Assembly (NCBI RefSeq): GCF_008806325.1
Contig: NZ_WACR01000008.1
Coordinates: 62,001 to 126,000 of the forward strand
Length of the DNA stretch: 64,000 nt
Direction of reading: 5' to 3'
From: Salibacter halophilus
Lineage (GTDB): Bacteria > Bacteroidota > Bacteroidia > Flavobacteriales_G > Salibacteraceae
Under the pieces are notes generated by a model. The model saw only the letters and a list, made by a program, of their open reading frames with translations. It was not told the origin of the DNA and searched no databases. This document shows positions 1 to 64,000 of the stretch, piece by piece. Positions within the stretch are counted from its first letter, which is position 1. Each line of letters starts with the position of its first letter. The translations under genes were made by a program, and so were the position numbers.

Positions 1-2
1 AC

Positions 3-1046
3 GATTTGTTTAACCGTGAATCACCCATTACTACAGGAAACTTTAGCCGATCGTTCTTCTCATTCCCAACGTCTTTTATTCAGGATAATGATCAATATGT
101 GAATGAAGCTTTTCAAAACTTCTCTGATTTCAGAACCGATGTATCAAGGCGTTTATCTGCTGAGAACCCTTATACAAGTCCTGACACGGAATTTGAAGGT
201 GACAGCATTCAAACAGATCAGGAGTTCTACCAGGGTTATGGCCCCACACACCCTGAGGTTTTAATTCCTGCTTTCATGGCCGCTTATTCAGGAAAAGAGG
301 CAAAAGATGTTAACCTCAATCCATTTAGCAAAGCACCAATGCCAAACTGGCGATTGACATACACAGGGTTGAGTAAATTAAAAGCACTCAAAAAGTGGTT
401 TAAATCGGTGACTTTAAGTCATGCTTACCAATCAACCTTTAGCATAGCCAGTTACCAAACAAACGTGCTTTATGAAGATCCAGAGGATGTTGGGTACACA
501 TCTGTGAGAGACCCGGTAAATGGAGTCAATATTGTACCGCAAAACGAATACAGAACAGTAACGATTCAGGAATCTTTTAGTCCGCTCATCAATATTGACA
601 TGAGCTGGAAAAACAGCTTGATAACAAGGTTTGAGGTACGCTACGATAGAAGTTTATCGTTGAGTATTGCCAATGCACAAATTACAGAAACTCGCGGACA
701 GGAGTACACAGTTGGTTTGGGGTATACTTTTGATCAGATTAAAATTCCATTTACACTACCATCGAAACAGGATAAAATCAAAAGTGACCTGAGAACACGA
801 GCCGATTTCTCAATTCGAAATAATTATACAATCCTCCGTAAACTCGATACTGATATTCGACCAAATGAGCCAACAGGAGGTCAAAGAATCATGTCGATCA
901 AGCTCACAGCAGATTACTCGCTGAGTAAAAACCTCAATATCCGCCTCTTCTTTGATCGAGTTGTCAATACACCGGTTATTTCACTTGCATATCCAACAGC
1001 CAATACCAACGCGGGATTGAGCATTCGTTTCACCATTACAGGCTAA
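3..1046 (+). CDS. sprA: SprA (Sov) C-terminal part, T9SS outer-membrane translocon, 5'-truncated by window
   Basis: These are the last 347 codons of a gene that starts upstream of the window. The sequence has many alternating hydrophobic/polar strands, aromatic-rich stretches such as NFSRSFFSFPTSF and a C-terminal strand ending LSIRFTITG, as expected for a large outer-membrane β-barrel. The residue pattern fits the C-terminal end of SprA, which in flavobacteria forms the pore of the type IX secretion system. The following gcvH and VanZ-like genes reproduce the sprA-gcvH-vanZ order known in that group, which supports the call. The large T9SS-type cargo protein at 22-25 kb is a likely client. 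Confidence 0.85.
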   Translation, partial: DLFNRESPITTGNFSRSFFSFPTSFIQDNDQYVNEAFQNFSDFRTDVSRRLSAENPYTSPDTEFEGDSIQTDQEFYQGYGPTHPEVLIPAFMAAYSGKEAKDVNLNPFSKAPMPNWRLTYTGLSKLKALKKWFKSVTLSHAYQSTFSIASYQTNVLYEDPEDVGYTSVRDPVNGVNIVPQNEYRTVTIQESFSPLINIDMSWKNSLITRFEVRYDRSLSLSIANAQITETRGQEYTVGLGYTFDQIKIPFTLPSKQDKIKSDLRTRADFSIRNNYTILRKLDTDIRPNEPTGGQRIMSIKLTADYSLSKNLNIRLFFDRVVNTPVISLAYPTANTNAGLSIRFTITG

Positions 1047-1100
1047 TAAAGTTTGAGAAAAGCAGGAAATGAATTTATTTTGGCGCAAAATCAAGTTTAT

Positions 1101-1481
1101 ATGAATTTCCCTGAAGAATTAAAGTACACAAAAGATCACGAGTGGATCAAAATTGACGGAGATGTAGCAATTGTAGGTATTACTGATTACGCACAAAGCG
1201 AATTAGGTGATATTGTTTACGTTGAAGTAGAAACTGAAGGCGAAGAGCTCGACAGAGAAGAAGTCTTTGGAACAATTGAAGCTGTTAAAACTGTTTCTGA
1301 TCTTTTCATGCCTGTATCAGGCGAAGTGATCGAGTTTAACGAATCTCTTGAAGATGATCCCGAGACTGTAAATAACGATCCTTACAACGATGGCTGGATC
1401 ATCAAAATCAAAATGTCTGATACCAGTGAACTTGACGATCTACTCTCAGCGAGTGATTACAAAGAAGAAGTTAACGCGTAA
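1101..1481 (+). CDS. gcvH: Glycine cleavage system H protein
   Basis: GcvH is the lipoylated carrier that shuttles the aminomethyl group between the P, T and L proteins of glycine cleavage in the cytoplasm. The 126-residue protein starts [15 protein letters not shown] and carries the lipoylation segment [12 protein letters not shown], with Lys63 as the attachment site. The reading frame stays open back to a TTG at 1053, but the ATG at 1101 matches the family N-terminus, so I place the start there. The other glycine cleavage genes are not in the window. The gene lies 54 bases after sprA, as in other flavobacteria. Confidence 0.96.
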
Positions 1482-1486
1482 CCGTA

Positions 1487-1903
1487 ATGTTGCACAAGCT
1501 TGAGGTGTACAGGTACGCCTTTATTACTGCTGTTTTAATTGCTGCATTGAGTTTGTTCCCCGGTGGACAAACACCTAAAGTAGGTATTGAAGGACTCGAT
1601 AAAGTCATTCACTTTATCATGTACTTCACCCTTACGTGGTTTTTAATACAGGCTAACATCAAGCAGGTTATAATTCTTAAACTGAAAGATAGCACTCTTT
1701 TGGTTAGTTTTATAGTAGCAGTAGCTTACGGGTTGTTGATGGAAATTATTCAGGGAGCCGCTCTAGATGGAAGAAGCTTTGAATGGTTTGACATCCTCGC
1801 TAATTTGACAGGAACAATTGCAGGAATTGGACTTTTTTTAGCGGTTTTTGGTAATCCCAGATGCTACATAATTAGGCGTTGTAAAAGCAACGTTGAGCAA
1901 TAA
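1487..1903 (+). CDS. VanZ-like family membrane protein
   Basis: This 138-residue protein has about four hydrophobic segments (roughly residues 10-27, 40-58, 70-90 and 103-122) and the VanZ-like hallmarks of a short SLFPGG loop, a DKVIHFIMY helix and a second acidic-aromatic stretch (GRSFEWFDILAN). VanZ-like proteins are integral inner-membrane proteins, and only the teicoplanin-resistance member has a described phenotype, so no reaction is assigned. The start ATG lies five bases after the gcvH stop, suggesting co-transcription. Confidence 0.8.
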   Translation: MLHKLEVYRYAFITAVLIAALSLFPGGQTPKVGIEGLDKVIHFIMYFTLTWFLIQANIKQVIILKLKDSTLLVSFIVAVAYGLLMEIIQGAALDGRSFEWFDILANLTGTIAGIGLFLAVFGNPRCYIIRRCKSNVEQ

Positions 1904-1923
1904 ACGAAAATAGTTTTTCGTTT
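1902..1923 (+). terminator. Hairpin after the sprA-gcvH-vanZ group, possible terminator
   Basis: A perfect 9-bp inverted repeat, AAACGAAAA / TTTTCGTTT, encloses the loop TAGT and begins inside the VanZ-like stop codon. The stem is A/T-rich and no T-run follows on the + strand, so termination would be weak. It is reported as a structure rather than a proven terminator. Confidence 0.4.
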
Positions 1924-1965
1924 CAGATAACAGGGAATTGATAAACATGAGCGGAAACTTCACGT

Positions 1966-1992
1966 TTGTTTAAAACAGAAATATTAATTTAG
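1966..1992 (+). promoter_or_regulatory. Possible promoter for tonB
   Basis: A TTG at 1966-1968 is followed after 16 bases by TAATTTAG (1985-1992). This is one base away from the Bacteroidota -7 element TAnnTTTG, but the spacing is shorter than the usual 19-20. It sits 24 bases before the tonB ATG. The match is weak. Confidence 0.3.
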
Positions 1993-2015
1993 CCGCTCAA
2001 GAATAAAGGACTACT

Positions 2016-2684
2016 ATGGAATTAAAGAAAAATCCGGAAGTCGATATCAATAAAAAGCGAAACCTGTTCTTTTTTGTGGGTTTTGTTTTTGCACTTGGTA
2101 TGGTACTCGTTGCCTTTGAGTGGAAGATATTCGAGGAAACCAAAACGCAATTAGGTCAGCTCGATATTCAAATGGAGGAAGAGGAAATGATTCCTATTAC
2201 TCAGCGTAAACCGCCACCACCTCCGCCACCACCAAAACAACAAATTCTCGAAATCGTGGAAGATGATGAAGAGATCGAAGAAGAGTTGGAAATCGAATCA
2301 ACTGAGATCGATGAAAACACTGAGATCGAATTCGTTGAAACTCCGGAAGAAGAAGTTGTTGAAGAACCTGAGATTTTCCAGGTAGTTGAAGATCCACCAC
2401 AATTTCCCGGTGGAGAAGAAGAACTCTTTAAATACCTCGGTAAATCGATTCAATATCCACCAATGGCAAAAGATGCCGGTGTATCAGGTGTTGTTTACGT
2501 GACATTCGTTGTTAACGAAGATGGATCGATCAGTGATGTTGAAGTACTTCGCGGAATTGGTGCAGGTTGCGATAAAGAAGCGATTAGAGTTGTTGAAAAT
2601 ATGCCCAAATGGAAACCGGGTAAACAACGTGGAAAATCAGTTAAAGTGCAATTTAACCTGCCAATTCGATTTACACTTAGATAA
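2016..2684 (+). CDS. tonB: Energy transducer TonB
   Basis: TonB couples the ExbBD proton-motive complex to TonB-dependent outer-membrane transporters. The 222-residue protein has a cytoplasmic basic N-terminus, one membrane anchor (about residues 17-36), a run of eight prolines (66-73), a long Glu-rich periplasmic spacer, and the Bacteroidota-type C-terminal domain that begins near PPQFPGGEEELFKYL and ends LPIRFTLR. No exbB or exbD is nearby. A second, divergent TonB follows about 100 bases downstream behind a strong terminator, so the two appear to be separate transcription units. Confidence 0.95.
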   Translation: MELKKNPEVDINKKRNLFFFVGFVFALGMVLVAFEWKIFEETKTQLGQLDIQMEEEEMIPITQRKPPPPPPPPKQQILEIVEDDEEIEEELEIESTEIDENTEIEFVETPEEEVVEEPEIFQVVEDPPQFPGGEEELFKYLGKSIQYPPMAKDAGVSGVVYVTFVVNEDGSISDVEVLRGIGAGCDKEAIRVVENMPKWKPGKQRGKSVKVQFNLPIRFTLR

Positions 2685-2709
2685 TAATAGACTTAGTTCA
2701 AATATTCGA

Positions 2710-2738
2710 GGCTACTCAACGTTGAGTAGCCTTTTTTA
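2710..2738 (+). terminator. Rho-independent terminator after tonB
   Basis: A perfect 10-bp stem, GGCTACTCAA (2710-2719) and TTGAGTAGCC (2722-2731), with a two-base CG centre is followed by TTTTTTATT. It lies 25 bases past the tonB stop codon. Confidence 0.92.
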
Positions 2739-2783
2739 TTGCCGTAATATTCCTAAAAAGCAGGCGTTTATAAAGAAAACGCT

Positions 2784-3497
2784 ATGCTAAAATCAAGTAA
2801 TTCATTCAGGAAACTAAACAACAAAAGACCTTTCTTTTTTCTAATTGGTCTTATCGTTGCAACCTCTGCTTCACTCGTGGCTTTTGAGTACAGAGTAGAG
2901 GAGTTCACACCCATTGATCTTGGAGGTGTTGAAGAAACCGATATTGAAGATGTGATGATACCAATCACATACAAAACCGAAGAAGTACCGGAAATCAAAA
3001 AACCAAACAACACAAAGCCAGAACCAAAACCAGTTAAAAAGAGTCCACGGTCAGAGCCGGATCCGACCAGAGAGGTCCCCTATATTGACTTACCTGATCC
3101 CGGTACCTTTGAGTTGCCCGAAAAAACGGTGAAGGAAGGGCCCTTTGTACAGGTTGAACAAATGCCTGTATTTGGTGACTGTAATGCCAGACTCAGTGAA
3201 GATTCAAAAAGAGCCTGCACGGATAAAAATATCTTCAAATTTTTGAGTAAACACATAACTGTGCCCGAGGTAATTAAAGATATTGGTGCCAGCAGTACCG
3301 TTTACGTGAGTTTCGTGGTCAATGAAAATGGAAGTGTGAGTAATGTTGAGGTTCTCAACAAAGAGCAGGTTCATAGTTCATTAGTCAAAGAGGCTGTTAG
3401 CACAATTGAGTCAATGGAAGGCTGGAAAGCTGGTTTTCAAGGTGGAAAAGCAGTGAAGGTTCTCTACAGGATTCCAATTAAATTTACTGTGCGCTAA
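2784..3497 (+). CDS. TonB-like energy transducer, divergent second copy
   Basis: The 237-residue protein has the same plan as its upstream neighbour: membrane anchor at about residues 17-35 (PFFFLIGLIVATSASLVAF), a spacer rich in Lys, Pro and Glu (KPEPKPVKKSPRSEP) without the polyproline run, and a TonB C-terminal domain ending IPIKFTVR. Within that domain an insertion with two cysteines (GDCNAR and RACTDK, about residues 132 and 145) replaces the FPGGEEEL segment of the first copy. The cysteines could form a disulfide in the periplasm, which is inference. It may serve a different set of transporters. The gene contains a copy of the dispersed 10-mer at 3049-3058. Confidence 0.85.
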   Translation: MLKSSNSFRKLNNKRPFFFLIGLIVATSASLVAFEYRVEEFTPIDLGGVEETDIEDVMIPITYKTEEVPEIKKPNNTKPEPKPVKKSPRSEPDPTREVPYIDLPDPGTFELPEKTVKEGPFVQVEQMPVFGDCNARLSEDSKRACTDKNIFKFLSKHITVPEVIKDIGASSTVYVSFVVNENGSVSNVEVLNKEQVHSSLVKEAVSTIESMEGWKAGFQGGKAVKVLYRIPIKFTVR

Positions 3498-3512
3498 ATA
3501 AGAATCATTCTT

Positions 3513-3520
3513 ACATTTGA
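3513..3520 (+). promoter_or_regulatory. Candidate -7 element TACATTTG before deoC
   Basis: TACATTTG fits the Bacteroidota consensus TAnnTTTG, but no TTG is found at the usual upstream distance. It ends only three bases before the deoC ATG at 3524, so if it is used the message would be nearly leaderless. Low confidence. Confidence 0.3.
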
Positions 3521-3523
3521 CGC

Positions 3524-4366
3524 ATGGAACTCGACAGTGTAAGAAAAGCAACTGAAATAGCTGAAGACATAAAAGAATCGCCAGTGTCGCTCAAAACAGA
3601 GCAGCTGGCTTTCTTATTTTCATCCATTGACCTCACAACGCTTAATAATCTTGATAATCGCGAATCCGTAAAGGCTTTTTGTGAAAAAATCAACGACTTT
3701 GATGCACCAAAATACAACCTGCCGGATTTAGCTGCTGTTTGTGTCTTCCCTAACTTTATTGAGACTGCTAGAAAAACACTTGTCAATCCGGCTATTCAAC
3801 TTGCTTGTGTAACGGGGAACTTTCCAACTGGTCAAACTTTTCCCGTTATGAAAGTCATAGAAACTGAGAAAGCTGTTGAAGATGGCGCTTCTGAAATTGA
3901 TATGGTGATCAATCGTGGTTACACAATTAATGACGAGTTTGATCTAATAGAAAAAGAAGTCAGCGAAGTGAAATCAGCTTGTGATGGAGCTCGGCTAAAA
4001 GTAATTCTGGAAACGAGCGACTTCTCTGACGATATGAAACTTTACAATGCTTCAATGGCAGCTCTTAGAGGTGGGGCAGATTTTCTCAAAACATCTACAG
4101 GGAAAACTAATGAAGGAGCAACTCTTTACAAAGGGGCTATCTTGTGTGCAGCAATTAAAGATCACGCGACAAAGTGGGGTATGCAAATGGGAGTGAAGTT
4201 TTCAGGCGGAATTCGCACTTCTGAAGATGCTCAGCGATACGTGAAGCTTGTTCACGAAATACTTGGTAAAGACTGGCTAACTCCCTCGTTTTTTCGAATT
4301 GGAGCCAGCAGCTTAGCGGGTAAGGTTCTGACCGATATGGATAAAAATATTTCGCATTCATTTTAA
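3524..4366 (+). CDS. deoC: Deoxyribose-phosphate aldolase
   Basis: DeoC cleaves 2-deoxyribose 5-phosphate to glyceraldehyde 3-phosphate and acetaldehyde in nucleoside catabolism. The 280-residue protein carries the Schiff-base segment DFLKTSTGKT (Lys189), the second active-site lysine in MGVKFSGGIRT (Lys225) and the acidic residue in EIDMVINRG (Asp127). It is longer than the short bacterial form of about 220-250 residues because of an N-terminal extension of some 50 residues. The stop overlaps the next ATG by one base (TAATG). A dispersed 10-mer lies at 4324-4333. Confidence 0.95.
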   Translation: MELDSVRKATEIAEDIKESPVSLKTEQLAFLFSSIDLTTLNNLDNRESVKAFCEKINDFDAPKYNLPDLAAVCVFPNFIETARKTLVNPAIQLACVTGNFPTGQTFPVMKVIETEKAVEDGASEIDMVINRGYTINDEFDLIEKEVSEVKSACDGARLKVILETSDFSDDMKLYNASMAALRGGADFLKTSTGKTNEGATLYKGAILCAAIKDHATKWGMQMGVKFSGGIRTSEDAQRYVKLVHEILGKDWLTPSFFRIGASSLAGKVLTDMDKNISHSF

Positions 4367-5850
4367 TGAGCTTAAAACACTGGATCATATCGTCTCTCAT
4401 TCTCCTGGGATCTTTGAGTATTAAAGCTCAGTCTTATATTCTCAATCAAAACCACACCTTTAATAAGCAGTGGCAGAGTGTGCTTTATTTTGAGCCAAAT
4501 AACACACATTTTGGCAGCTCTCTTCCCTCGATGGATTTTGCCTCCAAAAAACGTGTCGACAGCATCAAGCTTGCGAGAGTTGGTGTAAAAGAACGCAAAA
4601 CCTGGTTTGGCCGAAAGTTACTCGTTGAACCATTTGTTAGAGTGGATACGGGAGAATTTTATATGGAAATCAATCCGGCTGTAAACGGGAAGTTTGGAAA
4701 GGACTTAAATGATGAAACGGACGAAACACTTTACACCAATACGCGCGGTGTTTTTCTTCAGGGACATTTGACTGATAAAATCAGCTTTTATTCATCGTTT
4801 TACGAGAATCAGTCTTTTTTTCCACAGTACATGGATAGTGTGATTAGAAGTTACGCTGTAGTTCCGGGGGAAGGCCGTTACAAGAGTTTTAAAAATGGCG
4901 GTTTTGATTATGCAATGGCGAGCGGAGTTGTTCAAATACAGCCTACTAAATGGCTGGGAGCCGCGATTGGACACGACAGATTAAATTACAGGCACGGATA
5001 TCGTTCACTGTTCCTCTCTGATCATTTGATGAACTACCCTTTTATGAAGCTCAAAACCTCACTTTTAGAAGGTATTGTCAGTTATGAGACTGTAGTGACC
5101 TGGTTTCAGGAATCGAGGAGGACACCGGATGTTGGTCCGGCTGAGGATGTGTTGATACGCAAAAACGGTAATTTTCACTATTTGAGTTTTAAACCATCTC
5201 AGCATTTTGAGTTAGGGGTTTTTGAAGGGAGCATTTTTAAAACCTGGGACGATTCAACAGGGAAAGAAGTATTTAATTACGGCATTGTAAATCCGTTGCC
5301 GTTTTACAATTACACGATGGCTGAGGATTCACCGGGAATTTATGGAATAATAGGAGCTCAATTTTCTACTTATTTTCTCCAAAGCACTCAGGTTTATGGT
5401 CAGATCGCGACTGATGAGAACGGAGGGTCAGGTTTTCAGTTAGGAGTCAGCTACAATGATGAAGGGTTATTTACTCTTGGAGTAGAGTACAACAAGACAA
5501 ATGAGTTGTACAGAGCATCTAATGGCAATGATGGTTTGCCTGAAGAGTACCGCTATGCCGATTATCAACATTTTAATCAGCCGCTAGGTAATGCCTGGGG
5601 AGGTGATACTGAAGAACTCATCGCTAGATTGCAGTTTCAGTACAAGAGATTTTTGATCCGCACTCAAATAAATTACTCAACGGATAATGATAATGAGAAA
5701 AGAATTTTGAGAGGCGATATCGGCTACATCCTGAACCCGAGCTATAACGCTCATTTTTATATTGGCGGATTGTTACACTCACAGTACAATACTCAGTGGC
5801 TGAGCTTTGGTTTTAAAACTGCATTGCGCAGCAATTATTTAGATTTTTGA
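4366..5850 (+). CDS. Outer-membrane β-barrel protein, Wzi/RemB-like, first of tandem pair
   Basis: The 494-residue protein begins with a signal peptide ending SLSIKAQ and then consists of strands rich in Tyr, Phe and Gly (for example WLGAAIGHDRLNYRHGYRSLFLSDH). The G-HDR-NYRHGYRSLFLSD region is shared with the next gene (GRGKQHFGEGYRSMFQSDF), so the two are paralogues of equal length. The pattern resembles capsule-assembly Wzi-type barrels and the RemB proteins associated with gliding in flavobacteria, but I cannot confirm the family by eye. It overlaps the end of deoC by one base and probably forms an operon with it and with its paralogue. Confidence 0.6.
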   Translation: MSLKHWIISSLILLGSLSIKAQSYILNQNHTFNKQWQSVLYFEPNNTHFGSSLPSMDFASKKRVDSIKLARVGVKERKTWFGRKLLVEPFVRVDTGEFYMEINPAVNGKFGKDLNDETDETLYTNTRGVFLQGHLTDKISFYSSFYENQSFFPQYMDSVIRSYAVVPGEGRYKSFKNGGFDYAMASGVVQIQPTKWLGAAIGHDRLNYRHGYRSLFLSDHLMNYPFMKLKTSLLEGIVSYETVVTWFQESRRTPDVGPAEDVLIRKNGNFHYLSFKPSQHFELGVFEGSIFKTWDDSTGKEVFNYGIVNPLPFYNYTMAEDSPGIYGIIGAQFSTYFLQSTQVYGQIATDENGGSGFQLGVSYNDEGLFTLGVEYNKTNELYRASNGNDGLPEEYRYADYQHFNQPLGNAWGGDTEELIARLQFQYKRFLIRTQINYSTDNDNEKRILRGDIGYILNPSYNAHFYIGGLLHSQYNTQWLSFGFKTALRSNYLDF

Positions 5851-7331
5851 TGAAAAGGATTTTATTGATCATATCGCTTTTGGTTTCCATCGGGCTCAAC
5901 GCACAAAACGAGCGAGCATTTGAGTACAAGTGGAAAATTATGCAGGAGACTGACTCGATGGGATCTGACCGTCACACGTTTGCAAATCATTACTCCTTTA
6001 CTCGCGGTTTGTCGGGCTCTGACCGTGAAGAAAACAGTATTTCTATTCTCCCTGTATTAGAACTCGGTGCCGATACCAATACTGCTTTTTTAGGTGCTGG
6101 TGTACAGTTCTTTGGTAGGGTCAAAGACAAATTTGGGTATTCAGTTACAGGGCTTTTCAATTATTACAAAACCTGGGAAGATCACGGGTTTAAAGCTTTC
6201 AGGAACTTAGGTGTTGTGCCGGGAGCGGGTAGGTTGTACAAAAATACTGATGATGAATACTGGTCATTTTTTGGTCGTGGGAAACTCACCTACAGGCCGG
6301 TGAAATACGTTGATTTAGAGCTGGGTAGAGGTAAGCAGCACTTTGGGGAAGGTTATCGCTCAATGTTTCAAAGTGATTTTGCTTCACCAACAGAGTACTT
6401 TAAAATCACATCTACATTTTGGCGAATTCAGTACACCAATCTGTGGCAGCGCCTTCAACACGTGAATTTTGCCAATGTTGAAGAAGGTGAGTGGCGAGCC
6501 GAAGATAAATGGACAACTACACACATTTTTGATTTCAAAGCGAGTAAGAGAATTTCATTTCAGCTTTTTGAGACTGTAATTTGGCAAAACGGTGAAGGGG
6601 AAGTGCATCGCGGGTTTGATCCAAACTACCTCAACCCTATGATTTTTTATCGTCCGGTTGAGTTTTCTATTGGCTCTCCTGATAATGTGATGATAGGAGC
6701 AGGGATGAGTTATTTTGCTGCTAAAGAGGTGAAACTTTACGGTCAGCTTTTGCTCGATGAGTTTTTGCTCAAAGAAATTAGAGCCAGAGAAGGCTGGTGG
6801 GGAAATAAATACGCTGGTCAAATTGGAATTAAAAGCTATAACTCACTCGGTATTGACGGGCTACTTTTACTCGGAGAGTTCAATGCAGTTAGGCCTTTTA
6901 CTTATGCACACGGAGCAGCAGTTCAAGGATACGGCCATTTGAATCAACCTTTGGCACATCCGTTTGGAGCAAATTTTTATGAGGTTTTAGCTCTTGCCGC
7001 TTACAGGGAAGACAGGTTCTTTTTTCAGAGTAAATTCAGCTGGAAAAAACAGGGATTTAGTACAAGTGAAAATGTAGGAGAGGATATTTTCACGAGCTAT
7101 TTCATCAATCGGCAGCGAGATAGAGGGTTTGAAATAAGTGAAGGAGAGTCCATGTCTTATGCTATAGCCGAACTTAGAACTCAGTACCTACTTTCGCCAG
7201 ACATGAACCTATGGCTCCAGGCTCTCGTAAATGTCAAAATAGCGTTGAGTAACCACTCAGATGATGCCATGTTTAAACTAGGATTGAAGTCTGCGATATT
7301 TAATCGTTATTACGATAGTCATCTAAGATAA
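5850..7331 (+). CDS. Outer-membrane β-barrel protein, Wzi/RemB-like, second of tandem pair
   Basis: The 493-residue protein has a signal peptide (KRILLIISLLVSIGLNAQ) and the same barrel-like pattern as the preceding gene, including the shared block RGKQHFGEGYRSMFQSDF (about residues 167-184). I start it at the ATG at 5850, which overlaps the upstream TGA. An in-frame TTG three bases earlier is a less likely start. Surface polysaccharide attachment or gliding-related roles are possible by analogy to Wzi and RemB, but this is inference. Two copies of the dispersed 10-mer, both in the same orientation, lie 54 bases apart at 5961 and 6015 and encode GSDR in each case. Confidence 0.6.
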   Translation: MKRILLIISLLVSIGLNAQNERAFEYKWKIMQETDSMGSDRHTFANHYSFTRGLSGSDREENSISILPVLELGADTNTAFLGAGVQFFGRVKDKFGYSVTGLFNYYKTWEDHGFKAFRNLGVVPGAGRLYKNTDDEYWSFFGRGKLTYRPVKYVDLELGRGKQHFGEGYRSMFQSDFASPTEYFKITSTFWRIQYTNLWQRLQHVNFANVEEGEWRAEDKWTTTHIFDFKASKRISFQLFETVIWQNGEGEVHRGFDPNYLNPMIFYRPVEFSIGSPDNVMIGAGMSYFAAKEVKLYGQLLLDEFLLKEIRAREGWWGNKYAGQIGIKSYNSLGIDGLLLLGEFNAVRPFTYAHGAAVQGYGHLNQPLAHPFGANFYEVLALAAYREDRFFFQSKFSWKKQGFSTSENVGEDIFTSYFINRQRDRGFEISEGESMSYAIAELRTQYLLSPDMNLWLQALVNVKIALSNHSDDAMFKLGLKSAIFNRYYDSHLR

Positions 7332-7334
7332 ATT

Positions 7335-7364
7335 TTGCCCGCTTAAATGCGCGGCTTATTTTTG
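7335..7364 (+). promoter_or_regulatory. Promoter of the cytochrome oxidase accessory operon
   Basis: TTG (7335-7337), a 19-base spacer and TATTTTTG (7357-7364) fit the Bacteroidota housekeeping promoter (TTG near -33 and TAnnTTTG near -7). The predicted start site is about ten bases before the ctaB GTG, so the leader is very short. Confidence 0.65.
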
Positions 7365-7380
7365 CACCACAATTTTAGTA

Positions 7381-8277
7381 GTGAGTCAAACAAATTCAAA
7401 TACACTTTCGGTCAGAGCCGCAATCAGCGAAAAAGCGTCAGCTTACGTAGCTTTTACGAAATTCAGGCTGGCGTCATTAGTTGTTTTTTCAGCTTCAGTA
7501 AGTTACTTCTTTGCGGCTGATACAATCAACTGGGGAAAATTCACAGCTCTGTTATTCGGTGGATTTTTAGTGACCGGAGCATCAAACGGCTTCAATCAAA
7601 TTATCGAAAAAGATCTCGATAAACTCATGTCGAGAACAAAAAACAGACCTCTGCCAACAGGCAAAATGTCAATCAATGAAGGTCTTTGGCTTTCTCTTAT
7701 CATGGGGGCTGTTGGTATTAGTTTATTGTGGTTTGTGCTAAATCCGTTGAGCGGTCTTTTAGGTGCGCTAGCACTCATTCTTTATGCCGGAATTTACACG
7801 CCACTCAAGAGGAAAACACCTTTTGCTGTTTTTGTAGGGGCATTCCCCGGAGCTATTCCGCCTATGCTTGGTTACATTGCCGAGACAGGTCAATTCGGAT
7901 TAATCCCGGGAATCTTATTCGCCATACAATTCGTTTGGCAATTCCCACACTTTTGGGCTATCGCCTGGAAAGCTGACGATGATTACCGCAGGGCCGGATT
8001 TCATTTACTCCCGTCACCTGGCGGAAAAGATAAATCCTCAGCAATGCAGGCTTTTGTCTATGCAATGTTTTTGATTCCAATTAGCTTACTTCCTTTTTAC
8101 TTTGGAGTGACCGGAGTTGTTTCAGCTATCATCGCGATCATTTTAGGAGCTTATTACGCTTATTACGCTTTCAAACTCTATAAAACAGTTGATGATAAAG
8201 CAGCCACCAAACTAATGTTTGCCTCATTTGTTTATCTGCCTGTTGTACAAATTGCTTTATGGCTAGATAAAATTTAA
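7381..8277 (+). CDS. ctaB: Protoheme IX farnesyltransferase (heme O synthase)
   Basis: CtaB/CyoE farnesylates heme B to heme O for haem-copper oxidases, in the inner membrane. The 298-residue polytopic protein has the prenyl-diphosphate binding motif NQIIEKDLDKLMSRTKNRPL (about residues 72-91) and the second loop motif KADDDYRRAGFHLLP. The GTG at 7381 is chosen because no ATG precedes the conserved region and a promoter lies just upstream. It heads a run of oxidase genes separated by 4 to 33 bases. The catalytic subunits I and II are not in the window. A dispersed 10-mer at 7410-7419 encodes SVRA. Confidence 0.95.
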   Translation: MSQTNSNTLSVRAAISEKASAYVAFTKFRLASLVVFSASVSYFFAADTINWGKFTALLFGGFLVTGASNGFNQIIEKDLDKLMSRTKNRPLPTGKMSINEGLWLSLIMGAVGISLLWFVLNPLSGLLGALALILYAGIYTPLKRKTPFAVFVGAFPGAIPPMLGYIAETGQFGLIPGILFAIQFVWQFPHFWAIAWKADDDYRRAGFHLLPSPGGKDKSSAMQAFVYAMFLIPISLLPFYFGVTGVVSAIIAIILGAYYAYYAFKLYKTVDDKAATKLMFASFVYLPVVQIALWLDKI

Positions 8278-8281
8278 CAAG

Positions 8282-8875
8282 ATGGAATATTCAGAATACG
8301 CTGGAGAGATAGAAGATCAAGAGAAGAAGGAAACGAGGCGAAAGTCTGCAAAACCCTTACTTTGGGTGGGAATGGTTGGCATTTTGATGGCCTTTGCCGG
8401 CTTGACGAGTGCTTATTTAATTCGCCATTCAGATTCAGATTGGGTATCATTCGAATTACCGAACTCCTTTTTTATAAGCACAGCATCAATATTGCTGAGC
8501 AGTATTACATTGATTTTAGCTAAGAGAGCTGTAAAAAAAGACGATCTCAAACAAGTTAAACAGTTTGTTGGGCTCAGTTTGATTTTTGGATTGGGTTTTG
8601 TTATCGCTCAATTTTACAGTTATGGAGTTTTAGTCGAAAACGGACATTACTTCACTGGAAGTAATATTTCTTCATCATTTTTATACGTGTTGACTGGAGT
8701 TCACCTTGCTCACGTGATCTCAGGAGTCATCGTGTTAATCGTGCTCCTGGTTCGTTCATTGATGGAAAAATATACTGCTGAAGAACATCTCGGTTTGTCA
8801 TTGGGATCAACTTACTGGCATTTTTTAGATGTTCTCTGGATATATTTACTATTATTTTTACTATTTATTCGTTAA
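8282..8875 (+). CDS. Cytochrome c oxidase subunit III, short paralogue
   Basis: This 197-residue heme-copper oxidase subunit III protein has a charged N-terminus followed by five hydrophobic segments and ends in the family signature STYWHFLDVLWIYLLLFLLF. It lies four bases after ctaB and 33 bases before a second, longer subunit III gene. Two adjacent subunit III genes are common in Bacteroidota oxidase clusters. It would sit in the inner membrane as a structural oxidase subunit. Confidence 0.9.
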   Translation: MEYSEYAGEIEDQEKKETRRKSAKPLLWVGMVGILMAFAGLTSAYLIRHSDSDWVSFELPNSFFISTASILLSSITLILAKRAVKKDDLKQVKQFVGLSLIFGLGFVIAQFYSYGVLVENGHYFTGSNISSSFLYVLTGVHLAHVISGVIVLIVLLVRSLMEKYTAEEHLGLSLGSTYWHFLDVLWIYLLLFLLFIR

Positions 8876-8908
8876 CATTGCAGCAACTTCAACTCGAAAT
8901 CTAAAAAG

Positions 8909-9787
8909 ATGGCCGCAGAAGCATCAAAACCAATTGATTCAAAAGTATTGTGGGGCGGAGGAAGATCCCCATTCAGTGTAAGTTACGGAAAGCTAATGAT
9001 GTGGTTTTTCCTCATCTCCGATGCGTTAACCTTTGGTGGTTTCCTTGGAGCTTTAGGATTTGCTCGTCATAAATTTGAAGCCGTTTGGCCCGTAACTGAG
9101 CAGATTTTTTATCACTTCCCATTTGTGCCGCATGATATTCATTTGCCGCTTCTCTATGTTGCATTGATGACTTTTATCCTTATTGTGAGTTCTGTTACAA
9201 TGGTTTTAGCTGTTGAAGCCGGTCACAGAATGGATAAAAAAGGTGTTACAAAATGGCTGGCACTTACAGTAGTTGGAGGTTTTATTTTCCTCGGATCGCA
9301 AGCCTGGGAGTGGTCAACATTCATTCACGGATCTGACCATGGTGTTTACAAATTAAACAGTGGTTTCACCACTGAGCTTGTGACGAAAGATGGTGACAAA
9401 ACAACAGCAGATTTAGGCAGTGGAATTGTAGCTGAAATCCAGGCTGATGAGTCGCTTTTAATCAAGAATGGCGAGTTTATTGGTTCTACTGTTACTGGTG
9501 AAGATGCTGAAGCGATAAAATCAACTGCCGAGTTTGTTCACGGTGCAAGTCTTACAAGAAATGAATACGGTCACCAATTATACGCTGATTTCTTTTTCTT
9601 TATTACAGGTTTCCACGGAACTCACGTATTAAGTGGTGTGATCTTAAACCTCGTCATTTTGATCAATGTGATCAAAGGTGTTTATCACAAAAGAGGACAC
9701 TACGAAATGGTTGAAAAATCTGGACTTTACTGGCACTTTGTTGACCTGGTTTGGGTTTTCGTATTTACATTCTTTTATCTTGTTTAA
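8909..9787 (+). CDS. Cytochrome c oxidase subunit III, long paralogue
   Basis: This 292-residue subunit III homologue ends with GLYWHFVDLVWVFVFTFFYLV, the same signature as its upstream neighbour. It differs by a polar insertion of about 70 residues (roughly 150-220, including LVTKDGDKTTADLGSG) between the third and fourth membrane segments, which would lie on one face of the membrane. It has the alternating histidines and acidic residues typical of subunit III helices (FHGTHVLSG). A dispersed 10-mer at 9329-9338 encodes HGSDHG at the start of the insertion. Confidence 0.92.
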   Translation: MAAEASKPIDSKVLWGGGRSPFSVSYGKLMMWFFLISDALTFGGFLGALGFARHKFEAVWPVTEQIFYHFPFVPHDIHLPLLYVALMTFILIVSSVTMVLAVEAGHRMDKKGVTKWLALTVVGGFIFLGSQAWEWSTFIHGSDHGVYKLNSGFTTELVTKDGDKTTADLGSGIVAEIQADESLLIKNGEFIGSTVTGEDAEAIKSTAEFVHGASLTRNEYGHQLYADFFFFITGFHGTHVLSGVILNLVILINVIKGVYHKRGHYEMVEKSGLYWHFVDLVWVFVFTFFYLV

Positions 9788-9807
9788 GGTTTTAAAAGCG
9801 CAGATCG

Positions 9808-10161
9808 ATGGAAAGAGATGATGTTATAGAATATTCCCTTGATAATCACCACAGCGAAGAAGAAGGGAAAAAGATTCGCAAAAATATTTACATGGTGACA
9901 ATCATTTTGTCTGTTGTCACTATTGTTGAGGTTCTAATGGGAGTTCTTTTACCAAAGGCTGCTCTGGGAATGAATTCAACTGCATGGGAGATGGTCAAGT
10001 TAGGATATGTAATCTTAACGCTTCTCAAAGCGGGGTATATCGTTGTGATCTTTATGCACCTCGGTGATGAAAGAAAGTCGCTCAAGTGGACAATCTTAGC
10101 ACCTTACGCTTTGTTCATACTCTACTTGCTTTACATTCTATTTGTAGAAGCTAGCGCTTAA
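9808..10161 (+). CDS. Cytochrome c oxidase subunit IV (prokaryotic type)
   Basis: The 117-residue protein has three hydrophobic segments (about residues 29-51, 65-86 and 92-114) and the short GYIVVIFMHLGDERKSLKW block found in caa3-type oxidase subunit IV proteins. It is a small structural subunit of the oxidase. Position directly after the two subunit III genes supports the call. Confidence 0.88.
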   Translation: MERDDVIEYSLDNHHSEEEGKKIRKNIYMVTIILSVVTIVEVLMGVLLPKAALGMNSTAWEMVKLGYVILTLLKAGYIVVIFMHLGDERKSLKWTILAPYALFILYLLYILFVEASA

Positions 10162-10194
10162 AACATTTTTCAACTTTAAACTCGTTAGAGTTAT

Positions 10195-10872
10195 ATGTCT
10201 CGTAAAACCAAGCAGGGTCTTATTTTATTAGCTATTCTAGTGATGCCCTCGCTTTTTTACGTGATACTATCTTCTGGTGAGCACGATATTGGCGGTATGC
10301 CGTATTATGGCCCCAGAGAAGCTGATCAATCAAGGGAGATAAAAAAGGGAGTTCCTGACACGAATTATTACGTTCTTCCATCTTTTCCAGAAAGTGAAAT
10401 CGCTAATGGGAAATCATTTGACTGGTCATCAATCAATGGTCAAATCAAAGTAATTTCATTCGTTCATCCTGATGAAGAAGGTTTCAGAGTGATGGAGCAA
10501 ATGCAAACTGTATTTGAGCGTTTTAGCGACAAAGAACAGGTTGATCTTTTGACATTCTATTTGGGTGAAACACTTAACGACTCTACAGTCAACGCTTTGC
10601 GTAAGGGGTATTCACCTAACAATAAAAACTGGCGATTATTAAAATCACAAAACGCTAAAACTTTTGCGTTTGAAAAGTTGTTAATTGATTCTGAATCAAA
10701 CCTGGAAATAGATTGGTTTAATACCATTGTTCTGGTTGATCAAAATAACCATATTAGGGGTTATTATGATGGATTACAATATGTTGAAACCAAGGCATTA
10801 ATGGATGGCATTAAGTCTTTGAGATTTGTGGAGTACAGGCCTGTAAAATCGGAAGAGGATGAAGGAAAATAA
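10195..10872 (+). CDS. SCO1/SenC-like protein lacking the copper-binding cysteines
   Basis: SCO proteins are thioredoxin-fold, membrane-anchored factors that help build the CuA centre of cytochrome oxidase through a CxxxC motif. This 225-residue protein has an N-terminal anchor (residues 8-25), the thioredoxin-like strand IKVISFVHPDEEGF where CxxxC would lie, and a later TIVLVDQNNHIRGYYDG segment typical of SCO. The whole protein contains no cysteine, so it cannot bind copper in the usual way. Position in the oxidase operon supports the family call. The gene overlaps the next by 14 bases. Confidence 0.75.
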   Translation: MSRKTKQGLILLAILVMPSLFYVILSSGEHDIGGMPYYGPREADQSREIKKGVPDTNYYVLPSFPESEIANGKSFDWSSINGQIKVISFVHPDEEGFRVMEQMQTVFERFSDKEQVDLLTFYLGETLNDSTVNALRKGYSPNNKNWRLLKSQNAKTFAFEKLLIDSESNLEIDWFNTIVLVDQNNHIRGYYDGLQYVETKALMDGIKSLRFVEYRPVKSEEDEGK

Positions 10873-11374
10873 GAATGTAGTTAGGTTTATCTGGATCTTT
10901 ACAATCATCGTTTACGCACTCGTTATCATCTTGCATGAACTACCTCAGGCAGATTATGAGCCGGCTTTTGTGAGTTTCCTCCCGATGGTAAACGCTATCA
11001 TTAACGGAACCTGTTTCGTATTGCTAATCGCTGCACTCATAGCGATTAAAAGGAAGAATATAGCACTCCACAAAGCTTTTAACACTACGGCCATGGCTCT
11101 GAGTGTTATTTTCTTACTCTCTTATGTCACCAACCATTATTTTTCAGGCGATACAAAGTATGCCGGAGAATACAATACGCTATTTTACTTTATTCTCATT
11201 ACCCACATAGCACTTGCCGGAATATCGTTACCCTTTATTCTGCTCGCTTATTATCGAGGTTTAACGGGTAATATTCAACGCCATAAACGACTGGTGAGAT
11301 TCACCTATCCTATTTGGCTCTATGTAACTTTAACCGGTGTTTTGGTGTATGTATTCTTAGCTCCATTTTACTGA
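10859..11374 (+). CDS. DUF420 family membrane protein
   Basis: The 171-residue protein has about five membrane segments with histidines near their ends (ALHKAFN, ITHIALAG, QRHKRLVRFTYPIWLY). This is the DUF420 pattern, a family often placed beside oxidase assembly genes and of unproven function. The ATG lies inside the end of the SCO-like gene, so the two are translationally coupled. Confidence 0.85.
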   Translation: MKENKNVVRFIWIFTIIVYALVIILHELPQADYEPAFVSFLPMVNAIINGTCFVLLIAALIAIKRKNIALHKAFNTTAMALSVIFLLSYVTNHYFSGDTKYAGEYNTLFYFILITHIALAGISLPFILLAYYRGLTGNIQRHKRLVRFTYPIWLYVTLTGVLVYVFLAPFY

Positions 11375-11375
11375 G

Positions 11376-11612
11376 ATGAAAAAAGTAGTTCCATTTATCA
11401 TTCTTTTAGTTTTAGCGCTGTTTTGGTCAGAGCCGAACTTAGCTCAATGCTCTATGTGCCGCGCAGTTGTGGAGAATAACGAAAGCAATATTGGCCAGGG
11501 GCTCAATAATGGAATTCTCTATTTGATGGGCTTTCCTTATATCATGATTATGGCTGTTGGAATACTTCTTTTCAGGAAGTTTTCTAAAGATTACAAACAA
11601 GTGGCAGCATAA
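11376..11612 (+). CDS. Small membrane protein with CxxC motif (CSMC), oxidase operon
   Basis: This 78-residue protein has a signal-like N-terminus ending PNLAQ, immediately followed by CSMCRAVVENN, a short NIGQGLNNGILYLMG stretch and a C-terminal membrane helix (about residues 48-67). Only a single base separates it from the DUF420 gene. The exported CxxC could bind a metal or act in thiol chemistry. Because the SCO-like protein of the same operon has no cysteine, a copper-handling role is tempting but is only inference. A dispersed 10-mer lies at 11425-11434. Confidence 0.75.
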   Translation: MKKVVPFIILLVLALFWSEPNLAQCSMCRAVVENNESNIGQGLNNGILYLMGFPYIMIMAVGILLFRKFSKDYKQVAA

Positions 11613-11701
11613 ATAGCTATCCCTTCTATCAGGAATATTTACCTGTAACATTTTCATAGCGCAATTCCCCAAAAAAACGTTCGGGAAAGTGAAAGGCTAT
11701 T

Positions 11702-11709
11702 TACATTTG
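11702..11709 (+). promoter_or_regulatory. Candidate -7 element TACATTTG before the tolC-like gene
   Basis: TACATTTG matches TAnnTTTG and lies 16 bases before the ATG at 11726. Upstream, TTC (11680-11682) rather than TTG sits at about the right distance (19 bases). The intergenic gap of about 110 bases makes a promoter here plausible. Confidence 0.45.
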
Positions 11710-11725
11710 TCATAAATAGCTTAAC

Positions 11726-13153
11726 ATGAAAAGAACTGTCCTGATTTTACTTTTCTCGTCAATTTCATTTTTGACGTTTAGTCAGCAAGAAGAAAAAGTT
11801 TGGACTCTACGCCAGTGTATCGATTACGCCATTGAGAATAATCTCCAGGTAGAGCAGAGTAGGCTAAATGTGAAGTCGAATGAGCAGGGTCAGCTCAATG
11901 CTTACGGAGACCTTTTGCCAAGTGTTAACGGTCAGGCTTCTCATTCCTATAACTACGGACAAACAATTGACCCATACACCAACACTTTTGCTAACGACTG
12001 GACCCAATCTAACAATTTTAGAATTGGTGCTAACTGGACGCTCTTCAACGGGATGCGAAACATCAATAACGTCAAGAAAAATCAGCTTGATGTGATGGCG
12101 AGTAAGCAAGCACTTGAAACAGCCGAGAATGAAATTTCACTCCAGGTCACGAGCGCATTTATGGATGTATTGTTCAATCGGGAACAACTTAAAGTTGCTC
12201 AGTCTCAACTGGAAATCACCAGAGAACAAACTGAGCGAACCAGGAAACTCTACAATGCAGGAAGTGTAGCCCAGGGAGAATTGCTCAACATAGAGGCCCA
12301 GTTAGCCCAGGAAGAAGTCAATAAAATTAACCGGGAAAACAACTTGAATCTGGCAGTTTTAAGCTTGAAACAGTTGTTGCGCATTTCATCGTCAGAACCT
12401 TTTGAAATTGTCTCTCCCGAATCATTCAATGCCGATCAACTCCAAATGCCTAATCAGTCACAATCGATTATTGAAACGGCTCTGAACAACTACCCGAGTA
12501 TTCAACAGAGAGAAACTGAAGTGCAAAGTGCTGAGATGCAAATCTCATTGGCTAAAGGAATGTTGAGTCCAACCATTTCACTAGCTGGCGGACTCGCAAC
12601 GGGTTATTCAGGTTTGCGTACTGAAGTTGTTTCTGTACAGCCATCAGGGACCAGAGAAATCGGGTATGTGAGCGGTACAAACCAACAGGTTGTGACACAA
12701 ACATTTAATCAGCAATTGAGAGATGTTCCGTTTTTTGATCAGTTGGATAACAACCTCAATCGAAATATCGGTTTCTCGATGTCGATTCCAATTTTCAATA
12801 ATTTCTCAACGCTTACATCGATAAACCAGGCTGAGATTCAGCGAGACATAGCAAACACAAGACTCAAGCAGGAAAGACAAACTATAACGCAGGATATTGA
12901 ACGAGCTTATGCTGATGCAATGGCTTCATTTAAACGTTACCAGGCGTCTAAGAAAAGCGTTCAGTCTCTTGAAACGGCTTTTGATTATTCTGAAAAGAGG
13001 TTTGATGTAGGAATGATCAATGCAGTAGATTACAACACCGCAAAAAATAACCTTATACAAGCTAAGGCTGATCTTTTGCGAGCAAAATACGAATACCTGT
13101 TCAGGTTGAAAGTCCTCGACTTTTACCAGGGGAATCAAATAGCATTTGAATAA
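11726..13153 (+). CDS. TolC family outer-membrane efflux protein
   Basis: The 475-residue protein has a signal peptide (MKRTVLILLFSSISFLTFSQ) and two repeats of the outer-membrane efflux family, recognisable from WTLRQCIDYAIENNLQVEQ near the N-terminus and the long helical segments around LEITREQTERTRKLYNAGSV and FDVGMINAVDYNTAKN. Such proteins form the trimeric outer-membrane duct of tripartite pumps. The stop overlaps the ATG of the periplasmic adaptor gene (TAATG). The export pump itself is not in the window. Confidence 0.93.
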   Translation: MKRTVLILLFSSISFLTFSQQEEKVWTLRQCIDYAIENNLQVEQSRLNVKSNEQGQLNAYGDLLPSVNGQASHSYNYGQTIDPYTNTFANDWTQSNNFRIGANWTLFNGMRNINNVKKNQLDVMASKQALETAENEISLQVTSAFMDVLFNREQLKVAQSQLEITREQTERTRKLYNAGSVAQGELLNIEAQLAQEEVNKINRENNLNLAVLSLKQLLRISSSEPFEIVSPESFNADQLQMPNQSQSIIETALNNYPSIQQRETEVQSAEMQISLAKGMLSPTISLAGGLATGYSGLRTEVVSVQPSGTREIGYVSGTNQQVVTQTFNQQLRDVPFFDQLDNNLNRNIGFSMSIPIFNNFSTLTSINQAEIQRDIANTRLKQERQTITQDIERAYADAMASFKRYQASKKSVQSLETAFDYSEKRFDVGMINAVDYNTAKNNLIQAKADLLRAKYEYLFRLKVLDFYQGNQIAFE

Positions 13154-14478
13154 TGAAAAAGAAAAAATACTGGATAATTGGCGGTATCATTCTAATCGTG
13201 CTGATTGTTATAGCTGTTTGGAAAAGCCAAAACACAGATGACAGCAAACCGGTTCTTTCTGAAGAAGCTAAGGTGCGCAACATTATCGAGAAAGTATCGG
13301 CAAACGGAAAAATACAACCCGAAAAGAGCGTTGACATTTCTCCTGAAGTTCCAGGTGAAATTATCGAGCTACCGATAAACGAAGGACAAAAAGTCAAAAA
13401 AGGTGATTTGCTCGCTAAGATCAACCCTGATATTTACATAGCCGCTGTCAACAGGGCTGAGGCCTCTTTGAATTCTTCTCTTGCTAATGCGGCAAATTCA
13501 CGAGCAAGACTGGAGCAAGCTAAAGCCAGGCTTATAAATACCGAGAATATTTACAACAGACAAAAGAAATTGTTTGATGATGGTGTGATCTCTCAGCAGG
13601 AATTCGATCAAACGAAAGCTGATTACGATATTGCAGTTGCTGAGAAAAACGCAGCGCAGGAATCGCTTCAGGCTGCTAACTTCAACGCGAAGAGTGCTGA
13701 GGCAAGTGTAAAAGAAGCGCGTGATAATCTCGAGCGCACAACTATCAAAGCTCCTATTGACGGAACAGTAGCCGGCTTACAGGTTGAAGAAGGTGAACGT
13801 GTTGTTGGAACAGCTCAAATGTCAGGAACGAAGATGATGTTAGTTGCGGATCTGACTGAAATGGAAGTGAATGTTGAAGTGAATGAGAGCGATATCGTTC
13901 GTGTGAAACTTGGAGATGAAGCAGAAATTGAAGTTGATGCTTACACAAACCGTACGTTTAAAGGAGTGGTAACTGAAATTTCAAATGCTAGTAGCGAATC
14001 GGCAGCCTCAAACGGAAGCCAGCTCACTGTTTTTGAAGTGAAAGTGCGTATTTTGCGTGATTCATACAGCGATTTAGTTGACCAGGAAAATCCGCATTTG
14101 TCACCTTTCAGACCCGGAATGAATGCATCAGTTGAGATTTTCACTGATAAGGCCGAAGACGTTTTGGCTGTTCCAATTCAGGCGGTAACGGTAAGACCCG
14201 ACTCGTCAACAGAAGTGAGAAAAACATACGAGCTCAAGCTGGATGAAGTAGATGAAGATAAACTTAGGGAATGTGTTTTTCTTATCGAAGAAGGAAAAGC
14301 AGTTAAGAAGTTTGTTGAGACCGGGATTCAGGATAACAAGTTCATCGAGATAAAGAGCGGACTCGAAGAAGGTCAAACAGTGATCACAGGACCGTATTCT
14401 CTTATATCCAAAGAACTCACTGATGGCGATGCTGTATCGACTAAATCTAAAATGGAGGTTTACAAGAAAGAAGAATGA
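13153..14478 (+). CDS. HlyD/MacA-type periplasmic adaptor of an efflux system
   Basis: The 441-residue membrane fusion protein has an N-terminal anchor (residues 5-22), a first lipoyl half (SVDISPEVPGEIIELPI), a coiled-coil hairpin (about 90-190), the second lipoyl half (RTTIKAPIDGTVAGLQVEEG) and β-barrel and membrane-proximal domains. It would bridge an inner-membrane exporter to the TolC-like protein encoded just upstream. No ABC or RND pump gene follows; instead the stop overlaps the start of tsaB. The pump partner must be encoded elsewhere. Confidence 0.92.
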   Translation: MKKKKYWIIGGIILIVLIVIAVWKSQNTDDSKPVLSEEAKVRNIIEKVSANGKIQPEKSVDISPEVPGEIIELPINEGQKVKKGDLLAKINPDIYIAAVNRAEASLNSSLANAANSRARLEQAKARLINTENIYNRQKKLFDDGVISQQEFDQTKADYDIAVAEKNAAQESLQAANFNAKSAEASVKEARDNLERTTIKAPIDGTVAGLQVEEGERVVGTAQMSGTKMMLVADLTEMEVNVEVNESDIVRVKLGDEAEIEVDAYTNRTFKGVVTEISNASSESAASNGSQLTVFEVKVRILRDSYSDLVDQENPHLSPFRPGMNASVEIFTDKAEDVLAVPIQAVTVRPDSSTEVRKTYELKLDEVDEDKLRECVFLIEEGKAVKKFVETGIQDNKFIEIKSGLEEGQTVITGPYSLISKELTDGDAVSTKSKMEVYKKEE

Positions 14479-15155
14479 TACAACTCCTGAATATTGACAC
14501 AGCTACAGAGATTTGTTCTGTCTCGCTTTCAAGAAATGAGCAGGTCGTTTGCTATCGCGACCTCGGTGAAGGTTATTCCCATGCAGAAAAACTCGGGGAT
14601 CTGATCAATGAGGTTTTAGAAGAGGAAAACCTCAATTATTCTGATCTGAATGCCATTGCAGTCAATATTGGTCCGGGTTCTTATACTGGGCTTAGAATTG
14701 GTGTTAGCACAGTGAAAGGATTGGCTTATGCTTTGAAACTCCCTGTGATTGGAATCAACTCTTTAGAAGCACTTGCCAATCATCCTCATTTACAGGCTTC
14801 ACCTGACGATTTAATTGTTCCCATGATCGATGCCAGGAGAATGGAGGTCTACACAGCAACTTATCAAAATGGTAAGCGCATCGATGGTTTGAGATCATTG
14901 GTGCTAGAGGAGACTTCATTAGATCATTTAGGACATAAAACGATTCATATTTTGGGTAATGGAGCTGCTAAAACCAAAGAGCTTTTTTCTGCTAAAGAAA
15001 ACGTGATTGTTCATTCTGACTTACTATCAACCTCTCGCGGAATCGTACTTCCAGCAGTGCGCAAGTACAAAGAGAAAACATTTGAGGATACAGCTTATTT
15101 CGAACCTTACTACCTCAAAGAATTTGTGGCCGGAAAACCGAAAAAGCGGTTTTAA
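14475..15155 (+). CDS. tsaB: tRNA threonylcarbamoyladenosine biosynthesis protein TsaB
   Basis: TsaB (YeaZ) is the partner of TsaD in making the t6A base at position 37 of ANN-decoding tRNAs. The 226-residue protein starts with the ASKHA fold strand LLNIDTATEICSVSLSRNE and has the conserved GPGSYTGLRIGVSTVKGLAYAL segment (about residues 64-84). It overlaps the efflux adaptor by four bases (ATGA). Its stop shares a TTAA with the stop of the convergent gene downstream. Confidence 0.95.
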   Translation: MIQLLNIDTATEICSVSLSRNEQVVCYRDLGEGYSHAEKLGDLINEVLEEENLNYSDLNAIAVNIGPGSYTGLRIGVSTVKGLAYALKLPVIGINSLEALANHPHLQASPDDLIVPMIDARRMEVYTATYQNGKRIDGLRSLVLEETSLDHLGHKTIHILGNGAAKTKELFSAKENVIVHSDLLSTSRGIVLPAVRKYKEKTFEDTAYFEPYYLKEFVAGKPKKRF

Positions 15156-15996
15156 TAAAAAGTGTAATCGAACTCGATTATTGTAATCCTATTTGTGGAT
15201 TCTTCCTTAGATATTCGAGCATCGAGAATCCCTTTTTTGTATAAATATTCATGATGACGAACTAATTCACCATTTTCAAATACTTCAATCTGATCGATTT
15301 TTTTATTTTCGTAAATAAACTGATATTTAGTGGTTTTAGTCTCGCCTAATTGACTTGTTTCGGTTACGCTCAGAACCTCAATCCGCGAATTTTGATACTC
15401 CCAATTGTATTCGATGCGTTTTTTTGATGCGTAGTAGTCTTTGATGTAGAGAATGAGATCTCCGTTTTTATTGCGTTTTTTCAAAACGCGGTAAACGCGA
15501 TTTCCCATGTCATCATAGGAAATTTGCTGAAGCGTTTTGTCGTCATACTTTTTGTTCGTGAAGGAATACTGTTCAGGTTCGTAGTAATATTTTGCCGGGC
15601 GAGTGATGAACGCCTTATCAACTTTATTGCGAGTGTATTGGTATTGATAAATATACGGGCCAAAAAGATCGACCTCGCGTTTTTTGATCAACTGGCTGCG
15701 ATCGTTGTACTCAAGGTCAATTCTGATACTGTCAGATGAACGCCATCTTTTAGAACGAAAGGTTTTTAAATTTCCATCCCGGTAAAACTTAAAGTACAGC
15801 GATTCACCGGTTTGCTTGATCGGATAGTATTCGTCCTTTTGTGAGATTTTAGCCCTAATCGTTTTGATATCATGAGAAGCGATAAACTGCGGATCGAAAT
15901 TTTCAAATCGATCAGAGTGGGGAAGTGAATCCCATTGCATCTGGATCTGACCATGACACGTAAAAGCTGAAAACCACAATACAGCAATTGCCGTAA

Positions 15997-16000
<4 letters not shown>
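15152..16000 (-). CDS. Exported protein of unknown function, YD-repeat-like strands
   Basis: The protein is about 282 residues if started at a TTG whose bases overlap the TGA of the upstream DUF255 gene, giving a signal peptide [18 protein letters not shown] at the N-terminus. A longer form from an ATG at 16063 would overlap the DUF255 coding region by 67 bases and is less likely. The body contains repeated Tyr-rich strand motifs such as [18 protein letters not shown] and YQFIYENKK, a pattern like RHS/YD-type or MORN-like repeat proteins. Function is not recognised. A dispersed 10-mer lies at 15943-15952. Its stop shares TTAA with tsaB. Confidence 0.65.
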
Positions 16001-18015
<2,015 letters not shown>

Positions 18016-18101
18016 GCTTTTCTTTTTTGCGTTCGTTGGCTGAGGTAGACTTTACGCGAAAATAGGTATATTAGGTTCCTTATTTTAAGAGCCCTTTAAC
18101 T

Positions 18102-19520
18102 ATGGTTTATGCCATCTTTTTGATTTACATGATTTTAATGGTTTTCCTCTTTGATCATGTGGGAATTCATATCCGCATAAGGAATCTTTTCAAACGGGGA
18201 ATGGGGCAAGAAAAAGCAAACTTTGAGTTGACAAAGGATAATATTGCTAGAGCAGATTCTATCCTGAATAAACATATGGAGTTTTATCAAAACCTTAGCA
18301 AACAGGGAAAGGAGAGATTCCTAAAGCGACTTGTTGAGGTAGAAAGGACCAAGTCTTTTTACGGGAAGGACGGTCTTGAGATTACATCAGAGGTTATCGT
18401 GCTTTTGTGTGGATCGATTGTTCAACTCACCTGGGGACTCGATGAGTTCAGGTTGCCTTCTTTTAAATACATTTTTGTGTATCATGATATTTTTTACCAG
18501 CGGCTTATTAGGAAGAACGTAAAAGGCTGCGCTATTAAAACCGGATATGTGATGCTTTCCTGGCGTCATGTAAAGGAAGGCTATGCAGATGAAAATGATA
18601 AACTGAATTTAGCCTTGCATGAGTTCGCTCATGCTTTAAAATTAGAAGCTCTTCATCGAGATGAGCATGATCAGCGTTTTTATCTCTACATTCCGCATTG
18701 GCTAAGAATTGCGGAGAAATCCAGGGAAAAGATGCTCCGTTCAGATGATTCTTTCCTGCGAAAATACGCTGAAGTGAACGGGCATGAGTTTTTTGCTGTG
18801 AGCGTTGAGCACTTTTTTGAAGATCCTAAAGGCTTTTATAAGCACATGCCCAATACATTTAACCGGCTTGTTGTTTTGTTAAGGGTGAATCCGCTCGATT
18901 CAGAAAATGATTTCCAGCGAGTTTACGAGTATGTGGCCGATGAAAATAAAAATGACGAAACGCTGAAAATCCCTTATCTTAAAAATGCGAAACCAGTTCA
19001 TATATCTACTTTGACAGGATATTACGGACAGGATAATATATTGATTTTAGGTATTATCCTTGGTGTTCCGGCATTAGTCGTCACTAACTATAATTCTGAA
19101 TTCCGGTTTTTGGATGTTATTGAACTAATTTTGATAGCAGTAGTCTTAATTGGAGCCTGGGTCATCTACAGGACAGGGAGCACCTTTAGGATGAAAAGCC
19201 TTTTTTCTATGATTTCAGTTGGAGGCGGGTTACTTGCAACAGCCATTTTCTTTGTCCTGAACATGTCGTATACACTCGAAAAACAAGATGTTATTTTTAA
19301 AGTGGCTGAAAAAGAGTACGATGTTAAAACAAGAGATTATGATATAACTCTGGAATCTGAGGTGACAAAACCGATGCATGTACAGATGACACCGCGTGAA
19401 TTTAAGAATTACACGAGATATACTGATAGGTACATAGCTCTAGAAGTAGAGCTTGGCTTGTTTGGTGTGAAGAGTCACTCTTCAGTTTTTAAACCAGTGA
19501 GAATTAAACAGAAAAAATAA
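18102..19520 (+). CDS. Zinc-dependent peptidase, MtfA (M90) family, membrane-anchored
   Basis: The 472-residue protein begins with a membrane helix (residues 2-18), followed by an MtfA-like domain with FYGKDGLEITSEVIVLLCGS and the zinc motif ALHEFAHAL (His173, Glu174, His177); a third ligand may lie in NGHEFFAVSVEHFF (Glu229 or Glu236). Two or three further helices (about residues 314-386) and a C-terminal strand-rich domain of some 75 residues extend it well past the ~260 residues of E. coli MtfA. It probably forms a two-gene unit with the next membrane protein, 20 bases downstream. Confidence 0.8.
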   Translation: MVYAIFLIYMILMVFLFDHVGIHIRIRNLFKRGMGQEKANFELTKDNIARADSILNKHMEFYQNLSKQGKERFLKRLVEVERTKSFYGKDGLEITSEVIVLLCGSIVQLTWGLDEFRLPSFKYIFVYHDIFYQRLIRKNVKGCAIKTGYVMLSWRHVKEGYADENDKLNLALHEFAHALKLEALHRDEHDQRFYLYIPHWLRIAEKSREKMLRSDDSFLRKYAEVNGHEFFAVSVEHFFEDPKGFYKHMPNTFNRLVVLLRVNPLDSENDFQRVYEYVADENKNDETLKIPYLKNAKPVHISTLTGYYGQDNILILGIILGVPALVVTNYNSEFRFLDVIELILIAVVLIGAWVIYRTGSTFRMKSLFSMISVGGGLLATAIFFVLNMSYTLEKQDVIFKVAEKEYDVKTRDYDITLESEVTKPMHVQMTPREFKNYTRYTDRYIALEVELGLFGVKSHSSVFKPVRIKQKK

Positions 19521-19540
19521 AAACTTGTTACTAAAGTACT

Positions 19541-20116
19541 TTGAGAGAAATTCAAAAACATAAACACAAGAAAGCCAGCTTTCAAAACAAACCCATTGAA
19601 GATCAAATTCGAAATGGCGATTGGCACTGGTCGCACACATTGATGTTAGTTGGTTTATTTATTGGGTTTGGAGCCGTTATTTGGTTAGCAAATCAAACCA
19701 TTATTACGCTTTGGGAAATCTCTCGCTATTTGTTGTTCGCATGTTGTTTTTTGCTCGTAATTCCTTACAGGATTTACCGGGATAAACTTTACCTTGAGCG
19801 ACTGGAAGTTATTCTGGTAAATGTGCTTGGTGTTGGTCCGCTATTGATTGCTCTTCTGCTCACGGTAAATTTTTTGGTTCTGACCGAGCGAAAAGTTGTC
19901 ACATATGAGGTTGAAAAAGTAAATGTGTTGAGATCAGGTTTTTCATCTGGTAATGTGAGGCTGGAATACAAAAACGGAGGGATGGATGATCTACTCAGTT
20001 TACGCACTTTTGATGTCAATAATTACCCCAAAGCACTTCATGCTAAAACGGTGACCTATAAAATGGGACACGGAATACTGGGCTACGATGTTGTTCGTGA
20101 TATTCAGTTCAACTGA
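19541..20116 (+). CDS. Membrane protein of unknown function
   Basis: The 191-residue protein has a basic N-terminus (REIQKHKHKKASFQ), four hydrophobic segments (about residues 33-52, 58-76, 89-110 and others) and a C-terminal strand-rich tail of about 70 residues. That tail (TYEVEKVNVLRSG ... VTYKMGHGILGYDVV) recalls the tail of the preceding M90 protein, suggesting linked function. The start is a TTG because no ATG occurs before residue 35. No family is recognised. The 3' end overlaps the convergent lipoprotein gene by 13 bases. Confidence 0.6.
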   Translation: MREIQKHKHKKASFQNKPIEDQIRNGDWHWSHTLMLVGLFIGFGAVIWLANQTIITLWEISRYLLFACCFLLVIPYRIYRDKLYLERLEVILVNVLGVGPLLIALLLTVNFLVLTERKVVTYEVEKVNVLRSGFSSGNVRLEYKNGGMDDLLSLRTFDVNNYPKALHAKTVTYKMGHGILGYDVVRDIQFN

Positions 20117-20595
20117 AACTTGCTCAAGTCTACTTTCTCCTTGTGTTCAACCGGAAAACTCTTTTTGAGAAACAGGCAGCATTTACCTGTCACTTCACCT
20201 TTAACACCAACTTCAATTCCGCCCGTTAAAGCAGCCAGGAACATACCGCCCAGTTGTTCGGTTATCGCTTCCTTCAATGTTGTTTTAAGATGAACAGTAA
20301 GAGTTTGTTTACTATCGCCCTCAATTTTCAAATTTTGATCGAGTTGAGTATTACCCAATTCATTGCCATTGAGTGAAATGTCAAGGTCAGATCCGTTTAT
20401 CGTGAAACTCGATCTATTGGGGTTCATCACTGTTAGATCCAGTGAAAAGTAGAGCTCACTTTCTTTCAGATCCTTGATCTTGAAGTTTTCTACTTTTTGG
20501 ACTTCAACTTCTTCGAACTTCATGCAACCCAAAGTTGCAACGCTGATAATGAGCATTGCAACTATGAGTTTTATGTTTGAATGGATTGGTTTCAT
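20104..20595 (-). CDS. LEA14-like (WHy domain) lipoprotein
   Basis: The 163-residue protein has a lipoprotein signal peptide with lipobox TLGC (Cys24) and a single LEA type 2/WHy-like domain: a strand with ESELYFSLDLTVMNPN followed by TINGSDLDISLNGNELG. The NPN motif is typical of this fold, which binds hydrophobic or misfolded surfaces in other systems. It starts directly after the stop of the M20 dipeptidase gene (no gap), so the two are co-transcribed. A dispersed 10-mer at 20395-20404 encodes NGSDLD. Confidence 0.8.
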   Translation of the reverse strand: MKPIHSNIKLIVAMLIISVATLGCMKFEEVEVQKVENFKIKDLKESELYFSLDLTVMNPNRSSFTINGSDLDISLNGNELGNTQLDQNLKIEGDSKQTLTVHLKTTLKEAITEQLGGMFLAALTGGIEVGVKGEVTGKCCLFLKKSFPVEHKEKVDLSKFQLN

Positions 20596-21984
20596 CTACT
20601 TTTTCAGTTTGCTGTACTGATCGTAAAAGTGGACAATTGTTTCAATTCCGCGGTTGAAGTTCCAGACTCCGTAATTTTCATTCGGACTGTGAATTGCATC
20701 GGAGTTGAGTCCAAAACCGAGTAAAATACTTTTCATTTTGAGCGTTTCTTCAAACAGCGCAACAATTGGAATAGACCCACCGGATCTCAGTGGGATTGGC
20801 GTTTTGTTAAACGTTTGTTCCATCGCTTTTGAGGCGGCTTCGTATTCTACCATATCGATTGGAGAAACATAAGGTGTGCCACCGTGAAGGTAATTGACAT
20901 CTACTGTGACGTAATCAGGAGCGATGTTGTTGAGGTGCTCACCGATCAGTTTCGTTATTTTCTCTGGAGATTGATTTGGTACGAGGCGCATTGATATTTT
21001 AGCATGAGCTTCTGACGGGATAATCGTTTTGGCACCCGGCTTGGTGTAACCGCCCCAAATTCCGTTGATGTCGAGTGTGGGTCTGATCGATTGCCTCTCC
21101 AAAGTAGAATATCCTTTTTCGCCCCATACTTCTTTAATGCCGAGTTCTTTTTTGTACTCTTCAAGATCAAACGGAGCGGCAGCCATGGCATCTCGTTCTT
21201 CCTTTGGTAAATCCTGAACATCATTATAGAATCCGGGAATCGTGATGTGGTTGTTTTCATCGTGTAAATCAGCGATGATACGTGATAGAATGTTGATCGG
21301 ATTGGCAACTGCCCCGCCATATAGCCCTGAGTGCAGGTCACGGTTCGGACCAGTAACTTTTACTTCTACATAGCTCATTCCTCTCAATCCGGTAGTAATG
21401 GAAGGGTTTTCTTTGCTGAGCATAGAAGTGTCTGATATCAAAATGACATCTCCGCTAAGTTTTTCTTTGTTGGCATTGAGGAATTCCGGTAAACTCGGAG
21501 ACCCTACTTCTTCCTCACCTTCAATCATGAATTTGACATTGCAGGGCAATTCGTCATTCTGGATCATTGCCTCAAGCGCCTTTACGTGCATGAACATTTG
21601 CCCTTTGTCATCGCATGCTCCGCGGGCGTAAATAGCTCCCTCAGGGTGCGTTTCCGTTTTTTTGATTACCGGCTCAAATGGATCGGTGTCCCAGAGTTCA
21701 ACCGGATCTGCGGGCTGAACATCGTAATGTCCGTAAACCACGACAGTCGGTTTAGCCGGATCGATGATCTTTTCTGCATAAACCACGGGATGTCCTTTGG
21801 TTTCACATATTTCAGCTTTGTCGACACCGGCTTTTTCCAGGCTGTTTTTCACAGCTTTAGCAGCCGATATCACATCATTTTTGTAATTTTCGTCCGTACT
21901 TACGCTCGGAATGCGTAACAAATCGAATAATTCGTTTAAAAAACGGTCCTTGTTTTGAGAAATATAACTTAACGTATTGTTCAT
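20596..21984 (-). CDS. M20 family dipeptidase / metallopeptidase
   Basis: The 462-residue protein has all main M20 zinc-site motifs: VVYGHYDVQPAD (His and catalytic Asp), ARGACDDKGQ (bridging Asp), EGEEEVGSPS (catalytic and ligand Glu), LISDTSML (Asp ligand) and the C-terminal DAIHSPNENYG (His ligand). The family cleaves short peptides, and the length and order match bacterial and eukaryotic CNDP-like dipeptidases. No signal peptide is seen, so it should be cytoplasmic. Confidence 0.95.
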   Translation of the reverse strand: MNNTLSYISQNKDRFLNELFDLLRIPSVSTDENYKNDVISAAKAVKNSLEKAGVDKAEICETKGHPVVYAEKIIDPAKPTVVVYGHYDVQPADPVELWDTDPFEPVIKKTETHPEGAIYARGACDDKGQMFMHVKALEAMIQNDELPCNVKFMIEGEEEVGSPSLPEFLNANKEKLSGDVILISDTSMLSKENPSITTGLRGMSYVEVKVTGPNRDLHSGLYGGAVANPINILSRIIADLHDENNHITIPGFYNDVQDLPKEERDAMAAAPFDLEEYKKELGIKEVWGEKGYSTLERQSIRPTLDINGIWGGYTKPGAKTIIPSEAHAKISMRLVPNQSPEKITKLIGEHLNNIAPDYVTVDVNYLHGGTPYVSPIDMVEYEAASKAMEQTFNKTPIPLRSGGSIPIVALFEETLKMKSILLGFGLNSDAIHSPNENYGVWNFNRGIETIVHFYDQYSKLKK

Positions 21985-22041
21985 AGAGGCAACCTTTTGA
22001 AATACAAACGTCTTATTTTTTTGAGAGATATAGGAGAAATT

Positions 22042-25000
22042 ATGAGAAGAATATTAGGACTTATACTTATTGTTTTTTGTGCGAACTTATCATTTGCACA
22101 AATGAACTTCTCTACTAACCCACCATATAATACTGTCAATCACTTGATCAATAATGTGTTTAGTGATGGTTCTGTTCAAATCACAAATATTGATTCTGTA
22201 GGTGTGTCATCACAATTTGGTTATTTTTCAAATGGTATGGGAGCCGTTGGTATAGATAGTGGAGTTGTTATGGCGACAGATGCTATTGGCGGATTTGGAA
22301 TATGCAATTCATGTGGTGGCCCAGCGGCACCAAATCCTCCTGCAACAGCTCCAGGTTTTCCCTGGATGGCAGGTAATCTTGTTCAAACTTCGACAAGTGT
22401 TCCTGCACTTATAGGTGAAAGTTTTACCGGTGCTCAGTCAATTAATAATCGGGCAGCCATTTCTTTTGATTTTATTCCACAACAGGATACAATGCGGTTT
22501 GAATTTGTGTTTGCATCGAGTGAGTGGGACAGTTGGCCATGTTCAATATTCAATGATGTATTTGGTTTTTATGTAGCCGGTCCTGGTATTACCGGTCCAT
22601 ACAATGCACCTCCCGGATTTGCAAATGCTCAAAATTTCGCACTAGTTCCTGGGACTAATATTCCGATAACAATATCTTCAATAACAAGTCCAACAGCTCC
22701 AGGTGGATGCTCACAATCTCATAATAGCCAGTATTATGTTAATGGTGTTGGTAATACGAGTTTAAATGCCAAAACAACTGTTTTGGAAATTGTATTTCCA
22801 GTGCAAAGGTGTCAAACTTATAATTTTACCATGGCTATAGCTAATGGTTCAGATCAGGCACTGCAGTCAGCTGTTTTCATGGCAGGGAATAGTTTTGGGA
22901 CAACTTCTCCTTTTACTGCCAGTATTGAACCTTCTTATACTGAACTAGGAGGAGATTCAGTGTTGTACGAAGGATGTGGGGGAGGAGATTTAACTTTTAC
23001 AAGAAATGATTCTGCTTTATTAGCTGATTCTATTCCTTTAATTATTTCAGGTTCTGCTATAAATGGAGTTGATTACTCAACACTTCCTGATACAGCTTAC
23101 TTTGCTCAGGGGCAAGATAGTTTGACATTGCCGTTTGATGTCTTCAATGATGGAATAATTGAAGGTGATGAAACTTTGAAAATATTCATCAACGATACTA
23201 CTGTTCAACTTGGATGTTCAAGTGTAACAGGTGATACTTTGGAGTTGATTATCAGGGATCCTGTTGATTTAAACAGAGAGTCTATTACCAATGATACAAT
23301 TATTTGTACAGATCAAAATATACCTGTCGAATTTCAACCTGATACAGGTTTGTTCCCATTGACATATCAATGGAGCAACGGAGATACGAACAGTTCATTT
23401 GTGGTCCCTTCCATTATTCAGGACACGAACTTTATCGTCACCGTGACAGATGCCTGTGGAATTGATACACTCATTGATACCGCACGAGTCATTGTCGATA
23501 ATCCGCCCACTTCTATTGAAACTCCAGGAGATACAATTGATTGTGAATCGCCAGGGGCACAGGTTAACGTGATTACTTATGATTCTATGCCAGGTTTGCA
23601 ATACAACTGGAGCACGAATCAAACTACTACAAGTTTTTATCAAAACAACCCGTACATCACGACAAACTACGTGGTTACTGTAACGCAGAATTGTGCTAAC
23701 TACTTCCTCACAGATACTTTTACATTGTTTGTCGATAATCCTCCTTTTACACTGGAAACACAGGATGACACAATCAATTGTACTGATCCACCTGTTACGA
23801 TTGGACCTGAAGTGAGTTATACAACTCCCAACTTCTCGTTCCAGTGGGGGAATGGTTCACAGGACTCTTCCATTACGGTTCAGCCAGTAAGTTCAACGAC
23901 TTATGTTGTTTCTGTAACTGATGCTTGCGGAGTTAGGACTGTAGTCGATTCAATAACTGTTTATGTAGATAATGATCCGATTATTACTTCAACTGAAAAC
24001 GAATTGATCAACTGTGTTGGCGACTCTGCTGATATGGAAATTCAAATACAAGGTGGTTATCCTCCTTACAGTGTTCAATGGAGCTCAGGTGGAACAGACT
24101 CTATCGAAACTGTTGCGGGAAATTTAGGTACGCAAACATACACGGTGAGCGTGACTGATATTTGTCAGATCGATACCGTTACAGAACAGGTGAATGTAGT
24201 TGTTCGTCAATACGAAGATCTTCAAATTGCTCCGCTACAAAATGAAACACTCCTTTGTAAAGGCGATCAATTTGAAGTTGGACCTGCTCAGGTTCTTGGT
24301 GGTTCCGGAGATAATGTCGTTTCCTGGAACAACTGGGATGATGAAACCAATCTTGCCTGGGGAGTAACAGATACGAATATTACTTTCACTGTCAGAGCCG
24401 CAGACCTCTGTAATCTGGACTCTGCTCAAACTACTGTTCGGGTTATCGTACCGGATTATGATCCAATGGATCTGACCACTACAAATGATACTTTTATTTG
24501 TCCTTCAGATGAGGTAACAATTGGAGCACTGGCTTCAGGCGGAGCTGAAAGTGAAGGGTATGAATACAGCTGGGGCAATGGCAAAACAGGGAGTCAAATC
24601 CTGGTAAGCCCAAATCAGAGTCGCACTTACTACGTAACAGCAACTGATGTATGTGGTCATAAGGCTTATGCTGAGGTTTTTGTAGAGTCATCAATTCCAA
24701 CAGCCGATTTTGATTTTGAATTCATCGATCCGTTTAACGTGATGTTCGAGAATAAATCAACACAGGCCGATTCATTCTACTGGAACTTTGGTGATGGAAA
24801 CACTGATACCTTTATCGATCCAATGCATCAGTATGAAAATGATGTTACTCATAATGTGACACTGAAAGCAATCAATCAGTATGGCTGTTTTGATACTGTT
24901 ACCAAAGAACTCAACCCACCGTTGGTTGCTTTTATACCCAATGCTTTTACACCTAATGGTGATGGTCTTAATGATGTGTTTGAGTTGAATGGTGGCGGAA

Positions 25001-25224
25001 TTCGATCAGGAGAAAGTATACAAAAATTCAGCATTGTCATTTTCGATAGATGGGGAACTGAAATATTCTCGTCAAATGATCCCAACTTTAAATGGGATGG
25101 AATAGATCAAAACAACGGTAAAAAAGTTGGAATTGGCGTTTACCCATTCAAATTGACGATTGAAGGATACGGAACACAAAAAATTGAGATGAACGGATCT
25201 ATAACAATCCCCAGCGTAGATTAG
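22042..25224 (+). CDS. Large secreted adhesin-like protein with T9SS type B (CHU_C) sorting domain
   Basis: The 1060-residue protein has a signal peptide (RRILGLILIVFCANLSFAQ) when started at the ATG at 22042; the frame is open to a TTG at 21997, but that form would put 15 residues before the signal. Domains in order: a choice-of-anchor-L-like region (about 25-285, with FEFVFASSEWDSWP), a Calx-β-like stretch (about 295-395), six Cys-containing Ig-like repeats (about 415-885), a PKD-like domain (FYWNFGDGNTDTF) and a C-terminal gliding-motility-associated domain (IPNAFTPNGDGLNDVF ... DRWGTEIF). The last domain directs export by the type IX system. Confidence 0.93.
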   Translation: MRRILGLILIVFCANLSFAQMNFSTNPPYNTVNHLINNVFSDGSVQITNIDSVGVSSQFGYFSNGMGAVGIDSGVVMATDAIGGFGICNSCGGPAAPNPPATAPGFPWMAGNLVQTSTSVPALIGESFTGAQSINNRAAISFDFIPQQDTMRFEFVFASSEWDSWPCSIFNDVFGFYVAGPGITGPYNAPPGFANAQNFALVPGTNIPITISSITSPTAPGGCSQSHNSQYYVNGVGNTSLNAKTTVLEIVFPVQRCQTYNFTMAIANGSDQALQSAVFMAGNSFGTTSPFTASIEPSYTELGGDSVLYEGCGGGDLTFTRNDSALLADSIPLIISGSAINGVDYSTLPDTAYFAQGQDSLTLPFDVFNDGIIEGDETLKIFINDTTVQLGCSSVTGDTLELIIRDPVDLNRESITNDTIICTDQNIPVEFQPDTGLFPLTYQWSNGDTNSSFVVPSIIQDTNFIVTVTDACGIDTLIDTARVIVDNPPTSIETPGDTIDCESPGAQVNVITYDSMPGLQYNWSTNQTTTSFYQNNPYITTNYVVTVTQNCANYFLTDTFTLFVDNPPFTLETQDDTINCTDPPVTIGPEVSYTTPNFSFQWGNGSQDSSITVQPVSSTTYVVSVTDACGVRTVVDSITVYVDNDPIITSTENELINCVGDSADMEIQIQGGYPPYSVQWSSGGTDSIETVAGNLGTQTYTVSVTDICQIDTVTEQVNVVVRQYEDLQIAPLQNETLLCKGDQFEVGPAQVLGGSGDNVVSWNNWDDETNLAWGVTDTNITFTVRAADLCNLDSAQTTVRVIVPDYDPMDLTTTNDTFICPSDEVTIGALASGGAESEGYEYSWGNGKTGSQILVSPNQSRTYYVTATDVCGHKAYAEVFVESSIPTADFDFEFIDPFNVMFENKSTQADSFYWNFGDGNTDTFIDPMHQYENDVTHNVTLKAINQYGCFDTVTKELNPPLVAFIPNAFTPNGDGLNDVFELNGGGIRSGESIQKFSIVIFDRWGTEIFSSNDPNFKWDGIDQNNGKKVGIGVYPFKLTIEGYGTQKIEMNGSITIPSVD
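23284..24690 (+). repeat. Six tandem Ig-like repeats within the T9SS cargo protein
   Basis: The encoded protein contains six units of about 70-85 residues. Each begins with an asn/asp-x-T-x-x-C block (NDTIIC, GDTIDC, DDTINC, NELINC, NETLLC, NDTFIC), has a central Trp strand (YQWSNG, YNWSTN, FQWGNG, VQWSSG) and ends with TVTDAC or a variant before a short hydrophobic strand. Cysteine pairs are conserved between units. DNA identity between units is low, so they are old repeats. Confidence 0.75.
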
Positions 25225-25225
25225 A

Positions 25226-26194
25226 TCACTCACTCAGTTTAAAATAAACTGTAAAAGCCGTTTCGCCTCGTGAGGTTGAAGCGGCTTTTATTTTTCCGCC
25301 CATTGCATCGGTGAAAAACTTCACAAGGAATAATCCCAATCCGGTTCCTTTACTGTTTCTAGTGTTTTCATCGCCCAATCTGTAAAATTTTTCGAAAATC
25401 TGATTGAGTTCTTTTTCGGGAATCGTTGTCCCTTTATTTTTTACGGTCAGAGCCACACTTTGAGCTTGCTCTTCAACCACTATCTCTACAGGTTCGCTTG
25501 TCGTGCCGTATTTGAGTGCATTTTCGTAGAGGTTGGTGAAAATAGATTGAATAGCCGTAAGGTCAGCATCGATGAAAATATTATTGTTGATTTTCTTTTC
25601 AACTTTGTGAGTATCCTGAGGATGGTTCTCAATTAACTGCTCAATTGTCCTTGATAGATTGATGCGTTCAATTTTAAATTGGAATGAATTATCTTCCAGT
25701 TTTGCAGCGAGCAGAATGTTGTTTACGAGTTTAGACTGTCTTTCGACATCTAGTAAGGCTTTACTAAGGAGGTTTTCTTTTTTCTCTTCAGGAATGGATT
25801 GGCGTTTTAAAAGTGTTTGGAGGTAGAGCTTTATAGATGCGAGAGGGGAGTTCAATTCGTGCGTCACACTCAACAAGAAATTCTGTTGTTGACGAGCCAG
25901 CGAAAATTCGCGCATAAACGACTTTTTAACCTGGTAAAAACCGATAAAAAGAAGCGTGAGAAAAACAGATCCTTCGCCAATAACCATCAGGAGTTTTTTG
26001 TGGAGTGCATTGTCAAATTCTGAAAGGTCACTTTGGCTCGATTCGTCTTTCATGACAGCTACCTCTTTTTTGAGATCAGTAATTTCAACATTCATTTCAA
26101 AAATGAGATAAGCCCACCATCCAAATTGCAGGAATACATAAAAGACGAGCGCGTAAAAAACAATTAACGGTTTTGGGTTCTTACTCTTCTTCAT
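25226..26194 (-). CDS. Sensor histidine kinase, orphan
   Basis: The 322-residue protein has two membrane helices (about residues 10-32 and 68-88) flanking a short periplasmic loop, then the dimerisation/H-box SVTHELNSPLASIKL (His112), the N-box TNLYENALKYG, and a GTGLGLFLVKFF G-box. There is no HAMP, PAS or other sensor domain, and no response regulator is encoded on either side, so the partner is unknown. It lies downstream of tRNA-Phe on the same strand, separated by a terminator. Its stop lies two bases from that of the convergent T9SS cargo gene. Confidence 0.92.
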   Translation of the reverse strand: MKKSKNPKPLIVFYALVFYVFLQFGWWAYLIFEMNVEITDLKKEVAVMKDESSQSDLSEFDNALHKKLLMVIGEGSVFLTLLFIGFYQVKKSFMREFSLARQQQNFLLSVTHELNSPLASIKLYLQTLLKRQSIPEEKKENLLSKALLDVERQSKLVNNILLAAKLEDNSFQFKIERINLSRTIEQLIENHPQDTHKVEKKINNNIFIDADLTAIQSIFTNLYENALKYGTTSEPVEIVVEEQAQSVALTVKNKGTTIPEKELNQIFEKFYRLGDENTRNSKGTGLGLFLVKFFTDAMGGKIKAASTSRGETAFTVYFKLSE

Positions 26195-26277
26195 GCCTGC
26201 AATTTAGCGTTTATGTATGCAAAGCTGAATAAAAAGTGACGAAAAGGTATAATGAAGGAGATTTTAAAAAGGGGTGT

Positions 26278-26308
26278 AAAAAACAAAAGCCCCATGATTG
26301 GGGCTTTT
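26278..26308 (-). terminator. Rho-independent terminator of tRNA-Phe
   Basis: Read on the minus strand, a perfect 9-bp stem AAAAGCCCC / GGGGCTTTT (arms 26300-26308 and 26285-26293, loop of six bases) is followed by GTTTTTT. It lies five bases past the 3' end of the tRNA. Confidence 0.9.
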
Positions 26309-26312
26309 GAAG

Positions 26313-26385
<73 letters not shown>

Positions 26386-26449
26386 GTTTTTAAATCGGGC
26401 GACAAAGCTAATAAAATATTCATAACACCAACTCCTTTTCAATTAAAAT

Positions 26450-26457
26450 TACCTTTG
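26450..26457 (+). promoter_or_regulatory. Candidate -7 element TACCTTTG before coaX
   Basis: TACCTTTG matches TAnnTTTG and lies 13 bases before the coaX ATG. No TTG is present at the usual upstream distance. The divergent tRNA-Phe gene begins about 65 bases away, so separate promoters are needed here. Confidence 0.4.
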
Positions 26458-26470
26458 CGCCATTAAAATT

Positions 26471-27193
26471 ATGCAGCTCACATTTGACATAGGAAACTCG
26501 CGTATAAAATTCGGAGTGTTTAAAGACTCTAAGCTTATTGAATCTGGGGTTGTGGAAAAGGTTTCGCAATTAGATGATTACGCCTCTAGTTGGCGTGCGG
26601 CCGGAGTTTCCAAAGGGATTTATTCAAGTGTTGGTAAGCCGGAGGTGGAAAAGGATCTGACCAATAAACTCAGTTTCATCCAGCTGATGAAACTCACTCA
26701 CGATACATCATTACCCATCAAACTCGATTATGAAACACCCAAAACTTTAGGAATTGACAGAATAGCTGTTAGTGTTGGTGGTTTTTCAGGCAATGTTGAT
26801 ACAATGGTGATTGATGCGGGGAGTTGTATCACCTACGATATTGTATCGAGGGATGGCTATTATAGAGGTGGAGCCATAACACCTGGAATAAAAATGCGAT
26901 TGAAGGCAATGCATCATTTTACTGCACGTTTACCATTATTGGATGATTTGGTTGATGTGAGTTTTCCCTCAAAGTCTACAGGTGATTGTATGCAGTTGGG
27001 AGGAGTCACCTCAGTAGAGCATGAAATGAAGGGATTTATCGCTGAGTTTAACAAGATTTATAATAATGGTCGTGTTTTACTGACAGGTGGAGACACTGTT
27101 TACTTGGCTGAAGGATTAAAAAATCACATTTTTGCTGACAATTTTTTGCAACTGAAAGGATTAAACGAAATACTGAACTATCAAAGCAAGTAA
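26471..27193 (+). CDS. coaX: Type III pantothenate kinase
   Basis: CoaX phosphorylates pantothenate in the first step of coenzyme A synthesis and is the form insensitive to feedback by CoA. The 240-residue protein has the ASKHA motifs TFDIGNSRIKFGVF (phosphate 1), GIDRIAVSVGGF, VIDAGSCITYDIV (Asp115) and GGAITPGIKMRL. It heads a run of envelope genes (outer-membrane protein, TPR protein, lptC). Its stop codon overlaps the likely start of the next gene. A dispersed 10-mer at 26653-26662 encodes KDLTN. Confidence 0.96.
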   Translation: MQLTFDIGNSRIKFGVFKDSKLIESGVVEKVSQLDDYASSWRAAGVSKGIYSSVGKPEVEKDLTNKLSFIQLMKLTHDTSLPIKLDYETPKTLGIDRIAVSVGGFSGNVDTMVIDAGSCITYDIVSRDGYYRGGAITPGIKMRLKAMHHFTARLPLLDDLVDVSFPSKSTGDCMQLGGVTSVEHEMKGFIAEFNKIYNNGRVLLTGGDTVYLAEGLKNHIFADNFLQLKGLNEILNYQSK

Positions 27194-28502
27194 ATACATA
27201 CTCCTGCTATTAGCGTTATTTGGTCTTTTTGAGGCCAGTGCCCAGTCTAAACCAAATTCCCCGTACACCATCTTTGGTTTGGGAACCCCTGTTAAGGAGG
27301 GCTTTGTGAACAATTTCGCAATGGGCGGAGTTAATCGCTACATGTTTGATAACTATATTATCAATCCTTACAACCCGGCAACATATGCTCATCTTGAATC
27401 TACAACATTCGATATGGGACTTCATTATGTGAGATTCAATACTGACGGAGAAAATGCTTCTCAAACAACAGATAATGCCGGATTACGCTATTTTGGCCTC
27501 GGTTTTCCAATCGCAGATCGCTGGGGTTGGGCAATGGGAATGGTTCCACACACTGAGGTTGGTTACGAGTTTACCCGAATTGCACAGGTTGATGGTATGA
27601 ACTCTACATCGACATATAGCGGTGAAGGAGGTCTCAATAAAGTGTATGGAGGATTGGGCTTTGAAGCAATTAAAGACACGAATACAACATTGAGTATTGG
27701 TGCTAACTTCCTTTATTTTTTCGGTCCGACCCAATCGATGACTCGTGTTTCATACGATGACGGAGGTGCAGGAACTTACTCATCAGTAATTGAAGAAGGT
27801 CTCAATGCATCTGATGTGAATTTTGATTTAGGTGTACACTTTAGACAGGATCTGACCAAAGCACTAGCCAAAAAACGATCTAAGCGAATTTATTTCAATT
27901 TTGGCGCTTCAGGAATGATGCCAACTACACTTAAAACAAGGAGAAGAACAGAGGCTTACAGCTCTTTTTCAACTCCAAAAGATTTCGTTCGTAACAGAGA
28001 AGATACAATTGGCATGACACTTCCTTTTGAAGCTGGAGGTGGCTTCTCATTTGAGTTCGTGGATATAAACAAGAAAAGCAGATTTATTTTAGGGGCTAAC
28101 TTAGAATATACAAACTGGAGTGAATTTGCAGTAGATGACAGAAATGCAGGATTAAATGATTCCTACACAGCTTCGCTTGGAATGCAATACAACCCTAATG
28201 AAAGAGCCATAAGAGGATTGTTGGAAATCATGCGCTACAGGGCTGGTTTGCGCTATACATCAACTCATATCAATCTTAATAATGAGTCAGTTACCGATTA
28301 TGGCATGAGTTTTGGACTTTCAATACCGTTGATCGCCTCAAAGTCGATTACCTCAACATCTACGACAATTAATTTAGGTGCTGAGTTCGGAATTAGAGGT
28401 GATAACGCAATTATAAGTGAGCAATACTCGAAATTTATTTTTGGAGTATCGCTAACCCCAAGTTTTTGGGACGAATGGTTTAAAAGAAAGAAAATTGATT
28501 AA
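27180..28502 (+). CDS. Outer-membrane β-barrel protein with a probable ATC start
   Basis: The mature protein (about 420 residues) has the aromatic strand pattern of an outer-membrane barrel (NPATYAHLESTTFDMGLHYV; INLGAEFGIRG near the C-terminus). A clear signal peptide, KASKYILLLLALFGLFEASAQ, lies in frame upstream of the first usual start codon. A TGA at 27174-27176 closes the frame upstream. No ATG, GTG or TTG lies before or in the signal peptide, and the best candidate is ATC at 27180, giving MKASKY. It would overlap coaX by 14 bases. A TTG at 27279 would start inside the mature protein. A dispersed 10-mer lies at 27848. Confidence 0.75.
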   Translation: MKASKYILLLLALFGLFEASAQSKPNSPYTIFGLGTPVKEGFVNNFAMGGVNRYMFDNYIINPYNPATYAHLESTTFDMGLHYVRFNTDGENASQTTDNAGLRYFGLGFPIADRWGWAMGMVPHTEVGYEFTRIAQVDGMNSTSTYSGEGGLNKVYGGLGFEAIKDTNTTLSIGANFLYFFGPTQSMTRVSYDDGGAGTYSSVIEEGLNASDVNFDLGVHFRQDLTKALAKKRSKRIYFNFGASGMMPTTLKTRRRTEAYSSFSTPKDFVRNREDTIGMTLPFEAGGGFSFEFVDINKKSRFILGANLEYTNWSEFAVDDRNAGLNDSYTASLGMQYNPNERAIRGLLEIMRYRAGLRYTSTHINLNNESVTDYGMSFGLSIPLIASKSITSTSTTINLGAEFGIRGDNAIISEQYSKFIFGVSLTPSFWDEWFKRKKID

Positions 28503-28519
28503 TTAAAATCCTTAATAAC

Positions 28520-29836
28520 ATGAAAGGTAAGTTAATAGCAGTTGTTGTTTTAAGTTTTTTGAGTACAAGTCTTTTTGCTCAGGACGAAAAGAAATATGGT
28601 GAAACTGAGGAAGAGCAGGTAGAGTGTAAAAAGAACCTGTCTCTGTACAAGGAGTTTTATGACCAAAAAGCTTACAAAGAAGCTAAGACACCATTGATGA
28701 ATGCAATCGAAATTTGTCCTACATCGAGTAAGAATATGTACATACGTGGTGTAAATATCTATGAGCATTTCGTAGAAAAAGCTGACAAGGAAGGTATGGC
28801 TGAAATGAAAGCTGCTTATGTCGATACGCTAATGATGATTTACGATAAGCGTATTGAAGCTTTTGGTCAAAGAGGATATGTTCTGGGCCGTAAAGGAACT
28901 GATCTCTTGCGTCACGGATCTAAAGAAGATTATCAGGAAGCATATGATATTCTTACTGAAGCTTATGAGTTGAGAGGAAATGAAATGCAACCTGGTGCTT
29001 TGGCTGCCTATTATCAGTCAGCTTATCAGCTTGCGGCTCGCAAACAACTTCCGGTTGAAGATTTGTTGGCTCTTTACCCAAAACTCGATGCTGTTGTAAA
29101 AGCGAACCAGGGAGGTAAGTATGAAAAAGCATACAACTCTGCCGGAAAGCAATTGGACAAAATCTTTAGTGCAGTTGCTTCATGTGAAGATCTTGTAAAT
29201 ATATACACTCCAAAGTTTGAAGAGAACAAACAGGATACTGCTGTTCTCGAGCAAATTGTAAACCTCTTTGATAAGAAGAGCTGTACAGATGAAGAGCTTT
29301 ACCTACTCGCATCAGTTGAGTTGGATAAAATGAAACCTTCTGCTGATTCTAAATACGGAATTGGAGTGGGGTACCTCAAAAAAGAAGAGTACACTAAGGC
29401 AATTGATTATCTCAGCAAAGCGGTTGAGAAGCTAGAGGATAATGAAAAGTTACTCAAAGCTTACGAGTATATTGCTAGAGCTCAAAATAAACAGAGCAAT
29501 TATCCCGCAGCAAAGCAGGCAGCTCTTAAGATGTTGGAAATTGACGATTCAAACGGAACTGCTTACTTGCTAATAGGTGATGCTTATTTCTACGGATCAA
29601 AATCTGTTGGTGAAAATGTTTGTGAAAAAGCTGGCGGACTTTGGGCAGCTATTCCAAAATACAACAGAGCAGCTTCATTAGATCCTTCACTGAAGGAAAC
29701 TGCTGGCAAGAAAATCGGCTATGTGAAAGCGCAATTCCCAAAGAAAGAGGATTGCTTCTTCCACAACATGACTGAAGGACAGGAATACAAAGTAGGCGGA
29801 TGGATCAATGAAACAGTTTCCGTCCAGGTTAAATAA
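28520..29836 (+). CDS. TPR-repeat exported protein
   Basis: The 438-residue protein has a signal peptide (KGKLIAVVVLSFLSTSLFAQ) and mostly helical content with TPR-like units, clearest at YTKAIDYLSKAVEKLEDNEK and NYPAAKQAALKMLEIDDSN (about residues 290-355). It lies 17 bases after the outer-membrane protein gene and overlaps lptC by one base (TAATG). A scaffold role in the envelope is likely, but the partner is not known. Confidence 0.85.
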   Translation: MKGKLIAVVVLSFLSTSLFAQDEKKYGETEEEQVECKKNLSLYKEFYDQKAYKEAKTPLMNAIEICPTSSKNMYIRGVNIYEHFVEKADKEGMAEMKAAYVDTLMMIYDKRIEAFGQRGYVLGRKGTDLLRHGSKEDYQEAYDILTEAYELRGNEMQPGALAAYYQSAYQLAARKQLPVEDLLALYPKLDAVVKANQGGKYEKAYNSAGKQLDKIFSAVASCEDLVNIYTPKFEENKQDTAVLEQIVNLFDKKSCTDEELYLLASVELDKMKPSADSKYGIGVGYLKKEEYTKAIDYLSKAVEKLEDNEKLLKAYEYIARAQNKQSNYPAAKQAALKMLEIDDSNGTAYLLIGDAYFYGSKSVGENVCEKAGGLWAAIPKYNRAASLDPSLKETAGKKIGYVKAQFPKKEDCFFHNMTEGQEYKVGGWINETVSVQVK

Positions 29837-30420
29837 TGAAAACTTCACGATCACATTTATTTTTAAGCATCCTCATTATTATGATGGGGATGCTTTTTTC
29901 ATGTGAAAACAGCAAGAAAGACCTTGAAACTATCAAGTTTGATGATAGTTTTCCTAATGAAATAACACGTGATGTAACAATTTTTTACAGTGATTCTGCC
30001 AAAGTTCAGGTAATGCTCAAAGCACCACTAATTGAGCGTTACTACAGAGAAGAAGATTCCTATGCCGAGTTTAATAAAGGAGTGTATGTGGAATTTTATG
30101 ATGATAGTGGAAAGGTAGAGTCCACAATCGAAAGCGAATACGCCAAGCACTATAACGAGCGAGGTGAAATGTTAGCTCGAAATGATGTGGTCGTTGTCAA
30201 TAAAAAAGGAGAAAAGCTGAATACTGAACATCTAGAATGGAATCAAAATACTCATCAAATCAGGTCTAACTCATTTGTCAAGATCACAACAAAAGATGAG
30301 ATTATTTATGGCAATGGACTGGAAGCCAATGAAGATTTTACTCGTTATAAAGTAAAAGATATCAAAGGGATCATTGAAGTTGACCAAAATGAAATGAAGA
30401 AAGATGAAGACGTACAATAA
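29836..30420 (+). CDS. lptC: LPS export protein LptC
   Basis: LptC links the LptB2FG transporter to the periplasmic LPS bridge. The 194-residue protein has a lipoprotein signal peptide (lipobox MLFSC, Cys23) instead of the transmembrane anchor of the proteobacterial protein, which is usual in Bacteroidota. The body has the β-jellyroll strand pattern of the family (VQVMLKAPLIERYYRE, MLARNDVVVVNKKGEKLNTEHL, VKITTKDEIIYGNGLEA). The coaX-barrel-TPR-lptC order supports the call. Confidence 0.9.
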   Translation: MKTSRSHLFLSILIIMMGMLFSCENSKKDLETIKFDDSFPNEITRDVTIFYSDSAKVQVMLKAPLIERYYREEDSYAEFNKGVYVEFYDDSGKVESTIESEYAKHYNERGEMLARNDVVVVNKKGEKLNTEHLEWNQNTHQIRSNSFVKITTKDEIIYGNGLEANEDFTRYKVKDIKGIIEVDQNEMKKDEDVQ

Positions 30421-30616
30421 ATTCATGGAGATATTTTGGCTCGTGATAGCCATATTGAGCGGAGGGACTATCGGTTACCTTTTCTTTTTTGAAGAGTACA
30501 ACGAGCATCCTATCTTTTTAGCTTTACCGTTCATGGCGTTAGTTATGTTCCTGATGAGACGTTGGTACAGGAAACGAACAGAAAAGGAATCCTCGGGTAA
30601 CGACCGAGTCAGTTGA
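30404..30616 (+). CDS. Small two-helix membrane protein
   Basis: This 70-residue protein has two membrane helices (about residues 8-28 and 37-52) and a basic C-terminus (MRRWYRKRTEKES). It overlaps the end of lptC by 17 bases when started at 30404; an ATG at 30425 would avoid most of the overlap. Function is not recognised. Position between lptC and a CorC-type gene suggests an envelope role. Confidence 0.65.
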   Translation: MKTYNKFMEIFWLVIAILSGGTIGYLFFFEEYNEHPIFLALPFMALVMFLMRRWYRKRTEKESSGNDRVS

Positions 30617-30621
30617 TTTTG

Positions 30622-30629
30622 TATTTTTG
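30622..30629 (+). promoter_or_regulatory. Candidate -7 element TATTTTTG before the CorC-type gene
   Basis: TATTTTTG matches TAnnTTTG and is 19 bases before the ATG at 30649. No TTG at the usual upstream distance is seen, so the match is partial. Confidence 0.4.
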
Positions 30630-30648
30630 AGAAAGCAGCCATAATTTC

Positions 30649-31917
30649 ATGGATAGCAGTTTATACAGCACCATTATCATATCAGTTTTATCTTCAGCCT
30701 TTTTTTCAGGCATGGAGATAGCCTTCGTTTCAGCTAACAAGCTGCAAATAGAGCTGGCAAAAAAACAGGGTAACCTTACGGCAAGAGCTTACAGCTCGTT
30801 TATGAAATCACCATCACGGTTTATTACCACGATGTTGCTCGGTAATAACATCGCGCTTGTAGTATTTGGTATAGCGATGGGAGATCTACTAGAGCCCATA
30901 TTTTACAGTTTTGTATCCAACTCAATCATTGTTCTTCTACTTCAAACAATTTTCTCCACACTGGTAATACTCATCACAGCAGAGTTTTTGCCAAAAGCCA
31001 TTTTTCAAATAAACCCCAATAAGGCCCTGGCGATCTTTGCTCCCCCGGTTTTTATCGTCTATTACATTTTCTTCCCGGTTGTGACTTTCGTCAATACATT
31101 GAGCAATATTGTCCTTAAATACATCATGCGCGTTGATCCAAAAGATGCACCAATTCGCTTTGGAATGATCGATCTCGATCACCTTGTCAAAGAGGCTACA
31201 TCTTCAATTGAAGATGATGACGAAATTGAGAATGAAATTCAAATCTTTCAGAACGCGCTCGACTTTTCAAACCTCAAGGCTCGGGAATGTATGATTCCGC
31301 GTACTGAGATTGTAGCCCACGAAATTGGCGAATCGGTTGAGGATCTGACCAAAACTTTTATCGATACGGGGCTTTCAAAAGTTCTTATTTACCGCGACTC
31401 AATCGACAATATTATCGGTTACGTTCACTCATCTGAGTTGTTCAAGCGCCCGCCCGAGATCAAAAATATTTTGTTGCCCATTTCTGTACTTCCAGAGACG
31501 ATGCCGGCTAACGAAGTGCTCGAATTGCTCATTCAGCAAAAAAGGAGTGTCGCAGTAGTGGTAGACGAATTTGGAGGAACTTCTGGCTTGCTCACGATGG
31601 AAGATGTTGTTGAAGAAATTTTTGGAGACATTGAAGATGAGCACGATCAGGAAGAGTTAGTTGAAATTGATCTCGGTCAGAACCGATATCGCTTTGCAGC
31701 ACGCCTCGAAGTTGATTACCTCAATGAGCAATACAAACTCGAACTTCCTGAAAGTGAAGATTACGAGACACTTGCGGGATATATTATTCACCTCCACGAG
31801 AGTATTCCCGATGAAGATGAAATTATAAAAGATGATAACTTTGAATTCAAAGTACTTCAAAATAGCGGTAAAAGAATTGAGCTTGTAGAAGTCAAAGTGA
31901 AATCATTTGATGACTAG
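30649..31917 (+). CDS. CNNM/CorC-type membrane protein with CBS domains (GldE-like)
   Basis: The 422-residue protein has an N-terminal CNNM (DUF21) membrane domain of about 180 residues, starting STIIISVLSSAFFSGMEIAF, then a CBS pair (about 205-325, with ARECMIPRTEIVAHEIG and VAVVVDEFGGTSGLLTMEDV) and a C-terminal CorC/HlyC transporter-associated domain (about 340-415). This architecture is shared by magnesium-handling CorB/CorC proteins and by the GldE gliding-associated protein; which it is cannot be decided from the sequence alone. Two dispersed 10-mers lie at 31341 and 31675. Confidence 0.9.
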   Translation: MDSSLYSTIIISVLSSAFFSGMEIAFVSANKLQIELAKKQGNLTARAYSSFMKSPSRFITTMLLGNNIALVVFGIAMGDLLEPIFYSFVSNSIIVLLLQTIFSTLVILITAEFLPKAIFQINPNKALAIFAPPVFIVYYIFFPVVTFVNTLSNIVLKYIMRVDPKDAPIRFGMIDLDHLVKEATSSIEDDDEIENEIQIFQNALDFSNLKARECMIPRTEIVAHEIGESVEDLTKTFIDTGLSKVLIYRDSIDNIIGYVHSSELFKRPPEIKNILLPISVLPETMPANEVLELLIQQKRSVAVVVDEFGGTSGLLTMEDVVEEIFGDIEDEHDQEELVEIDLGQNRYRFAARLEVDYLNEQYKLELPESEDYETLAGYIIHLHESIPDEDEIIKDDNFEFKVLQNSGKRIELVEVKVKSFDD

Positions 31918-31975
31918 GTATAAAGTTTAATGCGAAATTGTATATTCGCAACCCACAAAATTTAAGCGTTTTAAC

Positions 31976-34090
31976 ATGGCGGTTATAGGAAAAATCAGAA
32001 AACAGTCAACCATCTTGCTCATCGCAATTGGTGGAGCAATGGTTCTTTTCGTCCTCGGTGACTTATTTACATCAGGTTCTACATTCTTTGCAGGACCAAA
32101 TGATGAGGTAGGAGAGATTGACAGAAAAAAAGTTTCGATCAAAGAATTTGAAATGCGCATGGCGCAAGCAGTTCAAAATAGATTTGGAGGAAACGTAGAT
32201 GAAGAAACACGCGTTCAACTCCGCGATCAAATTTGGGACGAAATCGTTCGTGAAAATGTGATAGCTCCACAAATGGAAGAACTGGGGCTTTCAGTTTCTG
32301 ATCAGGAGCTGTTTTACGTGATCAAAAATGATCCGCAAAACCCAATCTTGAGAAGTTATTTCTCAAATCCGCAAACGGGTAGACTTTATCAGCAGTTTGC
32401 TAACCCTGACGGAACGATCAACTCTGACCGCGTGATCGCTTATTTCCAAAATGTATTGAATGGAGACCCATCACAAGATGAAAATGTACTCCAGGCACAG
32501 CAATCTTTCCAGGTTCTGAAAAGAAACTTGAGAAGCAGCATTCTCGATGAAAAATACGCCTCACTACTCGGTAAGTCGATTTATGCAACTTCACTTGAAA
32601 TTGATAAGAAAAGTGATGAGTCGAGCAAGTCGATGTCAATTAGCTATGCCGCCAAGTATTTTAATGAGATGGACGACTCAAAGTACGAGCCTACTGAGTC
32701 TGAAATGAAATCTTACTACAGCGAGCACAAAAATGAAGCTCGCTTTAAGCAGGAAGAACCTTTACGTTCATTGCAATATGTAACATTTGAAGTGCTCCCA
32801 ACTGCTGATGATACAAACAGGTTACGTACTGAGTTGGAAGAAGTCAAAAAAGCATTTAGTTATGCTGAAGATGACACACTCTTTGTGAATGAAAACAGTG
32901 ATACACCTTTCAATATTCGCTGGACAACAGGAGCAAACCTTCCACAAGGAATGGACTCACTAGTGATGAACGCATCTAAAGATTCCATTTTTGGTCCATA
33001 CCGCAATGAGAATAAATTTGAGTTATTGAAGGTGAAAGACTTCAAACAAGCACCTGATTCAGTAAAAGCAAGCCACATTTTGTTGTCTGCTGAACAGGTT
33101 GATACGGCTACAGCTCGTAAACGACTCGATAGTTTGAGAACAGTTATTCGTGAAAACGACAACTTCGCTCAATTAGCTAGCCAGTACAGCATGGACGGTT
33201 CCAGAACTAAAGGTGGAGATCTGGGATGGTTTGCTGAAGGACAAATGGTTCCAGCATTTAGCAATGCATGTTTTGAAGGTGAAGTTGGCGATATGCCAAT
33301 AGTTTCTTCTCAGTACGGAATGCACCTCATCAAAATCACAGACCAAACAGGCGATGTTAAGAAAGCGCTTGTAGCAATTATCGACAACATGATAGAACCG
33401 GGAGAGCGTACATTCCAGGATGTATATGCTGAAGCCAGCTCATTCGCTATCAATAATGACAACGCAGATAAATTCATGGAGAATGGTGAAAAATTCGGCA
33501 TTGCAAAAGCTCCAAGCGTAAGACCTAATGACCGTACACTCATGGGAATTGAAGGTTCTAGAGAAATTGTGCAGTGGGCTTATGGTGCTGAGGTTGGAGC
33601 CGTTTCAGACGTGTTTGATCTACAAGACCAATATGTTGTAGCTCTCTTGAGCGAAGTTCGCGAAAAGGGCGTTTTACCTTTCGATCTTGCAAAAGAAGAT
33701 GTGAAACTCGCTGTTCTCAACCAAAAGAAAGCAGATGCTGCTAAAGAAATGGTTGGGAATGATCAGGATCTTGAATCTGTTTCTCAAAAATGGGATGGTA
33801 TTGTTCAACAGTCAGAACCATTCACATTCGCAGACTTTACAATTAGCGGAATAGGCGTTGAACCCAAAATTCAGGGAACAGCTTACGCACTTCAACCAAA
33901 GAGTGTTTCTAAACCAGTTGAAGGTCAAAGAGCGGTTTACGTAATTCGTTTAGACAACACACAAAAAGTTCCATCGAGTGTAACGAGAAGCTCGATTGAA
34001 CAGAGATATTCCAGAAGAGCAGGCGTTTCTGCTAAGGACGCAATAAAAGAAAATGCCCAAATCGAGGACAATAGAGCGCAATTCTATTGA
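31976..34090 (+). CDS. Peptidyl-prolyl isomerase, PpiD/SurA-like membrane-anchored foldase
   Basis: The 704-residue protein has an N-terminal membrane anchor (residues 12-32), a SurA-N-like helical region (to about 240), a parvulin domain (about 360-460: VKASHILLSAEQ, SMDGSRTKGGDLGWF, SSQYGMHLIKI) and a C-terminal helical region. PpiD proteins act at the periplasmic face of the membrane as chaperones for newly exported outer-membrane proteins. Length and order match Bacteroidota homologues. Confidence 0.93.
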   Translation: MAVIGKIRKQSTILLIAIGGAMVLFVLGDLFTSGSTFFAGPNDEVGEIDRKKVSIKEFEMRMAQAVQNRFGGNVDEETRVQLRDQIWDEIVRENVIAPQMEELGLSVSDQELFYVIKNDPQNPILRSYFSNPQTGRLYQQFANPDGTINSDRVIAYFQNVLNGDPSQDENVLQAQQSFQVLKRNLRSSILDEKYASLLGKSIYATSLEIDKKSDESSKSMSISYAAKYFNEMDDSKYEPTESEMKSYYSEHKNEARFKQEEPLRSLQYVTFEVLPTADDTNRLRTELEEVKKAFSYAEDDTLFVNENSDTPFNIRWTTGANLPQGMDSLVMNASKDSIFGPYRNENKFELLKVKDFKQAPDSVKASHILLSAEQVDTATARKRLDSLRTVIRENDNFAQLASQYSMDGSRTKGGDLGWFAEGQMVPAFSNACFEGEVGDMPIVSSQYGMHLIKITDQTGDVKKALVAIIDNMIEPGERTFQDVYAEASSFAINNDNADKFMENGEKFGIAKAPSVRPNDRTLMGIEGSREIVQWAYGAEVGAVSDVFDLQDQYVVALLSEVREKGVLPFDLAKEDVKLAVLNQKKADAAKEMVGNDQDLESVSQKWDGIVQQSEPFTFADFTISGIGVEPKIQGTAYALQPKSVSKPVEGQRAVYVIRLDNTQKVPSSVTRSSIEQRYSRRAGVSAKDAIKENAQIEDNRAQFY

Positions 34091-34115
34091 TCTTGAACAA
34101 CCTGGAGTTGAAAAT

Positions 34116-34146
34116 TTGTAGAGAATAATATTAAGTATTAGCTTTG
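34116..34146 (+). promoter_or_regulatory. Promoter of the rplM-rpsI operon
   Basis: TTG (34116-34118), a 20-base spacer and TAGCTTTG (34139-34146) fit the Bacteroidota consensus closely. The predicted start site lies about 34150, immediately before or within the palindrome described at 34149-34168. Confidence 0.7.
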
Positions 34147-34148
34147 CA

Positions 34149-34176
34149 CCCCCTTTTTAAAAAGGGGGCTTTTTAT
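34149..34176 (+). terminator. Perfect palindrome with T-run, terminator or leader attenuator
   Basis: The 20-base palindrome C5T5A5G5 (34149-34168) is followed by CTTTTTATT. It has the form of a Rho-independent terminator and would end the foldase transcript, which stops 60 bases earlier. It also falls at the very 5' end of the predicted rplM message, so it may act as an attenuator or a 5' stabilising hairpin there. Confidence 0.75.
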
Positions 34177-34202
34177 TGTTATAGAATAAAAAATCAGTCA
34201 CA

Positions 34203-34658
34203 TTGGAAACTTTGAGCTACAAAACCAAATCGGTAAACAAAGAAGGCGCTGATAAAAAGTGGGTTATAGTAGATGCAGAAGGCCAGGTTTTAGGTCGTAT
34301 CGCATCAAAAATAGCTTACGTTTTGCGCGGGAAGCACAAGGCTACTTTTACACCTCACGCTGATACAGGTGATAATGTAATCGTAATCAACGCTTCAAAA
34401 ATTGATTTAACAGGAAAAAAATGGGATGACAAGAGCTACATCCGCTACACTGGATATCCAGGAGGTCAGCGTGATTTAACTGCTCGTGAGTTGTTTGAGA
34501 AAGATCCTGTTAAACTTATGGAAAAAGCTGTTAAAGGCATGCTTCCTAAAACAAGACTAGGACGCGAAGTGTTCAGAAACCTTTACGTTTATGAAGGATC
34601 TGACCATGCACACAGCGGTCAAAAACCAGAGAAGTTAGACATTAATACAATCAAATAG
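34203..34658 (+). CDS. rplM: 50S ribosomal protein L13
   Basis: L13 is an early-assembling protein of the large subunit. The 151-residue protein contains the conserved KKWVIVDAEGQVLGRIASKIA and KMLPKTRLGREVFRNL-like blocks (KGMLPKTRLGREVF). The start is a TTG at 34203: an in-frame TAG at 34182 closes the frame upstream with no ATG or GTG between, and the N-terminus METLSYKTKS matches the family. TTG is unusual for a ribosomal protein gene. A dispersed 10-mer at 34596-34605 encodes EGSDHA. Confidence 0.97.
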   Translation: METLSYKTKSVNKEGADKKWVIVDAEGQVLGRIASKIAYVLRGKHKATFTPHADTGDNVIVINASKIDLTGKKWDDKSYIRYTGYPGGQRDLTARELFEKDPVKLMEKAVKGMLPKTRLGREVFRNLYVYEGSDHAHSGQKPEKLDINTIK

Positions 34659-34660
34659 GA

Positions 34661-35047
34661 ATGGAAGTATTCAACACAATTGGAAGGAGAAAATCTTCAG
34701 TTGCTCGCATTTACATGACTGCGGGTAAAGGAGATGTTACCATCAATGGTCGCGCACTTACTGACTATTTCCCTCGTCCATACCTTCAAAACAAATTGAA
34801 CCAGCCTTTTAAGTTAACTGAAACTGAAGGCCAGTACGATTTGAAAGTGAATGTACGCGGTGGTGGAATTACAGGTCAGGTTGAAGCAATTCGTTTAGCA
34901 ATTTCGCGTGCTCTCGTTAGTATTGACGAAGAGAATAAGCCGTCATTGAAAAACGAAAAAATGCTTACTCGTGATCCACGTATGGTTGAGCGTAAGAAAT
35001 TCGGTCAAAAGAAAGCTCGTAAGAAGTTCCAGTTCTCTAAGCGTTAA
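34661..35047 (+). CDS. rpsI: 30S ribosomal protein S9
   Basis: S9 contacts the P-site tRNA through its C-terminal tail. The 128-residue protein has the expected GRRKSSVARIYM start, the VRGGGITGQVEAIRLAISRAL block and the basic tail ending KKFQFSKR. It follows rplM by two bases, the near-universal L13-S9 pair. Confidence 0.98.
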   Translation: MEVFNTIGRRKSSVARIYMTAGKGDVTINGRALTDYFPRPYLQNKLNQPFKLTETEGQYDLKVNVRGGGITGQVEAIRLAISRALVSIDEENKPSLKNEKMLTRDPRMVERKKFGQKKARKKFQFSKR

Positions 35048-35143
35048 TTTTACGCTTTTAGTTCAGCATCCAAACTGGCTTTTAAGTCGGTTGCTCTGTT
35101 GGATTTGAGTAACAGGAAAGTGAACAATTTTTAAAAAACAAGT

Positions 35144-35938
35144 ATGTCAACAAGAACAAACTACAAAGACTTATTAGATGCAGGTGTTCATTTTGGACAC
35201 CTCACAAGAAAGTGGGATCCACGTATGGCTCCCTATATCTTTATGGAGAAAAATGATATTCACATCATCGATCTTCATAAAACTGTAGCCAAAGTTGAAG
35301 ATGCGTCAAACGCACTTAAACAAATGGCAAAAAGTGGCAAAAAAATCATGTTTGTTGCCACTAAAAAACAAGCGAAAGATATCGTAGCTGAACGCGTGAA
35401 TAAAACGGGAATGCCGTACGTGACTGAACGCTGGCCCGGTGGTATGCTTACCAACTTCGCGACAATTCGCAAAGCGATTCGCAAAATGCAGAGTATTGAG
35501 AAATTGCTCGCTGACGATACAGCTAAACACCTTCAAAAGAAGGAACGTTTGATGCTCGATCGTCAAAGACAAAAACTCGAGACTCAATTGGGATCTATTC
35601 GCGATCTCAACCGTCTTCCTGCAGCGCTTTTTATCGTTGATATCAAGAAAGAACACATCGCTGTTAAAGAAGCGCGTAAGTTGAATATTCCAACTTTCGC
35701 AATGGTTGATACTAATTCAGATCCTAATGCTGTTGATTTCCCAATTCCAGCTAACGATGATGCATCGAGCTCTATCGAAAAAATCATCGATCTGGCTTCT
35801 ACTGCAATTGAGGAAGGTTTGAATGAGCGCAAACTCGAAAAAGAGAAGGCTCAGGCAGACAAAGCAAAAGCAAAGCAGAAGAAAGCTGAAAAAGCCAAAG
35901 AAAAGGCTGAATCAACTGAGACTAAAGAAGAAAAGTAA
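35144..35938 (+). CDS. rpsB: 30S ribosomal protein S2
   Basis: S2 binds at the solvent side of the small subunit. The 264-residue protein has DAGVHFGHLTRKWDPRMAPYIF, TERWPGGMLTNFATIRKAI and IPANDDASSSIEKIIDL, all typical. The last 35 residues form a Lys/Ala/Glu-rich tail. About 96 bases separate it from rpsI; that stretch contains TCCAA and TTGGA arms about 30 bases apart that could pair, so a regulatory leader is possible but unproven. It pairs with tsf as usual. Confidence 0.98.
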   Translation: MSTRTNYKDLLDAGVHFGHLTRKWDPRMAPYIFMEKNDIHIIDLHKTVAKVEDASNALKQMAKSGKKIMFVATKKQAKDIVAERVNKTGMPYVTERWPGGMLTNFATIRKAIRKMQSIEKLLADDTAKHLQKKERLMLDRQRQKLETQLGSIRDLNRLPAALFIVDIKKEHIAVKEARKLNIPTFAMVDTNSDPNAVDFPIPANDDASSSIEKIIDLASTAIEEGLNERKLEKEKAQADKAKAKQKKAEKAKEKAESTETKEEK

Positions 35939-35970
35939 CTTCATAAAAACGTATTAACCTCTTTATTATC

Positions 35971-36795
35971 ATGGCAAAAATAACAGCCTCTGAAGTTAAT
36001 AAACTACGCAAGCACACAGGTGCTGGCATGATGGACTGCAAAAAAGCATTGGTTGAATCTGATGGTGATTTCGATGCTGCAGTTGAAATCCTTCGCAAAA
36101 AAGGTCAAAAAGTAGCTGCTAAGCGCGGTGAAAATGAAGCTGCCGAAGGAATTGTTATCTCCAAATCAAACGGAGGTTCTGGAGTGATCATTAAAGTTAA
36201 CTGCGAAACTGACTTCGTAGCTAAGAATGATGACTTCGTGAAATTTGTTGATCAACTCGCTTCTATTGCACTTGAAAATGGTGCAGATTCAGTTGAGAAA
36301 CTCAAAGAATTGAAATTTGACGATATCTCAGTTGAAGAAAAATTAACTGAGCAAATCGGGAAAATAGGTGAGAAAATCGAAATATCTAAACTTGGAAGCA
36401 TCAACGCTGAAACTGTTGTAGCTTACAACCACCCGGGTAACCAGGTTGGTTCTTTAGTAGGCCTCAACAAAGAAGGTGACAAGGTTGAAGAAGCTGGAAA
36501 AGACGTAGCAATGCAAGTTGCTGCTATGAATCCGGTTGCACTTGTTAAAGATGAAGTTCCACAGGATGTTATCGATAAGGAAATCGAAATCGGTAAAGAC
36601 ACTGCTCGTCAGGAAGGCAAGCCTGAAGAAATGCTTGAGAAAATCTCAATGGGTAAACTCAACAAATTCTTCAAAGAGAACACACTTCTCGCTCAGGCTT
36701 TCATAAAAGACAACAAAACTTCAGTTGAGAAATACCTCGATGGAGTTGAAAGTGGACTAACGGTGAAAGAGTTTCTGAGATACTCACTTTCATAA
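35971..36795 (+). CDS. tsf: Elongation factor Ts
   Basis: EF-Ts recharges EF-Tu with GTP. The 274-residue protein has the UBA-like N-terminus [21 protein letters not shown] and the core block [15 protein letters not shown]. It follows rpsB by 32 bases and is closed by a strong terminator. Confidence 0.98.
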
Positions 36796-36803
36796 TTTAT
36801 TTC

Positions 36804-36840
36804 AAAAAAAGAGAGATTTTTAAAAATCTCTCTTTTTTTT
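36804..36840 (+). terminator. Rho-independent terminator after tsf
   Basis: A perfect inverted repeat of up to 18 bp (core GAGAGATTTTT / AAAAATCTCTC), flanked by A- and T-runs, lies nine bases past the tsf stop and ends in eight Ts. Confidence 0.93.
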
Positions 36841-36857
36841 GTCCAAACTTTTGGGTT

Positions 36858-37568
36858 ATGGCAACAAAGTACAAGCGCATATTATTAAAACTAAGTGGTG
36901 AGTCACTAATGGGGGATCGTGAATTTGGTATCGATCACCAACGCCTGGCGAGATACGCAAATGAAATCAAACAAGTCATTGATGAAGGTGTCTCGGTTGG
37001 AATCGTTATCGGTGGCGGAAATATCTTTCGTGGTATTCAACAGGTCGATGGAGCCATCGATCGCGTTCAGGGCGATTACATGGGTATGCTCGCTACTATG
37101 ATCAACAGTATGGCGCTTCAGAGCTCATTGGAAAGCATTGGCGTTATTACGCGGCTCCAAAGTGCTATTAAAATGGAGCAAATTGCCGAACCATTCATCA
37201 AAAGACGCGCTGTGCGTCACCTCGAAAAAAACCGTGTTGTCATCTTTGGTGCCGGAACGGGCAACCCGTATTTCACAACTGACACAGCCGCTTCACTCAG
37301 AGCCATTGAAATCAATGCTGATGTCATCTTAAAAGGCACTCGTGTTGACGGCATCTACACTGCCGATCCTGAAAAAGATCCCAATGCTAAAAAGTACGAA
37401 AACATCACTTATCAGCAGTGTATTGATGAGGATCTGAACATTATGGACATGACGGCATTTACGCTCTGTAAAGAGAATGAATTGCCAATCGTTGTGTTTG
37501 ACATGGACAGTGGAGGAAATCTATTGAAAGTTGTGAAAGGCGAGAAAGTAGGGACACTCGTGTCTTAA
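36858..37568 (+). CDS. pyrH: UMP kinase
   Basis: PyrH phosphorylates UMP to UDP. The 236-residue amino-acid-kinase-fold protein has [38 protein letters not shown]-like [14 protein letters not shown] and [16 protein letters not shown]. It lies between tsf and frr, the common order, although an unrelated minus-strand gene has been inserted before frr. Its stop shares TTAA with that gene. Confidence 0.97.
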
Positions 37569-38242
37569 TCCATTGCCTGAATTTTCGCTTCAACAAAGAA
37601 TTTCATCAACGGCTCTGCAAGCTTAAAATAGTTTTCGGTCAGATCCAGAAGGTCATCGCGTAAAACCGTCTCCGGAGGTAATTCTACTCCGTAAAGCCAG
37701 GACTTGTTGTAAATTAGCGGCTCTTTCTGAGCCTGCTTTTTGACTTCTTTGGCAACTATTTTGTTCTTATCACCTTCAATTTCACCAAATGCCTCTACGA
37801 AAGTTGGGCTCTGACTGATATCCTGAAATCTCTTTCTCTCGTTGGCTATTTTTACTCTCACCTGATCGCGCAATTCACGTGACGGATTGAAAAGACCAAA
37901 ATAGACCAGCATTTTTTCTGGACTCAAGTGAACGTAAATTCCGGGATAATCATGGTCTTTCTTTCCGCCAGGAGCAAGAGCTGCAGCAACATGCATTTTG
38001 TATGGTGTTTTATCCTTGCTGAAACGGATATCACGATTGATTCTGAAAATAGCATGTTTTGGCTCTATTTTGAGTTGTGGATTGTGTTGACCTAACCGCT
38101 CGATTAAATCGGTTACGAATACCTTAAAGGGCTCTTTTACAAACTTCTTGTAGCGGTTGCGGTTCTGATCAAACCAATCTTTGTGGTTGTTAGGAGCCAG
38201 GTCGATGAAAAACTGGAGAAACTCAGGTTGGAAATAGCGCAT
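37565..38242 (-). CDS. DUF2461 (TIGR02453) family protein
   Basis: The 225-residue protein has the family hallmarks [20 protein letters not shown] near the N-terminus, [20 protein letters not shown] and [18 protein letters not shown]. The family is widespread and of unknown function. The gene separates pyrH from frr and is convergent with pyrH. A dispersed 10-mer at 37637-37646 encodes LDLTEN. Confidence 0.92.
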
Positions 38243-38327
38243 GACTTTTTATTTTGTGAGCAGTTGAAAATGAAACGACACCTCACAAAATTTGTTTTCT
38301 TTGTAGCGCTGATAAATTAATGTTGCT

Positions 38328-38891
38328 ATGGACGAAGAATTAGAATTGATATTTGATCAAACTAAAGAATCGATGGGCGAATCGATTGATCACCTTATAG
38401 CTGAATTGGCTAAAATTAGAGCAGGTCGTGCAAACCCGAGCATGCTCGATGGTGTAAAAGTTGAGTATTACGGATCATTGACTCCGCTCAACCAGGTTTC
38501 AAATGTGAACACGCCTGATGGTCGCACAATTTCTGTTCAGCCCTGGGAAAAGGGAATGTTGCAGGAGATTGAAAAAGCGATTATGAACGCCAATCTCGGC
38601 CTCAATCCACAAAACAATGGTGAGTTGATCATGATCAATATTCCGCCATTGAGTGAGGAACGCAGGCAACAGCTGGTTAAGCAGGCAAAAGCTGAAGGTG
38701 AAAAGTCTAAAGTGAGTTTGCGTAATGCTCGTAAAGAAGCTATGGATGAACTCAAGAAACTAAAAAGTGACGGAGCTCCTGAAGACGTGATCAAAGATGC
38801 TGAAGACGATGTTCAAAAAATCACAGATGAGCACACAGCTAAGATCGATAAGTACATTGAAGATAAAGAAGCTGATATTTTGAAAGTATAA
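38328..38891 (+). CDS. frr: Ribosome recycling factor
   Basis: RRF splits post-termination ribosomes with EF-G. The 187-residue protein has LAKIRAGRANPSMLDGVKVEYYG and LSEERRQQLVKQAKAEGEKSKV, both diagnostic. It stands as a separate unit, with its own terminator just downstream. Confidence 0.98.
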   Translation: MDEELELIFDQTKESMGESIDHLIAELAKIRAGRANPSMLDGVKVEYYGSLTPLNQVSNVNTPDGRTISVQPWEKGMLQEIEKAIMNANLGLNPQNNGELIMINIPPLSEERRQQLVKQAKAEGEKSKVSLRNARKEAMDELKKLKSDGAPEDVIKDAEDDVQKITDEHTAKIDKYIEDKEADILKV

Positions 38892-38912
38892 TGACAACTC
38901 AACGATAAAGTT

Positions 38913-38942
38913 AAACCGCAGTTAAAACGACTGCGGTTTTTT
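38913..38942 (+). terminator. Rho-independent terminator after frr
   Basis: AACCGCAGT and ACTGCGGTT form a 9-bp stem with a seven-base loop followed by a run of seven Ts. It separates frr from the convergent radical SAM gene, whose stop codon starts at its 3' edge, and could act in both directions. Confidence 0.9.
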
Positions 38943-39961
38943 TATGCCCAAACTTTTGTTCCTTCAGTACAGTTCTTGCAGATGTCAATCTCGCTGCGAG
39001 ATTTAAATATAGCACCTCTAAAACTGCGGTACATTGGGCTGTTCCAAATTTCTCTGAAACTCTTTTCTTTCATATCGCCCATTTGGTGAGTGGCATCTTT
39101 GTCAAAACAACAGGGAACGATGAGTCCGTCCCACGTAATCACACACCCCGACCACATTCTCCAACAGTGATCGAGTAGTTTATTTTTGACGGTCCATTTG
39201 CCATTATCGAGCTGTTTGTAACGTGAGTATTTATCATTTTCAGGAATGAGCGGATTTCCATTTTCGTAGTCGTAAACCTGTGCTGTTTTTAAACGCACTT
39301 CGTCAACTCCCAATTCATTTGCCAGGTTATGGACATCGTCAATTTGGTGTTCATTGGGTTTTACAACCAAAAACTGAAAGATAATGTGAGGCGTTTTTGA
39401 CTTGAGTTTTTTCTTCCACTCAATAATCTTTTTTGTACCGGCAATAACTTTGTCAAGTTTACCTTTTTTACGGTACTGTTCGTAAACCTCCTGAGTAGTT
39501 CCATCGATGGAAATGATCATCCTATCCAACCCAGACTCAACAGTTCGCTTAGCTGTTTTATCATTCAGGAAATGCGCATTTGTTGAAGTAGCCGTGTACA
39601 ACTTATTGTCACTGGCGTACTTCACCATATCCAGGAATTTAGGATTGATGTACGGCTCGCCCTGGAAGTAAAACAACACGTAAGTCGATTTTTTAGCGAG
39701 TTGATCAATTACTGTTTTATAAAAATCAGGATCTAAGTTCCCTGTATCACGAGAAAACTGGCGCAACCCGCTTGGGCATTCTGGACATCCTAAGTTACAC
39801 GATGTTGTGGGTTCAATGGAAAAGCTGATGGGGTAGCCGCTGTGATAAGTGTTTCGTGTAATTCTGGAAACGAAAAAACTCGCAAAAGTTTGCGCTGCAT
39901 TGAAGGCACGCTGTGGCGTTACCTTCGACATCATATTGAAAAAATCGGCTGTTCTACCCAC
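38942..39961 (-). CDS. Radical SAM/SPASM domain protein
   Basis: The 339-residue protein has the radical SAM cluster motif TTSCNLGCPECPSG (Cys55, 59 and 62) and a C-terminal SPASM-like region with CWRMWSGCVITWDGLIVPCCFD and DICKNCTEG that would hold extra iron-sulfur clusters. The substrate is unknown and no peptide precursor is evident nearby. The longest form starts at a GTG at 39961, but a -7-like element lies only six bases upstream, so the ATG at 39934 or 39931 (Met10/Met11) may be the real start. Confidence 0.88.
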   Translation of the reverse strand: MGRTADFFNMMSKVTPQRAFNAAQTFASFFVSRITRNTYHSGYPISFSIEPTTSCNLGCPECPSGLRQFSRDTGNLDPDFYKTVIDQLAKKSTYVLFYFQGEPYINPKFLDMVKYASDNKLYTATSTNAHFLNDKTAKRTVESGLDRMIISIDGTTQEVYEQYRKKGKLDKVIAGTKKIIEWKKKLKSKTPHIIFQFLVVKPNEHQIDDVHNLANELGVDEVRLKTAQVYDYENGNPLIPENDKYSRYKQLDNGKWTVKNKLLDHCWRMWSGCVITWDGLIVPCCFDKDATHQMGDMKEKSFREIWNSPMYRSFRGAIFKSRSEIDICKNCTEGTKVWA

Positions 39962-39966
39962 GTTAG

Positions 39967-39974
39967 CAAATGTA
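39967..39974 (-). promoter_or_regulatory. Candidate -7 element TACATTTG for the radical SAM gene
   Basis: On the minus strand, TACATTTG reads from 39974 to 39967 and matches TAnnTTTG. It favours a translation start downstream of the GTG at 39961. No TTG partner was confirmed. Confidence 0.4.
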
Positions 39975-40107
39975 GGAAATAGAAAGTTGTAGAGCTTATC
40001 AATCTCACAAAATCAAACCAACCTTGCTGTAACTCTCATTCATAAAAATAATTAAAATAAATTCAAGTTTTCTCAATTATTCTCATCTTTGAGAAAACCC
40101 TTTACAT

Positions 40108-42525
40108 GTGAAATATTCACTATTTATCCTTTTCTTGTTTTTGGCTGTTATCGGTCAGAGCCAGAGTGTACACCGCGGGCGTATAATTGATAGCAAAACA
40201 AATGAGCCGCTCGCGTTTGTGAATATTTCAGTTCCCGAACTCGGTGTGGGAACAACCAGTGATGTCAATGGTAGTTTTGCTATCAGGCTGCCAAAGGAAG
40301 CCGAGAAAGTGCGGCTCACCTATGTAGGCTATGAAACGAAAATGGTTCTGATCAAGAACCTCAAAGGTGATATCGAACTCAAACGAAAAGCCTCTCAGTT
40401 AAAGGAAGTAGAGATTTTCCCAGGTAAAAATCCGGCCGATAGCTTAATGGAGCTGGTTATCGATAATAAGGACAAACACGACCCATTCAAGAAAGACCAG
40501 TTTGCATTTGATATTTACAACAAGATTTTGGTCACAATAAGCGATTCGGCAATTGACAGCATGGCTGTAAGTACTGATACTTCTTCTCAGGAGTTTGCCA
40601 AACACATGAGCGAGCATGATTTGTTTATGGCTGAAACGTATTCTAAAAAGTGGTATGAGAAACCCGGTAAAGTGAAGGAGAAAATATTGGCGAATCGCGT
40701 TGCCGGTCTCGAAAATCCATCTTTTTACTGGTTGGCAACCAATATGCAGCCTCTATCCTTTTATGAACCCATTATTGAACTCAATGGGAGTAAATATGTG
40801 AGTCCGCTCGTAAAACGATCCTGGAACCAATACCTTTTCATCATTAAAGATACACTTTACCGGAATCAGGATACCGTTTTTGTTGTGAGTTATCAGCCTA
40901 AAAGTGGAAAAGATTTTAAGTCGCTCGAAGGAATATTGAGTATCAACACGAATGAATATGCACTTGAAAATGTTATTGCGCGCAGTACCAATCACCTCAC
41001 GAACAACCTGAGAATTCAGCAAAAGTACACCCGTGTAAAAGAGGAGTGGTTTCCTGAACAACTCAACTTTGAGCTGAAGTTGAATAGTATTCAGGTTGAA
41101 GAAGGAGCGCCAATACACATGATTGGGCGGAGTTACATCAATAAAGTCGTCTTTGATACAAACTTTAGAGGTCGTGATTTTAATGGTTTAACCGTTGAGC
41201 TGGATGATCAGGCAACAAAAAAATCTCAAGCATATTGGGACAGCATAAGGACAGATTCATTGACTCAAAAAGAACAAAACACTTATACATTCACTGATTC
41301 TGCCGGTGAATCAGTAAACCTTGATGAAAAACTGTTCATACTTGAGTCGCTTGTGACTCAAAGGATTCCCATAAAGTTCATCGACATAAAGCTGGATCAA
41401 ATAATGTCTTACAACCTTTATGAAGGCATTAGATTAGGAGCAGGGATCAGCACGAACGACCGGATGTCAAAATACATTGAGCTAGGCGGTTACTTTGCTT
41501 ATGGTTTTAGGGACAAGGCATGGAAGTATGGAGGAAATCTCACCCTGAGTGAAGGGCGGCTCAACCGCTACACACTCGACTTAAAATACAACAGGGACTT
41601 ACACATGCCGGGCTACTCGAATATTCCTGATCGGTCAGGTGGGCTATTAACAAATGATCTTACCCGTTTTTATGTCCGTTGGCAAAACCTCTCTACGCGC
41701 TACAAAGCAGAGTTTAAATTTCCGCTTTTTAGAGACGCAACTGTTGGTGTTTTTGGTACTTACCGCCAAAATGAGATCACCAATAATTACCGCATTTACA
41801 GCGAAAATGAATCTGATGTATGGCTACCGTTTCAGTCTTATTCAATTGGTGAAACAGGTGTGAATTTACGATATGCCTACAACGAGGAAAAGGTGGAGAT
41901 GTTCAACACTGTCGTGAAAGCGAAATCTCCGTATCCTGTTCTTCATCTGCAATATGCAAAAGGTATTGGTCAGATCCAGCAATCCGAGACCTATTACGAT
42001 CGTTACGAAGCACGAGTAGAGTTTTCCAAAAAAACGCCTCGTCTAAAGCAATTCAGGATGATGATTCGCGGCTCATATTTGGATGGCGAACTACCTGTTA
42101 CTGAACTCTACTCACCTGTTTCAGTATATGATCCTGAATTAGCGATCACTTCAGACTATGGTTTCCAAACATTACTACAGGGCTCTTATTTTGGATCTGA
42201 ACTTTACGAAGCTCACGCGAGTTTTGAGTTTGTGAAATTCAACACCAGTTTAGAATGGTTCAAACCTTCGATCACAGCCTTGCAGTCGGCAGGTTGGGGA
42301 TCTGACCAAAGAGAAAACTTCACGGAAGGAGGTTATTTTTACAAAACTCCTGAACACGGACTGTTTGAAAGTGGTTTAGTGATCAACGGGCTTTATTGCT
42401 CAACATCGGAAACTTTGATTCCGGCAAAATATGGAATAGGCACTTTCTATCGCTACGGAGCCAGTAATAGCGGGAGTTGGTATGATAATTTTGCTGTAAA
42501 GCTTTCTTTTTTAACGACTTTTTAA
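40108..42525 (+). CDS. DUF5686 outer-membrane protein with carboxypeptidase-like regulatory domain
   Basis: The 805-residue protein starts at a GTG and has a signal peptide (KYSLFILFLFLAVIGQSQ). A carboxypeptidase-regulatory-like (CarboxypepD_reg) domain follows (about 22-100: GRIIDSKTNEPLAFVNISV, GSFAIRLP, RLTYVGYETKMV), then a long DUF5686-type region that ends in β-barrel strands (about 430-805). Such proteins are Bacteroidota outer-membrane proteins of unknown role. Three dispersed 10-mers lie at 40153 (inside the signal peptide), 41968 and 42298. Confidence 0.88.
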   Translation: MKYSLFILFLFLAVIGQSQSVHRGRIIDSKTNEPLAFVNISVPELGVGTTSDVNGSFAIRLPKEAEKVRLTYVGYETKMVLIKNLKGDIELKRKASQLKEVEIFPGKNPADSLMELVIDNKDKHDPFKKDQFAFDIYNKILVTISDSAIDSMAVSTDTSSQEFAKHMSEHDLFMAETYSKKWYEKPGKVKEKILANRVAGLENPSFYWLATNMQPLSFYEPIIELNGSKYVSPLVKRSWNQYLFIIKDTLYRNQDTVFVVSYQPKSGKDFKSLEGILSINTNEYALENVIARSTNHLTNNLRIQQKYTRVKEEWFPEQLNFELKLNSIQVEEGAPIHMIGRSYINKVVFDTNFRGRDFNGLTVELDDQATKKSQAYWDSIRTDSLTQKEQNTYTFTDSAGESVNLDEKLFILESLVTQRIPIKFIDIKLDQIMSYNLYEGIRLGAGISTNDRMSKYIELGGYFAYGFRDKAWKYGGNLTLSEGRLNRYTLDLKYNRDLHMPGYSNIPDRSGGLLTNDLTRFYVRWQNLSTRYKAEFKFPLFRDATVGVFGTYRQNEITNNYRIYSENESDVWLPFQSYSIGETGVNLRYAYNEEKVEMFNTVVKAKSPYPVLHLQYAKGIGQIQQSETYYDRYEARVEFSKKTPRLKQFRMMIRGSYLDGELPVTELYSPVSVYDPELAITSDYGFQTLLQGSYFGSELYEAHASFEFVKFNTSLEWFKPSITALQSAGWGSDQRENFTEGGYFYKTPEHGLFESGLVINGLYCSTSETLIPAKYGIGTFYRYGASNSGSWYDNFAVKLSFLTTF

Positions 42526-42643
42526 GCAGTTGGGCATCACATACATGCTGTGAATATGTGCTAAGTGCTAGGTAATATTTATTTTCGTGCGCCTTAATTA
42601 GAAAGTAAACAGTAGTCCTTTTACCTGGGCTCAGGGATTTTAT

Positions 42644-45067
42644 ATGTGGGAGTTAATAGCGAGATTCATTCTTAGGCAGCGTATTCCAATTCTTATTGGT
42701 GTTTTACTGGTAACGATATTTATGGGTTATAAGAGTACTGATACGCGCCTTCAATGGACGCTTCCCAGGCTATTACCCGATGATGATTCAACCCTGGTTG
42801 CCAACCGGGAATTCAAGGAAATTTTTGGATACGAAAACGTTTCTATCCTTTTGGGAACTGAAAAGCCTGTACTCGATAGCCTTGATCTTTTCAATGAATG
42901 GTATGAGTTGGGCAATGAGCTTGCAGGAGTTCAGAATGTTGATACAGTTTTATCGGTAGCTCACCTTCTCACGGTAGAAAAAAATACTGAAGCCAAGCGT
43001 TTTGAGCTCAAGCCGATTGTAAAACACAAAGTTAGATCTCAGTCAGAGTTAGATAGCATCAGGGCTAAAATCAAAAGTTTGCCGTTTTACCGCGACCGTG
43101 TTTACAACGACTCAACAGGCGTAAGCGTAATGGCAATATCTGTCAATCCTGATATTTTCAATTCTCCCGATCGTGAGGAAATGATGGATAGCATCATCAC
43201 GAAAACGAAAAGGTTTGAAGCGAAACACGGAATAGACTTACGCTACTCTGGTTTGCCCTTTATCAGAACCGAAACCACTCACCTGGTGAAAGGCGAGTTG
43301 AGTTCGTTCATCATTTATGCGGTAATTGTTACAATTATCGTGTTGTTGTTCTTTTTCAGATCCGCACCACCCGTGTTTGTGAGTATGCTCATTGTATTGA
43401 TGGGCGTTGTGTGGTCGCTGGGAATCATTGCAGTGCTCGATTATGAGATTACAATTTTGACGAGCATTATTCCGCCATTGATAATTGTAATCGGTATTCC
43501 GAATAGTGTCTATCTCATCAATAAATATCACGCGGAGTACACCAGTCACGGAAATAAAATATTAGCGCTATCCCGTATTATCAGGAAGATTGGAAAAGCT
43601 ACGCTCATGACAAATGTTACGACTGCTGTAGGTTTTTCTACTTTCATTTTCACTCAAAGTAACGTTTTGGTAGAGTTCGGTATAGTGGCCTCGATCAACA
43701 TCTTGTTACTCTTTGTGCTCTCGATATTCCTGGTTCCAAGTATTTTGAGCTTTCTAAAACCGCCAAAAAGCAAGCACACGAAACACCTCGATAAACCTTT
43801 TATCACGAGATTGGTAGAGAACCTTGTTCGGGTTGTGAGCAACTACAGGAAGCCAGTTTATATCATTACTACCCTTCTGATCGCCTTTGGTGTAATTGGG
43901 TTAACCCGAATGGAAACAACGGGTAATCTTGTGGATGATTTGCCCAAAGATCACCAGGTTGTAGAAGATCTACACTTCTTTGAAAAGCAGTTTGATGGTG
44001 TAATGCCCTTCGAAATCATTATCGATACAAGAAAAGAAGGCATGGCTACCCGAAGTAGCACATTGAAGAAAATAGATGAGCTAGAGCAACTGCTTGGAAC
44101 TTATGATGAATTTTCGAAACCGCTTTCTATCGTGAGTGGGATTAAGTTTGCTCGTCAGGCATTTTACGGGGGAGATCCCAGTCAGTACAAACTGATTGCA
44201 AGCAACGAGCGAATTTTCTTTAGACCATACATGAAGAATGCCGGAGGTGGTGGTAAAGGTGTTGATTTACTCAATTCATTTGTCGACAGCACAGAACGAT
44301 ACGCTCGAGTAACTGCACAAATGAAAGATATTGGCACCAAAGAAATGGATGCTCTAATAAAAGATCTTAAACCAAAAGTTGATGAGATCTTTAGCCCTGA
44401 TAAATACGAGGTTGACTTTGCCGGAACTTCAATTGTTTATCTAAAAGGGACGAACTACCTAGTAAAAAATCTCGTGATTAGTTTGGCTTTAGCTATTGTC
44501 CTAATTGGGATTTTAATGGCGATTCTGTTTTCTTCATTCAGGATGATTGCGATGTCCATTTTCACGAACCTTATTCCACTTTTGCTCACAGCTGCAATAA
44601 TGGGGTACTTTGGCATTCCGATCAAGCCCAGTACAATTCTGGTTTTCTCAATTGCATTTGGTATTTCGATTGACGACACTATTCACTATTTGGCCAAATA
44701 CAGGCAAGAATTGAAGGCCCACAATTGGAATGTGCGTATTGCAGCGATCAACTCAATTCGCGAAACAGGGGTGAGTATGATCTACACATCAATCATTCTT
44801 TTCTTTGGTTTTTCAGTTTTTGCAACATCACAGTTTGGAGGAACACAAGCTCTTGGTATCTTAGTGTCGATAACATTGCTCGTTGCTATGGTGGCAAATC
44901 TTGTGTTGTTACCGAGTTTATTGCTGAACTTAGACAAAAGCATTACAACAAAAGCATTCAAAGAACCCTTTTTACAAATACTCGATGAAGAAGACGCTAA
45001 TGATTACTCAAATCTTCAAATGGAAAATGAAGACGATGAGGATAGCGACAAGTCATCGAAAACCTAA
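42644..45067 (+). CDS. RND/MMPL family exporter
   Basis: The 807-residue protein has the two-fold RND pattern: one helix near the N-terminus (14-30), a large extracytoplasmic loop, a five-helix bundle (about 220-365), a helix near 405, a second loop and a last helix bundle (about 605-765) with the GISIDDTIHYLAKY motif. This is the MMPL/HAE3-like form, about 200 residues shorter than AcrB types, usually exporting lipids or hydrophobic compounds. No adaptor or outer-membrane partner is adjacent. The C-terminus is a Glu/Asp-rich cytoplasmic tail. The gene is six bases from rmlA. Confidence 0.9.
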   Translation: MWELIARFILRQRIPILIGVLLVTIFMGYKSTDTRLQWTLPRLLPDDDSTLVANREFKEIFGYENVSILLGTEKPVLDSLDLFNEWYELGNELAGVQNVDTVLSVAHLLTVEKNTEAKRFELKPIVKHKVRSQSELDSIRAKIKSLPFYRDRVYNDSTGVSVMAISVNPDIFNSPDREEMMDSIITKTKRFEAKHGIDLRYSGLPFIRTETTHLVKGELSSFIIYAVIVTIIVLLFFFRSAPPVFVSMLIVLMGVVWSLGIIAVLDYEITILTSIIPPLIIVIGIPNSVYLINKYHAEYTSHGNKILALSRIIRKIGKATLMTNVTTAVGFSTFIFTQSNVLVEFGIVASINILLLFVLSIFLVPSILSFLKPPKSKHTKHLDKPFITRLVENLVRVVSNYRKPVYIITTLLIAFGVIGLTRMETTGNLVDDLPKDHQVVEDLHFFEKQFDGVMPFEIIIDTRKEGMATRSSTLKKIDELEQLLGTYDEFSKPLSIVSGIKFARQAFYGGDPSQYKLIASNERIFFRPYMKNAGGGGKGVDLLNSFVDSTERYARVTAQMKDIGTKEMDALIKDLKPKVDEIFSPDKYEVDFAGTSIVYLKGTNYLVKNLVISLALAIVLIGILMAILFSSFRMIAMSIFTNLIPLLLTAAIMGYFGIPIKPSTILVFSIAFGISIDDTIHYLAKYRQELKAHNWNVRIAAINSIRETGVSMIYTSIILFFGFSVFATSQFGGTQALGILVSITLLVAMVANLVLLPSLLLNLDKSITTKAFKEPFLQILDEEDANDYSNLQMENEDDEDSDKSSKT

Positions 45068-45073
45068 TACTCT

Positions 45074-45934
45074 ATGAAAGGTATCATTTTAGCCGGTGGC
45101 TCAGGAACGCGCTTGTATCCTTTAACATATGCAGTTAGTAAGCAACTCATGCCGGTTTACGATAAACCGATGATTTACTACCCGCTTTCAATTCTTATGA
45201 TGTCGGGGATAAATGAAATTTTAATTATTTCAACTCCCAATGACCTTCCAAACTTTGAGAGACTCTTGGGAGATGGATCTCACCTTGGCTGTTCCTTTTC
45301 TTATGCTGAACAACCCGATCCAAATGGATTAGCTGAAGCATTTATAATCGGGGAGGATTTTATAGGGAACGATAGTGTAGCTCTAATACTTGGAGATAAT
45401 ATTTTTTACGCTTCAAAACTTTCACAAAAACTACAATCGAGTAAAGATCCTGATGGAGGTGTCGTTTTTGCTTATCACGTAAATGATCCTGAACGTTACG
45501 GTGTTGTTGAGTTTGATGAGCAAAATAATGTGAAGAGTATTGAAGAAAAGCCCGAAAAACCTAAATCTAACTATGCAGTACCGGGACTCTATTATTACGA
45601 TAATGAAGTCGTGGAGATTGCTAAAAACATAAAACCAAGTCATCGAGGTGAGTTGGAGATAACAGATGTAAACCGCGAATACCTCAAACGCGGCAACCTG
45701 AAAGTGACAGTTCTCGACAGGGGAACGGCATGGCTCGATACGGGTACCCATCAGTCTCTCATGCAGGCCGGTCAATTCGTACAGGTTATCGAAGAGAGAC
45801 AGGGTTTAAAAATCGGCTGTATAGAAGAAGTTGCTTACAGGATGGGATATATCAATGATGAGCAGCTTGAGAAAATTGCTAAGCCATTGGTCAAGAGCGG
45901 CTATGGTGAATACCTGATGAATTTATTAAAATGA
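45074..45934 (+). CDS. rmlA: Glucose-1-phosphate thymidylyltransferase
   Basis: RmlA makes dTDP-glucose for deoxysugar synthesis. The 286-residue protein starts [23 protein letters not shown] and carries [22 protein letters not shown] and LGDNIFYA, all typical. The rmlB, rmlC and rmlD genes are absent; it stands alone between an exporter and a prenyl synthase gene and overlaps the latter by four bases (ATGA). Confidence 0.96.
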
Positions 45935-46914
45935 AGCTACCAAAAAAGGTACTCGAACATATCGATTTAGTTGAAAAGTCTTTAAAAGACAAAGAATATC
46001 GGTCAGAGCCAAAAGGGCTTTACGAACCCATTTCGTACTTGCTGAATTTGGGCGGAAAGCGAATCAGGCCGGCTCTGGTCATGCTGGGAGCCGAGGTTTT
46101 TGGTAAGTCCGGATCTGATTGTGTTGAACAGGCTTTAGCTGTTGAGGTTTTTCACAATTTCACACTTATGCATGATGACATCATGGATGATGCACCACTT
46201 CGCAGAGGCGAAAAAACAGTGCACGAAAAGTGGAATGTCAACACAGCAATTCTCAGCGGAGACGCTATGCTCATTCAGGCCTATCAACATTTGATCAAAA
46301 ATATTGCTGCTGATAAAGCTGTAGAGCTGATGGAGATTTTCAATCAAACGGCTCTCGAAGTTTGCGAGGGGCAGCAGTTTGATATGAACTTTGAAAAAAG
46401 TGATGAGGTAACGGTAGAAAAGTATATCGAAATGATAAGGCTTAAGACTGCCGTGTTGTTAGGTGGCGCGCTTAAAATTGGCGCTGCATGTGCTGATGCT
46501 GATCCTCATGAACAATCACAACTTTACAGCTTTGGAGTAGAGTTAGGGGTTTCGTTTCAAATACTTGATGATTACCTCGATGTATGGGGAGATCCACAAT
46601 TGACAGGCAAGCGGCCCGGTGGCGATATTTTAGCAAATAAGAAAACATTTTTGCTGTTGACAGCCATGCGTGATACATCCGGCTCTGACCGTGAACTACT
46701 GGAAAAGTGGCTCAACGAAAAAGACCAGGATTCGCGTAAAATCGAGGTCATTACAGAGTTATTTGAAAAAATGGGACTCGATAATAAAGCAATTGAGCTC
46801 AGCAGGAAATACTATCAAAACGCCATTGGCTCTTTAAAAAAGATTGACGTTCCTCAAGACAGGAAAGAAGTTTTGTTAGAATTAGCAAAACAGTTGGTTG
46901 AGCGCAATTTTTAA
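45931..46914 (+). CDS. Polyprenyl diphosphate synthase
   Basis: This trans-isoprenyl diphosphate synthase of 327 residues extends allylic diphosphates with isopentenyl diphosphate. It has [17 protein letters not shown], the first Asp-rich motif [15 protein letters not shown] and the second motif [12 protein letters not shown]. Chain length cannot be read from the sequence; it may serve menaquinone or undecaprenyl synthesis. Two dispersed 10-mers lie at 46001 and 46681. Its stop shares TTAA with the convergent epimerase gene. Confidence 0.93.
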
Positions 46915-47804
46915 AATAAATCGTCAAGTGCTTTTTCAACATCATCGAACTTGAACTGAAATCCAGTTTCAACAATCTTTTCGCACGATATTTTCGATCC
47001 TTCAAGCACCATTCCGGCCATTTCGCCCATCACCATTTTTAGAGCAAACGGTGGAACGGGAATCGGTAAATAGAGTTTTTTGCTCTTTTTTGCCAGCAGT
47101 TTCGTGAATTCCTTATTTGAAACCGGATTTGGAGCAACAGCATTGAACGGCTCGTTCATGGAATCATTTTTAATCGCGTGATAAAACATATTCGTTAAAT
47201 CGTCAATATGAATCCACGGCATCCATTGTTTGCCTGTTCCAAGTGGAGATAGAAGCGGAGGCTTTGTCATGGCATCTAATGCGCCACCTTTTTTGCTCAA
47301 GACAATTCCAATTCTTATTTGAGCGGTTCTGATCCCCGAATCCCTGAATTTATCCGTCTCGGTTTCCCACTTTTTTGTGACACTAGCGAGGAACTCATCA
47401 CCTGCCGGGCTACTTTCAGTTAATTCTTTAGAGGTTGTTCTAAAACCATAATAACCTATAGCACTGGCACAAATAACAGCTTTAGGTTGATGGTCAGATC
47501 CTTTTAGAGCTTCAACCAACGTTTTTGTGCTGTCAACCCTGCTGTTCAAAATGATTTTTTTGCGCTCCTCAGTCCATCTTTCATCGGCAACTCCTGCACC
47601 GGCCAGGTGAACAATATAATCACAACCTTTAATTGCAGACTCATCGATTTCACCCGAAGCAGGATCCCAGCTGTAAGATTCTATATTATCATATTTACCG
47701 GCACTACGCGACAACCAACAAACCTCATGGTTATCGTTTTGGAGTAACGCGGTAAGTTGTTTTCCTATTAATCCTGATCCGCCAGTTATTAGAATCTTTG
47801 CCAT
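46911..47804 (-). CDS. TIGR01777 family epimerase (SDR39U1-like)
   Basis: The 297-residue protein has the Rossmann motif ILITGGSGLIGKQLTALL, the ASAIGYYGFR motif in place of the usual YxxxK, and WMPWIHIDDLTNMFYHAI. These features identify the TIGR01777 extended short-chain dehydrogenase/reductase family, whose substrate is unknown. A dispersed 10-mer lies at 47492-47501 (KGSDHQ). Confidence 0.95.
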   Translation of the reverse strand: MAKILITGGSGLIGKQLTALLQNDNHEVCWLSRSAGKYDNIESYSWDPASGEIDESAIKGCDYIVHLAGAGVADERWTEERKKIILNSRVDSTKTLVEALKGSDHQPKAVICASAIGYYGFRTTSKELTESSPAGDEFLASVTKKWETETDKFRDSGIRTAQIRIGIVLSKKGGALDAMTKPPLLSPLGTGKQWMPWIHIDDLTNMFYHAIKNDSMNEPFNAVAPNPVSNKEFTKLLAKKSKKLYLPIPVPPFALKMVMGEMAGMVLEGSKISCEKIVETGFQFKFDDVEKALDDLF

Positions 47805-47859
47805 TTGGTTTTATTTTAATCAACTTTGAAAGCAACAAGCCCAGTATTAATTTAGTTCA

Positions 47860-48225
47860 ATGAAGAACATATCAAAGTTAAGTAATGACGAAGTTAAGGC
47901 ACATTTTGATGATCGCGAAATATTGGAACTAACCGCCAGGCAACTAGTAAAAGATTTGGCTTTAATTGGAGAAGAAATTGACTTTGATGCTTCGCAAACA
48001 AATGCATACATTAGTTTGTACAATAAACTTAAGCAACTAATTATTCAATTTGTTGAAACAGATATTCAGTCACTTATGAATTTGTTATACAGGATTGATC
48101 TCGGTGAAAAAGCTGCTAAAAGCGCTCTGCTAAAGGAGCCTGGCGATAAGGTTGATCTTTTAGCTCAGCAAATATTGAAGCGGGAACTCCAAAAAGTTTT
48201 GCTCAAAAAAGAGTTCGATAAATAA
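47860..48225 (+). CDS. Conserved hypothetical protein, helical
   Basis: The 121-residue protein is predicted to be fully helical and soluble, with heptad-like spacing in LYNKLKQLIIQFVETDIQSLMNLLYRI and a C-terminus rich in Leu and Lys (LLAQQILKRELQKVLLKKEF). No family is recognised. It lies about 95 bases before sucA and may be transcribed from its own short upstream region. Confidence 0.7.
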   Translation: MKNISKLSNDEVKAHFDDREILELTARQLVKDLALIGEEIDFDASQTNAYISLYNKLKQLIIQFVETDIQSLMNLLYRIDLGEKAAKSALLKEPGDKVDLLAQQILKRELQKVLLKKEFDK

Positions 48226-48286
48226 AAATCATAGTGAGATAAATTGAAAGTAGTTGTTAATTCAACTATCAGATTAGTTAAAATTA

Positions 48287-48294
48287 TAATTTTG
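48287..48294 (+). promoter_or_regulatory. Candidate -7 element TAATTTTG before sucA
   Basis: TAATTTTG matches TAnnTTTG and lies 24 bases before the sucA ATG. No TTG partner at 19-20 bases is present; TTC at 48261-48263 is 23 bases away. Confidence 0.4.
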
Positions 48295-48318
48295 TATCTC
48301 CTAAGTTGAATAAACACA

Positions 48319-51042
48319 ATGGACAAATATTCATACCTCAGCAACGGAGACGTTGACGCGATTGAGGAACTATACAAAAAATTCAAAGAGAACCCCGATT
48401 CGGTAGATGATGGATGGAGAAAATTCTTTGAGGGGTTCGAATTCTCCAAAACTAATTACGAAGAACAGGGAACAGGTGCTACAGGTGTGCCTGAAAACTA
48501 CGAGAAAGAGTTCAAAGTCAAAGAACTCATAGAAGGGTACCGTACACGCGGTCACTTGTTCACCAAAACAAATCCGGTACGAGAAAGGAGAAAGTACCGC
48601 GATACAATATCGCTCGAATACTATGGATTGAGTGATGAAGATCTCGATAAAGAGTTTCAGGCAGGAAATGAACTGGGACTGGGTAACGCGAAACTCCGCG
48701 ATATTATCGATCACTTGCAGCAAACATATTGCCACTCAATTGGTGTAGAATATGTTTACAACCGCAAGCCAACAGTTCTCAAATGGCTGATCAATCGAGT
48801 TGAGCAAAACCGCAACACTCCTAACTTCAATGCGGAAAAGAAGAAAAGAATTCTCCATAAACTCAACCAGGCGGTTGTTTTTGAAGGCTTCCTTCACAAG
48901 AAGTTTGTCGGGCAAAAACGCTTTTCTCTGGAAGGAGGAGAATCACTTATACCCGCTCTGGATACTATAATCGAATACGGTTCTGAACTAGGTGCTCAGG
49001 AAGTAGTTGTGGGTATGGCTCACCGTGGCCGACTCAACGTATTGGCCAATATTTTTGGTAAAACGTACGAGCAAATCTTCAGTGAATTTCAAAGCAAGGA
49101 ATACGAAGACGAGATATTTGATGGAGATGTGAAGTATCACCTCGGCTCATCGGCTGATGTGAAAACACAAAATGGAAAAGATGTTCACCTGACACTTTCT
49201 CCCAACCCATCACACCTCGAAGCTGTTGACCCTGTTGTTGAAGGTATATCTAGAGCTAAAATCGATAACTATCTCAACGAAGAGGAAAAGATCATTCCTG
49301 TTCAGATCCATGGCGATGCCGCAATTGCTGGTCAGGGTGTTGTTTATGAAGTTGTGCAAATGGCCCAACTGCGCGGTTACAGAACCGGAGGAACAATTCA
49401 CATCGTGATCAACAACCAGCTCGGCTTTACTACAAATTACATCGATGGACGCTCAAGTACTTACTGTACTGACATTGGAAAAGTGACACTTTCACCTGTT
49501 TTCCACGTCAATGGCGATGATGCTGAAGCAATGGTTCACACGATGGAAATCGCCACGCAATTCCGTCAAAAGTTCAAGCGCGATGTCTTTATCGATCTTC
49601 TCTGTTACCGTAAATACGGTCACAACGAAGGTGATGAACCGCGTTTTACTCAGCCATCACTTTACAAGGAGATTGCAAAACATCCTAATCCTCGTGACAT
49701 TTACCTGAAAAAGCTTCAGGAAGAAAAAGTAATTTCTAAAGATGACTTCAAGAAGATGGAGGATGACTTTAGAAAAATGCTTCAGGAACGTCTCGATGAT
49801 TCAAAACAGATAGAAAAAGCTAAAATCACTGATTTCCTCAGCTACACATGGCGCGATTACGAGCGCGGTGACAAAGAAGATATGGTGAAAACGATCGATA
49901 CATCATTTGACAAGAAAAGACTTGTTGAGCTAGGGAAGAAAACAAATAACCTTCCTGAGGAAATTAAGTTCTTCAAAAAGATTCACAAGCTTTTCTCAGA
50001 GCGCGATAAAATGATCGATGAAAACAATCTCGATTGGGGAATGGCTGAGCTTTTAGCTTATGCGTCTCTAATAGATGAAGATTACCCGATCAGAATTAGC
50101 GGTCAGGATTGTGAAAGAGGAACATTCTCTCACCGTCACGCTGTAGTGACAAGAGAAGATACCGGTGAGCGCTACGTACCACTGGCAAATCTAAAAGAAG
50201 GTCAGCCGCGCTTTGAAATTTATAACTCAAGCTTGTCAGAGTACGGTGTAATGGGCTTTGAATACGGCTATGCCCTTGCTTCACCTAATTCTCTTGTGAT
50301 TTGGGAAGCACAATTTGGTGACTTCAATAATGGTGCACAAATCATCATTGATCAATTCCTGAGTGCTGCTGAAGACAAGTGGAACAGTATGAATGGGCTT
50401 GTTCTTTTCTTACCTCATGGCTATGAAGGTCAGGGAGCTGAGCACTCAAGTGCCCGCATGGAACGTTACTTACAGCTTTGTGCTGAAGGAAATATGTACG
50501 CTGTTAATTGTACAACTCCCGCTAACTTATTCCATGTGTTACGCAGGCAGGTGAAACAAAAGTTCAGAAAGCCGTTGATTGTCTTTACACCAAAATCGCT
50601 TCTTCGCCATCCAAAATGTGTTTCAACACTTGAGGATTTAGCTGAAGGATCGTTTAATATGGTGATCGATGATGACAAGGTGACGAAGAAAAACGTGAAA
50701 AAAGTGGTTGTAACAAGCGGTAAGCTTTATTACGACCTACTTGCAGCACGTGAAGAAAACGGAAATGATAAAGTTGCTCTTGTTCGCTTAGAGCAATACT
50801 ACCCATTCCCTCAAAAGGAAATGGATAAAGTGCTCAACAAATACAAAAATGCTGATGAAGTTGTGTGGGCTCAGGAAGAACCTGAAAACATGGGAGCTTA
50901 TAATCAGTTGTTGAGATTCTGGGACGGAAACCTAAAAGGAATTGCGAGAAGCGAGAGCGGAAGTCCGGCTTCTGGATCACCTAAAGTGTTTAAGAAGCGC
51001 CAGGATAAAATTATTGACGAAGTTTTTGACCTTAAAAAGTAA
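48319..51042 (+). CDS. sucA: 2-oxoglutarate dehydrogenase E1 component
   Basis: SucA is the thiamine-diphosphate-dependent decarboxylase of the TCA-cycle complex. The 907-residue protein starts with the family N-terminal segment YSYLSNGDVDAIEELYKKF and carries VVVGMAHRGRLNVL, IHGDAAIAGQGVVYEV and LPHGYEGQGAEHSSARMERYL. Length and order are normal for the homodimeric bacterial E1. It pairs with sucB 12 bases downstream. No dispersed 10-mer is seen in this gene. Confidence 0.98.
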   Translation: MDKYSYLSNGDVDAIEELYKKFKENPDSVDDGWRKFFEGFEFSKTNYEEQGTGATGVPENYEKEFKVKELIEGYRTRGHLFTKTNPVRERRKYRDTISLEYYGLSDEDLDKEFQAGNELGLGNAKLRDIIDHLQQTYCHSIGVEYVYNRKPTVLKWLINRVEQNRNTPNFNAEKKKRILHKLNQAVVFEGFLHKKFVGQKRFSLEGGESLIPALDTIIEYGSELGAQEVVVGMAHRGRLNVLANIFGKTYEQIFSEFQSKEYEDEIFDGDVKYHLGSSADVKTQNGKDVHLTLSPNPSHLEAVDPVVEGISRAKIDNYLNEEEKIIPVQIHGDAAIAGQGVVYEVVQMAQLRGYRTGGTIHIVINNQLGFTTNYIDGRSSTYCTDIGKVTLSPVFHVNGDDAEAMVHTMEIATQFRQKFKRDVFIDLLCYRKYGHNEGDEPRFTQPSLYKEIAKHPNPRDIYLKKLQEEKVISKDDFKKMEDDFRKMLQERLDDSKQIEKAKITDFLSYTWRDYERGDKEDMVKTIDTSFDKKRLVELGKKTNNLPEEIKFFKKIHKLFSERDKMIDENNLDWGMAELLAYASLIDEDYPIRISGQDCERGTFSHRHAVVTREDTGERYVPLANLKEGQPRFEIYNSSLSEYGVMGFEYGYALASPNSLVIWEAQFGDFNNGAQIIIDQFLSAAEDKWNSMNGLVLFLPHGYEGQGAEHSSARMERYLQLCAEGNMYAVNCTTPANLFHVLRRQVKQKFRKPLIVFTPKSLLRHPKCVSTLEDLAEGSFNMVIDDDKVTKKNVKKVVVTSGKLYYDLLAAREENGNDKVALVRLEQYYPFPQKEMDKVLNKYKNADEVVWAQEEPENMGAYNQLLRFWDGNLKGIARSESGSPASGSPKVFKKRQDKIIDEVFDLKK

Positions 51043-51054
51043 CATAACAATTAT

Positions 51055-52356
51055 ATGGCTGTAGAAGTAAAAATCCCGAGTCCGGGTGAGTCAATTACCG
51101 AAGTTGAAATTGCGGAATGGCTGGTTGAATCAGGCGATTACGTTGAACGTGATCAAACGATTGCCGAAATTGACTCCGATAAGGCTACTCTTGAACTTGC
51201 CGCTGAAGATGCCGGTGCAATTGAACTTCTCGTTGAAGAAGGTGAAACGGTTGAAGTTGGTGCAGTAGTAGCTAAAATCGATACTGATGCCGAAGCGCCT
51301 GAAGGAAGTGGATCTGGCGCTGATGATAAAGAAGAGGAAAAAGCTGATGAAGATGATTCTGACAAAGGATCTGACGATAAAAAAGCTGATTCCTCTGAAA
51401 AATCGAAGTCTGACGATAAGTCGGCTGATAAAGGATCTGACCAAAAAGCTGATGAGAACAAATCAGCTAAAGCAACGCCTCTCGCTCGTGAAATGATGAA
51501 CAAGAATGATGTGAGTGCGAAGCAGGTTCAGGGTTCAGGATCTGGTGGTAAAATCACTAAAAATGATGTTGAAGCGTACCTTTCAGGAGGTATTTCAACT
51601 GATGCGGCTCAAGGCTGGGGCGGCTCGCGTGAAAAGAGACGTGAAAAAATGTCGAGCCTGAGAAGAAAAGTTGCTGAGCGACTTGTTAGCGTGAAGAATG
51701 AAACGGCTATGTTGACGACCTTCAACGAGGTGGATATGAAGCCGATCATGGACTTGCGCGCCAAGTACAAAGATAAATTCAAAGAGGAATTTGGAACGAG
51801 CCTCGGATTTATGTCATTCTTCACGAAAGCTGTGACTGAAGCGTTGAAAGCTTATCCGGCTGTGAATGGAATGATCGATGGAAAAGAGATTATTTACCAC
51901 GATTACGCTGATGTTGGAATCGCGGTTTCTTCTCCAAAAGGTTTGATGGTTCCGGTATTGCGCAATGCTGAGCAAATGCCGCTTCACGAAATTGAAAGTG
52001 AAATTAAACGTCTTGCTCGTAAAGCGCGTGACGGAAAAATCACGATTGATGAAATGACTGGCGGAACCTTTACCATCACGAATGGCGGGGTATTTGGCTC
52101 GATGTTGAGTACGCCAATTATCAATCCTCCGCAAAGTGCTATTTTGGGTATGCACAATATCGTTGATCGCCCAATAGCTGTGGATGGAAAAGTTGAGATT
52201 AGACCAGTTATGTATGTGGCGCTATCTTACGATCACCGCATCATTGACGGTAAGGAATCTGTTAGTTTCCTTTACATGATTAAAGAAATGCTCGAGAATC
52301 CAACAAAACTCGTGTTTGGTGGCAAAGATCCCGGAGAAATTCTCCTCGGACTTTAA
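51055..52356 (+). CDS. sucB: 2-oxoglutarate dehydrogenase E2 component (dihydrolipoyl succinyltransferase)
   Basis: SucB carries the lipoyl arm and transfers succinyl groups to CoA. The 433-residue protein has an N-terminal lipoyl domain with [10 protein letters not shown] (Lys43), a very acidic/lysine-rich linker (about residues 80-140) with repeated GSD-KAD units, a peripheral subunit-binding domain ([19 protein letters not shown]) and the catalytic domain with [11 protein letters not shown] (catalytic His). The linker carries one exact copy of the dispersed 10-mer (51433) and one near copy (51367). The E3 gene is not nearby. Confidence 0.97.
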
Positions 52357-52380
52357 AAAAGAGCAAAATAGATACAATAG

Positions 52381-52416
52381 AAAGCCGGTTCATTCATTTG
52401 AATCGGCTTTTTTGTT
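52381..52416 (+). terminator. Rho-independent terminator after sucB
   Basis: A 12-bp stem with one G-T pair, AAAGCCGGTTCA (52381-52392) and TGAATCGGCTTT (52399-52410), has a six-base loop and is followed by TTTTGTTTTC. Three bases later a near copy of the dispersed motif (GGTCAGAGCA, 52420-52429) occurs. Confidence 0.9.
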
Positions 52417-52537
52417 TTCGGTCAGAGCACGTTGTTTAAGTGTTTAACAGGTGGTTTGAATATGTAAGTTTTTTATTGCTAAACATTTGTTTTAACTTAG
52501 TGTGGTGAGCGAGAGTTAGCGTATAACACAAGTCATT

Positions 52538-53185
52538 ATGAATAAAATACTGCAAGCCTCTTTTTTAATTCTGTTATTTTTTAGTTCATCAATTTTATTG
52601 AGTCAGGAAGATGAACAACAAGATTTTTCCAACGAACGCAAACTATCAGCCGGAATGACCTTTGGAAATGGCTTTGAAAACGGTAAAGAAGGGTTGAATT
52701 TTGTCCACGGTGCAAGTTGGGAGGTTAGTTATCGCTTTCGGGTTTTCAATATAAAAGGACCTTTTCACGTTAGTGGAGCTTTTATGAATTTCTCAACTGG
52801 TCATCCAATAGAAATTGATCAAAAAGAATATGAATTTAGTTCAAGTGTACTCACTTTACCATTACGTTTACGTTGGGGACCTGAAGTAGAAGGCAGCATT
52901 GAGCCTTTTTTACAGGGAGGAGCATATTACGCTATGGCCAGTGAAGATGATCTGGATATTTATATATCAGAAAATGGAATGCTTCAAGAGCGTATAATGG
53001 TAGATGACTTTGAATCTTTTGGTCATGTTTTTGGTCTCGGGTTAAGGTACTACAATCCTGACCATAGGATTTCTGTAGTCACATCATTCGAGAAGTTTGT
53101 TGATTACAAAGATGCTGTTCCGGAATACTCAATTGGCTTTTCTCGCTACATGTTTATAGCATCATTTCGATACAATATCCTCTAA
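52538..53185 (+). CDS. Outer-membrane β-barrel protein, small
   Basis: The 215-residue protein has a signal peptide (NKILQASFLILLFFSSSILLSQ) and about eight predicted strands with alternating aromatic residues (SWEVSYRFRVF, PLRLRWGPEVEG, FLQGGAYYAMA, FGLGLRYYNP) and a C-terminal aromatic strand (ASFRYNIL). This is the OmpA/porin-like small barrel pattern. The preceding gap of about 180 bases contains the sucB terminator. The gene is AT-richer than its neighbours. Confidence 0.8.
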   Translation: MNKILQASFLILLFFSSSILLSQEDEQQDFSNERKLSAGMTFGNGFENGKEGLNFVHGASWEVSYRFRVFNIKGPFHVSGAFMNFSTGHPIEIDQKEYEFSSSVLTLPLRLRWGPEVEGSIEPFLQGGAYYAMASEDDLDIYISENGMLQERIMVDDFESFGHVFGLGLRYYNPDHRISVVTSFEKFVDYKDAVPEYSIGFSRYMFIASFRYNIL

Positions 53186-53187
53186 AC

Positions 53188-53817
53188 TTACTTCTCGTCA
53201 CTTCCAAAAAGGCCGTGAAGTTCTGTATCGATTTTATGGATGATGAGTCCTAAGTCTTCTTTGTCTTCTTTGAAGTTGTTGTTATCCACATCAACAACGA
53301 GTAATCTCCCGTGCTCGTAATTCCCGATAAACGATTCGTAACGTTCGTTGAGCCTCTTGAGGTAATCGAGCCTGATAGCTTCCTCGTATTCGCGTCCGCG
53401 TTGCTGGATCTGACTAACGAGAGTAGGAACAGAAGCACGCAGGTAAATCAATAAATCCGGTGGTTGAATGAATGAATTGATGAGGTTGAAAAGAGAAAAG
53501 TAATTTTCAAAATCACGGGTTGTCATGAGGCCCATTGCGTGCAGGTTAGGAGCAAAGATGTAAGCATCCTCATAGATCGTACGGTCCTGGATTACCGTTT
53601 TTCCTGATTGGCGAATATCGTTGATTTGACTGAAGCGGCTGTTCAGGAAATACACCTGTAGGTTAAATGACCAACGCTGCATTTCAGTGTAAAAATCGTT
53701 GAGGTAAGGGTTTTCCTCAACATCTTCAAAATGAGCTTCCCAGTTGTAGTGGTCAGCGAGTAGTTGTGTGAGTGTCGTTTTTCCAGATCCTATATTACCT
53801 GCTACTGCAATGTGCAT
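53188..53817 (-). CDS. Deoxynucleoside kinase
   Basis: Deoxynucleoside kinases phosphorylate salvaged deoxynucleosides. The 209-residue protein has the P-loop AVAGNIGSGKTT, the catalytic-glutamate block VEENPYLNDFY and the DRS-type motif IQDRTIYEDAYIFA, and a lid region RGREYEEAIRLDYLKRL. It resembles dGK/dAK-type kinases; substrate preference cannot be read by eye. A paralogue of the same length lies next to folK at 58.7 kb. It ends two bases from the convergent barrel gene, with no terminator between. Confidence 0.92.
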   Translation of the reverse strand: MHIAVAGNIGSGKTTLTQLLADHYNWEAHFEDVEENPYLNDFYTEMQRWSFNLQVYFLNSRFSQINDIRQSGKTVIQDRTIYEDAYIFAPNLHAMGLMTTRDFENYFSLFNLINSFIQPPDLLIYLRASVPTLVSQIQQRGREYEEAIRLDYLKRLNERYESFIGNYEHGRLLVVDVDNNNFKEDKEDLGLIIHKIDTELHGLFGSDEK

Positions 53818-53870
53818 AGTGTTGATTTTTCTCAGTTGTCATTTTGAATCGACCAAAAATAGGTAATCTG

Positions 53871-54692
53871 TTAAAGTTTTACCTGATAAATATCCAGTTG
53901 GTCAGATCCCAGTAAAAACAAATAATCACCATAGACAGCTATGTCTATGTAATTATTGTGTGGTAGTGAGATTGAATTGGTGTTGTTTTCTGAATCTAAC
54001 ACCGTTATTTTCTCATCCTGCAAAATAAAAACTCTATTCGCATAACTGGCAATTGTTTTGCAGTTTTTAAGCGGTAAATGTTTGTAGTAAGTCCCGTAAA
54101 TGTCAAACACAAAAATCCCTAATTCCTGATCTCTGATATAAAGCCTTTTGTTGGTCTCCAGGAGTTGATCAGCCTGTAGTTTTTTACCGGTTATTTGAAG
54201 CAAATTAGGTGTTTGGTTGGTTACGTTTGTTTGCTCATTGAAGCGGACGAGTTCGTAATTGCTCATGTCGTAAATCCAAAAACCGTTGTTATAGGAAGCA
54301 CATGACGCACTGATTTGGCTGTAACCCAAAAAGTCGAGTGCAACATTATCGCCACGTTTGGCAAGCCGGTTGTCTAAAAAAACGAGTTGCAACTGGTTTT
54401 TGAAAAACACCTGTGGCTTTAGCGGATTGGAAACATCAAATGAGGTGATATTTCCAAAACCTTTTATGCTGTTTGTCTGCAGGACTTTCCCTTTTGTGTT
54501 TCGCTGTTCAATCAGGTTTTTTCCATATGTGAATACATTTCCCAGTTCATCAACTACCACACCTTCAGCTTCAACCTTTTGGTTAGAGATGAGCTTGAGA
54601 TCCGGCTTTTGACCTTGGGCTCTGACCGTGAAAAAAATGAAAATGATCAGAGCCGAAAAAAGCCAACTACTGTATGAATTCGAGGATTTCAT
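53871..54692 (-). CDS. Exported protein of unknown function, possible β-propeller
   Basis: I start this 273-residue protein at the ATG at 54692, which gives a signal peptide KSSNSYSSWLFSALIIFIFFT; a longer form from 54740 lies further inside the GH3-like gene. The mature part is made of repeated strands such as GNVFTYGKNLIEQR, NGFWIYDMSNYELVRF and RLYIRDQELGIFVFDIYG, consistent with a β-propeller. It overlaps the GH3-like gene by 26 bases and is likely co-transcribed with it. Two dispersed 10-mers lie at 53900 and 54618. Confidence 0.75.
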   Translation of the reverse strand: MKSSNSYSSWLFSALIIFIFFTVRAQGQKPDLKLISNQKVEAEGVVVDELGNVFTYGKNLIEQRNTKGKVLQTNSIKGFGNITSFDVSNPLKPQVFFKNQLQLVFLDNRLAKRGDNVALDFLGYSQISASCASYNNGFWIYDMSNYELVRFNEQTNVTNQTPNLLQITGKKLQADQLLETNKRLYIRDQELGIFVFDIYGTYYKHLPLKNCKTIASYANRVFILQDEKITVLDSENNTNSISLPHNNYIDIAVYGDYLFLLGSDQLDIYQVKL

Positions 54693-56184
54693 CAATGTAT
54701 TTACGATTGTTGGAAAGTCGCGGAACTTTGTTTTGACCACCCAGCTTACCGCGTTTCTTCATCCAGTCGTAGAACGTGCCAGCGGGCAATTTATGTATAA
54801 TCGGTTCTGACAAAACAAAACTTTTGTATCGTTTTGCTTCATAATCAGAGTTTTGCGACTTGAGTGCGTTGTCAAACGTATCCTTGAAAAACTCGAAGTT
54901 TTCGGGCTCCTGGCTAAATTCAATTGCCCATTCGTGACTTCCTTTGCTGTCACCTTCCATGTAAACGGGAGCAGCAGTGTAATCCTTGACAATGGCCTTT
55001 GTCTTTTCACAAGCTATAGCCAGCGCTTTTTCGGCATTATCAACGATGAGTTCCTCGCCAAATGCATTGATGAAGTGTTTAGTACGTCCGGTAACACGAA
55101 TTCGATATGGTTCAAGTGAGGTAAACTCAATAGTATCACCAATTTGGTAACGCCACAATCCGCCATTTGTGGTGATGATCAAAGCGTAATTCACTCCCGT
55201 TTCAACTTCGTGGAGCGAAAGCGTTTCAGGATGATCTTTACCCAGCTCTTCCATGGGCATGAACTCGTAAAAAATTCCGTAGTCGAGCATGAGGAGCATT
55301 GAGTTGTCTCCATCAAACTGATCCTGAATTCCAAAGAAACCTTCAGAAGCATTGTAAGTCTCTAAATAAGTGACCTTTTCACTATTTAAAATGTTCCTGT
55401 ATTGCTTTCTGTAAGGGTCAAAACTCACACCACCGTGGGCAAACATTTCCAGATTTGGCCAAACTTCGCTTATGTAATCTTTACCCGTTATTTCCAAAAC
55501 TCTTCTCAACAGAACGAGCGTCCAGGAAGGAACTCCAGATATACTTGTGATATCTTGCTTGGCGGTTATTTGCGCCATTTTTTCGAGTTTCTCTTCCCAT
55601 TCTTCCATGAGCGCCACTTCCATTGAAGGTGTTCGCTGAAACTCAGCCCAAAAAGGGAGGTTCCTGATAATCACGGCAGATAAGTCTCCGTAGTAAGAAT
55701 CTTTATTGAGTTGATTTACCGTGCTACTTCCGCCAAGAACGAGCGCTCTTCCTGAAAAAATGCGTGAATCAGGTTTGTGGTTGTAATAAATCGAGATCAT
55801 ATCCTTGCCACCTTTGTAGTGACAATCTTCGAGTGATTCTTTCGAGATGGGAATGAACTTGCTTTTGTCGCTTGTTGTTCCGCTGGATTTGGCAAACCAC
55901 TTTATTTCCGTAGGCCACAAAACATTTTGTTCGCCCTTCATGATTCTTTCAATATATGGCTTGAGTCCATCGTAATCGCTAACGGGAACAGCTTTTTTAA
56001 AATCAGCTAAGCTTCTAAGTGAAGCGTAATCGTGTTTTTTACCCCATTCTGTTTCGCTACCAGAGTCGATTAGTTCATTGAACCACTCGGCCTGTACTTC
56101 ATGAGGGTATTTCATGAAAAGCTCTATTTGGTGATAGCGCTTTTTCATGACCCACGACATTATTGAATTTCGTATATCTACCAT
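54667..56184 (-). CDS. GH3-family (auxin-responsive promoter-like) adenylating protein
   Basis: The 505-residue protein matches the GH3 fold seen in plant acyl-amido synthetases and in many Bacteroidota: KSSGTTSDKSKFIPIS (ATP-binding), GVSFDPYRKQYRNI, TYNASEGFFGIQDQ and YALIITTNGGLWRYQIGDTIEF. The plant enzymes adenylate carboxylates and join them to amino acids; the bacterial substrate is unknown. Length is slightly below that of plant proteins. Confidence 0.9.
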   Translation of the reverse strand: MVDIRNSIMSWVMKKRYHQIELFMKYPHEVQAEWFNELIDSGSETEWGKKHDYASLRSLADFKKAVPVSDYDGLKPYIERIMKGEQNVLWPTEIKWFAKSSGTTSDKSKFIPISKESLEDCHYKGGKDMISIYYNHKPDSRIFSGRALVLGGSSTVNQLNKDSYYGDLSAVIIRNLPFWAEFQRTPSMEVALMEEWEEKLEKMAQITAKQDITSISGVPSWTLVLLRRVLEITGKDYISEVWPNLEMFAHGGVSFDPYRKQYRNILNSEKVTYLETYNASEGFFGIQDQFDGDNSMLLMLDYGIFYEFMPMEELGKDHPETLSLHEVETGVNYALIITTNGGLWRYQIGDTIEFTSLEPYRIRVTGRTKHFINAFGEELIVDNAEKALAIACEKTKAIVKDYTAAPVYMEGDSKGSHEWAIEFSQEPENFEFFKDTFDNALKSQNSDYEAKRYKSFVLSEPIIHKLPAGTFYDWMKKRGKLGGQNKVPRLSNNRKYIDEILEFIQ

Positions 56185-56225
56185 AGTCTATAGTGAGCAA
56201 TCTATCCTGACAAAGGTAATAGAAC

Positions 56226-56258
56226 TAAAAAGCCCCGACTATTTGAGTCGAGGCTTTT
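56226..56258 (-). terminator. Rho-independent terminator after sppA
   Basis: On the minus strand the sppA stop is followed by AAAAGCCTCGACT and AGTCGGGGCTTTTT arms that form a stem of about 12 bp with one mismatch and end in a T-run. It separates sppA from the GH3-like gene. Confidence 0.85.
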
Positions 56259-56282
56259 GTTGCGTAATTATGAAGAAATAAA

Positions 56283-58100
56283 CTATTTGATACGCATTAC
56301 ATAAGGCATTCTCGTTTGAATACCATCCATGTTACGAGCTTTTTCAAGCTCCATTAAGTAGTTGTAGTCAGATCCTAAAATCATATCAGCATACATGTAT
56401 TTAGCTTGAAATTGCATGTCGCGGAGGAATTTCTCGAAAGGATCTTCCTGTTTAGGGTATTCACGAACTTTGTAATCTCCTTCTTCGAGTTCGGCCTGAG
56501 CTGCAGCATAGTTGATGGCGTCTTCGAGTCCGCCCAATTCATCAACCAACCCGATTTCTTTTGCATCAGCACCGGTCCACACACGACCCTGACCAATTTT
56601 ATCGACTTCTTCAACAGTCATTCCGCGACCTTTAGCGACTCTGCTCAGGAATGTAGAATAAACATCTTCCACACCATCCTGAATTTTGCTGTATTCAAAG
56701 TCGTCAAGCGGCTTGCTGATTGTCATGAGATCTGAATGAGCATTTGTTTTAACGCCATCAAAAGTGATCCCTAGTTTATCGTTGAAGAACTTTTTCGCGT
56801 TCGGAATAATACCAAAAACACCTATTGATCCTGTAATCGTTGTTGGCTGAGCAAAAATGCGATCACCGTAAGCAGAGATGTAGTAACCACCTGATGCAGC
56901 GAGATCACCCATCGAAACAATGAACGGCTTTTCTTCTTTTGCTAATTCAGTTTCACGCCACATTATGTCTGATGCAAGAGCACTACCACCCGGTGAATTA
57001 ACTCTGAGTACAATCGCTTTTACATTTGAATCTTTTCTCGCTTCGCGAATCGCATTTGCGATAGTTTCAGATCCCATTGTTTGAGTACCGTCACTTTTTC
57101 CGGTTTCAATACTACCCTGGGCATAGATGACTGCCACTTTATTTTTGATCTTATAAGAAGGCTTATCGTCATCGTCTTTCTTCTTGAGCGATGTCTTTTT
57201 GTATTTGTTGTAAGAAATGAATTCGAGGTCATCGTCTTTTTCAATACTCAGGCTATCGCGTAATTCTGCAGTGAACTCATCGTAATAACGAGTGCCGTCA
57301 ATCACTTTGTGTTTTAGGGCATCATCAGCAGATGTAATCATCAAGCTATCTGCGAGAAGATTGAGTTGATCTATTGAAAGTCCGCGCTCTGTAGAAATAT
57401 CACCCAGCATTTTACCCCAAATTGAAGTGAGGTATTTTTTAGTTTGTAATCTATTAGCCTCACTCATTTCAGATTTCATAAAAGGCTCAACAGCACTTTT
57501 AAACTTGTTGTTTTTTCCTCTTATTATTTGAGGTTCAACTCCAAGTTTATCCAAAGTGTTTTTGAAAAAAGTAATCTCAGCATTGAGGCCTTTCCATGAT
57601 AATTCTCCTTCAGGGTACAGGTAAACTGAATTCGCTACTGAAGCAAGATAATAGCCGCCTTGAGAATAATTAGAGGAATAAGCCATTATCCATTTGCCAC
57701 TCTCTTTGAAGTCTTTAAGAGCGTTGCGCAATTCTACCATGCTGGCCATTCCGCCCGGGTAACTTTTTAAATCAAGGTAAATACCTTTTACGCGGTCATC
57801 TTCTTTTGCCTTTTCAATCGACTCTAATAACTCATTTAAACCTATTTGTCCGGCATTTTTGAAAGGACCAACATCTAATTTGGCAAACGGGTTTTCCTCA
57901 GCACGGTCTACAATTGGCTGATTGAGTTTGAGGTGCAAAACCGTATTTTCTTTAACTGAAACTTTCTTTTCAGATTTTATTCCATCTTCGAGGCTAGATA
58001 CTAGCCCGGCAATTGAAATAAAGAAAATAAGCACCAGTAATCCGCCAGCGATTATGAATCCAAAAGCGGATGCGAACATGAATTTAAAAAACTGCTTCAT
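56283..58100 (-). CDS. sppA: Signal peptide peptidase SppA, 67K type
   Basis: SppA degrades released signal peptides at the membrane. The 605-residue protein has an N-terminal helix (11-33) and two tandem ClpP-like halves. The general-base lysine lies in GKNNKFKSAVEPF (Lys201) in the first half and the nucleophile in MGDLAASGGYYIS (Ser403) in the second, as in E. coli SppA. On the minus strand TAAATTTG (58141-58134) is a possible -7 element about 30 bases upstream. It is divergent from folK. Confidence 0.95.
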   Translation of the reverse strand: MKQFFKFMFASAFGFIIAGGLLVLIFFISIAGLVSSLEDGIKSEKKVSVKENTVLHLKLNQPIVDRAEENPFAKLDVGPFKNAGQIGLNELLESIEKAKEDDRVKGIYLDLKSYPGGMASMVELRNALKDFKESGKWIMAYSSNYSQGGYYLASVANSVYLYPEGELSWKGLNAEITFFKNTLDKLGVEPQIIRGKNNKFKSAVEPFMKSEMSEANRLQTKKYLTSIWGKMLGDISTERGLSIDQLNLLADSLMITSADDALKHKVIDGTRYYDEFTAELRDSLSIEKDDDLEFISYNKYKKTSLKKKDDDDKPSYKIKNKVAVIYAQGSIETGKSDGTQTMGSETIANAIREARKDSNVKAIVLRVNSPGGSALASDIMWRETELAKEEKPFIVSMGDLAASGGYYISAYGDRIFAQPTTITGSIGVFGIIPNAKKFFNDKLGITFDGVKTNAHSDLMTISKPLDDFEYSKIQDGVEDVYSTFLSRVAKGRGMTVEEVDKIGQGRVWTGADAKEIGLVDELGGLEDAINYAAAQAELEEGDYKVREYPKQEDPFEKFLRDMQFQAKYMYADMILGSDYNYLMELEKARNMDGIQTRMPYVMRIK

Positions 58101-58193
58101 GGTAATTGATTTGAATTTAACTTTCTACAATTGCAAATTTAATAGCAATTTTGGCGACCCTTTCACCAAATACATCAAAGGTGGAATGTCTAT

Positions 58194-58694
58194 ATGGATG
58201 GATTAAACACAGCATATCTTTTACTCGGAGGTAATCTGGGAGATGTTAAGCAAACCTTTTTGAGGGCTGTTGAAGCCATTGATGAGTTTGCTGAGATAAA
58301 TGAAAAGTCAGGTTATTACCGGTCAGAGCCGTGGGGCTTTGAGAGCGAATACGATTTTTTGAATCAGGTGTTGTTGGTCAGAACCGGACTCAATCCAAAA
58401 GAGCTCCTTCGTAGCTTGCTCGATGTAGAGCAGAAGCTAGGGCGAGAAACTAAAAGGCACAACGAAACCGGTAATTACCAGTCACGGCTGATCGACATCG
58501 ACTTGCTTTTTTACGAGGACTTCGAGGTGAGCGAAAAGGATCTGACCGTGCCACATCCAAGATTGCATGAAAGGAAGTTTACACTTTTGCCACTCGTAGA
58601 AATAGCACCTGATTATATTCATCCATCAAAAAATAAAACGATTAACCAGCTGTTGCATGAATGCGATGATAATGCTGAGGTTGAAGAGATATGA
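58194..58694 (+). CDS. folK: 2-amino-4-hydroxy-6-hydroxymethyldihydropteridine diphosphokinase
   Basis: FolK transfers pyrophosphate from ATP to the pterin in folate synthesis. The 166-residue protein has LLLGGNLGDVKQTF, SGYYRSEPWGFESEYDFLNQV and the substrate block RLIDIDLLFYEDF, with PHPRLHERKFTLLPL near the C-terminus. Its 501 bases hold three copies of the dispersed 10-mer (58321, 58376 and 58538), the densest group in the window. It overlaps the next kinase gene by four bases (ATGA). Confidence 0.96.
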   Translation: MDGLNTAYLLLGGNLGDVKQTFLRAVEAIDEFAEINEKSGYYRSEPWGFESEYDFLNQVLLVRTGLNPKELLRSLLDVEQKLGRETKRHNETGNYQSRLIDIDLLFYEDFEVSEKDLTVPHPRLHERKFTLLPLVEIAPDYIHPSKNKTINQLLHECDDNAEVEEI

Positions 58695-59320
58695 AGTACA
58701 GGTACATTGCAATAGAAGGAATAATTGGAACGGGGAAAACATCGCTCGCGCAAAAATTTTCTAGTGATTTAAACGGGAAGTTGCTTTTAGAGGAGTTCGA
58801 TGAAAATCCGTTTTTACCCCTTTTTTATGAAGAGCCGCAACGCTATGGGTTTCCTGTTGAAATGTCTTTCTTAGCAGAACGCTACCACCAAATCAAAAAC
58901 AAAATTCAAACGAAAGATCTCTTTCAGCCAATTTTTAGTGATTATATTTTTGAAAAGAGTTTACTTTTTGCACACCTCAATTTATCAGAAGACGAATACG
59001 CACTATACAAGCAGATTTTCAAGATAATAACAAGCTCACTGCCAGCTCCTGAAGTCACTTTCTTTCTCTATAAAAAGCCGGAGATTGCATTGGAGAATAT
59101 CAAGAAAAGAGGCAGATCTTATGAGCAGAATATAACAATTGATTATCTTGATGACCTTCAAAGTCAGTATATAAGCTTTTTTAAACAAAAACTTGATTGG
59201 CGTGTGGTATTTATAGACTCATCAAAACTCGATTTTGTGAGTAACATCAGCGACTATAAATTTTTATGTTCGCTGTTAGATAGAGAATATGATGAAGGAA
59301 TTACCAGAATCATTCCTTAA
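58691..59320 (+). CDS. Deoxynucleoside kinase, second copy with altered DRS motif
   Basis: The 209-residue protein has the P-loop AIEGIIGTGKTSLA, the catalytic block EEFDENPFLPLFY and a lid region RGRSYEQNITIDYLDDL. In the position of the DRS-type motif it has FSDYIFEKSLLFA, so the arginine of the motif is replaced by tyrosine, unlike the copy at 53.2 kb (QDRTIYED). This may mean a changed substrate, weak activity or a regulatory role, for instance as partner of the other kinase. The folK-kinase pair is translationally coupled. Confidence 0.85.
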   Translation: MKYRYIAIEGIIGTGKTSLAQKFSSDLNGKLLLEEFDENPFLPLFYEEPQRYGFPVEMSFLAERYHQIKNKIQTKDLFQPIFSDYIFEKSLLFAHLNLSEDEYALYKQIFKIITSSLPAPEVTFFLYKKPEIALENIKKRGRSYEQNITIDYLDDLQSQYISFFKQKLDWRVVFIDSSKLDFVSNISDYKFLCSLLDREYDEGITRIIP

Positions 59321-59352
59321 ATTGTCAATCATTTTAATGTAAAAAGTCATTT

Positions 59353-59383
59353 TTGCAATTGAAGAAACAATAAAATAGATTTG
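59353..59383 (+). promoter_or_regulatory. Promoter of the OmpA/TPR lipoprotein gene
   Basis: TTG (59353-59355), a 20-base spacer and TAGATTTG (59376-59383) match the Bacteroidota promoter exactly, with the same spacing as the rplM promoter. The predicted start site leaves a leader of about 45 bases before the ATG at 59437. Confidence 0.75.
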
Positions 59384-59436
59384 TAACGCACTAAGCATTC
59401 AATATAAGAATTTCATTTAAAGTAAAATAACACAAC

Positions 59437-61149
59437 ATGAAAGCAAACACCGCAAGAAATCTCTCACTAGTTGTTGCAGCATCTTTAGGAGTGATAGCGT
59501 GTAACCCATTGAATAAAATGGCGAAAAACTCTAATGATGTCAATTATTCGGTTACACCAGATCCTTTAGAAATGCACGGAGATAGTGTTGAAATAACCGT
59601 CAAAGGTTCTTACCCTGCTAAATATTTCAACAAGAAAGCAGTCGTTGATGTAAAACCTGTATTCGTTTCAGATGGTCAGGAAGTAAAAGAATTTGAAACT
59701 ATTACACTCGTTGGCCAGGACGCTGAAGAAGACGGAAGAAAAGTCAATTATGATAAAGGAGGTTCTTTTACTTACGTAACAAAAGTTCCTTACAAGCCTG
59801 AAATGATGAGTGGAGAGCTCAAGGCTAAAATCGTTGGCCGTTACAAATCAAAATCTCAGGAGCTAGCTACTGTGAAAGTTGCTGATGGTACAATTGTAAC
59901 GCCTAATCTCGTTGAAGATGACGACAAGCCAATTTTAGGTGCTGACGAGTTCCAACGCATCACAACTGATGTTCACAATGCTCAAATTCACTATTTGATC
60001 AACAGTTCTTATGTACGCCCTTCAGAACTTCGCGATGAAGATATGGAGAAGCTCATCGAGATGATCGAAAAGAAAGCTGCTGATTCAAATTACGTTTTCA
60101 AAAAAGCAGATATTCAGGCATATGCTTCACCGGATGGTGAATTGTCACTCAATGAAAACCTCGCTGAAGATCGTGCAGGGTCTGCTGCTAAGGCATTGAA
60201 AAGACAAATGCGTAAAGCTGATGCTGAAAAAGGAACTAAAGATGAGTTCTACAACCTCGTAGGAAAAGGTGAGGACTGGAAAGGTTTCAAGAAAGCTATG
60301 CAAGCTTCTGATATCAAAGACAAGGATCTTATCTTGAGAGTTCTTGAAATGTATCAGGATGTTAAAAAGCGTGAGCAGGAAATCAAAAACCTCGCAGAAA
60401 CTTACACGGTATTGAAAGATGAAATTCTTCCAGAATTGAGAAGATCACAAATCGCACTTTCAATCGATAAAGTTGGTAAGTCTGACGAGCAAATTGCTCA
60501 ACTTGCAGCTGATAGCGCTAAAGGTCTTAACGTTGAAGAGCTTCTTTACGCTGCTACTTTAACTGATGATCTCAGCAAAAAGCTCGAGATTTACAAAAAA
60601 GCAGCTAAGATCTATCCAGATGACTGGAGAGGTCACAACAACGCAGGTTATGTGAAGCTGATGCAAAATGATGTTAGCGCTGCAAAGTCTTACTTTGAAG
60701 CTGCTCAGTCTAAAGCATCTAACAATCCTATCGTGATGAATAACCTCGGTGTTATCGCTCGCCTCAATGGAGACAGAAGTGCTGCAATGGACTATTACAA
60801 CAAAGCTAACGGAGCAGGTGATGAAGTGAATTACAACAAAGGTATCGTGAATATCCTCAATGGAAACTACGATGCTGCTACTTCAAACTTCTCTAGCTTT
60901 AATAGTGTAAATAAAGCACTTGCTCAAATTCTTGCAGGATCTGCTGATCAGGCTGTGAGAACAATTGATGACAGTGATGAGAAAACAACGGCTAAAGCTT
61001 ATTACCTAAAAGCTGTTGCCGGTGCAAGAACAAATAACAAAGAGTTGGTAATGAATAATCTTAAAACAGCAATTAGCAAAGATCCTTCAATGAAAGATCG
61101 CGCTATGAAAGACGCTGAATTTATCGATTATGACCTCTCAACTCTTTAA
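59437..61149 (+). CDS. OmpA-like / TPR outer-membrane lipoprotein
   Basis: The 570-residue protein has a lipoprotein signal peptide with lipobox GVIAC (Cys22), an N-terminal β-rich region, an OmpA-like segment (about 215-260, IQAYASPDGELSLNENLAEDRA), a helical linker and TPR-like repeats (about 385-540: YPDDWRGHNNAGYVKLMQND, NNPIVMNNLGVIARLNGDRS). Such proteins are abundant in Bacteroidota envelopes and probably bridge peptidoglycan and outer membrane. The codon use is biased toward a small set, as in highly expressed genes, and its promoter and terminator are both strong. No dispersed 10-mer is seen in this gene. Confidence 0.88.
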   Translation: MKANTARNLSLVVAASLGVIACNPLNKMAKNSNDVNYSVTPDPLEMHGDSVEITVKGSYPAKYFNKKAVVDVKPVFVSDGQEVKEFETITLVGQDAEEDGRKVNYDKGGSFTYVTKVPYKPEMMSGELKAKIVGRYKSKSQELATVKVADGTIVTPNLVEDDDKPILGADEFQRITTDVHNAQIHYLINSSYVRPSELRDEDMEKLIEMIEKKAADSNYVFKKADIQAYASPDGELSLNENLAEDRAGSAAKALKRQMRKADAEKGTKDEFYNLVGKGEDWKGFKKAMQASDIKDKDLILRVLEMYQDVKKREQEIKNLAETYTVLKDEILPELRRSQIALSIDKVGKSDEQIAQLAADSAKGLNVEELLYAATLTDDLSKKLEIYKKAAKIYPDDWRGHNNAGYVKLMQNDVSAAKSYFEAAQSKASNNPIVMNNLGVIARLNGDRSAAMDYYNKANGAGDEVNYNKGIVNILNGNYDAATSNFSSFNSVNKALAQILAGSADQAVRTIDDSDEKTTAKAYYLKAVAGARTNNKELVMNNLKTAISKDPSMKDRAMKDAEFIDYDLSTL

Positions 61150-61168
61150 TGAGAACTAATAATTTGAG

Positions 61169-61201
61169 AAAGGGCGAAATTTTTGTTTCGCCCTTTTTTA
61201 T
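61169..61201 (+). terminator. Rho-independent terminator after the OmpA/TPR gene
   Basis: AAAGGGCGAAA (61169-61179) and TTTCGCCCTTT (61186-61196) form an 11-bp stem with a six-base loop followed by TTTTA. It begins 20 bases after the stop codon. Confidence 0.92.
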
Positions 61202-61220
61202 TTTCCACTATTTTAGCAAC

Positions 61221-61433
61221 ATGAATAAGTGGTTCGTTATATTATTTGCTGCTTTTTTACTCATTGGATCAACTTCGAGTTGTAAGAAGTGCTACAATTG
61301 TCGCAAGAAGATTGTAGTGGAGATCAATAATCAGGAAGTTGAAACAGATGAGTATTATGAAGAAGATGTTTGTACAAGCGAAGAAAAAGACGATCTTGAA
61401 CGCGATGGTTTTCGCTGTTCGAGCAAACGATAG
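61221..61433 (+). CDS. Tiny Cys-rich lipoprotein, first of a pair
   Basis: The 70-residue protein has a lipoprotein-type signal peptide (NKWFVILFAAFLLIGSTSSC, Cys21) directly followed by KKCYNCRKK, an acidic middle and two more cysteines (EDVCTSEEKDDLERDGFRC). The frame is open further upstream to 61149, but that would run through the terminator. The spacing Cys-x2-Cys-x2-Cys after the lipid site resembles the neighbour at 61.5 kb. Function is unknown. Confidence 0.75.
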   Translation: MNKWFVILFAAFLLIGSTSSCKKCYNCRKKIVVEINNQEVETDEYYEEDVCTSEEKDDLERDGFRCSSKR

Positions 61434-61456
61434 TTTCATCGTGTTTATATGAATGT

Positions 61457-61464
61457 TATATTTG
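61457..61464 (+). promoter_or_regulatory. Candidate -7 element TATATTTG before the second Cys-rich lipoprotein
   Basis: TATATTTG matches TAnnTTTG; no TTG partner is found at the usual distance. It supports the ATG at 61488 as start, as the ATG at 61473 would leave almost no leader. Confidence 0.4.
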
Positions 61465-61487
61465 TGGTTTAAATGAAGATTTTAGAT

Positions 61488-61682
61488 ATGAAAAAGATAG
61501 TCGGTATAGCGGCAGTATTTGTAGCCGTTTTGGGTTTTACTTCTTGTGAGCAGTGTGCAACGTGTACTTTTAACGACCCTGATAGAGGTCAGCTTACTGA
61601 AGATTTTTGTGATAGAGGTAAGGTCTATGACGATACAATGGAAACTTACGATGACGCAGGTTGGGATTGCGTTGAAGATTAA
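61488..61682 (+). CDS. Tiny Cys-rich lipoprotein, second of a pair
   Basis: The 64-residue protein has a lipoprotein signal (KKIVGIAAVFVAVLGFTSC, Cys20) followed by EQCATCTFND, an acidic middle (GQLTEDFCDRGKVYDD) and a final DAGWDCVED. Spacing of the cysteines (Cys-x2-Cys-x2-Cys, then two single Cys) is the same as in the gene 55 bases upstream, so they are probably paralogues. Its stop shares TTAA with the convergent methyltransferase gene. Function is unknown. Confidence 0.75.
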   Translation: MKKIVGIAAVFVAVLGFTSCEQCATCTFNDPDRGQLTEDFCDRGKVYDDTMETYDDAGWDCVED

Positions 61683-62218
61683 TCGAATAAGTCGCAGTTT
61701 TTTACTGCTTCCCATATAACAATACCGGCACTCACTGAGATATTCAGTGAGTGTTTTGTTCCCAGCTGAGGGATTTCAATTACGCCCTCACATTTATCGA
61801 TCACTTCCTGTTCCACGCCAAAAACTTCGTTTCCAAAAACGAGTGCGACTGGATTCTTCCTGTCGTTCTTCCAATTATTCAACATGCTGCTATTTTCAGT
61901 TTGTTCAATTGCCCAGGACGAATAACCTTTTGAAGAAAGTTCGTCAATAGCATCAGTTGTTTTTTCAAAATACTTCCATTTGACAGATTCTTGCGCTCCC
62001 AAAGCTGTTTTTTGAATTTCTCTGTGTTGTGGAGTAGCTGTGATTCCGCACAGGTAAATCGCCTCAACTCTAAATGCATCTGAGGTTCTGAAAACAGATC
62101 CCACATTGTTGATGCTCCTGATGTTATCTAACACCACGATAACCGGAGCTTTGTCTGATTCCCTGAACTCGTCTTTTGATATCCTGTTGAGCTCTTCGTT
62201 TTTTAATTTTCTGTTCAT
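61679..62218 (-). CDS. TrmH/SpoU-family RNA 2'-O-methyltransferase
   Basis: The 179-residue protein has the three SPOUT motifs: LDNIRSINNVGSVFRTSDAF, VALVFGNEVFGVEQE and IPQLGTKHSLNISVSAGI, which form the knotted SAM site. There is no N-terminal L30e domain, so it resembles TrmH/TrmL-type tRNA methyltransferases more than RlmB. The target RNA cannot be assigned. The 83-base gap before mutS holds a dispersed 10-mer at 62239-62248, the only exact intergenic copy. Confidence 0.92.
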   Translation of the reverse strand: MNRKLKNEELNRISKDEFRESDKAPVIVVLDNIRSINNVGSVFRTSDAFRVEAIYLCGITATPQHREIQKTALGAQESVKWKYFEKTTDAIDELSSKGYSSWAIEQTENSSMLNNWKNDRKNPVALVFGNEVFGVEQEVIDKCEGVIEIPQLGTKHSLNISVSAGIVIWEAVKNCDLFD

Positions 62219-62301
62219 AAAATTTGATAACTCATCTGGCTCTGACCGATAAAAACAGCATCACCTTTGTAAATTCGTTCATTGCAAAAAACGACAGTAT
62301 T

Positions 62302-64000
62302 TTGGCAAAAACAAAGGAAAAAAATAAGGGGACTGAAACTCCCCTGATGAAACAGTACAATAAGATCAAGGCAAAACACCCTGATGCAATCCTCCTTTTT
62401 AGAGTGGGCGACTTTTACGAAACCTTTGGGGAAGATGCGGTGAAAGCGGCTGAGATTCTAGGAATCGTACTCACGAAAAGGAAAAACGGATCTGCTTCAC
62501 ACATTGAGTTGGCGGGCTTTCCGCACCACGCCATGGATTCTTATTTGCCAAAACTGGTCAGAGCCGGTCACCGCGTAGCCATTTGTGATCAGCTCGAAGA
62601 TCCCAAAATGACGAAGAAAATTGTCAAAAGAGGAATTACTGAGCTCGTAACGCCTGGTGTTTCTTACAACGATAAAATTCTTCACCATACTGAAAATAAT
62701 TTCCTCGCTGCGGTTCATCTCACTGATGAATTCAGCGGAATTGCTTTCCTCGATATTTCTACTGGAGAGTTTATGTGCGCCCAGGGGAATATTGATTACA
62801 TCGATAAGTTGTTGCAGAGTCTTTCACCAAATGAAGTGCTGGTTCAGCGGAATAAAATCTCGCAATTTGAGCAGGAGTTTGGCAAGAGTTATCACACTTA
62901 CCATCTCGAAGATTGGGTTTTCACTTCAGAATTTGGAAATGATTCACTTCTCGAACACTTTAAAACGAAAAGCTTAAAAGGGTTCGGGATAGAAAATCTC
63001 GAAAAAGGAATCATTGCTGCCGGTGCCTGTCTCCAGTATTTGAAAGAAACACAGCACCATCAGGTGAGCCACATCAACACGATTCACCGCATCGAGCAGG
63101 ATAAGTATGTTTGGTTGGATAAGTTTACTATTCGGAACCTCGAACTTTTTTATTCACCAAATGAAGGAGCCAAAACACTTTTCAATATTCTCGATCGCAC
63201 TGAAAGCCCGATGGGCTCCCGTTTGCTCAAACGCTGGTTAGCGTTACCCCTCAAAGAGAAAAAAGTCATTGAGGAACGACTCGATGCAGTAGAGTATTTC
63301 ACCAAAAAACCTGATGACAAAAAAGATATTTGGAGTCAGATTTCTTCAGTTGGTGATTTGGAAAGATTGATTTCAAAAGCAGCAGTAAATCGTGTTTCAC
63401 CGCGCGATGTTATTCAGTTGAAAAAGGCGCTACTCACCATTCCGCCTATCAAAGAAAAGTTGCTGAATGTGAAAACCGAATCGCTCAAGTCGATCGGTGA
63501 TCAATTGCACCCTTGCGAACACATCAGGCAAAAAATTGAAGAGCAAATTCAGGATGATCCGCCATTGAATGTCGCGAAGGGGAATGTGATTAAAGATGGT
63601 GTGAATGATGAGTTGGATGAACTCCGCAAACTCGCCTTTTCTTCTCGTGACTACCTCGAAAAAATGCAAAAGCGCGAGGTTGAAAAAACAGGAATCTCTT
63701 CCTTGAAAGTTGGGTTTAACAATGTTTTCGGCTATTACTTTGAAGTCCGTAACACGTTTAAATCGAAAGTGCCTGAGGAGTGGATAAGAAAGCAAACGCT
63801 CGTCAATGCTGAGCGCTATATCACCGAAGAGTTAAAGGAATACGAATCGAAAATACTGGGAGCTGAGGAGAAAATCCAGCATCTTGAAACGCAACTTTTT
63901 TCAGAACTCGTTCAATCGTTGCAGGAGTATGTTGGTCAGATCCAGCAGGATGCTCAACTCATCGCTAAACTCGATTGCCTGTTGGCCTTTGCCGATTTAG
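62302..64000 (+). CDS. mutS: DNA mismatch repair protein MutS, 3'-truncated by window
   Basis: MutS recognises mismatches and starts repair. The first 566 residues are present and run off the end of the window. They include the mismatch-binding N-terminus [16 protein letters not shown] and [16 protein letters not shown], with the Phe-x-Glu contact in DFYETFGED, the connector, and core/clamp regions ([16 protein letters not shown]). The ATPase domain lies beyond the window. The likely start is TTG at 62302 ([10 protein letters not shown]); an ATG at 62347 would cut the N-terminus. Two dispersed 10-mers lie at 62556 and 63934. Confidence 0.96.

Follow-up and report, generated by a model that had tools for sequence, protein, structure and literature searches.

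A probable ATC start codon, nested in the end of coaX, for the outer-membrane assembly gene bamG of Salibacter halophilus

Analysis of a 64,000 nt stretch of the Salibacter halophilus genome (hereafter the window; contig NZ_WACR01000008.1) indicates that the gene bamG is probably translated from an ATC codon at 27180, by the ordinary initiator fMet-tRNA and most likely with ribosomes supplied by the overlapping gene coaX (Table 1); from the sequence comparisons below, we assign this reading a probability of about 0.8. The occurrence of ATC at the same place in relatives of two other genera looks like a kept feature and not like a sequencing slip. Near-cognate start codons are already known; what seems new is the gene concerned, the absence of a Shine-Dalgarno sequence, the nesting within coaX and the distribution across several genera.

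Table 1. Features bearing on the proposed start of bamG (window positions, except for infC).
Feature	Position	Strand	Basis and remarks
coaX, type III pantothenate kinase	26471–27193	+	Pfam PF03309, 120 bits (cut-off 24.7); TIGR00671, 121 bits (cut-off 58.2)
TGA stop	27174–27176	+	Closes the bamG frame on its 5′ side; sequence and translation
ATC, proposed start codon of bamG	27180–27182	+	Overlaps the end of coaX, stop included, by 14 bases; no in-frame ATG, GTG or TTG between 27177 and 27279; ATC at the same overlap in L006, L007 and L008
Predicted signal peptide MKASKYILLLLALFGLFEASA, 21 residues	27180–27242	+	Proposed cleavage between A and Q, by eye; translation; BamG profile match begins at residue 21; length check
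bamG, outer-membrane beta-barrel subunit of the Bacteroidota BAM complex, 440 aa	27180–28502	+	NF053685; single copy
infC of the window genome (L032)	G000, contig C4, about 3311–3514	−	Relatives: L150–L178

The sequence and its translation show that the bamG frame is open from 27177 to 28502, and the codons following the TGA are ACT (27177), ATC (27180), AAA GCA AGT AAA TAC ATA CTC CTG CTA TTA GCG. When the ATC is read as Met, the product begins with MKASKYILLLLALFGLFEASA followed by Q, a textbook exported N-terminus. The earliest in-frame ATG, GTG or TTG is TTG 27279 (residue 34), beyond the signal peptide, and initiation there would lose not only this peptide but also S27, P28 and G33, all of them invariant in a 10-sequence alignment. 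The end of coaX reads AAC TAT CAA AGC AAG TAA, with its stop at 27191–27193, and the bamG start lies inside TAT CAA AGC AAG TAA. Direct reading and the coordinates bear out the original prediction, which had described a frame closed by the stop at 27174–27176, a signal peptide in frame upstream of the first standard start, the lack of ATG, GTG or TTG before or within that peptide, and a 14-base overlap of the ATC with coaX. A preference for TAT over TAC in the tail of coaX was considered and set aside as too weak, TAT accounting for 1445 of the 3214 Tyr codons in the long ORFs of our genome sample (see below).

Bacteroidota ribosomes are reported not to recognise Shine-Dalgarno sequences, and the determinants of initiation described for Bacteroidia are A at positions −3, −6, −12 and −13, weak structure and a surrounding region free of AUG (PMC9976891). 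No GGAGG-like run was found in attaaacgaaatactgaact, 5′ of the bamG ATC, nor any ATG, in any frame, from −80 to +121 around it, and from the favoured adenines it has those at −3 and −12 only. Folding of the start region was dropped as a discriminator, since the minimum free energies of the four loci with ATC at this position (−3.2 to −5.6; see below) fall inside the 10–90% range of 88 ATG-start loci (−9.95 to −2.27).

The gene had been predicted to encode an outer-membrane protein, and it can now be named: its product matches the NCBIfam equivalog profile for BamG, NF053685, with 283.3 bits (cut-off 250) over profile positions 1–397 of 397, while a search of the protein against Pfam gave no match. 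BamG is an outer-membrane subunit of the BAM complex, described as conserved across Bacteroidota and essential in F. johnsoniae (PMC12611786). The gene is present in 41 of 42 genomes of the order, and a search for both bamG and coaX in the genome G020 matched neither; as belongs to the family, it is here a core gene of Bacteroidota with an export signal, the signal peptide being judged by eye. There is one match in its own genome. Because BamG is conserved, essential in F. johnsoniae and encoded here by one copy, bamG has to be translated with its signal peptide.

The start-less coding stretch of bamG also stands out within the genome. We sampled 464 kb (the window together with 400 kb from contigs C1 and C3), taking ORFs of at least 150 codons and applying a codon-usage filter, which 341 ORFs passed; in 32 of these the first standard start lay at least 20 codons past the preceding stop. 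The summed codon score in the start-less stretch was highest for bamG (5.9, the next being 4.7), for which reason we consider this stretch more than chance.

For comparison among relatives we gathered 110 bamG loci from the genomes searched and from genomes of named species, further searches yielding no additional ones; of these, seven were repeats of the same genomes, leaving 103 distinct loci, including one, L004, without a readable N-terminus; bamG matches returned without a locus were left out of the reading. Three loci have no standard start at least 17 codons before the SPYS motif: that of the window genome and L007 and L008, which belong to another genus, show 33–36% protein identity to the window BamG and include, in L008, a one-contig assembly. 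In L006 (the same as L034, from UBA10426, a third genus) the frame is open, with an ATG 73 codons and a GTG 40 codons before the motif; neither yields a normal signal peptide by eye, which makes them look implausible, though still conceivable, as starts of bamG in L006, and its ATC yields MRTFKYFIFYISVIFPLLAEGQ. Four genomes belonging to three genera (window, L006, L007 and L008) share an ATC whose overlap with coaX, counted to the last base of the stop, is exactly 14 bases. In contrast, L003, from the same genus as the window, has an ATG at overlap 14, followed by ATC AAA, and L005 (the same as L033, from UBA6049, one further genus) has TTG AAT before ATC AAG, with an overlap of 32. A look at the codon in related strains had been proposed as a check on the prediction; the comparison with these relatives favours a rare start.

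The eight rows of the clade that holds these genera (see the tree below) comprise three with no standard start and one each with ATG (L003), TTG (L005), a GTG far upstream (L006), an unreadable end (L004) and an ATG within an apparent adapter (L009). Outside the clade, every one of the 95 distinct loci shows a standard start (88 ATG, five TTG and two GTG), 17–45 codons before the SPYS motif. ATC at overlap 14 also occurs there, in five of 73 in-frame loci, where it derives from the tail of coaX and a standard start is present; this weakens what would otherwise be a strong positional argument. Likewise, the four clade cases of ATC are not independent, owing to shared ancestry. Between −80 and +121, three of these four loci (window, L006 and L007) are free of ATG in all frames, and L008 has three ATGs; among ATG-start loci, no further ATG was present in the same interval in 9 of 89 (Fisher P of about 0.006, with relatedness not corrected).

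In the genomes G001 and G021 the contig breaks off at the bamG start, and both are uninformative. The first 40 bases of the bamG strand in L009, at the end of contig 266 of G021, create a false upstream GTG/ATG next to the signal peptide; this contig end looks like transposon adapter sequence that has become attached to the signal-peptide region of bamG.

A maximum-likelihood tree built on BamG and CoaX together, with 33 of the 103 loci, grouped the genera holding the window, L003, L005, L006 and L007–L009 in one clade (ultrafast bootstrap 98), which splits into the window's genus plus L005 (support 84) and L006 plus L007–L009 (support 100). Since ATC-only loci are found on both sides of this split, the shorter account is that ATC was the ancestral bamG start of the clade and that ATG and TTG were gained later, as judged by parsimony from reading the tree and not by a computed reconstruction.

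The overlap of the two genes is conserved: among the 96 loci with a standard start 17–45 codons ahead of the SPYS motif and with coaX no more than 400 bases away, 79 have a bamG start that overlaps coaX, most commonly by 8 bases (in 24 loci) or by 14 (in 15). From this conservation we infer that translation of bamG is coupled to that of coaX. One option left by the original prediction had been a rare start codon tying translation of the gene to coaX; the rare start is the part that the relatives favour, and the conserved overlap is the only evidence for the tie. The arrangement resembles published cases of termination-reinitiation in the closeness of the downstream start to the preceding stop, a matter of bases, and in the recurrence of the overlap among relatives; the abstracts on such cases, by contrast, describe short overlaps (such as ATGA or TGATG) and standard start codons. 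Because no Shine-Dalgarno run precedes the ATC, ribosomes terminating at the coaX stop would be the most likely source of initiation at bamG. As suggested by the positions, on leaving coaX they would have to step back only about eight bases to bring AUC into the P site, where the initiator fMet-tRNA would read it as a near-cognate start codon and where no stronger start, in particular no nearby AUG, would compete. With so weak a codon, little BamG would be made for the amount of its mRNA, and initiation could be sensitive to IF3, by analogy with infC and sigR (see below).

Initiation at near-cognate codons seems native to this lineage, because infC also lacks a standard start here and in relatives. 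In the window genome there is no ATG, GTG or TTG before the conserved core of infC, where the sequence reads GGAGG ACTTAGTC ATA AGA AGA; this gene, on contig C4, lies outside the 464-kb sample. We found infC in 40 of 42 genomes searched and read 30 loci: 22, including the window's own and from relatives up to the class, have no standard start, and the other eight have TTG or GTG. A Shine-Dalgarno-like run precedes a near-cognate codon in 14 of the 22. The pattern in this genome and its relatives of the order and class is often an AUH start (ATA, ATT or ATC) plus a GGAGG-type run, in the very phylum reported not to use such runs; ribosomes without bS21 may favour infC of this type, as proposed for rpsU. 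The genome has 35 tRNA genes, of which 30 loci were read with ARAGORN; three have CAU anticodons and one GAU. One of the CAU tRNAs (L136) has the C1-A72 mismatch expected of the initiator tRNA. A special initiator with an Ile anticodon was considered and rejected, as the one GAU tRNA among these 30 of 35 loci has paired ends and does not look initiator-like.

Starts of this kind are known for infC in other bacteria, with ATT in Escherichia coli and ATC in Streptomyces, where they are associated with autoregulation by IF3 (PMC5472188), and AUA in S. aureus (PMC13009471). Both infC and bamG would be chromosomal housekeeping genes with a near-cognate AUH start; however, the infC genes without a standard start that we read mostly have a Shine-Dalgarno-like run before them, whereas bamG has none, starts inside the preceding gene and encodes an outer-membrane assembly subunit. 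The sigR gene of Streptomyces, with a GTC start repressed by IF3, is similar in having a rare start that is conserved across species and overlooked by automatic annotation (PMC5472188), but it differs in codon, gene and phylum, and was proven by mutation and blot, while bamG is known from sequence. Conserved non-canonical starts have also been described in S. aureus for cvfC1 (AUU) and ccpN (AUA), with a reporter output of about 10–30% of that of AUG; unlike bamG, they depend on extended Shine-Dalgarno motifs (PMC13009471).

The other half of the original prediction, that an ATG had mutated or been miscalled, is disfavoured. The ATG of L003, in the same genus and at the same overlap position, speaks for the loss of an ordinary start from this genome alone, whether through recent mutation or through a fault in sequencing or assembly; nevertheless, L007 and L008, from another genus, also lack standard starts, the latter in a one-contig assembly, and an identical error in the four assemblies with ATC at the same overlap is hard to credit. 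Additionally, the window assembly is 99.97% complete with 0.11% contamination, and we regard this explanation as very unlikely. We also think it improbable that initiation takes place at another near-cognate codon. ATA 27198 and CTG 27204 are in frame, and in L007 and L008 the overlap-14 ATC is preceded by runs of ATC/ATT, which could serve in its stead; yet a start at ATA 27198 or CTG 27204 would give a signal peptide without a basic n-region, and of the six clade loci whose 5′ end can be read, five have a Lys or Arg codon after the ATC and L008 has one for Glu. Least credible of all is that ribosomes shift by +1 as they reach the end of coaX and so make a CoaX-BamG fusion: the bamG frame is indeed +1 to coaX at the overlap and the coaX of L006 ends in CTT TAA G, which recalls the prfB shift site, but the coaX genes of the other ATC loci end in AAG TAA, GCC TAG and GCA TAA, with no common shift motif by eye, and in such a fusion the signal peptide would lie buried internally, after 240 residues of a cytoplasmic enzyme.

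A further explanation accepts initiation at the ATC and refines it, so that its odds overlap with those of the preferred reading: the codon would be merely tolerated, because coupling brings enough ribosomes, and there would be no regulation through IF3. That one member of the same genus uses ATG and another genus a TTG two codons upstream, so that the state is not strictly fixed, speaks for tolerance, while the presence of ATC on both branches of a deep clade and the absence of ATG nearby in three of the four loci speak against it; we give it a little less than an even chance. The ATG and TTG users within the clade also tell against a strict dependence on the weak codon. It is a tentative proposal, and one we hold to be on the doubtful side, that in a clade of Flavobacteriales BamG is made only from an AUC without a Shine-Dalgarno sequence, nested in coaX, and that its supply is set jointly by translation of coaX and by the fidelity of IF3; control of bamG by IF3 would follow by analogy with the genes mentioned above. 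If true, this would constitute a control point, without a Shine-Dalgarno sequence, that links assembly of the envelope both with the condition of the translation machinery and with a gene of the coenzyme A pathway.

Experimentally characterised non-canonical starts are described as rare (PMC5472188). No report on bamG was found in the titles and abstracts of a limited collection of literature on AUC, ATC, AUU and noncanonical starts, including Bacteroidetes and IF3, and the words "start codon" are absent from the main text of the BamG paper (PMC12611786). Translation of bamG from the ATC would place an AUC start without a Shine-Dalgarno sequence on an essential gene in several genera, allowing a direct test of what permits the choice of codon: coupling, the lack of a competing AUG, or a low stringency of IF3. 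For annotation, a gene caller limited to ATG, GTG and TTG, such as produced the ORF list used here, places the start of this BamG at TTG 27279, cutting off the signal peptide.

Genes found 3′ of bamG encode a TPR-like protein (below Pfam's cut-off), LptC, a CorC/GldE-like protein and a SurA/PpiD-like isomerase. The TPR-like gene (28520–29836) and lptC (29836–30420) overlap by one base, and tight packing goes on 3′ in the cluster. Elsewhere in the window, 21997–25224 encodes a large, apparently secreted protein, with a C-terminus that we take, by eye, to resemble a sorting region of the gliding-motility type; the TTG given as its start by the ORF list seems to lie too far upstream, and its likely signal peptide opens with an ATG (MRRILGLILIVFC).
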